From the NCBI GenBank assembly GCA_002715375.1, contig PAZA01000071.1, positions 1 through 43,533 of the forward strand: a stretch of 43,533 bases of DNA. The letters are read 5' to 3'. The translations under genes and the position numbers were made by a program. The notes under the pieces were generated by a model. That model was not told the DNA's origin. It saw only the letters and a list, made by a program, of their open reading frames with translations, and did no database searches. The first letter of the stretch is position 1. Every line of letters begins with the position of its first letter. Of the stretch, positions 1 through 43,533 are shown piece by piece. This stretch comes from Halobacteriovoraceae bacterium. GTDB lineage: Bacteria > Bdellovibrionota > Bacteriovoracia > Bacteriovoracales > Bacteriovoracaceae.

Positions 1-1509
1 ATGAATAAGACCTTCGATACCAGTTTCTAGTTCAACGAAAGCTCCAAAGTCTGTAACTCTAACAACTTCAGCTTCAACGTTTGTACCAACTGGAAGTCTT
101 TCTTCAATCTTTTTCCAAGGATCTTCTTCAAGTTGCTTAATACCAAGGCAAAACTTCTGGTTTTCTTTATCAACAGAAAGAACCATTGCATTGATATCGT
201 CACCATCCTTGGATTCGTCTGGAAGGTTAACATTCTTTCTTGTCCAAGAAACGTCAGAAATATGGATAAGGGCATCAACCTCTTCACCAAGGTCAACGAA
301 AACACCAAAATCAACAACTGACTTAACTTTACCAAGAACTTGAGAACCAATTTTGTACTTAGTAATGAGATCGTCCCATGGGTTAGGCATTAATTGCTTA
401 AGACCTAGAGAAATTCTCTTATTCTCAACGTCTACGTCAAGAACCTTGGCTCCAACTTTCTCACCAACAGTAAATTGCTTAGAAGGACTCTTAATCTTAC
501 CTGTCCAACTCATTTCTGAGACATGGATAAGACCTTCAATTCCATCATCAAGCTCAATGAAGACACCGTAATCTTTGACAGAAACGATTTCACCTTCAAC
601 TTTATTACCAATGCTATATTTTTCTTTAGCTTTTTCCCATGGGTTTGGCTGAACTTGCTTAAGTCCAAGAGAAACTCTTTCTTTTTCAGCATCAAACTTA
701 AGGATTTTAACTTCAACTTCATCAGCAATATTAAGGATATTACTTGGATGCTTAACTCTTCCCCAAGACATATCAGTGATATGAAGAAGACCGTCAATCC
801 CACCAAGGTCAATAAAGGCACCGTAATCTGTGATATTTTTAACAACACCTTTAACGATCATTCCTTCTTGAATCTGAGAAAGAATTTCGTTTCTCATCTT
901 GCCTCTTTCTTCTTGAAGAATAGCTCTTCTTGAAAGGACAATATTTCCTCTTTTCTTGTTAAACTTAATAACCTTAAACTGCATTGTTTTACCAATGTAC
1001 TTATCAAGGTAACGAGTTGGACGAAGATCAATTTGAGATCCTGGTAAGAATGCCTTAACTCCGATATCGACAGAAAGACCACCCTTAACTTTAGCAATAA
1101 CTGTTCCTTCAAGAGGATTACCCTTCTCACAAGCTTCAGAGATTTTATCCCAAGCTTTAAGAATTTCAGCCTTATCTTTAGAAAGAACAAGGTTCCCTAA
1201 AGCAGACTCTAGTTTTTCCAAATAAACTTCAATTTCGTCATCTTTCTTAATTTTTAGAGTTCCATCATAATTTTGGAATTCCTTAACAGAAACAAGACCC
1301 TCTTGCTTGTAACCAATATCAACTGTTACATAATCAGCTCCAATATTGATAACTTGTCCTTTGAAAACTTCCCCTTCTTGGAAACTTTTCGTTGCATTCT
1401 CTTCTAGCATGCTAGAAAACTCAGTTTGCTCAACTTCTTCCGTTTCTTCTCCGTAAACAACTTCGAAGTCCTGAAGCCACTTCATTTTTTTTGATAAATC
1501 ATCTGACAT
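1..1509 (-). CDS. rpsA: 30S ribosomal protein S1, 3' end truncated by window start
   Basis: Manual reverse translation from ATG at 1509: MSDDLSKKMKWLQDFEVVYGEETEEVEQTEF...GQVINIGADYVTVDIGYKQEGLVSVKEF...VVKNITDYGAFIDLGGIDGLLHITDMSWGRVKHP...; repeated S1 domains. The ORF track misses it because it runs off the window edge. Confidence 0.97.
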   Translation of the reverse strand, partial: MSDDLSKKMKWLQDFEVVYGEETEEVEQTEFSSMLEENATKSFQEGEVFKGQVINIGADYVTVDIGYKQEGLVSVKEFQNYDGTLKIKKDDEIEVYLEKLESALGNLVLSKDKAEILKAWDKISEACEKGNPLEGTVIAKVKGGLSVDIGVKAFLPGSQIDLRPTRYLDKYIGKTMQFKVIKFNKKRGNIVLSRRAILQEERGKMRNEILSQIQEGMIVKGVVKNITDYGAFIDLGGIDGLLHITDMSWGRVKHPSNILNIADEVEVKILKFDAEKERVSLGLKQVQPNPWEKAKEKYSIGNKVEGEIVSVKDYGVFIELDDGIEGLIHVSEMSWTGKIKSPSKQFTVGEKVGAKVLDVDVENKRISLGLKQLMPNPWDDLITKYKIGSQVLGKVKSVVDFGVFVDLGEEVDALIHISDVSWTRKNVNLPDESKDGDDINAMVLSVDKENQKFCLGIKQLEEDPWKKIEERLPVGTNVEAEVVRVTDFGAFVELETGIEGLIH

Positions 1510-1586
1510 AAAAATCCACCTTAAACTTTATTTGTCTCTCCGTACGGAGAGCTGCTTATACTTCTACTGAAGGCATCGCTCGAAGA

Positions 1587-1615
1587 GAATATGTTAGCCG
1601 CATGTCATTAGTCAA
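1587..1615 (-). promoter_or_regulatory. candidate sigma70-type promoter for rpsA (TTGACT-N17-ATATTC)
   Basis: Minus-strand TTGACT (1610-1615), 17-nt spacer, ATATTC (1587-1592), about 80 nt upstream of the rpsA start. Confidence 0.4.
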
Positions 1616-1710
1616 CATTCCACAAGAGATAAATAGCTAAAAAACAGCCTAAAATAGACACTATTCAACAGTAAATAAAATTTATTTTCAGTTATTTTAA
1701 AAATGGCAGG

Positions 1711-2805
1711 TCAAAGAACACTTGAAACTCTCTCTTTAAGCTCTTTTTCTCCACTCTGGAAAGAGACTTCAATTCCTAGATATATCAAGCTTTGAAACTC
1801 AGTAACTTTTCTAATTTTAACCATGTCTTTTTCAGTTGTTAAAATAAAGGCTCCTGATTCTTTAGCCTTTTTAGTTAACTCAAGAATATCACTTTTTTTG
1901 AAGAAGTAATGGTCTGGGTAAGAGTAGCGTTCTACGATATTGGCACCAAGAGATTCGACAAGACCAAAAAAAGACTCAGGTGAAGCGACTCCTGCTACAC
2001 ATAAAACATTTTTACCTTTTAAATACTCGACACCTTCAGTCTTAGTAAAATTGATATCAAAAAGGCCTGTCGGTTTATAACCTATCTCAGAAAAAGGAAC
2101 TCCTTTTTTAATGTGAGGTTTAATAAGGGCCTTTAGCTGATCAAGCTGGTAAGTCGATACCTGATCTGCTCTTCCCAAAACTATTAAATCGGCATCTCTC
2201 AGAGAAGAAAACCCTTCCCTGAGGTAACCCCTTGGCGCTAGTTTATACCTTGATAAATCCATCAAAGAGTCAAAAAGAACAATATTCAAGTCTCTATCTA
2301 ATTTTAAATGCTGGTGTCCATCATCTAAAAGAACCACATCAGATTGCTCAGAGGGAAAGTAATACTCCAAGTTATCACTTCTTTTCTTACCAACAACAAC
2401 CGAGGCTTTTTTTAACCTTCTTGCCAAAAGGAGGGCCTCATCACCAAAGTCAAATGGAGAAAAGCCTAATTTCTTTCCTGCCCTTAAAATTCCACTTTTT
2501 TGCTCGAGGTTACCTTTATATCCTCTCATCAAAATCATTACTTTTTTATCTAAAGTAGCTAAATACTCAGCAAGCCAAATCGAAAAAGGAGTTTTTCCAG
2601 TGCCACCAAAGGTGATATTTCCTACAGAAATAATAGGAACGCTAAATTTTCTTTTTTTTACTAAGCCAAAATTGTAAGAAAACCGCCTCAATTTATACAT
2701 TGTTTCCCAAAGAAAAGAAAAAGGGTTTAAAAGGGCCAATAAAGAGTTTTTCAAATAGTGCCTCATTGACCTTTTCTTTGAAATGGCTTTATCCATTGTT
2801 GACAT
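1711..2805 (-). CDS. lpxK: tetraacyldisaccharide 4'-kinase
   Basis: P-loop VGNITFGGTGKTPFSIWLAEYL, DDGHQH motif; downstream of lpxB. Confidence 0.93.
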   Translation of the reverse strand: MSTMDKAISKKRSMRHYLKNSLLALLNPFSFLWETMYKLRRFSYNFGLVKKRKFSVPIISVGNITFGGTGKTPFSIWLAEYLATLDKKVMILMRGYKGNLEQKSGILRAGKKLGFSPFDFGDEALLLARRLKKASVVVGKKRSDNLEYYFPSEQSDVVLLDDGHQHLKLDRDLNIVLFDSLMDLSRYKLAPRGYLREGFSSLRDADLIVLGRADQVSTYQLDQLKALIKPHIKKGVPFSEIGYKPTGLFDINFTKTEGVEYLKGKNVLCVAGVASPESFFGLVESLGANIVERYSYPDHYFFKKSDILELTKKAKESGAFILTTEKDMVKIRKVTEFQSLIYLGIEVSFQSGEKELKERVSSVL

Positions 2806-3946
2806 AAGACTCCCTCAAAAGACCCTCTAGGCATGGAGCGACATCCTCCATCTCACCTCTGAGAAGCGCTTCAGTTCCTCTCAAACGATTTTTAAGAGTA
2901 GAAAACTTTTCATAATCCTCTAACCAATTATTTAAAGCCTGAGCCACATTGAAGTCACTAAAGCCCTCATTAAATAGCTCTGGAAATACAAAGTCCCCAT
3001 GCACTATATTCGCCAAAGATATAGGCCCATCATAATTAAGAAAATTATAAAAAATAAAATTATTTAATAAAGATAAATTATAACAAACGACTGTAGGCAC
3101 CGAAAACAAAGCTGCCGCTAAAGTCACTGTTCCACTTGCAGCGACGGCTAGATCAGCCTCCAAAAGAGCATCGCCTAAAGCCTTAGACTCATATACACGA
3201 TTAAATAAGTGAGCAAAGGGCTTATAATAAGAATCAGATACATTCTCGGAAGTTACAATTCGTAAATCAATTTCCCATTTATTGGTAAGGAGTTCAGCTG
3301 CTTTTACAAACATAGGCAAAAGAGAGCTAACTTCTGAATTCCTACTACCTGGAAGTAATAAAATAGTTTTGGGGCTTCCTTTCCAGTTACCTTCGTAGTG
3401 ACATTCATCACCAGGTTTTTTATTTAAAATTTTATCTTTATAAGAAAGCCATAAAGGGTGCTTGAGTGAGACTACATTTTTGACACCTCTATCTTGAAAC
3501 CACTTTTTTTCAAAAGGGAGAATAGTAAATAAAGTATCTGTTGTTTCTTGAATTGTTTTAGCACGCCACTCTTTCCAAGCCCACGCTTGAGGAGCCACGT
3601 AGTAGAGGACCTTCACTCCAAGTGACTTAAGCTTTTTACTAAGCTTTAGATTGAAATCTTGAAAATCTATAAGAATAGCTACCTTACACTGCCTTTTCTT
3701 TACCTCGTCTTCAATAACTCTTAAGGCTTTTAAATAAAAAGGAACTTTTAGGATAACTTCACTGAACCCCATAGAGGAAAAGTCTTTCAGATGGTAAAGG
3801 AGCTCCATTCCTCTATCTTGAAGATCATCTCCTCCAACTCCCCAAAAACTCATTTCAGGATACGATGCCCGAAGAGAGTCAAAGAAACTAAGGCAATGTT
3901 CCTCTCCAGATTTTTCACCCGCAATGACTAGACAATTTGGTCCCAC
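2789..3946 (-). CDS. lpxB: lipid-A-disaccharide synthase
   Basis: AGEKSGEEH, FWGVGG, IDFQDFN, YYVAPQAWAWKEWR, LLPGSRNSEV motifs. Confidence 0.93.
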   Translation of the reverse strand: MGPNCLVIAGEKSGEEHCLSFFDSLRASYPEMSFWGVGGDDLQDRGMELLYHLKDFSSMGFSEVILKVPFYLKALRVIEDEVKKRQCKVAILIDFQDFNLKLSKKLKSLGVKVLYYVAPQAWAWKEWRAKTIQETTDTLFTILPFEKKWFQDRGVKNVVSLKHPLWLSYKDKILNKKPGDECHYEGNWKGSPKTILLLPGSRNSEVSSLLPMFVKAAELLTNKWEIDLRIVTSENVSDSYYKPFAHLFNRVYESKALGDALLEADLAVAASGTVTLAAALFSVPTVVCYNLSLLNNFIFYNFLNYDGPISLANIVHGDFVFPELFNEGFSDFNVAQALNNWLEDYEKFSTLKNRLRGTEALLRGEMEDVAPCLEGLLRESYVNNG

Positions 3947-3964
3947 AATAAAGACCCCACCACT

Positions 3965-4936
3965 CTAAATATTTATTTCTTGATCGCTAGCTGAGCTCTC
4001 TAATATTCTATCCACTAGCTTAACTGCATAAAGCCCTTCTTCCAAACCAACTACCACCTTTTTTCCATCCAAGATTGAAGAGTAAAATAATTCCTGCTCC
4101 AACTTTAAATGATCTCTCTTATCATAAGTTTCATCACGAATAACAAATTCTCCATCACATTCTTCCGATGACTCCGAGACTTTTAACTTATGGTTTAAAA
4201 GGTCAACGAGGAGGCTCCCACGAGAGTTAGTCGCAGAAAGGAAACGCTTTTCCTCTACATAGTGACGCGCAGAGGTCAAAAAAGCAACCTTGCCTGAAGA
4301 AAACTTTAATTCTGCAGTTACTGAGTCCCATTTATCATCAACCATCTTGCATCCCCAAGCCCTGAGAGCATAGGGTTTTTCATCTATAAGATAATTTATT
4401 AAATCTAAATCGTGAATCATAAGGTCTTGAACGACATCTACGTCCTTTGCCCTACCTTTGGATACAGCTAACCTGTCTAATCGAATGATAGCTGGTCCAT
4501 CTAGAAACTTTTCGAAGCTTTCACGCTTTTCCCAGATTTGATGAAACCTCTCACTGTGACCGACTTGTAGTGTGCCACCTTTTTCATTTATGATGTCTCT
4601 TAGGCGGTAGGCATCACTTAACTTCGAAACAAGAGGTTTTTCACAAAAGACTGAAACACCTCTCTCCAAAAAGTATTGCACGACTTCAAAATGAAAGCTT
4701 GTAGGAACAACAACAATCGCTGCATTAATATCCACACTTCTCAGCTCGTCTAACCTAGAAAGAACCTTAACTCCAGGATGGCCAACTCTCGCCTTTTCCC
4801 TTGAAGCAGATAAAGGGTCAACAATAACTTCTAAGCTCGCTTTCAAAGACTCACTTACTTTTTCACAATGCCACTTTCCGAGGTGTCCATATCCCACAAC
4901 TGCTACTTTCAAGTTTTTCTGAACTTCATCACTCAT
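3965..4936 (-). CDS. Gfo/Idh/MocA-family oxidoreductase; candidate UDP-GlcNAc 3-dehydrogenase (GnnA)
   Basis: Rossmann N-terminus VAVVGYGHLGKWH, ...VFCEKPL..., located between lpxA and lpxB. Confidence 0.75.
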   Translation of the reverse strand: MSDEVQKNLKVAVVGYGHLGKWHCEKVSESLKASLEVIVDPLSASREKARVGHPGVKVLSRLDELRSVDINAAIVVVPTSFHFEVVQYFLERGVSVFCEKPLVSKLSDAYRLRDIINEKGGTLQVGHSERFHQIWEKRESFEKFLDGPAIIRLDRLAVSKGRAKDVDVVQDLMIHDLDLINYLIDEKPYALRAWGCKMVDDKWDSVTAELKFSSGKVAFLTSARHYVEEKRFLSATNSRGSLLVDLLNHKLKVSESSEECDGEFVIRDETYDKRDHLKLEQELFYSSILDGKKVVVGLEEGLYAVKLVDRILESSASDQEINI

Positions 4937-4962
4937 TCTTAGACTCCCCTTTTTTTAACCTT

Positions 4963-5775
4963 TCAATTATTTAGAAAAGGAGCCATTCCAACCTGTGTAG
5001 AATTAATCATGGATATCATTTCCTGAATGACCTCATTTGGTTTTTCTTCAGCATTTAAATATTCATTCACAACGTAAGACTTTGGGGAAAGAGCTGAGGC
5101 TTCCATATCTCTGAAAAAATCAACAACCTCTGAAACGGTCTTTTTATCAAACCCATTACGCTTCATTCCGATAATATTGATTCCCTTGAGTCTACATCTA
5201 TTACCTAAACCTGTGCAAAAAGAAGGGATGTCCCTTACAACGATAGATCCCCCACCGATGTAACAGCCTCTCCCAAGAGATACAAATTGAGATATACTAG
5301 TTCCTCCACCGATAATGCAACCGCTACCCATTTTTACATGGCCTGCCAAGTTCGTTGAGTTTGCGATAACACATTTATCACCAACCTTTGCATCATGTCC
5401 GACATGAACGTGGGCCATCAGCATACAATGGTTTCCAACTTCAGTTAGACCTTTTTCCTTTAAGGTTCCCCTGTGTACTGAAACGTACTCCCGCAAAATA
5501 TTATTATCACCGATACGCACCTCAGTAGGCTCTCCTTTGTAAGTCAAGTCTTGAGGAGCAGCCCCAATGGAGCAAAAAGGGTATATCTCGTTTTCTTTTC
5601 CAATTGTAACCTTTCCCTCTATGACAATATGACTACGAAGGTAACTTCCCTCTCCAATCACAACATCTGGTCCAATAATACAATAGGGCCCAATCCTCAC
5701 TTTTTCGCCAATAATAGCATTTGGAGAAACGATCGCAGTAGGGTGGATCTCAGGCATTTCCATGATTAACCTCAA
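4963..5775 (-). CDS. lpxA: UDP-N-acetylglucosamine acyltransferase
   Basis: Left-handed beta-helix hexapeptide repeats, IHPTAIVSPNAIIGEKVRIGPYCIIGP, QDLTYKGEPT, HVHVGHD catalytic His region, GINIIGMKRNGF. Confidence 0.95.
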   Translation of the reverse strand: MRLIMEMPEIHPTAIVSPNAIIGEKVRIGPYCIIGPDVVIGEGSYLRSHIVIEGKVTIGKENEIYPFCSIGAAPQDLTYKGEPTEVRIGDNNILREYVSVHRGTLKEKGLTEVGNHCMLMAHVHVGHDAKVGDKCVIANSTNLAGHVKMGSGCIIGGGTSISQFVSLGRGCYIGGGSIVVRDIPSFCTGLGNRCRLKGINIIGMKRNGFDKKTVSEVVDFFRDMEASALSPKSYVVNEYLNAEEKPNEVIQEMISMINSTQVGMAPFLNN

Positions 5776-5820
5776 CTAAACTTTATAGTTTTTTAAATCT
5801 TAAACAGCTCTGAGAGGTCT

Positions 5821-6363
5821 TTATGAATCCCTCTCAATAAACTTTACAGACGCTAATAAGGAAGCTTCACTCATCAAGTTTTCACCATGGTAAATTTCAC
5901 CTTCATAGGAAATGACAGGCCCTCTTACTTTTACCAACTTAGCCTTAATAGTAAGGTCCATATCAGGTAGTACAGGCTTACGAAACTTACAATGGCTCGC
6001 CCCCATTAGAGCAACTTCAAGTCTATAGTTTTCAGGCTCTTTATACACTTTGCTACTCATAAAACAAGACGCCTGCGCCATCATCTCAATCTGAATAACT
6101 CCAGGCAACACAGGGTTTTCTGGGAAGTGCCCTGAAAAGATATCTAAGTCTTTTTTAGTATAGAAAGAAGCGGTAACTGTCGCTCCAATACAATCTTTTA
6201 AAGCCAGATTGGGCTTATTCTCGTCTACCTCTGGTGGCAACGTTACTTCTTCTACAGAATCTACAAAAAGAAATGGGTCCCTGTGGGGAAGGAACGACTT
6301 CACTTCATCATTATTAAACAACATTTTATACTCCCTCAACTCAGCAGAAGCCTCCTTCAACAC
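5821..6363 (-). CDS. fabZ: 3-hydroxyacyl-ACP dehydratase FabZ-like
   Basis: LPHRDPFLFVDSV and GHFPENPVLPGVIQIEMMAQA motifs. Confidence 0.9.
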   Translation of the reverse strand: MLKEASAELREYKMLFNNDEVKSFLPHRDPFLFVDSVEEVTLPPEVDENKPNLALKDCIGATVTASFYTKKDLDIFSGHFPENPVLPGVIQIEMMAQASCFMSSKVYKEPENYRLEVALMGASHCKFRKPVLPDMDLTIKAKLVKVRGPVISYEGEIYHGENLMSEASLLASVKFIERDS

Positions 6364-6370
6364 CTATAGA

Positions 6371-6898
6371 CTAATTAGTTTTAACAGGGTGCTTCTTATT
6401 ATATTCATCAATAATTCTTTGTGTCAGATCTATCTTATTTTTTGCGTAGTACAACTGTCCCGTTGCTGTATCAAGAGTAAAGTCCACGGCTTCTTTCAAA
6501 GAGATACTATCAATAATAATTTTGATCTTATTCATTACAGGAGCCTGTGCATTTTTACCAAACTGCTGGATTTCCCTCTCCATCATATACTTTTTCTTAT
6601 TTAACTCTATGACCATTGCCTGGATCTCTTTTTGCTTTTCCATTTTGGTCTTATCATTCATCAACATACTTTTTTTCTGAAAGCTCTTATGAACCTTAGC
6701 TATTTCTGCTTCTGCTTTTTTCAACTCCATTTGCTTTGACATGTGGAAAGCTTTTAACTTTTCACGAATGCCTTTCATCTCTTTTATTCCAACAACAACT
6801 CTATTTAAATCAACAGTTCCAACCTTTGCCCCCCAAGAAGAAGCAGAAAAAAGAAAAGCAAAAATAATGCTACATAGAGTAAAAGTCTTATTCTTCAT
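6371..6898 (-). CDS. skp: periplasmic chaperone Skp/OmpH family
   Basis: Signal peptide, KVGTVDLNRVV, long Lys/Glu coiled coil; between bamA and fabZ. Confidence 0.85.
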   Translation of the reverse strand: MKNKTFTLCSIIFAFLFSASSWGAKVGTVDLNRVVVGIKEMKGIREKLKAFHMSKQMELKKAEAEIAKVHKSFQKKSMLMNDKTKMEKQKEIQAMVIELNKKKYMMEREIQQFGKNAQAPVMNKIKIIIDSISLKEAVDFTLDTATGQLYYAKNKIDLTQRIIDEYNKKHPVKTN

Positions 6899-6911
6899 AT
6901 TTATTCCTCCA

Positions 6912-9275
6912 TTAAAATAACTGCCCTATATCAAAGTGAAATTGACTACTCGCATCAGTGCTACTAGGATTGAGAGGATACCCAAACTCAAACCTTAAAA
7001 TACCTATGGGTGAGAACCACCTAAACCCAAAACCATAGTCCTTTTTTAATATAATATTATCTGGGCCTCCAGCGTGACCAACGTCGAAAAAGACAACCCA
7101 CTTTAGACCTGCTTCACGGACCAAAGGATGCTCCAACTCAAAAATCCCAAATGTAGAAAAAGTTCCGCCCTCGTTAACATCAGGCTGCCCTTCTACCGAC
7201 TTCTTGGGGCCTACAGCTTGGAATGAATAACCTCTCAGGTTTCTCGATCCTCCTAAATAATATTTTTCTGTTCTCGGAAGCCCTTTATCCTTATTCTCTT
7301 CAAGTGCCTCAATTGTGCCAAGGAAATAACGAGTCCTTAAAACAAGTTCTCCTATTAACCTTTTAAAATATCTCGCATCAAGTTCATTCCTCCACCAATG
7401 CTTATCTCCACCAAGACCTGCCCACTCAGTTGTAACCTTTGCATAGTATCCACCTGTAGGTTCGAAGGCATTATTTCTCTTATCCCTCACCACAGTTCCA
7501 CTTATCGATGAAGCAACCCCGTTGTCTAAGCCGGTATCAAGAGTTTTATCTACGCTATCAGTAATTCGAGTCTCTTCCCACTTATAGTTTACAAAGGCTC
7601 GAGTGTAGTCAAAAATTGGGTAACCGACTCTCAAACCTAATCCTTTTTTCTTAAAAGAATAAGATTCACTCATTCTATTTTCCGAGTGAAAAAGGTCTCC
7701 CCCTGCAGTCCACTTCGTGTCAAGAAGGTAAGGCTCTGTAAAACTAAGATTAAAGTCAGTTTTATTCTTTGCTACAGACAAGGAAAAATTTAAATTTTGC
7801 CCTCGCCCAAGAAAGTTATTCTGGGATATAGACCCTTGAAAAAAGCCTCCCTGAGCAGAAGAATAACCAGCTCCTACGGACATCTGACCTGTATTCCTCT
7901 CCTTCACTGATATTTCAACGTTGAGAAGATTATCCCTTCCTTTAACAGCGACAGTTGTAAAAACAACGGACCCTTTTTCAAAGTAACCAAGTCGATTTAC
8001 ATTTTCTCTAGATTTTCTTAAATCACTACCAGAAAACTGAGCACCTTCTTTAATAAGAAGCTCACGCCTTATAACCTTGTCCCTTGTCCTTGAGTTACCT
8101 TTAATAATGATTCTACCAAATTGAGACTTCTGACCTTTTTCAAAACTAAAGTCTACGTTAACCTTGTTTTCGCCTGGTACAACCCTCAAAATTCTAGAAA
8201 CGTTTGTAAAAGCATAACCTTCATCTTGATATTTTTCAGTTAAGGCCATTATATCTTTTCTAAGGGTATCCTCAGAATAAATAGCTCCTTTTTCGAGCTT
8301 AACGACCTTTTTTAATTCTGAGCTTGCAAAAAGTAAGTCTCCCCGATAATTGACCTCATTGACCTCAAACTTGGGGCCTTCATTAACCTTAAAGGTTATA
8401 AAAAGCCACTTTTTATCCTCTGAAATCGTTAACTCAGGTGTCCCAACATTTATCTGAAGAAATCCCTTCGTCTTATAAAAGTACTTTAACCTCTCCAAGT
8501 CTCCTTGAAAATTAAACTCCTGAAAGTTTCCCGCGTCAGATAAAAATGAAAAGACGGAATCTTCTCGTGTCTGCATAAGCTCTTTCAATTGCTTATCAGT
8601 GAAAGCATTATTCCCTAAAACGGTAATCTTCTTTATTTTCAGCTTATCAAATTCCTTAATTTGAAAGATGATATCAACCGCATTATTTTCTTTTTTCTGT
8701 ATTTCATGATCGACAGTCGCAAGAAAGAAGCCTTTTTCTTCATAAAGCTTTTTGAGCTCATTAACATCTTTTTTGATTAAATTGACATCAAGAATAGAAA
8801 AACTTTTGCTACCAATTTTTTCTTGTAGATCATCATTACTTAACTCATCGTTTCCACGAAACTTAACACTTGCAGTAGTTGGTCTTTCCAAAACCTTAAA
8901 AAGCAAAACATTTTTCCCTCCCCGAACTTCCTTATGAGCTTCTACTTCATCAAAGTATTTGAGAGAGTAAATTTTTTCCAAATCTTTTTTTAAGAGATAA
9001 TTACTTAGTACAACACCAGGCTTCGAAATTATCTTTTCAAGAATTGCCTCGACCTCTACCTTTCTGTTACCTAAAACTTTGACTTCATCTATCCTAAAAA
9101 AAGCCTTTTCTTGACCCAAGAAATTTTCCTCAGCCAAAACAGCATCTTTTTCAAATAGTGGTGCTATAACTAAAAAAAGCACCAAAAGTTTGGTCAAATA
9201 AGTTATTTGGTTATGAGTGAAACGCAAACTTCTAACTCCATATGTTAGTAATTGAAAAACTCCTAAAGCTTCCAA
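6912..9275 (-). CDS. bamA: outer-membrane protein assembly factor BamA
   Basis: POTRA repeats plus C-terminal barrel (GGSRNLRGYSFQAVGP, FRFEFGYPLNP...FHFDIGQLF terminal Phe); start appears to be TTG at 9275. Confidence 0.93.
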   Translation of the reverse strand: MEALGVFQLLTYGVRSLRFTHNQITYLTKLLVLFLVIAPLFEKDAVLAEENFLGQEKAFFRIDEVKVLGNRKVEVEAILEKIISKPGVVLSNYLLKKDLEKIYSLKYFDEVEAHKEVRGGKNVLLFKVLERPTTASVKFRGNDELSNDDLQEKIGSKSFSILDVNLIKKDVNELKKLYEEKGFFLATVDHEIQKKENNAVDIIFQIKEFDKLKIKKITVLGNNAFTDKQLKELMQTREDSVFSFLSDAGNFQEFNFQGDLERLKYFYKTKGFLQINVGTPELTISEDKKWLFITFKVNEGPKFEVNEVNYRGDLLFASSELKKVVKLEKGAIYSEDTLRKDIMALTEKYQDEGYAFTNVSRILRVVPGENKVNVDFSFEKGQKSQFGRIIIKGNSRTRDKVIRRELLIKEGAQFSGSDLRKSRENVNRLGYFEKGSVVFTTVAVKGRDNLLNVEISVKERNTGQMSVGAGYSSAQGGFFQGSISQNNFLGRGQNLNFSLSVAKNKTDFNLSFTEPYLLDTKWTAGGDLFHSENRMSESYSFKKKGLGLRVGYPIFDYTRAFVNYKWEETRITDSVDKTLDTGLDNGVASSISGTVVRDKRNNAFEPTGGYYAKVTTEWAGLGGDKHWWRNELDARYFKRLIGELVLRTRYFLGTIEALEENKDKGLPRTEKYYLGGSRNLRGYSFQAVGPKKSVEGQPDVNEGGTFSTFGIFELEHPLVREAGLKWVVFFDVGHAGGPDNIILKKDYGFGFRWFSPIGILRFEFGYPLNPSSTDASSQFHFDIGQLF

Positions 9276-9364
9276 ATATAGCTTGGGCCCAAAAATTTAT
9301 CAATATTACTACGATCTTACAAAAAGAAAATTTTTTTTGGATACAGAACGTTATATGAACTAGC

Positions 9365-10024
9365 CTATGCTTTTATGAGTCCGTCCTGAATATTAATAAT
9401 TGAATCAAAGGTTGAAGCTATTTCTCCATTGTGCGTTACAAGTACTAAAGTTGCACCAAACTCTTTTGAAAGTTTTTTAAGAAGACCAATAACCTTTGCT
9501 GAGTTTTCTGAATCAAGGCTCCCTGTAGGCTCATCACATAGTAAAAGCTTCGGTTTTAAAGAAAGAGCCCGAATAATATTGATTCTTTGTTGCTCTCCTC
9601 CAGAAAGTTCAAAAGGATTCTTTTCTAGGGAATGACTGACACCCAAGAAATGAGCGAGCTCTAAAACTCTATTTTTAATAGCACTTTCATCAAAGTCTCC
9701 AAGCTTTGAGGGAAGTAAAATATTATCCAAACAATTTAAGGATGAAAGCAAAAAGTGAAATTGAAAAACAAACCCAACAAAGGTATTTCTATACTTCGCA
9801 AGTTCCTCATCTCCAAAATGAGCTAGGTCCATGTTATCTATCATCACTTTACCTGAAGAAGGAGTATCAAGACCTCCCAACAAATATAAGAGTGTCGATT
9901 TACCGGAGCCTGATGCACCTTGAATAACGTACTCTCTCTCTTTTCCAAAGCTTAAATTGATGCCTCCTAATACATTAACTTTTCCAAAACTCTTCCTGAT
10001 ATCACTTAATTCAACCAAAGCCAT
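9365..10024 (-). CDS. lolD: lipoprotein-releasing ABC transporter ATP-binding protein
   Basis: Walker A GASGSGKST, FQFHFLL, LSGGEQQR, Walker B LLLCDEPTGSLD. I place the start at ATG 10024 (MALVELSD), overlapping the lolC stop (TAATG) instead of at the track's 10108. Confidence 0.9.
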   Translation of the reverse strand: MALVELSDIRKSFGKVNVLGGINLSFGKEREYVIQGASGSGKSTLLYLLGGLDTPSSGKVMIDNMDLAHFGDEELAKYRNTFVGFVFQFHFLLSSLNCLDNILLPSKLGDFDESAIKNRVLELAHFLGVSHSLEKNPFELSGGEQQRINIIRALSLKPKLLLCDEPTGSLDSENSAKVIGLLKKLSKEFGATLVLVTHNGEIASTFDSIINIQDGLIKA

Positions 10025-11247
10025 TAGGAAAACTCCTTTCTTAAACCTTCTAATATACTTTTTCTCCTCATCCGGAATAAAGCAAGCCAAGAAAAGAATG
10101 CAAACCAAAATAAAGAAGCAAAAAACACAATAGCATAGTCTTCAAACTCTAAAACTAAATGAATCCTCTCTAAATTGTAAACATCTCCAGGAAGTTTAAT
10201 AAGAGCTAAGTTTGCTAAAGACCAGTTAAAAATTTGAAGGAAAAAAAGTGATAAAAGACAGGATATTAGCCAAAAGGCAAGAACAACAAAAAGCCACGTC
10301 TTTAAAAGCTCTCTTTCACTCATCCCCAAAGCCCGAAAAAGGAAAATCTCCCTTGATTTCTTTTCATTCACATAAAAAATAAAGGCAATCATATTAAAAA
10401 TAGAGACGATAACAACAAGTTGTAGGATTACGGTGATAATGAGCTTGTCGTGTTTTACGGCTTCAAGCAATGGAGCATATTCATCCCAATAAGGACGCAA
10501 ATAAAATGAATTAGGGATAACCTCCTTTGCCTTCTCGAAAAAAGTAAACATCGACTGGTTTGTAACCACTTTTTTAGCTTTAAGCTCTTTCCCCAAAGAA
10601 TTTGTGAAAGGTAAATTACCAGATACTACGTTCACCATTCCCTTAAGTTCAAGGATAGAATCAAGAACCTTTCTTTCCATATAAATAATTCTTTCATCTT
10701 TTTGATAAAGACCGTGAGTAAGAATTTGGCCAACTAAAAAGCCTTTTAAAAGTGGCCTTTCAGACATACTTTTATTACCTGTAGCAAAAGCGAGGACAAT
10801 TCTATCATTCTTTTTGATGCCAAATTTTTTCGCAAGCTGTATCCCAATAGCGACTTCATTATCTTCAAACTTCAAACCAAGACCCGTCACACTAGAGAAC
10901 TCGGAAGGTTCTACCCCCTTAACCTGAACACCCTGTGAATAATCAGAAAAAATGACAAAACCTTCAGTCTGAATAAAAGATGTTTTCTCCTTTACGCCTA
11001 TTGATTTCAAAGACTTCGAAATGCTCTTATCAAAGGAGAAAAAGCCTTCTTTTGAAATCAAAGAAAAGTCTCCAACAGAGTTTTTTAAAGCTTTTTTCAT
11101 AACGGATTCAAAGCCATCCATTAATCCAACAGTCGATAAAATAACTCCAATTGAAAAGGAGAGGCCCAAAAGCACTCCAAAAGCAAATTTAAAAGAGCTT
11201 TGATCCCTAAGAAAAACGTTAAACAGCTTACTCCTTGCTTTTAACAA
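10024..11247 (-). CDS. lolC: LolC/LolE-family lipoprotein-releasing permease
   Basis: MacB/FtsX-like topology: N-terminal TM, large periplasmic region, three C-terminal TMs; coupled to lolD. Confidence 0.85.
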   Translation of the reverse strand: MLKARSKLFNVFLRDQSSFKFAFGVLLGLSFSIGVILSTVGLMDGFESVMKKALKNSVGDFSLISKEGFFSFDKSISKSLKSIGVKEKTSFIQTEGFVIFSDYSQGVQVKGVEPSEFSSVTGLGLKFEDNEVAIGIQLAKKFGIKKNDRIVLAFATGNKSMSERPLLKGFLVGQILTHGLYQKDERIIYMERKVLDSILELKGMVNVVSGNLPFTNSLGKELKAKKVVTNQSMFTFFEKAKEVIPNSFYLRPYWDEYAPLLEAVKHDKLIITVILQLVVIVSIFNMIAFIFYVNEKKSREIFLFRALGMSERELLKTWLFVVLAFWLISCLLSLFFLQIFNWSLANLALIKLPGDVYNLERIHLVLEFEDYAIVFFASLFWFAFFSWLALFRMRRKSILEGLRKEFS

Positions 11248-11273
11248 GACAAACTCCCAAAGTTATAACTCAG

Positions 11274-12417
11274 TTACTGGGTTGACTCCTCTTTTGTACC
11301 CTCTATAGACCATCTCAGAAAAGAATCCATAAAACCATCAAGATCACCATCTAAAACTTTTTCTGCAGCACCAACTTCAAATTGCGTTCTGTGATCTTTG
11401 ACCATTTTATAGGGGTGAAGAACATAAGATCTAATTTGAGAGCCCCAACCAATTTCCTTTTTGCTTGATTCAACTTCTTGAGCTTCAGCTTTTTTCTTTT
11501 CAAGTTCCAACTCATAGAGCCTTCCCTTCAAAATTTTCATGGCCTGAATTTTATTCTGAAGCTGAGACCTTTCATTTTGGCAATTAACCACAATTCCAGT
11601 TGGCATATGGGTCATTCTAACTGCTGAGTCTGTTGTGTTCACCGACTGTCCACCAGCTCCCCCAGACCTAAAAACATCTATTTTCAAATCCTTATCCAAA
11701 ACTTCAATATCTATATCGTCATCAACCTCTGGAGAAATAAAAACGGAGGCAAAAGAGGTGTGACGCCTAGCATTTGAGTCAAATGGAGAAATTCTGACAA
11801 GTCTGTGGACTCCAGTTTCAGACTTCAATAATCCATAGGCATAATTGCCTTCTACGGCCATAGTACATGACTTCAATCCAGCCCCATCACCTGCTTGAAA
11901 GTCTAAAATTTTTATAGAAAACTTTTTAGATTCACACCACCTAGAAAGCATCCGCTGAAGCATACTTGCCCAATCACATGACTCTGTCCCTCCAGCCCCA
12001 GCATTTATTGTAATGATAGCATTATTTGAATCTAATTCCTCAGAGAGAAGAACCTTTTTTTCTGCTTCATGAAAACTATCTAAGAAATTCTCATAAATTT
12101 CCAGTGACTCCATAGCAGAGTCTTCATCTTCCTCTTCTTCAACAAATTCAACGAGAGTTTCAAAGTCGTCGTAAAGTATTTGTAAGCCATCATAGGTAGA
12201 TACAACATCTTCTAAGATTGATTTTTCTTTTTGAATTTTTGAGGCATTTTCAGTATCCGTCCAGAAACCTTCCATAGATTCCATTTCTAATATCTCTTTA
12301 AGTCGATGCTTTTTCTTTTCTACATCAAAGCGACCTCCGTAAACTGGCAAGCTTGTCATCGTATTTTTTCATTTCCGACTTTTTCTCAGCGACTTGTATT
12401 TTAAGAGACTCTTTCAC
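11274..12417 (-). CDS. prfB: peptide chain release factor 2, encoded with a programmed +1 frameshift (join 11274..12326, 12328..12417)
   Basis: GGQ motif RSGGAGGQSVNTTDSAVR; upstream zero-frame peptide VKESLKIQVAEKKSEMKKYDDKLASLRRSL ends at CTT TGA, preceded by SD-like GGAGG; shifted frame continues DVEKKKHRLKEILE. Likely GTG start at 12417 behind SD AAGGTGG. Confidence 0.9.
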
Positions 12418-12477
12418 TATTCCACCTTTTTGACTGTCTTAGCATACTACATTAATTGAAAGGTAATCTAAGCCTTA

Positions 12478-13062
12478 TTATTTTAGTTTTCTAAGTTTTT
12501 TAGAAATCTTATCTAGAAGAGTATCCTCTAAACTAAACATTAACTCTTCCTCTTCCTTGGAAATCTCATGATCGTAGCCACAAAGATGCAAAAAACCATG
12601 AATAAACAAGTGAAGCACTTCTTCTTCAAAAGAGATTTTAAACTCCTTCGCTTGTCGAGTTGCAACCTCTTTACAGATAAAGATGTCCCCAAGGTGTACA
12701 AAGGGGCTTGGTTCAATGAAAGAGTCTGAATCACTCCTTAGTGTTTCGTAAACAGGAAATGAAAGAACATCAGTAACCTTTTGTTTATTACGATAGACTG
12801 TATTAAGGCTCCTAATCTTATGAGTACCACATAGTGTCACATCGACTTCGAACTGTGAGACGCCAAAGTTGCCCAAGCCCAAACAACCTGATTTAGAACT
12901 CATTAAAAAATCTTGAATGACATCCAAGGAAACCTTAAGTCTCTTTTTTAAATCAGTTGAGTCATATTTAACACGACCAAGACGCGACGTGTCTATACAT
13001 ATTAGATTTGCTTTTTTTGTTGTAATTTCTTGAGTTAACATAGTTATTTGTTTAAACAACAA
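12478..13062 (-). CDS. ybeY: endoribonuclease YbeY (rRNA maturation)
   Basis: Metal-binding motif HLFIHGFLHLCGYDH. Confidence 0.92.
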   Translation of the reverse strand: MLFKQITMLTQEITTKKANLICIDTSRLGRVKYDSTDLKKRLKVSLDVIQDFLMSSKSGCLGLGNFGVSQFEVDVTLCGTHKIRSLNTVYRNKQKVTDVLSFPVYETLRSDSDSFIEPSPFVHLGDIFICKEVATRQAKEFKISFEEEVLHLFIHGFLHLCGYDHEISKEEEELMFSLEDTLLDKISKKLRKLK

Positions 13063-13103
13063 ACCATCAATTTGAAAGAAGTTTATTGCCTAAGGACATC
13101 TAA

Positions 13104-13892
13104 ATGGAAAATAAAGAGTTCAATAGTTTGAAAGAAGTTGTCAAAAAACTTAGAGACCCAAAAGAAGGGTGCCCTTGGGATCTTAAACAAACTCATATAA
13201 CGCTTCTCCCCTATTTAATAGAAGAAAGCTTTGAGTTTATAAATGCCACTGAAAATGAAGACACGGTTCACATGAAAGAGGAATTGGGAGATATCCTATT
13301 ACAGGTCTTACTCCATGCAACAATTTCTGAAGAAGAGGGCTCCTTTAAATTTGAAGATATTTGTAAAACTCTAAAAGATAAATTAATCAAAAGGCATCCA
13401 CACGTTTTTAAAGAAAAAGACTCCACAATTACCGCTGAACAAGTTTCCATCAATTGGAAAAAAATTAAAGAGCAGGAAAAGAAAGACTCAAAAGAAAAAA
13501 CCCTCATTAGTGATGATGTCCTTAAATACCCCTCCATGTTATCAGCATTCAAGATAGGTAAACTTACCGAAAAAGTAGGATTTGATTGGGAAGATTACAA
13601 CCAAGTAAGTTGGAAAGTAGAAGAAGAGTGGCAAGAATTAAAAGAGGAGTTAGCCCCTGCTTCTATTTCCCAAGAAAGAGTTAAAGAAGAAATAGGTGAT
13701 TTACTGTTCTCGACGGTTCAATTGGCAAGGCATCTTGAAATTGATCCTGAAAAATGCCTAAGAGACTCGAATACCAAATTTATAAAAAGGTTCCGACTAA
13801 TGGAATCTTTAATTAAGGATAGTGGATATAAAATTGAAGAGTTAAACCAAAAAGAAATGGACCTTTTTTGGGACAAGGCCAAAAAGCAATGA
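13104..13892 (+). CDS. mazG: nucleoside triphosphate pyrophosphohydrolase MazG
   Basis: LRDPKEGCPWDLKQTHITLLPYLIEESFEF, EELGDILLQVLLHA; second MazG-like half EEWQELKEE...EEIGDLLFSTVQLARH. Confidence 0.95.
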   Translation: MENKEFNSLKEVVKKLRDPKEGCPWDLKQTHITLLPYLIEESFEFINATENEDTVHMKEELGDILLQVLLHATISEEEGSFKFEDICKTLKDKLIKRHPHVFKEKDSTITAEQVSINWKKIKEQEKKDSKEKTLISDDVLKYPSMLSAFKIGKLTEKVGFDWEDYNQVSWKVEEEWQELKEELAPASISQERVKEEIGDLLFSTVQLARHLEIDPEKCLRDSNTKFIKRFRLMESLIKDSGYKIEELNQKEMDLFWDKAKKQ

Positions 13893-14533
13893 AAGGACTT
13901 AAAAAAGAATTTCATAAACTCAACCCAGAGGATAGACTTTTTGGATTAAGTGTCCCCTTGATCGGCTTGACTGGAAGTATCGCTACAGGAAAATCTGCTG
14001 CAAGTGCTTTTTTCAGTGAAATGGGATGTCCCATTATTTGCGCGGATGCTTTAGTTAAAACCATTTATTCAAAGCCCTCAGCCATATCCTTTATAAAGAC
14101 TATTTCTCATGAATGTGTCAAAAACAACAATCAAATAGACTTTAAAGCTCTTAGAAAAGTCTTCTTTTCCTCAGAGGAAATAAAGTCCAAAGTTGAATCA
14201 TTTATCTATACTCAAATACCTGAAACATTTTTAGAAGAGTTCAAAAAGTTTAACTCACCTAATTTTGTAATTTACGATGTGCCACTTCTCTTTGAAAAGA
14301 ATATGGATACTAAATTTGACATTACATTATGTATCTACACAACAAAGTTACTACAAATAGAAAGGCTTATTAAGCGTGATCAGATTGAGAAGAATCTTGC
14401 TGAAAAAATTATCAAAAGCCAAATTGATATAGAAAGGAAAAAACAATTGGCCGATTACTATATTGATAATTCAAAAAGTAAGGAAAAGCTCTTAGAAAAT
14501 ATCAAAGCTTTTTCAAATGAAATTTTTGAATGA
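13889..14533 (+). CDS. coaE: dephospho-CoA kinase
   Basis: P-loop IGLTGSIATGKSAASAFFSEMG, CADALVK, DVPLLFE. ATG at 13889 overlaps the mazG stop (ATGA); the track start at 13868 looks too long. Confidence 0.9.
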   Translation: MKGLKKEFHKLNPEDRLFGLSVPLIGLTGSIATGKSAASAFFSEMGCPIICADALVKTIYSKPSAISFIKTISHECVKNNNQIDFKALRKVFFSSEEIKSKVESFIYTQIPETFLEEFKKFNSPNFVIYDVPLLFEKNMDTKFDITLCIYTTKLLQIERLIKRDQIEKNLAEKIIKSQIDIERKKQLADYYIDNSKSKEKLLENIKAFSNEIFE

Positions 14534-16927
14534 TTATATAGTTATCTCATCTCCATACCTTTTTCTAGTTTCGTAGTCTATTTGATTTACGCTTAGTGAT
14601 CCAAACTCAGGACTGTTACGACTTAAAACAATTAACTCTTCACTTTGCTTTTGTTTTTCAGATGTTAAGAGAAACTTATCATAAAGTATTTTTAAATGAT
14701 CAATCATTTCAGAAGATTTGGTTTCGCTTTTATTCTTAAACTGCTTAAGGTTATAAGTTTCAGTATCAATATTCTTTTTAGCCAAGTTGAACTCAGCTTT
14801 AACTTCATCAAACTTAGGTAAGTCTTTATTTTCTAAAAGCAATTGAATTTTAGAAAGAGCAACATCTAAGTTTGTCATTATTTGAGAAAAGTTATGGAGA
14901 ACTTTATCAAAGCCATTAATTTCCAACTTAATTTTTGAAAGGCTCTGCCCAAGTTTTGAAGACCCATTTTCAGATTTCTGAAATGCCAATGATTGATCAA
15001 TAGACCTAAGTATTTTATTTCTAAATTCAAAAATAGTGACTCTCAACTCTTTAACTCCGTCCTTCAGGCGAAAAACTCTTGAAAATGTTTTTTCATTTTC
15101 TTCGAAAAGAACCTTAATATCTTTAGACTTTCTAAGTAAATCACTTTGAATATTAAAAAATTCTTTAAAAACTTGGGTAATATTCTCAGAACTTCTTTCA
15201 ATCTCACTTTTAGAGTTGATTAATTCAATAATAGAGTTTTTGGTGTCATCAAACTTTTTCAAGACACTTCCCTGTAGTGCCCTCTTCTCATTAAAAACAA
15301 GTGTTAAATCATCTACAAGCTTATATTGGTCATAAAGATTATTTTCTAACCTTTCAATTTCTTTAAGAAGACCCATTCTTTGCTGACAAACAAACTCATT
15401 GTACTTACAAAACTTATCAAACAGTTGATTTATACCAGCAGCGTTGAAATCATTTTTAATATTTTCTTTAAAGACTGGATTAAAATGATTACTCATTAAA
15501 GCTTCTAAGCTCCTTGAGACAGGGCCTATTATCGCTTTTGTCTGATTTGCAAGGGTTTCTTCCAAAGATCTTAAAGGATAAAATAGGATCATTATTTTAA
15601 CTTTATCTGCATAATTAATGGGTGAAACATACATTTCGTAAGGCATGGTATCCGAATTAATTTTAACTTGGATTTGATATATACCCGCGATATTTTCTTT
15701 AAGAGCAGAAATGATTGGTGTGCTTTCCCCTAAATTTGTATATTTTTTAAGAAAGTCCCAAGTTAATATTTCATTCCTTTCCTTATAGTCTAAGAGACCC
15801 CAATTTTCATAAAATAATTTATTACCCCAAATAACATTTAGGTTTGAATCAATTAGAATTCCTGAAAAAGGCATTCCTTCTTGAAAAATGGCCCCAAATT
15901 CCATCCTTTTGTGAAGATACATTTTATATTTCTTAAAGTGATCTTTAAATTGACTTGAAAAATTATACTTTAGTCTATTTTTTAAAGGTATAATCCCTTC
16001 TCCAATGCATTTTAAAATAATATTCTCAATAGCAGAGCTATCCTTTTTATTTTTTGCTTTCTTTAAAAGTAAACCAAGGAATAGCAGGAGAAGAGTTCCT
16101 AAAAACAATCCAACTATAAATGTTAAGGAGTTTTTTGCATTTTTATAAAATGTCAATTTCTGTAACGATATAAGAGGACCAACTTTTTCATTCCAGGACT
16201 TATAGTTTTTTTCTAGTGACTTAATTTCCAACATCAATTTTTTCAAAAAACCTAAATACCTTTCCAACATAAATACTTCAGTATTAAGAGTTTTAAGGTT
16301 TTCAAGAATAATATTTTTGTCATTTCGGTTTAGGAGAGAGGAATTTGTTATATTTTTCATTCTTCTCAAATCAAATTTAATTTTATAACTAAATCGCTCA
16401 AGTTTTTGATAACTAAAAAACCCTGGTCTTTTTATTTTCCCAGGTGACATTTTCGCCTTCATTATTTTAGTCATCCGACTTAAGGTTCTCCATTGTTTTT
16501 GAGTAACGAAGTCACCAAACTTATTCACTTTTTTTCCTAGAACAAAAATAATGGAAGAAAGCTCCGGAAAAGAAAGTAATTCAGTCATAGAGTTTTTAGT
16601 TTTTCTTATACTATTCTGGATATTAACCGACTGTTTTTGTTTGCTTTCAAGAAATTTTAAAGTTTTGAGATCACTTTCAAACTTATTAAGAACCTTTATA
16701 CTCTCTCTTAATCTGTCATTTTCTATAAGGACTTTTAATCTATTGATATCTTTTCTTTCTTTGATTTCATCGAATTTATAGGATGCTTCAAATACTTTAT
16801 TTATTAAGTCAAAATTACCCATTCCTTTTTTCCAAAAGAAATAACCTCCATAACCGGTAATGCAGGCTAATGAAATAAGAGAGAAAATGAAGTAATAATA
16901 AAATATTCCACTAAGCTTAATTTTCAT
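14534..16927 (-). CDS. two-TM membrane protein with PAS-like domain and long C-terminal coiled coil, last gene of flagellar operon
   Basis: TM1 IFYYYFIFSLISLACITGYGGYFFW, TM2 LTFIVGLFLGTLLLLFLGLLL, PAS-like FSGILIDSNLNVIWGNKLFYENWG, long heptad-rich C-terminus. Likely start MKIKLSG at 16927 (track start 16966). Confidence 0.65.
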   Translation of the reverse strand: MKIKLSGIFYYYFIFSLISLACITGYGGYFFWKKGMGNFDLINKVFEASYKFDEIKERKDINRLKVLIENDRLRESIKVLNKFESDLKTLKFLESKQKQSVNIQNSIRKTKNSMTELLSFPELSSIIFVLGKKVNKFGDFVTQKQWRTLSRMTKIMKAKMSPGKIKRPGFFSYQKLERFSYKIKFDLRRMKNITNSSLLNRNDKNIILENLKTLNTEVFMLERYLGFLKKLMLEIKSLEKNYKSWNEKVGPLISLQKLTFYKNAKNSLTFIVGLFLGTLLLLFLGLLLKKAKNKKDSSAIENIILKCIGEGIIPLKNRLKYNFSSQFKDHFKKYKMYLHKRMEFGAIFQEGMPFSGILIDSNLNVIWGNKLFYENWGLLDYKERNEILTWDFLKKYTNLGESTPIISALKENIAGIYQIQVKINSDTMPYEMYVSPINYADKVKIMILFYPLRSLEETLANQTKAIIGPVSRSLEALMSNHFNPVFKENIKNDFNAAGINQLFDKFCKYNEFVCQQRMGLLKEIERLENNLYDQYKLVDDLTLVFNEKRALQGSVLKKFDDTKNSIIELINSKSEIERSSENITQVFKEFFNIQSDLLRKSKDIKVLFEENEKTFSRVFRLKDGVKELRVTIFEFRNKILRSIDQSLAFQKSENGSSKLGQSLSKIKLEINGFDKVLHNFSQIMTNLDVALSKIQLLLENKDLPKFDEVKAEFNLAKKNIDTETYNLKQFKNKSETKSSEMIDHLKILYDKFLLTSEKQKQSEELIVLSRNSPEFGSLSVNQIDYETRKRYGDEITI

Positions 16928-16972
16928 AAAAGACCTGTGAAAGGGGATAAAAAGGTTAGGAGGCAACTCTTA

Positions 16973-17932
16973 CTAAGATATCAGAGAAAAAAGATCTATA
17001 ACTGGCTTTTTACCTTTTTTCTCTTTACTGAAATTGCGTTCTTCAAAATAACTTTTTCCATCAAAAAAGTCGGAGCTGAGATTTCGAATAGGCAATACTT
17101 TCCCTTTCTTTGGTATTATGAGTGAAACGGAATGAAATAGAAAGTGGAAATGGAAAAATTCTTTTTCTGCAAAATCATTTTTAATGTAGGAAGGAAGGTA
17201 ATTAAAACGCTTTAACCTGAGGTCTTCCGTAACTTCAAGAAAGACCGTCTTTCTCAGGTTTTCTAAAAATTTATAATCAACAATATAATTTGGAAGAATA
17301 TTGGAAAATAGTAGGACTTCATTGCTTTTATCTTCAAAGTCAACTTTATACAACAAGTGATTATTAAAACTAAAATCGAAAAATATATCAAAAGACAAAA
17401 TGCCATCATAAACAGATTCATTTAATTTAAATGTAAGTAGAACTTCATTTTTTGCAAAAGCCTTAATCTTTTCTTTAATTTTTAATCTAACTTTATTGAA
17501 GTTAAAACTTTCATTTATAAAGCTAGATACTCTTATACCATCTCCGTCTATTGAGAAATTTAGATCCCTATAAAACTCAAACAATTCAAAGGTACCTAAA
17601 ATATCTCCGACTAAAGAAATGACTTGATCCCATTTCGAGAAATTAAGTTCATCTCCTTTATCGCAATAACTTATTTGAAAAACATTATTATTAAACAAAA
17701 AGAAATCGTATATTTTTTTTCTTAGATATTTATCAAATGAATTAGCAATATTTTGAAAATTATTAAGCTTGATTGGACTATCAACAGACTCTCTTTCAGA
17801 TTCGTTTTTCAATTCATTAAAATGATAAAGGACCTTTTCAAGAACAGGTTCTAGATTTGGATCTATAAGAAAATAAAGATCCTCTAAGGTTCTTATACCA
17901 TCGACATATATTTTATTTGTTAAATTCACCAT
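16973..17932 (-). CDS. hypothetical protein, downstream of fliA in flagellar operon
   Basis: Long ORF (319 aa), co-directional, 7 nt from fliA; no family recognised. Confidence 0.75.
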   Translation of the reverse strand: MVNLTNKIYVDGIRTLEDLYFLIDPNLEPVLEKVLYHFNELKNESERESVDSPIKLNNFQNIANSFDKYLRKKIYDFFLFNNNVFQISYCDKGDELNFSKWDQVISLVGDILGTFELFEFYRDLNFSIDGDGIRVSSFINESFNFNKVRLKIKEKIKAFAKNEVLLTFKLNESVYDGILSFDIFFDFSFNNHLLYKVDFEDKSNEVLLFSNILPNYIVDYKFLENLRKTVFLEVTEDLRLKRFNYLPSYIKNDFAEKEFFHFHFLFHSVSLIIPKKGKVLPIRNLSSDFFDGKSYFEERNFSKEKKGKKPVIDLFSLIS

Positions 17933-17939
17933 AGGTCAT

Positions 17940-18725
17940 CTAGCAAGATAGATCTTCCATCGAATCGAAGACGTTTTTAAGTTTTAACCTTAGCTTAATA
18001 ATTGCCTGTGTGTGGAGCTGTGAAACTCTTGACTCTGTAACATCCAACACTTGACCTATTTCTTTTAAGTTCAAATCTTCGTAATAATACAGAGAGAGAA
18101 CTAGCCTTTGCTTTTCAGGCAAAGCCGCGATCCACTCCTTAATCTTATCACGAGTGTTTTTATAAGCAACGGCGGAAAAAGGATTCGATTGCTTATTATT
18201 CTCCATCAAGCCTGCTAATAATTTTCGATCGCCCCTGCTAAATGAAGCCGTATCGTCAATATTTAACAAAGAAATTGACTTTGCTTTGTTTAACAAATCA
18301 TAAAATTCATCCTGGCTAACCTGAAGCTCATTGCACATTTCTTCATCTGTTGCAGGCCGACCTAAAACGACCTCTAATTTCGCATAAGTCTTTTCAACAA
18401 GCTTAGCTTTTTCTCTAATTGACCTAGGTACCCAATCTTGAGCCCTTAGCTCATCTAAAATTGCCCCTCGAACCCTGAACTCAGCATAAGTTTTAAATTT
18501 ATTATCTCTCGAAGGATCAAATTTCTGAATTGCATCCATCAAACCAATGACTCCACATGAAATTAAATCATCTAATTCGATATTTGAAGGAAGCCTAGAT
18601 GCAATTTTTTGAGCTATATATTTTATTAATGGAGCATATTCAACAATAATTTCATTTTTAACTTTAGGGTCTACAGTACATCTATAATCCTTTAGATTTT
18701 TTAATTTTTTAGATAAAGATGACAT
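17940..18725 (-). CDS. fliA: RNA polymerase sigma factor FliA (sigma28)
   Basis: Region 2 LISCGVIGLMDAIQKFDPSRDNKFKTYAEFRVRGAILDELRAQDWVPRSIR; region 4 LPEKQRLVLSLYYYEDLNLKEIGQVLDVTESRVSQLHTQAIIKLR. Confidence 0.96.
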   Translation of the reverse strand: MSSLSKKLKNLKDYRCTVDPKVKNEIIVEYAPLIKYIAQKIASRLPSNIELDDLISCGVIGLMDAIQKFDPSRDNKFKTYAEFRVRGAILDELRAQDWVPRSIREKAKLVEKTYAKLEVVLGRPATDEEMCNELQVSQDEFYDLLNKAKSISLLNIDDTASFSRGDRKLLAGLMENNKQSNPFSAVAYKNTRDKIKEWIAALPEKQRLVLSLYYYEDLNLKEIGQVLDVTESRVSQLHTQAIIKLRLKLKNVFDSMEDLSC

Positions 18726-18736
18726 TCAGAAAGCTC

Positions 18737-19588
18737 CTAGAAGAAATTTTGCCTGCCTAAATCACAAGGCGTCCTAGATGCCTCATCGGTAAATTTCTTA
18801 ATGACATTACAAAATTTTTCATGAAGCTTAGTTTTTTCCGTATTGAAAATTATTTCTTCAAAAAGCTCAGTGGAATTTTTTTCTGATGGTATTCCTCCGA
18901 GTATATTTAGTCTACAATCTATAAAATTTTGAACGGTGTCTCCCAGGCTCTTCACGATTTTATTATATTGTTTTTTGCTTGTTATCTTATTCAAAAGTAA
19001 ATGGTTCGAATGTATCCCATGATTCAGACTTAAAATTTTGATAAGCGAATAAGAATCTGTTATCGATGACTTATCTGGAACAACCACAACGATACGATAA
19101 TCACAATAAGCATTAATTATTAGATTTTCTTTGGATATACCGGCAGGACAATCTAATAAAATATAGTCGTAACAACTCTCTTTTTGCCCTAATATTTCCA
19201 GGATAGAATTTTCAAGTTTAACAGAACAATTAAACAAGTCTAAACTTCCATTACAACCTGATATTAGATGAAAGTTACCATCTTTATAAATACAATCATC
19301 AAGAGACTTCTCTTTATTTATATATTTAAAAAAATTATTATTAACAGGTATTCCTAATTTAACGACAGTATTAGACAAATTGTAATCGCAATCTATCAAC
19401 AATACCCTATACCCCATTTTAGATAAAACTTTACTCATCTTTAAAGAAATTGTCGTTTTTCCAACACCTCCCTTGCCAGAGGTGACAGCTATTGTAGAAG
19501 CTTTCCTTTTTGGTTTCTTATTTTTAATATCCCTATAGGAACTATTTTGAGAAATTAACCAACTTTGAACATCCGTTTCTAAAACCAT
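18737..19588 (-). CDS. flhG: FlhG/MinD-type ATPase
   Basis: Deviant Walker A SGKGGVGKTT, LLIDCDYNLSN, ILLDCPAGIS; adjacent to flhF and fliA. Confidence 0.88.
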   Translation of the reverse strand: MVLETDVQSWLISQNSSYRDIKNKKPKRKASTIAVTSGKGGVGKTTISLKMSKVLSKMGYRVLLIDCDYNLSNTVVKLGIPVNNNFFKYINKEKSLDDCIYKDGNFHLISGCNGSLDLFNCSVKLENSILEILGQKESCYDYILLDCPAGISKENLIINAYCDYRIVVVVPDKSSITDSYSLIKILSLNHGIHSNHLLLNKITSKKQYNKIVKSLGDTVQNFIDCRLNILGGIPSEKNSTELFEEIIFNTEKTKLHEKFCNVIKKFTDEASRTPCDLGRQNFF

Positions 19589-19607
19589 TACATAACCTTT
19601 TGCCTAT

Positions 19608-21071
19608 TTATTTAATCTGAAATATCCCTGAAAGAATTCTTTCTGATGTTGATGACTCTAAATCATCCGGTATAACTTTTCCTGTGCCAAAAAAGACAAA
19701 TGGTACTTGAAACTCACTTAAATTAAATACTGTTCCAAAATTAGCGCACAAATCCATCATCGAAATTGAAATCCCATCTGATAAAGCCTTGTACTTATTT
19801 AATATTTTTTTATTATAATTTTCAGAATGAATTGCAGAAAGAGACAAAATAATTTCTACATACTTAAAAACACGCTTTAGGCTTTCTACAAAACTCTTTA
19901 TATCAATGTCATCTTTTTCTGAGACTCTAAAGTCGATAAACACTGATTTGTTTTTCTCTACAGATTTTTTGGATACTGAAACTATTTCGGCAATATTATT
20001 GGTCGACACCTTCTCAATCAAAAAAATCTTTTCTGAGAAACTATCTGTTTTTTCTAAACTATCTTTTGAGTACTCGATCAACACTGAATCTTTTTTCAAA
20101 GAACAGATCTTTTTAATCATTGAACTTTGCCCACAAGAAGTTTCTGATACAAGAACAGTAATCGTAGGTTCTATCTCACTATCAACTTTTGAAAAGAGTG
20201 GCATTTTTAATGAAATTTCTTTTGTCATCTCTCTCAAGCAGAAGTCAAAAACAGCTTCTTCATTTTCAATCTCTTCATCAGATAACTCAAATAAGATCTT
20301 CTTAATTATCTTATTAATAAAAGCTGGACTTATATCAAATGTCTTCAACGTGGAGGTTAATTGATTTAAGCATTTTCTTTCCTCTCCAGATATATTATCA
20401 ATAACTCTTTTCATTGAACCTACAAGATTTTCCAAGTTTTTTATTTTCTCATTCTGATTCTCTAGCCTGCTATCTATGTTAAGTGCCATATCATTATGAG
20501 AACCAAGGCTCATTTTATTTTCACTACGAGTAACTTCTCTTTCTTCGATAATTTCTTTAAATTCAGAATCATCAAATTTACTTGACAATGGATTAGGTGA
20601 ATCAACTGCTTCCCTTAATCCTATATTTGAATCATTTCCTTTCGATGAATCAGGGTTATTTCCACTATCTGAATCCAAAAAATCATCCAGGGATATGTTT
20701 ACACCACCTTTTGTGGTATTAACTTTTTTATTAAGACCCAAATCACCGTAGCCACTCCCTTTCGATGCACCTCCACTAACTACCATATTTTTTCTCGGCT
20801 TGTGATTATCGATCATATTTGATAAATAGTTCGAGCTATTTTTATAAAATTTTTCATGCTGTTCATCATCAAGAACTTTGTCTACATTAGTTTTCTTAAC
20901 ATAACTTTTTTCAGAAATCGCTGCTGTTATCTCAATCCTCTTACTCTTAAAAGCACCCTTTATGCCTTTATTTGTAATAGTCTTTAATATAATCGCATCT
21001 GGTCCTAGCTCTTTCTTTATACTTTTTAAAGCTTCTTCAAGAGTATCTGCCTCAAATTTTCTTACAAACAT
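19608..21071 (-). CDS. flhF: FlhF-like protein with degenerate SRP-type GTPase domain
   Basis: FlhF B-domain MFVRKFEADTLEEALKSIKKELGPDAIILKT and C-terminal PFVFFGTGKVIPDDLE; position between flhA and flhG. Nucleotide-binding motifs degenerate. Confidence 0.85.
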   Translation of the reverse strand: MFVRKFEADTLEEALKSIKKELGPDAIILKTITNKGIKGAFKSKRIEITAAISEKSYVKKTNVDKVLDDEQHEKFYKNSSNYLSNMIDNHKPRKNMVVSGGASKGSGYGDLGLNKKVNTTKGGVNISLDDFLDSDSGNNPDSSKGNDSNIGLREAVDSPNPLSSKFDDSEFKEIIEEREVTRSENKMSLGSHNDMALNIDSRLENQNEKIKNLENLVGSMKRVIDNISGEERKCLNQLTSTLKTFDISPAFINKIIKKILFELSDEEIENEEAVFDFCLREMTKEISLKMPLFSKVDSEIEPTITVLVSETSCGQSSMIKKICSLKKDSVLIEYSKDSLEKTDSFSEKIFLIEKVSTNNIAEIVSVSKKSVEKNKSVFIDFRVSEKDDIDIKSFVESLKRVFKYVEIILSLSAIHSENYNKKILNKYKALSDGISISMMDLCANFGTVFNLSEFQVPFVFFGTGKVIPDDLESSTSERILSGIFQIK

Positions 21072-23147
21072 TTATAACCTCACAGTACCTAATGATTTTA
21101 TTTTCGTATCCGGACCTAGTTCGTTGTGACTAATTACAATTAAATTTGGTATAAATTTTTCTGTTAGCTTTTTAAAATGAGGCCTAACAACTGGCGAACA
21201 AAGAAGGACCATTTTTTCCCCTAACCCAGTTGCTTCTTCAATTTTTTCGTTAAGCAATGTTAAAATATTTTGGGTTATCTGTGGGTCAAGAGATAACTGC
21301 TGTCCAGATTCCGTTTCTACCATATTTTGAACAATTAACTCTTCTAAGGTTCTATCCAAACTATATAATGGAATCTCATCTTCAGCATTTTTAACACTTT
21401 CTGAGATAGTACGATAAAGGGCCTGCCTGGCAAATTCGGTCAGTAAAGATGCATCTTTTACAGAAATTCCATATTCACATAAAGACTCTAAAATAGTCCT
21501 AAGATCTCTTACTGAGACACCCTCTCGAAGAAGGTTTTTGGCTACAGATAAGACAGTACCTAGAGGCAATATCTCTGGAATTAAATCACTGACTACTTTC
21601 GGGTACTGTTCTTTGAAATTATCTAAAACATTAACGAGTTCTTGTCTTCCGAATAATTCATGCAAATTGGATTTTAAAACCTCTGTTAAATGAGTTGCAA
21701 TAACAGTTGATAAGTCAACAACAGTGTATCCATTATACTGAGCTTCATCTCTTTGATCTTCTGTTATCCAAACTGCTGGCAATCCAAATACTGGCTCAAT
21801 TGTTTCTACGCCTTCCATTTTCTCAATGACTGTTCCTGGATCCATGGCCAAAAAGTGATCTGAAAGAAGTTCACCCTTTGCAACCTCTATACCTTTTATT
21901 TTTAATGAATATCCACCAGGTTTTAATTCCAAATTATCTTTAATTCTGACCGAAGGGATTATTACACCCCAATCAAGTGCAAATTGCTTTCGTATATGAG
22001 TGATTCTTTCTAATAAATCACCATTCTGTTCAGAATCGACAAAGTTTACCAATCCATAACCTATTTCTAATTCAATAAGCTCAAGGGGCAATAACTCTTC
22101 CAAATTGTCTGGAGCTTGCTCTTTCTCCGATGTTTGTCTTTCCTTATCTTCTATCTCTTTTCTCTCACTGCTTTTTTCGATCCTATATGCCACAAACATC
22201 AGGATGCACCCGACAACAATAAAAGGTAGCTTCGGCAGTCCAGGAATTATTGCAAAAATAAATAAAACAGATGCAGAAAAATAAATTGCTTTGGGGTGAA
22301 GCTTAAGTTGATTACCTACCTGTACCCCTAAAGAAAACTCCGTATTGTTTCTAGTTGCAATAACACCAGCAGCAGTAGATATAATTAGAGCAGGAATTTG
22401 GGTAACCAAACCATCTCCAACAGTTAACAAAGTAAAAGTTTCGGCTGCCCCTGAAAAGTCTAGCCCACCTTGGACCATCCCAACAACTATCCCCCCGATA
22501 ACATTTATTACAGTAATCAAAATCCCTGCTATCGCATCCCCACGGACAAATTTTGAAGCACCATCCATAGACCCATAAAAGTCTGCTTCTTCTGCAACTT
22601 CCTTTCTTCTGTTCTTGGCTTGCTCTTCATCTATAAGCCCAGCATTTAAATCAGCGTCAATCGCCATTTGCTTTCCTGGCATCGCATCTAATGTAAACCT
22701 AGCTGCGACCTCAGCAACTCTTCCTGAACCTTTTGTTATAACAACGAAGTTTATTATTACCAGAATTATAAAAACTATAATTCCAACAACGTAGTTCCCC
22801 TCAACAACAAATTCCCCAAACGATCTTATTATTTGGCCAGCTGCTGATGTTCCATCGGAAGAACCTCTTAACAAGATATTCCTTGTGGAAGCAACGTTCA
22901 AAGAAAGTCTAAATAATGTAGTAAGCAGAAGGACAGTTGGAAAAGTTGAAAAATCAAGAGGTTTTCTTGAGTAAATAGAAACTAATAAAACAATAAGAGA
23001 AAAAGATAAAACCAAAGAAAGAAAAAGATCCAAAACAACTGGATGGATAGGAATAACCATCACGCAAAGGATTAGAAATGCACCGAATGCAACTGCTAAA
23101 TCTGAGTTGCTTGTAAATATTTTAAATTTTCCTAAAAAACTGTTCAT
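21072..23147 (-). CDS. flhA: flagellar export apparatus protein FlhA
   Basis: FPTVLLLTTLFRLSLNVASTRNIL, FVVITKGSGRVAEVAARFTLDAMPGKQMAIDADLNAG. Confidence 0.98.
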   Translation of the reverse strand: MNSFLGKFKIFTSNSDLAVAFGAFLILCVMVIPIHPVVLDLFLSLVLSFSLIVLLVSIYSRKPLDFSTFPTVLLLTTLFRLSLNVASTRNILLRGSSDGTSAAGQIIRSFGEFVVEGNYVVGIIVFIILVIINFVVITKGSGRVAEVAARFTLDAMPGKQMAIDADLNAGLIDEEQAKNRRKEVAEEADFYGSMDGASKFVRGDAIAGILITVINVIGGIVVGMVQGGLDFSGAAETFTLLTVGDGLVTQIPALIISTAAGVIATRNNTEFSLGVQVGNQLKLHPKAIYFSASVLFIFAIIPGLPKLPFIVVGCILMFVAYRIEKSSERKEIEDKERQTSEKEQAPDNLEELLPLELIELEIGYGLVNFVDSEQNGDLLERITHIRKQFALDWGVIIPSVRIKDNLELKPGGYSLKIKGIEVAKGELLSDHFLAMDPGTVIEKMEGVETIEPVFGLPAVWITEDQRDEAQYNGYTVVDLSTVIATHLTEVLKSNLHELFGRQELVNVLDNFKEQYPKVVSDLIPEILPLGTVLSVAKNLLREGVSVRDLRTILESLCEYGISVKDASLLTEFARQALYRTISESVKNAEDEIPLYSLDRTLEELIVQNMVETESGQQLSLDPQITQNILTLLNEKIEEATGLGEKMVLLCSPVVRPHFKKLTEKFIPNLIVISHNELGPDTKIKSLGTVRL

Positions 23148-23171
23148 CCATGAACACCTTTTTCTAACTCA

Positions 23172-24248
23172 TTAAGAAAGGGCTTTCTCTTTCCTTTTTA
23201 ATTTGTAAACAAAAGCCAAAATTTCTGCTACAGCCTTATATAAAACTCGAGGTATCTCTTCCCCAACTTTAACTGAATTGTACAAGTTTCTTGCTAAAGG
23301 GATATTCTCCACTAAAGGAATATTATTCTCTTTTGCGATTTCTCTTATTCTTAAAGCTAAATGATCCTTACCCTTTGCAATAACTTTTGGAGAAACCATA
23401 TTTTCTTTATCATACTTGACTGCCACACTGTAATGGGTAGGGTTTGTAACAATTACATCAGCTGTGGGAACATCATTCATCATCCTTTTTTGGGCCATCT
23501 CCCTTTGAATTGTCCTAATTCTTTGCTTAATCTCTGGGTCCCCTTCCTGCTCTTTAGTCTCTCTCTTTGCGGCTTCTTTTGTTTGCCTCAATTTATTTTG
23601 ATAGGAGATTTTTTGATAAGCGAAATCCAGTATGGCCACAAGAATCATCCCAATTAATATCAAAAAGGCTAACTTAATAAGTATCCACATTCCATGAAAA
23701 AAAGAGTTTTGAAACTCTAAATGAAGGAAGCCTCGATAACTATAAATATCTTCTTTCAAAAAGTAATAGGTAATAGATAAAATAAAAACAAATTTTAAAA
23801 TTGCCTTTAAACCTTCCGCTAAGGACCTGACAGAAAAAAGTTTTTTTACGCCACTAATAGGGTTGATTCTTTCTAATTTTAATTCTAATACTTGTGGAGC
23901 GAAAAGAAGACCTATTTGAGCAATATTTGAAAGGAAAGATACAATACCTGCAACTGCCATTACAGGGGCACAACACTTCAACATTGTCATTGCACTTTTT
24001 TCAACAAACTTCTTAAATAGGTCTTCTCTAAAAGTTTTATCGTACTCAATATTTGATATCCATTCAAAATACATTGAAATTTGTTCAAAAACAAAAGTCA
24101 TTGAAAGACCTATCGTTAAAATAGATGCGGATAGAATTAAAACACTATTAAGCTCTTTAGAAGAAGCTACTTCTCCTCTTTGACGAAATTCTTCTATCCT
24201 ACGAGCGGACGGTTCTTCCGTTTTTTCTGAATCGTTTTCTTCTTCCAT
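23172..24248 (-). CDS. flhB: flagellar export switch protein FlhB
   Basis: EKTEEPSARRIEEFRQRGEVASSKEL and autocleavage motif VTNPTHYSVAVKYD. Confidence 0.98.
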   Translation of the reverse strand: MEEENDSEKTEEPSARRIEEFRQRGEVASSKELNSVLILSASILTIGLSMTFVFEQISMYFEWISNIEYDKTFREDLFKKFVEKSAMTMLKCCAPVMAVAGIVSFLSNIAQIGLLFAPQVLELKLERINPISGVKKLFSVRSLAEGLKAILKFVFILSITYYFLKEDIYSYRGFLHLEFQNSFFHGMWILIKLAFLILIGMILVAILDFAYQKISYQNKLRQTKEAAKRETKEQEGDPEIKQRIRTIQREMAQKRMMNDVPTADVIVTNPTHYSVAVKYDKENMVSPKVIAKGKDHLALRIREIAKENNIPLVENIPLARNLYNSVKVGEEIPRVLYKAVAEILAFVYKLKRKEKALS

Positions 24249-24251
24249 AAT

Positions 24252-25046
24252 TTAATTTATAAAATTAAACCAAGTCCCTAACTGCTTGGTATAAATGTTA
24301 AAAGCAATATAAAAAAATTCGTCTATAATAAAGTAAAATACAATCAAACCTAAACCTATATTTACAACAAAACTGACTAATAAAACATTCATCTGTGGAA
24401 CTAGCCTAGTCACAATCCCAAGAAGGACAATAATCAATACGTTAATAAATATAATCGGAGAAGAGAGCATCAAAATTGAAGCGAAAGCTGATTTAAAAAA
24501 GTAAAAGTAATAGTTAGAAAAGTCTTTTGCCTCGATTAATTGATTAAAGTTTAAACTTTTAAAAGAAATTAGTAGCCCCTGGAACATTGGTATTAAAGCA
24601 CCAGATGAAATTATTAAAATTATCATAGACCATGTAATTAATTTTTCAAAAGGACCTGTTGACTGTGCCATACTTGGGTCAAAATAATTTACAGCACTAA
24701 AACCTACCTGTTGGGTTAAAACAGAACCTGCGCCTACAAAAATACTCATAATAATTTTGACAAAAAAACCGATCAACAAACCTGTTAAGACATAAACAAT
24801 CGTTAAAATCCAAAAATTATCTAAACCCACAATATCGATATCTCTATAAATATATGGATAAACAGATGATCCCAAAGCAAAAGTAAGCATTAAGCTAGTC
24901 AAAACTTTCACCATATTTGGAATATTGATTTGATCAAATAGAGGCAGTTGAATTAGAATCGCTAAAATTCTAGAAAAGCAAAGCCAAAATGCTATAACCT
25001 GTCTATAATCTGTGATTCTAATATCTATCATTTTCCTGATACCCAC
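24252..25046 (-). CDS. fliR: flagellar biosynthesis protein FliR
   Basis: Six-TM protein between fliQ and flhB; LTQQVGFSAVNYFDPSMAQSTGPF. Start may be MIDIRITDY slightly downstream. Confidence 0.93.
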   Translation of the reverse strand: MGIRKMIDIRITDYRQVIAFWLCFSRILAILIQLPLFDQINIPNMVKVLTSLMLTFALGSSVYPYIYRDIDIVGLDNFWILTIVYVLTGLLIGFFVKIIMSIFVGAGSVLTQQVGFSAVNYFDPSMAQSTGPFEKLITWSMIILIISSGALIPMFQGLLISFKSLNFNQLIEAKDFSNYYFYFFKSAFASILMLSSPIIFINVLIIVLLGIVTRLVPQMNVLLVSFVVNIGLGLIVFYFIIDEFFYIAFNIYTKQLGTWFNFIN

Positions 25047-25303
25047 TTCGGAATATTTACAATCAACTCCGTCGTAAAGTTAGTAATCGTATCACTCATC
25101 CATGGAGCGCAAATAACCATTGCTCCTACGATAACAACTATTTTAGGTATAAATGAAAGAGTTTGTTCGTTAATCTGTGTGACCGCTTGAAATAAAGAAA
25201 CAAGAATACCCATTAACAATGCGCCTATAAGCATCGGCGATGATATCAAAAGAGCAACCTTAATTGCTTGTTTTAAAACGTCTCCAACAAAGTTATTTTC
25301 CAT
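25028..25303 (-). CDS. fliQ: flagellar biosynthesis protein FliQ
   Basis: 91 aa, SPMLIGALLMGILVSLFQAVTQINEQTLSFIPKI. Confidence 0.97.
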   Translation of the reverse strand: MENNFVGDVLKQAIKVALLISSPMLIGALLMGILVSLFQAVTQINEQTLSFIPKIVVIVGAMVICAPWMSDTITNFTTELIVNIPKWVSGK

Positions 25304-25310
25304 AAAAACC

Positions 25311-26054
25311 TCAAGCGCTAAATGATCTTAGAATTGAACCTGTAACTAATTGCCAACCATCCACTAAAACAAAAAGAAGTAATTTAAATGGCAATGAAAC
25401 AACAATTGGTGGCAACATCATCATTCCCATTGCCATTAATACTGAAGCTATCACCATATCCAAAATAAGAAATGGAATATAAAGAAGAAACCCTATTTGA
25501 AATGCTGTTTTTAATTCAGAAATAATAAAAGCAGGTATAAGAAAATGAAGAGGTACTTCATCAACATTATAAGGAGCCTTCTTCCCTGTAATGTCATAAA
25601 AAAGTCCAATGTCTTTTTTTCTTACTTCCTTTGTCATGAAGCTTCTTAAGCTTAACTCTATTATCTTTAAAGATTCTGTTGTTTTTATTTGTTTATCCAT
25701 ATAAGGAACGACAGCTTCATAATATATCTTTTCACCAGTTGGCTGCATTACAAACGCGGTTAAAAATAGTGCAAAGCCAATTAGAAGTTGATTTGGTGGC
25801 ATATTTTGAGTACCGATGGCCTGTCTCATAAAAGATAAAACTACTATTATTCTGGTAAAGCATGTACAAAGAATTATCACAGCAGGTGCTAAAGTTATAA
25901 TTGTAAAAAGCACAAGAACTTCAAGCGTGTCTACTAAATTTGCTCCCTTTCCAAAATTTACAGAAAGACCAGGTAGTCCGAACTCCCCTTTGTCAGCGAA
26001 AGAAGACTCTATTAAAATTAAAATTAAAAACAAAAACTTAAATATAAACTTCAT
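25311..26054 (-). CDS. fliP: flagellar biosynthesis protein FliP
   Basis: LAPAVIILCTCFTRIIVVLSFMRQAIGTQNMPPNQLLIGFALFLTAFVM. Confidence 0.98.
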   Translation of the reverse strand: MKFIFKFLFLILILIESSFADKGEFGLPGLSVNFGKGANLVDTLEVLVLFTIITLAPAVIILCTCFTRIIVVLSFMRQAIGTQNMPPNQLLIGFALFLTAFVMQPTGEKIYYEAVVPYMDKQIKTTESLKIIELSLRSFMTKEVRKKDIGLFYDITGKKAPYNVDEVPLHFLIPAFIISELKTAFQIGFLLYIPFLILDMVIASVLMAMGMMMLPPIVVSLPFKLLLFVLVDGWQLVTGSILRSFSA

Positions 26055-26073
26055 TTAATAACCTTTCTTCAAC

Positions 26074-27174
26074 TTATTGAAGAGGCTTAAGATCTCTTAA
26101 TTTTGTTTTTATTTGATCAGAAAACCTTTCTTTTCTATTCTTACCAGTTTTTATCTCTTTATTTTTTAAATCATTTATATTATCTTCTTTTAACTTAAAA
26201 TCTTTACTACCTTTATTTGCATCATCTAAATTCATGTCAAAGTTACTTCCAACCAAGGACATTTCACCACTTTTTATCACAGCATTTTTATCCTTTAGCT
26301 CTGTTATTAAATTTACTCCCTGCTCAGACGACCCTAAAAGTAATACTTGGTCATAAACTTTAACTACTAAAAGATTTTTCTTAGGACCAAGATAGGTTGA
26401 ACTTAATATTGAAACGCCTTCGTTATTCTTCAAAAAGCCTACTTTCCCCTTTTTAAAAAATCCCTTCTTAAAAAGGAAAAATACTCCATAAAGAAAACCA
26501 ATTATTATAAAAATAAAAACAATAAACTTAATTAGGTAATCATTAATTCCATTTTTTTCTTTCTTCTTTAATGTACTTGAAAGAGCTAGTTTAATTTCAT
26601 CTTCATTCATTTGATTATTTTTTTCAATTTTTTCTTCTTTTACATCGACCTTATCTTTCAGAAGCTTATCCAAATATGATTCGTCATATTTCAAAGCATC
26701 ACTCTTAACTATTCTTTTTTTATTCTGATTAGGCTTCTTATTTAGAAAAGATTTTCCTTTTTTAGTTTTAAAATATTTATCAAGAGGAAAACTCGCTAGA
26801 ATCTTATTTTTTTTAACCTTAATATTAATATCTCTATTTTCTAATCCATGATTATTTTTGAATAATATTCTTACTCGAACATCATCTTTGCTATATTGAT
26901 AAGCTAGCAAAGTCGTATTAAATTTCTCACTTCCTAAAGTGGTTTTCTTCTCAATCTTTGGCCAAACCACTGAAGAAGGAAATGTCAGTTGTAAAATATT
27001 TTTTTTCAGTAATATAGATGGTTTATTTTTAATACTTCCCTTAAACTTTACTTCCAACTCACCTTTATTGAAGTTTTGTTTAAAATTTATATCGTTAATA
27101 CTTAATTTTGAATAAGCCTCTGGAAATCCATATAAAAAAACCAAAGCAACTATAATTTTTAATTTTAAATTCAT
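26074..27174 (-). CDS. fliO: FliO-like protein with extended N-terminal (AMIN-like) extracytoplasmic domain
   Basis: Between fliN and fliP; signal peptide; TM LIKFIVFIFIIIGFLYGVFFLF followed by FliO-like GVSILSSTYLGPKKNLLVVKVYDQVLLLGSSEQGVNLITEL. Confidence 0.8.
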   Translation of the reverse strand: MNLKLKIIVALVFLYGFPEAYSKLSINDINFKQNFNKGELEVKFKGSIKNKPSILLKKNILQLTFPSSVVWPKIEKKTTLGSEKFNTTLLAYQYSKDDVRVRILFKNNHGLENRDINIKVKKNKILASFPLDKYFKTKKGKSFLNKKPNQNKKRIVKSDALKYDESYLDKLLKDKVDVKEEKIEKNNQMNEDEIKLALSSTLKKKEKNGINDYLIKFIVFIFIIIGFLYGVFFLFKKGFFKKGKVGFLKNNEGVSILSSTYLGPKKNLLVVKVYDQVLLLGSSEQGVNLITELKDKNAVIKSGEMSLVGSNFDMNLDDANKGSKDFKLKEDNINDLKNKEIKTGKNRKERFSDQIKTKLRDLKPLQ

Positions 27175-27185
27175 TTTTCCCTCGG

Positions 27186-27551
27186 TTACTTTATTGTTTC
27201 AATTCTTTCAATAGGACTAATTATTTCTTTTATTCTCACTCCAAATTTCTCATTAACAACGACAACTTCTCCTTTAGCCACAAGCTTTCCATTGACTAAA
27301 ATCTCTAAAGGCTCACCAGCTAATTTATTAAGCTCTAGAACTGAACCCTGACCAAGTTGCAAAATATCTTTTATTAAAACCGTCGCTCTTCCTAATTCAA
27401 CAGTTACCTTAAGAGGAATATCTAAAATAAAATCAAGATTTTGAATTTTTAATTTATTTAAAGCATCATCACCAGCTTTAAAATCATCTGCAATCTCCCC
27501 TACTTTTATCTTTTTGACTTCACCTTCTTTTCTTTCTTCTTCTTCACTCAT
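27186..27551 (-). CDS. fliN: flagellar motor switch protein FliN
   Basis: SpoA domain [65 protein letters not shown]. Confidence 0.97.
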
Positions 27552-27565
27552 TTTGTATTCCTCGT

Positions 27566-28657
27566 TTACGCTTCTGCTTCTTTTATATTATTCCCTTCCT
27601 TACTTTTTTCATCTTTATCAGTCACTAGCTCTTCATCTTCTATGACTTCTGTTATCTGAACTGATCTACTTCCCTTATAAACTCCGATAAGGCATTTCAT
27701 TTTTTCAACACCTTCAACAGTTAAGGAAACCTCACCTGAAGCCTCTTGACCTAGAGGAATTATGTCCCCAACTTCAAGGGTCACCAAATCACCTACACTC
27801 ATATTTGCCTCACCTAATTTTACAATCACTTCTGCAGAGGCATCTTTTATGTGACCGTTCATACAGTAAGTCCAAATACTATCTGCAAGATCACTATCTG
27901 TTTGAAAACTAGAACTAAGCTTTTGCTTAATAGGCTCGATTGTTGAGTAAGGAACGACAATCATTATCGTTCCAGAAGCGGATTCAAACTCTATTTCTAA
28001 AGTTGTGGCAATAATAACATCAGAAGGCGGAACAACTCCGACAAACTGTGGATTTATTTCTGTTCTAAGATATTGGGCATCGATTCTATGTACAGGAGCC
28101 CAAGACTCCTCTAAGTCATTTATGGCCATATCCATGACTTTCTTCATAAAAGAAAGTTCTATTTGAGTAAATTCCTTTCCTTCAATTTTTGTAAAGGGTC
28201 TATCAGTTCCACCAAAATAGGAGTCTATAATTGCATATGCTAATTTTGATTCAAAAACTAAAAGAGCAGGTCCTCTAAGCTCATTAAACCTCATAATACA
28301 CATACAAGATGGGATAGGTAGAGTGTTAACAAACTCTCCAAACTTTAATAAATCTGTTGAAATCATAGAAATTGTTGAAATTTTTCTAAGGGAGTTTGAA
28401 AGAGAAACTCGAAAAGATCTTATAAATCTTTCGTAAATTAATTCTAGAACGGGCATTCTTCCACGAATAACCCGGTCCTGGTTTGTTAAATCATAGGGTT
28501 GAATATTCTCATCTTCTTCCTCAAACTCAGCATCACCTTCAAGAAAGTCATCTTCAAGACCTCCTCCACCACCTCCGCCACCACCATCATCTGAATCCCC
28601 ATCGTTAACGGCGGTTAAAAGAGCATCAACCTCATCCTGACTTAAGACCTGGGCCAT
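27566..28657 (-). CDS. fliM: flagellar motor switch protein FliM
   Basis: N-terminal CheY-binding-like [10 protein letters not shown], poly-Gly linker, [30 protein letters not shown], SpoA C-terminus. Confidence 0.97.
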
Positions 28658-28692
28658 CTGTTCCCCTCCTAGGATTTATTAGGCCTAATCCT

Positions 28693-29238
28693 TTAATTCA
28701 CTTGAAACTGTGTATAATAAACATCAATAACACTTCCATCAATTAAGTAAGTATTTATAGCGGCCTTCAGCTCTTCCTTAAGATTATCTTTTCCTTCCAA
28801 CTTTAAAACATCCGTTGGCCTTTTAGAGTTAATGATTGTTATGACAGTATCTCTTATCTGAGCTTTTCTTGACCTAAATTCTTCTTCACTAGAAGTTTTA
28901 CTAAACCTTAAGACCACCTTTAAACGGAGGTATCTTCTTGGCCCATCTCCTTGAGCTAAGTTGGCAGTAAAGGGGTCCAATGAAAAATTTATTCCATCTT
29001 GTTCTTTTGCCTCTCCAGTCTCAGCTTCCTGGTCCTCTGCTTCTTTCATTTTTTTCATTTCAGCAGTAACCACATCTTTAATTGATTCCTGATTTTTTAA
29101 TGTTTGATGACTTTGCCATTGAAGAAAGGCAATGACCCCCATTAGAACTGCATTAACTAAAGTGATAATTAAGAGGAGTGGGTTTTTTCCAGATGAACCT
29201 TCATCTCCAGCTTCTGGTTTTGCTTCTTCTTCAGCCAT
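28693..29238 (-). CDS. fliL: flagellar basal body-associated protein FliL
   Basis: Single TM, FSLDPFTANLAQGDGPRRYLRLKVVLRFS, C-terminal IDVYYTQFQVN. Confidence 0.92.
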   Translation of the reverse strand: MAEEEAKPEAGDEGSSGKNPLLLIITLVNAVLMGVIAFLQWQSHQTLKNQESIKDVVTAEMKKMKEAEDQEAETGEAKEQDGINFSLDPFTANLAQGDGPRRYLRLKVVLRFSKTSSEEEFRSRKAQIRDTVITIINSKRPTDVLKLEGKDNLKEELKAAINTYLIDGSVIDVYYTQFQVN

Positions 29239-29272
29239 TTTTACCGTCCATGGTCCAATGGTTTCAAATTAT

Positions 29273-29305
29273 TAATAAGAAAATTCTTCCTGAATTTTCT
29301 TATTA
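29273..29305 (-). promoter_or_regulatory. 14-bp perfect inverted repeat in the fliL operon leader
   Basis: TAATAAGAAAATTC-TTCCT-GAATTTTCTTATTA (plus strand), 34 nt upstream of the fliL ATG and downstream of the predicted promoter; RNA loop is AGGAA. Confidence 0.6.
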
Positions 29306-29337
29306 TCAAGAGAAATCCTTTCTCTTATATGTCAAAA

Positions 29338-29366
29338 ATTATACATTTTTCCAAAATTTGGATCAA
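29338..29366 (-). promoter_or_regulatory. sigma70-type promoter for the flagellar operon
   Basis: Minus-strand TTGATC (29361-29366), N17, perfect TATAAT (29338-29343), 100 nt upstream of fliL. Confidence 0.65.
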
Positions 29367-29436
29367 GATAAGGACTTTTAAAGATAAAAATCTGCCGGTT
29401 TGTGCATCATGCTTGACAAAGTTTTTGTTTTAACAA

Positions 29437-29468
29437 AAAAAAAGTGTCACATTTGTGACACTTTTTTT
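29437..29468 (-). terminator. bidirectional-looking intrinsic terminator
   Basis: AAAAAAAGTGTCAC-ATTT-GTGACACTTTTTTT; sits downstream of the DsbA-like gene and upstream of the flagellar promoter. Confidence 0.85.
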
Positions 29469-29503
29469 AAAAAAGAAACAATTTTAGGAACTTTTAAAAG
29501 AAA

Positions 29504-30319
29504 TTAGAGTTGGACTTTTCCTCTCTTCTTTAATTCACCTATGATTTGAGTGAAGTGAGAAGAAGGATAGGCACCTTTAACTGGAACTCCGTTGATAACA
29601 AACCCAGGAGTTCCCTGAATACCAAATTTTCCAGCTTCCTTAATATCATTTTGGATTTTTTCCATAATCTTAGGGTCTTTTAGATCTTTTGCCAGTTTAT
29701 TTTCATCCGCCCCAATTTTTTTAACAATTGCTTTAAGAAATGTTTCACCATTTTTTAGCTTTCTTTGATTTTCAAAAATTTCATCATGAAATTTGTAAGC
29801 AAGTTCAGTGCTTTGTAACCTCAAGGCTTCAAAATATTTTGCCGCTGGCATGGCCTGCTGATGAAAGCTTAATGGCAAATGCTTATAGATGAATTGAATT
29901 TTCTTTCCATATTTCTTTCTCAACTCTTGAACAACATTATAGCCTCTTGTGCAAAAAGGGCATTCAAAATCTGAGTACTCAACAAGAACAAGAGGTGCCT
30001 CCTTAGATCCCCTTATGGCATCCGAATTACTAATTTTTGGCTTCAACGGATTATCATAGTGAGCTTCTAACTTTCTCTTTTCTTCTTCCTCTCTTCTCTT
30101 AGCCAACTCTCCCTGAGCAACCTTAACTGCTTTTTGAAAAGCTTCAACAAATTCAGTCGGCTTTTCTTCTATTGCAGATATCAAGATATTCGGATTTTCC
30201 TTAATGACCCTCTGAACTTGCTCTTTTAACTTTGTCTCAGAAGTACAACCCACAATTAGAAGGAGGACACCTAAAAGACTTAAGTTTCTAAAGGACTTTT
30301 TCATTTTTTCTACCCTCAT
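29504..30319 (-). CDS. DsbA-family thioredoxin-fold lipoprotein
   Basis: Lipobox LIVGC; APLVLVEYSDFECPFCTRGYNVV; GIQGTPGFVINGVPVKGAYP. Confidence 0.88.
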   Translation of the reverse strand: MRVEKMKKSFRNLSLLGVLLLIVGCTSETKLKEQVQRVIKENPNILISAIEEKPTEFVEAFQKAVKVAQGELAKRREEEEKRKLEAHYDNPLKPKISNSDAIRGSKEAPLVLVEYSDFECPFCTRGYNVVQELRKKYGKKIQFIYKHLPLSFHQQAMPAAKYFEALRLQSTELAYKFHDEIFENQRKLKNGETFLKAIVKKIGADENKLAKDLKDPKIMEKIQNDIKEAGKFGIQGTPGFVINGVPVKGAYPSSHFTQIIGELKKRGKVQL

Positions 30320-30539
30320 TTTGATTTAAAAAAGATTATTTATTTTGAAAATTTATCTCTCCAAAATTTATTTACTTCTATTTACCTCAGCCTTGATACT
30401 AATGACAAACCATCTAATTATCAATACTTACCCCATAATTATTAAGCTAATCCCCTAATACTAGATAAATTAACTTAATTTTTTGCCAAATTGCCCGAAG
30501 AGCCCAACGAACTAACACTAGGCAACAAGGCTTCCGCTT

Positions 30540-31208
30540 ATGAAAGTTGTTTTTATTATTTTTCTTGCCCTCTTTTTTTTCAAATCATGCGGTCCTCAAG
30601 ATGGAACAGAAAGACAGCAATACCCATACGGCCAACAGGGCCCAAATAATACAAATCAAGGAATGGGACCTCCTGCGCCAGGTCCAACTAATCCACAAGC
30701 GTCCATAAACTATTTAGGGAATCTTGAAGCCCAATTCAATTGCGGGGCAAGAATGAGAAAAACAGTTTACTCAACTAACCACACTCAAACCACAATTACT
30801 GGTCTAAGTAACAATGGTCCCCACAGTGGCCCTATTTATAAAAAGTATGTTGGTAAATCATATGATAATAACCTCATATACGTAGAGCAAATATCTCATG
30901 ACGGAGTTAATTCAATTGGATTTAATATCACCTTTTCTTTTTGTGAAGATTTTTTCCCAATTTCTGCCAATCCTCACAATCCAAATGAAAGAATATATAT
31001 GAAACAGGGAAACCAAATGGCCATTATTATGTTAGGTCCAATTGTACTTGATAGCAGGGCCAACAAAACTGTGCATGATATAGATTCAGCGCCAATAAGA
31101 ATCAGTATTCCACAATTTACTATACAAATAAATGATCCTATCTTAGGAAGTTACCCTAAATACTACCCGCCTATTCAAAAAAATACTGGATTTGCACCTA
31201 TTAATTAA
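30540..31208 (+). CDS. hypothetical lipoprotein
   Basis: Signal peptide with lipobox FFKSC, Pro/Gly/Gln/Asn-rich linker, 222 aa. Confidence 0.65.
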   Translation: MKVVFIIFLALFFFKSCGPQDGTERQQYPYGQQGPNNTNQGMGPPAPGPTNPQASINYLGNLEAQFNCGARMRKTVYSTNHTQTTITGLSNNGPHSGPIYKKYVGKSYDNNLIYVEQISHDGVNSIGFNITFSFCEDFFPISANPHNPNERIYMKQGNQMAIIMLGPIVLDSRANKTVHDIDSAPIRISIPQFTIQINDPILGSYPKYYPPIQKNTGFAPIN

Positions 31209-32008
31209 AGTGATGAGAGGTTTTTCTTTGTTTTAGAAAAATATTTTTCAATTCCGGCAACAACAGCTTCTGAATAGCGTTCTTGAAAAGTTGAACTAGA
31301 AATTTTTCTTAACTCCTTTGGATTCGACATAAAGCCCATTTCAAGCAAAACACCTGGCCTTTTAGATAAGGCCAGAACAAAAAATAAACCTGGCTTTATC
31401 CCTCTATCTTTCATTTTTAAGGAAGATCCTAAAAAGCCCTTTAGCTTACCATGAATAGAAGAAGCTAAAGCTCTTGAGCTTACAACTGTCCTATTAACAA
31501 CTAGATCAATTAAAATTTGATTAACAACCGAATCCTCACCTTCTAACCCTTTATTCTCAACTTCCTCAACCTTTTTAATGGCCTGATTACTTTTATTATT
31601 CAAGTAATAGGTTTCAAAGCCTCCCGATGCCTTATAATAACTGGCATTGGCATGAATTGAAATAAAGAGATCTGCATTAACTCTTTCGGCTATTTCAGCT
31701 CTTTTTTCCAAAGAAACCGTTCTATCGAAAGACCTAGTCATAAAAACACGATAGTTTTTTCCTTTTAATTTCTTACTAATCCTTTTTGATAATTCTAAAA
31801 CCAGGTCTTTTTCAAAATAAGTTATTTTTTCAAGTCCTCCCCTTTTATTTATAAAAGATTGAAAAGCTTTAGCCCCATCGTCTTTTCCCCCATGACCTGG
31901 GTCTATTAGAATAGTTTGAGAAAGTACATTTTCACTAATAATTAAAGTTAAAAATAGAATAGGGCCTAAAATTAAATTATCTATATATTTCATAAAGTTC
32001 TTTTTCAA
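31205..32008 (-). CDS. N-acetylmuramoyl-L-alanine amidase (Amidase_3)
   Basis: ILIDPGHGGKDDGA, ...FEKDLVLELSKRI, FISIHANA, GVLLEMGFMSNP. Track start is TTG; ATG at 31993 is an alternative. Confidence 0.93.
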   Translation of the reverse strand: MKKNFMKYIDNLILGPILFLTLIISENVLSQTILIDPGHGGKDDGAKAFQSFINKRGGLEKITYFEKDLVLELSKRISKKLKGKNYRVFMTRSFDRTVSLEKRAEIAERVNADLFISIHANASYYKASGGFETYYLNNKSNQAIKKVEEVENKGLEGEDSVVNQILIDLVVNRTVVSSRALASSIHGKLKGFLGSSLKMKDRGIKPGLFFVLALSKRPGVLLEMGFMSNPKELRKISSSTFQERYSEAVVAGIEKYFSKTKKNLSSL

Positions 32009-33195
32009 TAGATCGTTCTAATTACAAGATTTGGGTAATAATACCTCAAAATTTTTTTATAATTCCACCCTTTTTGAGCTAAATGTAGGGCCCCTAATTG
32101 ACACATGCCCACCCCATGACCTCGACCCCTTCCTTTAAAGAGAAAGTTTTTCTTTGTAACTTTCCCTTGAAAATAGTGGGATGGAAGAATCTTTCTGCCA
32201 AATGCTTTTCTTAGCGAAACTTTATCAACAACAAACAAATCATCCCCAATATAGTACCTCATAGAGAGGTCTTCGTAATTGTTTGGGACAAGCCGTAAAG
32301 TTCCTTTGACTTTTTTCTTCCTTTTCTGGTTTCCTTTTATAAAAGAAATGATTCTCTCTTTAGAAACTTTAGAAGACCAACTTTTTTTTCCGTGACTATG
32401 GCAAAAAGAGCATTTCTTGCTCTTATACCCCTTCGTATAATCGCCCCAAACTGTTTTAGGCGTTAATGTCCTTCCTCCACATTTTGCATGATAAAAAGCT
32501 GGTACAATTTTTCCACCTTTGGTCATCAATACCATGCCCCTAGTTGATCGAGTCAAATTGAAAGTTTTATTTGTTATGTCAAAGAAATCCCCACTTACCT
32601 GATGGAACTCGGAACTATCCAAGTGAAAGGAATAGCGCTTCTTCCTTTTTATTTTCTGTACCCATAATGCATAAGCATAAGTCCTTGCTGCAACTGCTTG
32701 AGCTTTGAGTGCCTCGGAAGGCCAAGACTCATTCATCTCTTTCGCCAACAAAGAGCTTATATAGGACTCCATGAAAGTATCATGAACAACATCACAGCCC
32801 TTTTTTCTAAATGAAGAAAATACTAAAAGCCTTCCCTGATAACGGTCCCTCATAAGAGAGATAAACCCTGTAGGGGATTCAATAGAAGCCAAGAGAGTCT
32901 TTCTGTCCAAACCCTGAGAGGATTTCAAAGCTTTTTTACAATTAAAAACAATTTTTTTTTGTCCCCCAAAAAGGGCTTTATTTTTACTAAGGTGAAGTGT
33001 TCTTTTGAGGTCTATTCCGCTAACACTAAACTTTGGAAGGTTCTTTTCAACTCTAATCCTTAAACTTGGACCAAGAGTGCTTTTTGATTTAGGAAAAGGC
33101 GTATAGGCACTAAAACTATTTGATAAATCAAAAATAAGATAAATTAAAAAAGTGATCGTTCGAAATCTGAGGTTTTTAAATACAGACTCTTCCAT
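32005..33195 (-). CDS. SpoIID/LytB-domain protein
   Basis: LLAKEMNESWPSEALKAQAVAARTYAYA, FYHAKCGGRTLTPKTVWGDY, GRGHGVGMCQLGALHLAQKGWNYKKILRYYYPN. Confidence 0.92.
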   Translation of the reverse strand: MEESVFKNLRFRTITFLIYLIFDLSNSFSAYTPFPKSKSTLGPSLRIRVEKNLPKFSVSGIDLKRTLHLSKNKALFGGQKKIVFNCKKALKSSQGLDRKTLLASIESPTGFISLMRDRYQGRLLVFSSFRKKGCDVVHDTFMESYISSLLAKEMNESWPSEALKAQAVAARTYAYALWVQKIKRKKRYSFHLDSSEFHQVSGDFFDITNKTFNLTRSTRGMVLMTKGGKIVPAFYHAKCGGRTLTPKTVWGDYTKGYKSKKCSFCHSHGKKSWSSKVSKERIISFIKGNQKRKKKVKGTLRLVPNNYEDLSMRYYIGDDLFVVDKVSLRKAFGRKILPSHYFQGKVTKKNFLFKGRGRGHGVGMCQLGALHLAQKGWNYKKILRYYYPNLVIRTIY

Positions 33196-33246
33196 AAGAA
33201 CAAGCCTCTCTTCCTAAGAAAGCACGCCTTAAAAGCTAAGATCATT

Positions 33247-34230
33247 TTATAGTTCGACTGAATTTTTAACAAGATTTTTTTGAAAATGACTCATAACCTT
33301 CTGAAGATCCATCCACGCAGTGCGCTTCATATTAGGGTTGATCAAAAGAAACTCTGGATGAAAGATGGGACAAATAAGAACATTATGTGTCGTGCCATTT
33401 GACAATTTAAAACCTCTTGGAAAAAACTTACCGTGAACCTGGCTAAGCCTCTCCCTCTTTTCAAGGAGAAGGTTTGTTGGTACCGCGCCAAGAGGAATAA
33501 CAAACTGGGGCTTAAATAATTCAATTTCCTTTAAAAAAGGATTTAACCATTCCTCTTGATTTTCAATCCGGCCATTCTGCGACATCTCAAAAAGATCATC
33601 AGTCTTTTCTCCAGAAATCAGCTTCAAAGACCTGGAAATAGCAAATCCATTTTTAAGGCTCATAGCACCAGCCATTTTCTCGAGAAGCTCCCTTTCCGCT
33701 TTATCAAAACTACAACTCAATGACTTTGCACCCTCTTTTGGATAATTCCCTAGAAAAAGAATATCCACTCCTTGTTCCTTTAACATCAAAGGAGAAAAAC
33801 CTTTCCTTACTCTTAGGTGACCCACCATGCAATTATTGCAGTTGAGTAAATCTTCACTAAAGCCTTCAAGCTTGGTTTTTTCATCTATAACCTCTTCTTG
33901 AACCTGAAGGGTCTTTTCTATTTGAGGCTTCGGTTCTACCAGAGAGGTTTTCTCTGCTTTTTTGGGGACAACACCGATGGAAAGAGTTTTTTCATCACCT
34001 ACCTCTAAGGCGGGAACTGAGGACAAGAGTTTTTCTTTTTCTACCCGAGACGGCAATTCTTTCACCTTGGGCACCTCATTATTAAAAGACTCTAAAACAA
34101 GGTCATCTATTTGAAATGAAAGAGGAAATCCTGTGAAAAAGTTACCGTAAAACGTCCTTTGAGCTTTGTGCTCTTTTAAATCTAAAAGCTTTGATGAATA
34201 TCTTAACTGCTTATAGTCGACAGAGCTCAT
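33247..34230 (-). CDS. uracil-DNA glycosylase superfamily (family 4-like) protein with degenerate motifs and long N-terminal extension
   Basis: CNNCMVGHLRVRKG, VDILFLGNYPKEG, FKPQFVIPLGAVPTNLLL, LICPIFHPEFLLINPNMKRTAWMDLQKVM. Confidence 0.75.
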   Translation of the reverse strand: MSSVDYKQLRYSSKLLDLKEHKAQRTFYGNFFTGFPLSFQIDDLVLESFNNEVPKVKELPSRVEKEKLLSSVPALEVGDEKTLSIGVVPKKAEKTSLVEPKPQIEKTLQVQEEVIDEKTKLEGFSEDLLNCNNCMVGHLRVRKGFSPLMLKEQGVDILFLGNYPKEGAKSLSCSFDKAERELLEKMAGAMSLKNGFAISRSLKLISGEKTDDLFEMSQNGRIENQEEWLNPFLKEIELFKPQFVIPLGAVPTNLLLEKRERLSQVHGKFFPRGFKLSNGTTHNVLICPIFHPEFLLINPNMKRTAWMDLQKVMSHFQKNLVKNSVEL

Positions 34231-34306
34231 ATGACCTATTGAAATAAAATACCATATTCAAAAAACGGAAAAGTTGACTCATCCATCTCATGAATCCCTC
34301 CTCAAG

Positions 34307-34333
34307 TAAAGTGACGAAACTCGGTACCGATAA
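34307..34333 (+). promoter_or_regulatory. candidate FliA/sigma28 promoter (TAAA-N15-ACCGATAA)
   Basis: TAAA 34307-34310, 15-nt spacer, ACCGATAA 34326-34333; 7/8 match to the GCCGATAA -10; 45 nt upstream of the 34379 ORF, which has SD AAGGAG. Confidence 0.5.
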
Positions 34334-34378
34334 AAAAGGAAACTTTGGGTATAAAACCTATGCTAAAGGAGTCCATTA

Positions 34379-34591
34379 ATGGCTTTTGATCCTGATTTTA
34401 AATACGAAAAATATGAGGAATACTATGGCGATAAGATTCAGGTTCAAAAAATAATTGATGATTGTAAGGTATGTGGAACAAAACTGGTTTTTACTCACTT
34501 TTCAGATTTCAAAAACCTAATGGTTCAAGAAACAGCAAGATGCCCTGAATGCGGAAGTGGGAATAGGAAAATTATCCATATATTGAATTAA
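34379..34591 (+). CDS. small zinc-ribbon protein
   Basis: 70 aa with CKVCG...CPECG paired CxxC motifs; SD aaaggag before ATG. Confidence 0.75.
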   Translation: MAFDPDFKYEKYEEYYGDKIQVQKIIDDCKVCGTKLVFTHFSDFKNLMVQETARCPECGSGNRKIIHILN

Positions 34592-36449
34592 GATACTCCT
34601 TTATTCCTTTTGCTACTTTTAAAGTAATATTTAAATAACTTTTTATTTCCTCAACGCTCATTTTTCCTAAATCTTCAAAAGAGCAGTCCATATTTTTTAA
34701 GATCTTCTTTTTCGTTTGTGGTCCAACACCATTTATATTATCTAACCAAGAACTTAATAAATCGGACTTTTCTTTTTTATGGTGAAGCTTCCTAGAAAAT
34801 CTATGAGCTTCGTCCCTCATTTTTACTAAAATTTTCAAAAGAGACATGTTTTTTTTAAGAATATAGGGGTTTGATCGACCTGGTAAAAATATCCTCTCTT
34901 CTTCTTTTTCAATAATTGGAGAAGAAAAATTTGTTTGAGTGACTTTTGCTTTTGCCAAGCCAATTACAGGGATAGAAATATTGTGAAGCTTCAAGACCTC
35001 TCTAAAGGAGCTTGCCTGACCTTTACCTCCATCAACAACAAATACATCAGGTAGGTCACCATATTTCAATCTTCTTGATAAAGCCTCTTTCAGCATTTCA
35101 AAATCATTATTTCCTTCAGGTCTCTCTTTTAAATGATAATAGCGATATGACCTCTTATCAGGAAGTCCATCTCTAAATACAATTTGAGAAGCTGTTGGAG
35201 AACGCCCCTGCCAAATGGCCACATCATAGCATTCAATGACTAAAGGTCTTTCTCTTAAACTAAGAAGCTCCTTCAATTTGTTTAAACCCACGATGACACT
35301 CTCGTGTTTATTTAGTCTCATCCTCTGATTTTCAAAAGCCTGCTTTTGGCACATTTTATAAAGAGAACCAAATTTTTTTATAAAGCCCTTAACAATAATT
35401 TTCTTCAATATCGTTTTCGATTCTAAATTTAAAACATTTTGAAAAGTCTTTATCAGCTCTTTGGAAAAAGGTGACAAAATAAGCTCAGGCAACTCGTCTA
35501 CAGTCGTTGTATAATATTGAATAAGAAAAGTAAGAACCTCTTCTTCAGGAGGGTCTTCCATATCAGCTAGTGGAAAATGAAAAGTTTTTTGACCTAAGAG
35601 AATTCCATTTCTTAATAAATAAACAGAAATATCTAATTCCAACTCTCCCTCAAAATAAGCAATTAAATCAACATTCTTAAAACCTTTTGAAAGGAAGCCT
35701 TCCATTTCAACAGTTTTTTCTTTCGTGTAATCTAGAAAAACTTTAAGGCATTCGATGGAATCTCTAAGGAAAGCAGCCTTCTCAAACTCCTCTTCTTCAG
35801 CGTGCAGTGCCATTCTATCTTTTAGAATCTTTAAAGACTTTTTCCCTTTCCCTTTAAAAAAATTGAGAGCATTTGAAAGGTCCTTTTCATAATCATCTGT
35901 AGAAATATAGGAAACACACGGAGCACTACATTGTTTTATTTGATAGAGAAGGCAAGGCTCCTTTCTTGAATTAAATTCACGCAAAGTACAATCTCTTAAC
36001 TGGAAAGATTTATTTATAATTTTTAAAACCTCGCTTACATTGCTTCCATGGGCGAAGGGTCCAAAAACTTCTATCCCCTTTCCTCTCTTAAACTGGCGGG
36101 GATATTTCAAGCGCGGAAATGGCTCATTGCGATCCAGAACGATATAAGGATAGGACTTATCATCCCTCATTCTTATATTATATTTTGGCGAATGCTCCTT
36201 TATGAGGTTGTTTTCTAAAACATAAGCTTCACCCTCACTACTGGCCAAAATAAAGTCAAAATCAAAGACCTTACTTACAAGAATCGAGGTTTTAATGCCT
36301 TTCTGAGAGTTATTGAAGTACGTGACAACTCTATTTCTTAGGTTTATTGCCTTTCCGACATAAATAATTTTATGACATTTGTCATACATCAAATAGCAGC
36401 CAGGGCTTTTTGGGAGATTTTTGGCCTTTTTTAATAATGTTTCTTTCAT
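34572..36449 (-). CDS. uvrC: excinuclease ABC subunit C
   Basis: GIY-YIG SPGCYLMYDKCHKIIYVGKAINLRNRV; UVR domain; ECYDVAIWQGRSPTASQIVF; C-terminal HhH. Confidence 0.97.
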   Translation of the reverse strand: MKETLLKKAKNLPKSPGCYLMYDKCHKIIYVGKAINLRNRVVTYFNNSQKGIKTSILVSKVFDFDFILASSEGEAYVLENNLIKEHSPKYNIRMRDDKSYPYIVLDRNEPFPRLKYPRQFKRGKGIEVFGPFAHGSNVSEVLKIINKSFQLRDCTLREFNSRKEPCLLYQIKQCSAPCVSYISTDDYEKDLSNALNFFKGKGKKSLKILKDRMALHAEEEEFEKAAFLRDSIECLKVFLDYTKEKTVEMEGFLSKGFKNVDLIAYFEGELELDISVYLLRNGILLGQKTFHFPLADMEDPPEEEVLTFLIQYYTTTVDELPELILSPFSKELIKTFQNVLNLESKTILKKIIVKGFIKKFGSLYKMCQKQAFENQRMRLNKHESVIVGLNKLKELLSLRERPLVIECYDVAIWQGRSPTASQIVFRDGLPDKRSYRYYHLKERPEGNNDFEMLKEALSRRLKYGDLPDVFVVDGGKGQASSFREVLKLHNISIPVIGLAKAKVTQTNFSSPIIEKEEERIFLPGRSNPYILKKNMSLLKILVKMRDEAHRFSRKLHHKKEKSDLLSSWLDNINGVGPQTKKKILKNMDCSFEDLGKMSVEEIKSYLNITLKVAKGIKEYLNSIYG

Positions 36450-36569
36450 TTTTTTATTTTAAAACCCTTTTTTTTGGACAGAAGCAAAAATTAACTTTAA
36501 TTGTTTTAAGGCTTTAATTCCATTCATGTGGTAAAACTAACAATACAACCATTTAACAAAATAGGCATT

Positions 36570-36980
36570 ATGATCAAAGAAATCGGCGTAGGCAAAGAGA
36601 CACTTTCGTACTGCAGTAAATGCAAACTAACCTTAAGCCACATTATTGCTGCTATGAAAGATCTCGATACAATTGCTAAGGTTTTTTGCAAAACTTGTAA
36701 AGCTACCCACACCTACAAAGATCCAAACAAGGCTTCCAAGAAAAAAGTTGTTTCACACAGAAGAAAGACGGAAATGAGAAGCAACTCTAAGGATTGGGAG
36801 GAAGCAATGAAACAGGCATCTTCCGAATTACAAACTTACTCACCTAAGGGAAAGTTCGTTAAAGGTGACATTATTGAACACCCTAAATTTGGTCAGGGTA
36901 TCATCGAGAAATTACTGGATAAAAACAAAATAGAGGTTCTTTTTAAAGACAATAGGAAAGTACTTGTTCACAATATTTGA
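36570..36980 (+). CDS. Zn-finger protein with C-terminal DUF3553-like domain
   Basis: YCSKCKLTLSHIIAAM...VFCKTCKATHTYKDP; FVKGDIIEHPKFGQGIIEKLLDKNKIEVLFKDNRKVLVHN. Start chosen as MIKEIGVG at 36570; track ORF begins 36528. Confidence 0.75.
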   Translation: MIKEIGVGKETLSYCSKCKLTLSHIIAAMKDLDTIAKVFCKTCKATHTYKDPNKASKKKVVSHRRKTEMRSNSKDWEEAMKQASSELQTYSPKGKFVKGDIIEHPKFGQGIIEKLLDKNKIEVLFKDNRKVLVHNI

Positions 36981-36987
36981 CTGAAGC

Positions 36988-38982
36988 CTATAGACCCATA
37001 CTTAAGTTAAATCCTGCTCCAGCAGAAAGCCCACCATGCATGCTCCCAAAAGAGTAGGGGCTAGACCCATAGATTGACTGGCTTCCATAAAGGTTTCGAA
37101 CTGCGTTCATATAGTTTTCGTAGAGGGCCTGGTTAGATTGTTGGGTAGTAGCAAAGTTCGCTTGAGCTCCGGCAGCTTGAGAGTTCTGAACCTCTTGATA
37201 AACCCTATATTGCTCCTCCATTCTCTTTCTCAAAGCAGCTTGCTTTCTATACCACTCTGCATTGGCACCTCCATTGAAACCACCGGTATTCCCAAAGTAG
37301 CCAAAACCGCCAGGATAGCCTCCTCCTAAACCCATCGAGCCATTGTAATATCCACCACCAAAGCCTGGTGCTCCGATTCCTATGTTCACGCCACCACCTA
37401 AACCTGGAGAACCAAATCCTCCACCAAGACCTGGCATTCCCATTCCGCCGCCTATATTAATTCCGCCACCAAGGCCTGGCATTCCAAATCCTCCACCGCC
37501 AAGACCTGGCACTCCCATTCCACCACCTATATTAATTCCGCCACCAAGACCTGGCATGCCAAATCCTCCACTACCGAGACCTGGCATCCCTATTCCGCCA
37601 CCTATATTAATTCCGCCACCAAGGCCCGGCATTCCAAATCCTCCACCACCAAGGCCTGGCATTCCCATTCCACCACCGATGTTAATTCCTCCGGAAACTC
37701 CACCACCAAAGCCTGGTAATCCACCCATTCCAAAACCTGGCATTCCTGTTCCTGCTCCAAAGCCCGGCATTCCTATTCCACCACCGATGTTGATTCCCCC
37801 ACCAAGACCTGGCATTCCAAATCCGCTTCCACCACCAAAGCCTGGCATTCCCATTCCACCACCGATATTGATTCCTCCGGAAATTCCACCACCTAAACCA
37901 GGCATTCCACCCATTCCAAAACCAGGCATTCCGCCCATTCCAAAACCAGGCATTCCGCCCATTCCAAAACCAGGCATTCCTGCACCAATGCCACCTTGAA
38001 TGTTAATTGGCTGACCGCTTAGAAGACCTCCAAGAATTCCAAGACCTGTTCCAAGAGCTCCCCCGCCAGGGTTTAATCCAATCGATGCATTGAAACCTGT
38101 CCCAGCTCCGTAACCACCCATTCCCCCATAACCAAAGTTGGGCCCTAACATAGATCCCATGAAGCCACCTGAATAACCGGCTTGAAGGAAAGGATTACCA
38201 ATACCGCCAAAGGCTCCTCCCATCATTCCTCCAAAGCCTGCATAAGCACTTAGGGGTGATCCCATACACTGTCCATTTATGTCGATTAATGTATTGAGGT
38301 CAGCGCCAGAGAAACCTCCAACGCCTTGAAAAGTTTCTTTCATCCCCGCTAGGCATGACTGGTTTATTTTTGTCATTACCTCGCTTGACATAGGTGGAGC
38401 TCCGTACTGCTGTAAACTTTGCTTATAAGCTTCAATCCTCTTCGTGCATTCTTGCTGTGCCCCAATAAGAGAGCTTTGCATTGTTTCCGCTAGTTGAGCC
38501 TGTGTATTAATAGCCAACTCATTAGCTTGTGATAAATAATTCCCAAAACGTGTCGTGCATGCCTCCTGACCTTTGGCATAAGCACTTGCCCACTCTTTTG
38601 CGTTTTTCGATTGGTAGTAAGATCCAATCCAGGTGGATCCAACCATTGCTAGAGGAGCGGCGACAGCACTTAAAGCATCTACAACAGTATCCCAAGGGTT
38701 GCTTTTTTCAACATTGTTAAAAAGACACTCAACACAATCAACATTTCCACCCGCGCCTCTTGCGATCTCCATTCTAATGCAAGCCCGATATTCATCTTCG
38801 TAACCTTCACCTATTCCACTACAAAAACCGGCAATACCATCAGAGTCCTCAGTCATACCCTCCGAGACACCTTGCGCTAACAACATAGAATGTTGGAAAA
38901 CCGCTAAACTCAAAAGAAGGCAAAAAAATGTCTTTATTTTGTTCACACAATCACTTAAATGTACTTTTGGTTTGGAAATCAC
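36988..38982 (-). CDS. secreted Gly/Met/Pro-rich tandem-repeat protein
   Basis: Signal peptide, Cys-containing helical N-terminal domain, then repeated [25 protein letters not shown] units; GTG start behind strong SD AGGAGG. Confidence 0.8.
37385..38000 (-). repeat. coding tandem repeats: about 75-nt units plus a 24-nt subrepeat
   Basis: Recurring CCTGGCATTCC[C/A]...CC[A/G]CCACC...TATATTAATTCCGCCACCAAG (plus strand); near-identical 24-nt copies CCCATTCCAAAACCAGGCATTCCG at about 37911-37981. Confidence 0.85.
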
Positions 38983-39025
38983 TTTCTGCCTCCTAAGGCA
39001 AAAAAACTATTTTCTTCTCCTAAAT

Positions 39026-39052
39026 AAATCGGATTTTTTTCAAAATTCTTTA
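39026..39052 (-). promoter_or_regulatory. candidate FliA/sigma28 promoter (TAAA-N15-TCCGATTT) for the Gly-rich repeat protein
   Basis: Minus strand TAAA (39049-39052), 15-nt spacer, TCCGATTT (39026-39033), 43 nt upstream of the GTG start; 5/8 match in -10. Confidence 0.35.
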
Positions 39053-39073
39053 TTTTTAGAAGGACTTGGCAAA

Positions 39074-39658
39074 ATGGAAATAAACTCAAGTACCATACTA
39101 GAATGGTCCATATTAATTTTTATACTCTTAGGTCTTTTTTATGGAGCGATTGCCATAAAAAATGAAAAAAGAGTATTTCTTCAAAACCTTAAAACTTTCC
39201 ACATAAAGCAATTTAAACTTAAAATACCTTCCTGGTGGGGGCTGGAAAAAGACACCGTCTCTCCCACAAAATCATCATTTATTCGAAAAGATACAAGATA
39301 TGACTGGAAAGCTAGCTTCGAATGGTTCACCCTTGAAGAATCCAAACTAGAGCTATCAGGAAGAGACTTATTTATTAAAATAATTAAAGAAAAGAAAATC
39401 CTTTTTGATGAAGTAGGAAGTGTTATTCATAATATACCTTTCCCTCAGTTTGATAAACCAAACCTACAAACAGCTAGAGTAGAAGGTATGGCCACCCAAT
39501 TTGGAACAGAAAGGATCTATTATGACGCTTTCATAGTCCTTGATAAAAAAGCTGGTGGCTATCTACTTTGCGAAAGCCGTAGCTCAGTGCTTAACGGTAT
39601 GGTTGAAGGCCCTTATTTTGAAGAGGTCATAAAAAGTATTGAGATAAAACAATCTTAG
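39074..39658 (+). CDS. hypothetical membrane-anchored protein
   Basis: N-terminal TM ILEWSILIFILLGLFYGAIAI; SD AAGGA before ATG 39074 (track ORF from 38939 would overlap the divergent promoter region). Confidence 0.65.
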   Translation: MEINSSTILEWSILIFILLGLFYGAIAIKNEKRVFLQNLKTFHIKQFKLKIPSWWGLEKDTVSPTKSSFIRKDTRYDWKASFEWFTLEESKLELSGRDLFIKIIKEKKILFDEVGSVIHNIPFPQFDKPNLQTARVEGMATQFGTERIYYDAFIVLDKKAGGYLLCESRSSVLNGMVEGPYFEEVIKSIEIKQS

Positions 39659-40563
39659 GGAGGACATTGCTCATTGGAATAACTAGAACTCCCAGTATTC
39701 AATTGAGGTATTGGAGTTCCAGAATCCCATTGCAATTTTAATGTGCTGTCCGTTGCAACCTGGACACCAACTTTTACACACTGTGCGGATGGCAAGTGGT
39801 AGTCTGGACAAACAGTTGTAGCATTTGAACCATAGACATCCTTATTTTCACAAAAGAAATCCCAATAGATATTATCAATTGAAAGAACAAATCTATCCGA
39901 ATCCTTGGGTACTTCTAAAGACAAGATTGAAGAGCAACTACCTACGTTTATTGCCTCACCCTGAGTTACAGGAACATCGTATTGCTTTACAAACTTCCTT
40001 ACTCCAGGATTATTATTGTCCACTCCATAAAGAGAAACTTTTAACCTCATCTTAGTAAAGAAATATTTCGAATCTTGATTTGAACAGATAACCCCATTGG
40101 CGTCCTTTATCGTATTATCAGTGGGTCTTTTGTAAACTAAAAAGCGAACCTGAAGAACAGAGTCTGACTTGAACCTCTCTTTAAGACAGCTTACATTTTC
40201 AGAACTCCAAACCTCATTTGCACCTGATGCCTTCCCACGTAGAACAAGAGAGAAATCATGAAGAGACCTTAAATAAGAACTCCTCACTTGCTCAGGGTCT
40301 TCGATAGTACTCCAGGATCCACCAACATTTACCTGCACTCCATGAGAAACTCCTTCTGTTAAACAGGAAGGGTCTAACTCGGATGAAGGAACTTCATTAT
40401 TGCATCCCTCACAATTACCATTTCCCCCAGAAGGAACTTCTGAAGTTTGACCAGACGATGAATCTCCTTCTCTTTTTCGCTCTAATTCAGGCCCACAACT
40501 GGAAACAAGAAAAACAAGCAGGGTAAGCCTAACAATCAGTTTTGGTAGGAGAAATCTTTTCAT
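39655..40563 (-). CDS. hypothetical lipoprotein
   Basis: Signal peptide with lipobox LVSSC; 302 aa. Confidence 0.7.
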   Translation of the reverse strand: MKRFLLPKLIVRLTLLVFLVSSCGPELERKREGDSSSGQTSEVPSGGNGNCEGCNNEVPSSELDPSCLTEGVSHGVQVNVGGSWSTIEDPEQVRSSYLRSLHDFSLVLRGKASGANEVWSSENVSCLKERFKSDSVLQVRFLVYKRPTDNTIKDANGVICSNQDSKYFFTKMRLKVSLYGVDNNNPGVRKFVKQYDVPVTQGEAINVGSCSSILSLEVPKDSDRFVLSIDNIYWDFFCENKDVYGSNATTVCPDYHLPSAQCVKVGVQVATDSTLKLQWDSGTPIPQLNTGSSSYSNEQCPP

Positions 40564-40621
40564 AACAAATCCTGTATAAATTTGAGGAACCTATTATCAA
40601 TTAAATTAAATTTCGCCAGAT

Positions 40622-40648
40622 TTATCGGTTAATTTCGGATTCCCTTAA
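40622..40648 (-). promoter_or_regulatory. candidate FliA/sigma28 promoter (TTAA-N15-ACCGATAA)
   Basis: Minus strand ACCGATAA (40622-40629) with TTAA 15 nt upstream (40645-40648); 58 nt upstream of lipoprotein ATG. Confidence 0.35.
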
Positions 40649-40675
40649 ATGGGACCAAAAAGAAATGGTCCCATT
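40648..40675. other. 10-bp inverted repeat (AATGGGACCA-N8-TGGTCCCATT)
   Basis: Perfect stem, loop AAAAGAAA, between the 40710 ORF stop and the downstream lipoprotein gene; no U-tract follows on either strand. Confidence 0.6.
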
Positions 40676-40709
40676 AAATGAGGAATTAAAGAAAGGTAAG
40701 GAGCTGCCT

Positions 40710-41156
40710 TTAGTTCTTTTTGGGGTTAAAAAACCTAATCTTTTTGATAAGAAAATTTGTAATCTCTTCGTCAGTTCCAAAAACGTCATCAATTAGATCG
40801 GACTCCAGAAGAAATTTATTTACGCGTAAAGCAACCTGCCTCAAAGACTCGACAAGGTATAAACCACCTATGTTCTCACCTTTAAAAGATTTTATTATCT
40901 CTTTCCTTGCATGGTTAAAAACTTCGGACTCTGTTACATCCTCAGGTACATTTTCAGCACCCATTTTGTCTTCAACTTCTTCAATAGCTTGGTCTTTAAT
41001 ATCTTCGTCAGTTGCAAAACTTACACCGTACTCAGTCGCAAGTGCATCAATAAGCTCAAGCCTCTTTTCAATATCGAACTCAATTATTTTATGTTCCTTG
41101 AGATGATTGACTGTATACAGCGCAAGCGTCTTTAAGGTTTCAAAATCAGTTTTCAT
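40710..41156 (-). CDS. hypothetical protein, possibly DUF507-like
   Basis: 148 aa acidic helical protein, MKTDFETLKTLALYTVNHLKEHKIIEFD...; weak family recognition. Confidence 0.55.
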   Translation of the reverse strand: MKTDFETLKTLALYTVNHLKEHKIIEFDIEKRLELIDALATEYGVSFATDEDIKDQAIEEVEDKMGAENVPEDVTESEVFNHARKEIIKSFKGENIGGLYLVESLRQVALRVNKFLLESDLIDDVFGTDEEITNFLIKKIRFFNPKKN

Positions 41157-41211
41157 AAACGTTCCTTACTAATTTGACTTCGGACCCAGTCTACCTTAAT
41201 TAAGTGTCACT

Positions 41212-42807
41212 CTACAACACTCTTTTTGAGATGAATTTTTTTAATTCGCTATATTCACCCATAGAAAAGAGTGAGAAAGTATAGGCTAAAAAACCAAAAA
41301 TTCCTATTAAACAAAAATAAAAAATCTTCCATAGAAAGGGAAGAGAATAATCAAAGTAATCACGCACCACCCAATCAACTGCCAGATAAACGATTACCCC
41401 TGCCAGAACTATTTTAAGAATTCTTAAACTAAAAAAGAAGTTTAATGGCAAATTGAGAAGCCTTTTCAACAAAACAGACTGGCACAGCACATTGACGCCC
41501 ATCGACAAACTCGTTCCTAAGGCGAGAATATAGAAGCCAAACCGATCTACAAAAGCCAGGCAAAAAACAATATTAAGTCCTATGCAACACATTGAGACTA
41601 TAACGGGAATTCTTGGTTTATCCAAAGCGTAAAATGTTGGAGCAAAAACTTTGTAGCATCCATAAAAAGGGAGACCAAGTAAGTACATCTTTAAAGCTAA
41701 GGTTGATTGATCCGTATCACTTGGTAAAAAAGCACCTCTTTCAAAAATTAAATGAATAGAAGGCTTTGCCATTGCATATAAAAGAGAAAAAGAAGGAATC
41801 AGAACTAAAAAGGAAATTAAGTAACTAGTCTTAAGAAAGGAAACAGCTTTCTCTTTTTCCCCTTTTTTCCATGACTCACTGAAATGCACTAAATTTGAGC
41901 CCGCAATAGAAACGCTGAGAACTCCCACAGGAAATTGAAAGAGTCTAAAGGCATAATTGAGCCAAGAAACAGCACCAACAACTGTGCCCGTTGCCAAAAT
42001 AGTTGTAATCAAAATATTAATTTGAGTCGCAGCAATACCTATTGTACCGATCCCAACTCTTCCAAATACCTTTTTTGCATCGCCACTTAAAATCCTCCCA
42101 GGTCTAAGAGGCTTAAAGTTTTTAAAATAAATGAAAGGTATCTGAATAACCAATTGAATCACTCCACCCAAAAGAACACCCAAACCCATAGATAAACCTG
42201 GGTGAAAACCTCTTTTTTCCAGCAGAGAGGGAAACCACAATATGGATAAAATCATAACAAGGTTAAAAAAAGCAGGCGCCAAAGAAGGCATAAAAAAAAC
42301 CTTAAGAGTATTAAGAACTCCCATAACTAGAGCTGCTAAAGAGATAAGGGTCAAAAATGGCGCCATAACCCTAACTAACTGCACTGCTAAAAAGTATTGC
42401 TCCTGATTTTTCTCAAAAGATGAAGCATACAAACTGACAAGCTCTGGCGCAAAAATAATAATTCCAATGGAGATAATGCTTGTCGATATTAAAAGAAGCA
42501 TGGCAACAGATGCAAAAAGCTGCCTAGCTTTTTTTTCGTCCTTAGTAATAACATCTGTAAAAATGGGAACGAAAGCGGAAGAAAAAACTCCCTCTGCAAA
42601 AAGATCTCTTAAAACATTTGGAATGCGGAAAGCGACATTAAAAGCATCCGTTACAATAGAAGCACCGAACATTGCTGCCATGACTTGCTCTCTAACAAGA
42701 CCTAACACCCTGCTAGAAAATGTAGCGATGGCCATCTTGGCCATAGAAAGGACATAAGAGAGACTGATCCTCTTTCGGCCCCTTTCGCCTTTCATTGTCA
42801 TTTCCAA
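41212..42807 (-). CDS. murJ: lipid II flippase MurJ
   Basis: FSSRVLGLVREQVMAAMFGASIVTDAFNVAFRIPNVLRDLFAEGVFSSAFVPIF. Confidence 0.96.
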   Translation of the reverse strand: MEMTMKGERGRKRISLSYVLSMAKMAIATFSSRVLGLVREQVMAAMFGASIVTDAFNVAFRIPNVLRDLFAEGVFSSAFVPIFTDVITKDEKKARQLFASVAMLLLISTSIISIGIIIFAPELVSLYASSFEKNQEQYFLAVQLVRVMAPFLTLISLAALVMGVLNTLKVFFMPSLAPAFFNLVMILSILWFPSLLEKRGFHPGLSMGLGVLLGGVIQLVIQIPFIYFKNFKPLRPGRILSGDAKKVFGRVGIGTIGIAATQINILITTILATGTVVGAVSWLNYAFRLFQFPVGVLSVSIAGSNLVHFSESWKKGEKEKAVSFLKTSYLISFLVLIPSFSLLYAMAKPSIHLIFERGAFLPSDTDQSTLALKMYLLGLPFYGCYKVFAPTFYALDKPRIPVIVSMCCIGLNIVFCLAFVDRFGFYILALGTSLSMGVNVLCQSVLLKRLLNLPLNFFFSLRILKIVLAGVIVYLAVDWVVRDYFDYSLPFLWKIFYFCLIGIFGFLAYTFSLFSMGEYSELKKFISKRVL

Positions 42808-42955
42808 AACTCTGCTCCAAAAAACTCATTAAGTGTTTTACGCATTAAAGACTGTATGATAATCCTCAAGCTTAGTAAGTTTTTTTTACCCTTATTTTGC
42901 AAAAATTCATAATAGATTTTTGTATGTGAACTTCGAAGAAAGGAGCTGGTTAAAA

Positions 42956-43533
42956 ATGGAAGCCACACAAAGTTTTTTTACTTATAGTCCAGTCATTGGG
43001 CTGGTCGGTTTTGTCTTTGCACTCATGACTTATGCATGGGTTGTTAAACAACCTGCAGGTAATGCAAAGATGACTCACATTGCAACACTTATTGAAAACG
43101 GTTCAATGACATTCCTAAAAAAGGAATACATGATCCTTATCGGTTTTCTTGTTGTTGTTGCTGCTCTCCTCGGAGCAAAACTCGGAACAAACAGCGCAAT
43201 TTGTTATCTCGCTGGGGCTTTCATGTCTATGCTTTGTGGCTATATCGGGATGAAAGCTGCAACCAAAGCAAACGTAAGAACAGCTGAAGCTGCAGCTCAA
43301 AGTGGTCAGGGAAAAGCTCTTTCAGTCGCCTTTTTTGGTGGATCAGTTATGGGTATGGCCGTTGCTTCACTAGGTCTTCTAGGAATTGCTCTTGCTTATA
43401 AGTTTCTAACAAGTGGAAGTGCTATTGAAGCTCTTAACGGTTTTGCGATGGGTGCTTCTTCAATTGCTCTTTTTGCTAGAGTTGGTGGTGGTATCTACAC
43501 AGAAGCTGCTGGCGTTGGTGCTGACCTCGTTGG
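42956..43533 (+). CDS. hppA: membrane-bound pyrophosphatase, N-terminal part (truncated by window end)
   Basis: Manual translation from ATG 42956: [39 protein letters not shown]...[21 protein letters not shown]...[28 protein letters not shown]. Confidence 0.93.
   Translation, partial: [192 protein letters not shown]

Follow-up and report, generated by a model that had tools for sequence, protein, structure and literature searches.

The FlhF protein of the Bacteriovoracales, an order of largely predatory bacteria, carries a rebuilt GTP pocket that is ancient and fixed order-wide rather than the drift of a single genome, and its sequence indicates that the protein probably cannot bind GTP. Elsewhere, FlhF uses GTP in placing the flagellum at the cell pole. 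To our knowledge, no SRP-type pseudo-GTPase has previously been known in bacteria, and the FlhF of Bacteriovoracales would be the first.

FlhF is encoded in a conserved flagellar gene cluster

The window analyzed here is a stretch of 43,533 nucleotides from a Halobacteriovoraceae bacterium (contig PAZA01000071.1) with a flagellar cluster in the order fliL-fliM-fliN-fliO-fliP-fliR-flhB-flhA-flhF-flhG-fliA. It includes the following features:

14534–16927, minus strand: order-restricted membrane protein with a transmembrane segment, a helical domain, another transmembrane segment, a PAS fold and a long coiled coil
16973–17932, minus strand: 319-aa protein of no known family, encoded between fliA and the PAS membrane protein and recognized in 27 of 53 order loci
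17940–18725, minus strand: fliA/whiG, flagellar sigma factor
18737–19588, minus strand: flhG, MinD-type ATPase with an intact Walker A motif and an N-terminal SWLISQN, without the DQAxxLR enhancer helix
19608–21071, minus strand: flhF, putative pseudo-GTPase form, with B domain (aa 1–90), linker (91–190), coil and N domain (192–290) and degenerate G domain (301–487)
20802–21071, minus strand: B domain of FlhF, homolog of the FliG-interaction domain, with a profile match to FlhF 9en1
21072–23147, minus strand: flhA, canonical export gate
23172–24248, minus strand: flhB, canonical
24252–25046, minus strand: fliR, canonical

The succession flhA-flhF-flhG-fliA recurs in all 53 order loci with long flanks. 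The FliO protein of the window (26074–27174, minus strand) is unusually long at 366 aa, with its FliO domain at residues 234–301 behind a long N-terminal extension.

The ORF at 19608–21071 is FlhF, composed of a B domain and an SRP-type NG fold. It is intact, begins with ATG, encodes 487 aa and abuts the flhA stop codon (TAAATG). The FlhF family model TIGR03499 matches from residue 1 over the B/N part (E 9e-17; 62 bits, with the cut-off at 174) and also matches 63 of 63 order members tested, and the match to PF00448 is confined to positions 72–195, which cover the later half of the G domain and omit the P-loop. Full-length orthology follows from the hhalign comparison of order FlhF with canonical FlhF (probability 100, E 1.8e-68, 448 columns), and the solved FlhF B domain 9en1 was retrieved as a profile match at E 0.003; a PDB search with the single sequence returned noise only, and haemagglutinin matches in the profile search were rejected as coiled-coil noise. 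With a mean JSD of 0.65, the B domain is among the best-conserved parts of the protein across the order. AlphaFold2, run on the order alignment, modeled a confident B domain, helix and NG domain (NG pLDDT mostly >90), and Foldseek ranked GDP-bound FlhF of S. putrefaciens (8r9r, TM 0.71) as the best solved structure, with B. subtilis FlhF (2px0) at 0.69; these results bear on the fold, the pocket not being seen in atomic detail. The family match, the hhalign alignment, the gene order and the NG fold all uphold the original prediction that this gene is flhF.

The GTPase motifs are replaced throughout the order

We aligned 95 distinct FlhF sequences from Bacteriovoracales (Bacteriovorax, Halobacteriovorax and many MAG genera) and, for comparison, 36 from other families of the same phylum. 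The aligned motifs of the window read VLVSETSCGQSSM at the former G1, VFIDFRVSEKD at the former G3 and SISMMDLCANFG at the former G4, and the closing block FFGTGKVIPDDLE is kept. The three former motifs are located as follows:

20115–20147, minus strand: former G1/P-loop, SETSCGQSSMI (aa 309–319), with Gln315 replacing the invariant Lys
19917–19934, minus strand: former G3, DFRVSE (aa 380–385), with the Asp kept and Thr, Gly and Arg lost
19746–19763, minus strand: former G4, SMMDLC (aa 437–442), with the Asp kept, Lys and Glu lost and an order-specific Cys

The P-loop lysine is replaced by Gln315 in 95 of 95 order FlhF and present in all 36 others from the phylum; its first glycine has become Ser309 with the same distribution (95/95, against Gly in 36/36). 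Retained are the third conserved P-loop glycine (Gly314, 94/95) and, beside the lost lysine, the Mg-ligand Ser/Thr316 (93/95). The DTxGR of G3 has turned into D(Y/V/L)x.., in which Asp380 is kept in every sequence and Thr, Gly and Arg are lost. At G4 (TKxD), two of the 95 have Lys at the aligned column and 94 keep Asp440, and Cys442 is near-invariant within the order. The G2/IBD motif DxxRxxAxxQL is gone, and the spacing from G1 to G3 is shorter (mean 66 vs 72), with the closing block TGxVxPDD(I/L)E still present. Bacteriovorax sp. BSW11_IV (L072), Bacteriovorax sp. DB6_IX (L083) and Halobacteriovorax marinus (L080) show the same motif state.

MAFFT, an HMM profile against SRP54 3dm5 and hhalign against canonical FlhF all agree with the motif positions originally assigned by eye, and the alignment is firm because the SRP54 profile match and hhalign assign identical residues to each motif. 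The motif loss originally predicted is upheld: G1, G2, G3 and, in nearly all sequences, the G4 lysine are gone from the 95 aligned order members, none of which has a Walker A motif (A/GxxxxGK[ST]) or DTxG at any position that could stand in for the altered ones.

What did not hold is the attribution of these changes to sequence drift, since the replacement residues are conserved order-wide at very low dN/dS. Close species pairs gave dN/dS values of 0.005–0.085 for the G domain, similar to the B domain, with a loose linker. Conservation is higher at the former motif positions than in the remaining G domain (permutation p 0.012), and the IBD region is the least conserved of the G-domain motif regions measured (JSD 0.36). 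Strong purifying selection on an apparently dead G domain means that the domain is needed. Drift or a pseudogene in the MAG of the window was rejected because all relatives share this state under strong selection, and the Lys-to-Gln change, common to every relative, excludes chance or an assembly error.

No spare canonical FlhF

The presence of a second canonical FlhF elsewhere in the genome was considered and rejected. Fifteen near-complete order genomes encode a pair of canonical SRP GTPases, presumably Ffh and FtsY, beside the pseudo-FlhF and no third one, and a phylum scan found no match at canonical-FlhF-level E-values among about 130 order genomes. The genome of the window is 72% complete, so this argument rests on its complete relatives. 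Two genomes of the same genus (G001 and G002) are without flhF and also without flhA; for G001, the absence of flhF is probably due to missing sequence, given that flhA is absent too and the downstream operon gene lies at a contig edge.

Distribution of FlhF forms across the phylum

The FlhF proteins of the order form one clade (SH-aLRT 100) on a long stem of 3.28 changes per column, in a quick tree whose deep joins are unsure. A few order members (e.g., L028 and L079) combine the P-loop Gln with a G4-like Lys, which suggests that the P-loop change preceded the loss of the G4 lysine. The most divergent member of the clade, L031 (genome G005), has about 30% identity to the window copy, and its FlhG is without the N-terminal WL extension described below.

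Intermediate forms are found in group f6, presumed to be Bdellovibrionaceae, and in group f19, with an intact P-loop GxGKT, an altered G3 and no G4 lysine; the partly degenerate copies are L045, L046, L055, L056, L058, L060, L062 and L164 in f6 and L146, L149 and L158 in f19. Guanine specificity may have been lost in these groups, given the altered G3 and the missing G4 lysine in the copies read. Bdellovibrionaceae FlhF (group f6, the family being inferred) resembles the order form in the lost G4 lysine (TG(I/L)DE, NHLDE) and, in copies read, the altered G3, but differs from it in its intact P-loop (GPAGSGKT) and IBD, so that nucleotide binding is plausible there. The FlhG proteins of f6 and f19 are without DQAxxLR. 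Families f3 and f23 (L148, L150–L151, L153–L157, L159–L161 and L163) have a short FlhF of about 350–390 aa with a P-loop and, in the copies read, without the canonical C-terminal TG..VPDD block; their FlhG mostly has little or no N-terminal extension.

FlhG and a candidate polar partner

FlhG stimulates FlhF through a glutamine in its N-terminal DQAxxLR helix (reviewed in PMC12826062). This motif is found in 0 of 105 order FlhG, all with intact Walker A, and its place is taken by an order-specific WL motif, (E/D)WL(L)SQN, in 87 of 89 distinct order FlhG and 0 of 33 outside the order. We had considered the loss of DQAxxLR as a sign of specific FlhF–FlhG co-evolution, a candidate weakened by FlhG proteins outside the order, where several lineages whose FlhF is canonical are missing the motif as well. 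The absence of DQAxxLR therefore agrees with a lost GTPase without being specific evidence for it.

The gene of the PAS membrane protein lies downstream in the flhF operon in 52 of 53 order loci with long flanks, and the protein occurs in 92 of 94 order genomes and, as a marginal case, in 1 of 195 other genomes of the phylum. Pfam has no family for the window copy, whose ORF runs to 16966 and, judging from the conserved Met14, may start at 16927. By position and distribution, this PAS/coiled-coil protein is a candidate FlhF partner that could serve as polar landmark or sensor. The known FlhF recruiter FipA (DUF2802) was found in 0 of 9 order genomes and is present in three Bdellovibrio-type genomes. 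No FimV C-terminal domain scored above the cut-off in the order genomes tested, one of which has a sub-threshold match, and HubP varies too much for the FimV/HubP HMM to exclude its presence.

A proposed nucleotide-independent adaptor and its alternatives

A single polar flagellum has been described in the genus Halobacteriovorax (PMC5760749, PMC12724312), and flagellar positioning in Bacteriovoracales probably does not depend on a GTP switch. In V. alginolyticus, the FlhF mutants T306A and D439A are null and abolish flagellation, K305A, K437A, G299A, G304A and D377A have partial effects, and R334A is normal (PMC6092412). Counterparts of T306, D377, G304 and D439 are still present in order FlhF, and those of K305, K437, G299, G380 and R334 are gone; by alignment, the protein has thus kept the residues with the worst mutants and shed several phosphate and base contacts. 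Since K305A and K437A mutants still form some flagella, the absence of these residues does not strictly prove that a protein is nucleotide-free. A scaffold role is plausible by analogy, as it fits the nucleotide-independent interactions of other FlhF proteins: in Shewanella, the B domain (FID) binds FliG and the NG domain binds the landmark HubP, unaffected by GTP or GDP, though Shewanella FlhF, unlike the form proposed here, is an active GTPase stimulated by FlhG (PMC11236974).

We consider it likely that the order-wide pseudo-GTPase FlhF is a fixed, nucleotide-independent adaptor that leaves switching to the FlhG ATPase. The sequences show that one ancestral replacement removed the phosphate-binding Lys and Gly, the catalytic and dimerization segment G2/IBD and the DTxGR switch, along with the guanine-specificity lysine of G4 in nearly all members. 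Strong selection has kept the NG fold, the closing loop and the B domain that binds FliG. The resulting protein would neither bind nor hydrolyze GTP; its B domain would hold FliG and, through FliG, also FliF, and its rebuilt NG domain would hold a polar or membrane partner irrespective of nucleotide. On/off control would lie with the FlhG ATPase and C-ring assembly in place of GTP, FlhG acting without the glutamine finger that triggers FlhF hydrolysis; that the WL helix specific to FlhG of the order docks on the apparently dead NG domain is a guess. A version in which FlhF is permanently nucleotide-free order-wide, the former P-loop is now an invariant surface for binding a protein or ligand, and the new FlhG helix and the PAS protein of the same operon took over regulation and polar anchoring is put forward tentatively and seems rather doubtful to us.

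One counterpoint to an adaptor is that stable FlhF–FliG association in P. aeruginosa needs a GTP analogue (PMC12713375). Another is the rebuilt pocket itself, whose strict conservation (Ser309, Gln315 and Asp380 in 95/95, Gly314 and Asp440 in 94/95, Cys442 near-invariant) could mean ligand binding. The pocket might then accommodate a different ligand, such as another nucleotide, a second messenger or a partner side chain, and work as a switch that is not a GTP switch; we think this unlikely, as folding can also conserve a pocket, the IBD and the base-recognition lysine are lost, and the family matches point to no ligand class. We know of no GTP-binding FlhF with as many motif losses as that of the order, from which the P-loop lysine, two P-loop glycines, the G4 lysine and the IBD have disappeared together, and other FlhF of the phylum with lost G3/G4 residues have an intact P-loop. 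Weak GTP binding without hydrolysis, via Gln315, Ser/Thr316, Asp380 and Asp440, is therefore quite improbable in our judgment, even though the Mg-ligand Ser/Thr (93/95) and the aspartates of G3 and G4 are kept and some FlhF proteins need GTP binding and not hydrolysis (PMC6092412).

The composite-site dimers of SRP GTPases and the presence of two canonical members in order genomes would permit FlhF to be the dead subunit of a heterodimer with an active partner (FtsY or Ffh), but the IBD, which is much of the dimer interface, is poorly conserved, and gene order gives no pointer to such a pairing, which strikes us as very improbable. It is scarcely credible that the gene is a decaying, non-functional relic or an assembly error: low Pfam and NCBIfam scores could be read that way, but orthologous ORFs are intact in kin genomes, dN/dS is below 0.1, residues are invariant, and the operon position is fixed in 53 of 53 loci.

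Relation to known systems and significance

The order form shares with the SRP-type GTPase FlhF (TIGR03499; 2px0/2px3, 8r9r) its architecture of B domain, linker and NG domain, its fold and its place between flhA and flhG, but lacks G1, G2/IBD, G3 and the G4 lysine and scores below the family cut-off, and the accompanying FlhG differs from the canonical system in lacking the DQAxxLR helix. Eukaryotic pseudoGTPases such as degenerate septins (PMC10731463) and domains of p190RhoGAP (PMC5593906) similarly keep the G-domain fold and have lost nucleotide motifs, but these families are unrelated to FlhF. The open-access literature searched yielded no bacterial SRP-type pseudoGTPase and nothing on FlhF in combination with either pseudo-GTPase or Bacteriovorax.

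Point-mutant studies in different species disagree on whether flagellar placement by FlhF needs GTP binding or hydrolysis. The Bacteriovoracales offer a natural test, having lost every GTP motif and kept both FlhF and a single polar flagellum. If our interpretation is true, tethering would be separable from the GTP switch, and the FlhG ATPase would be the remaining regulator.
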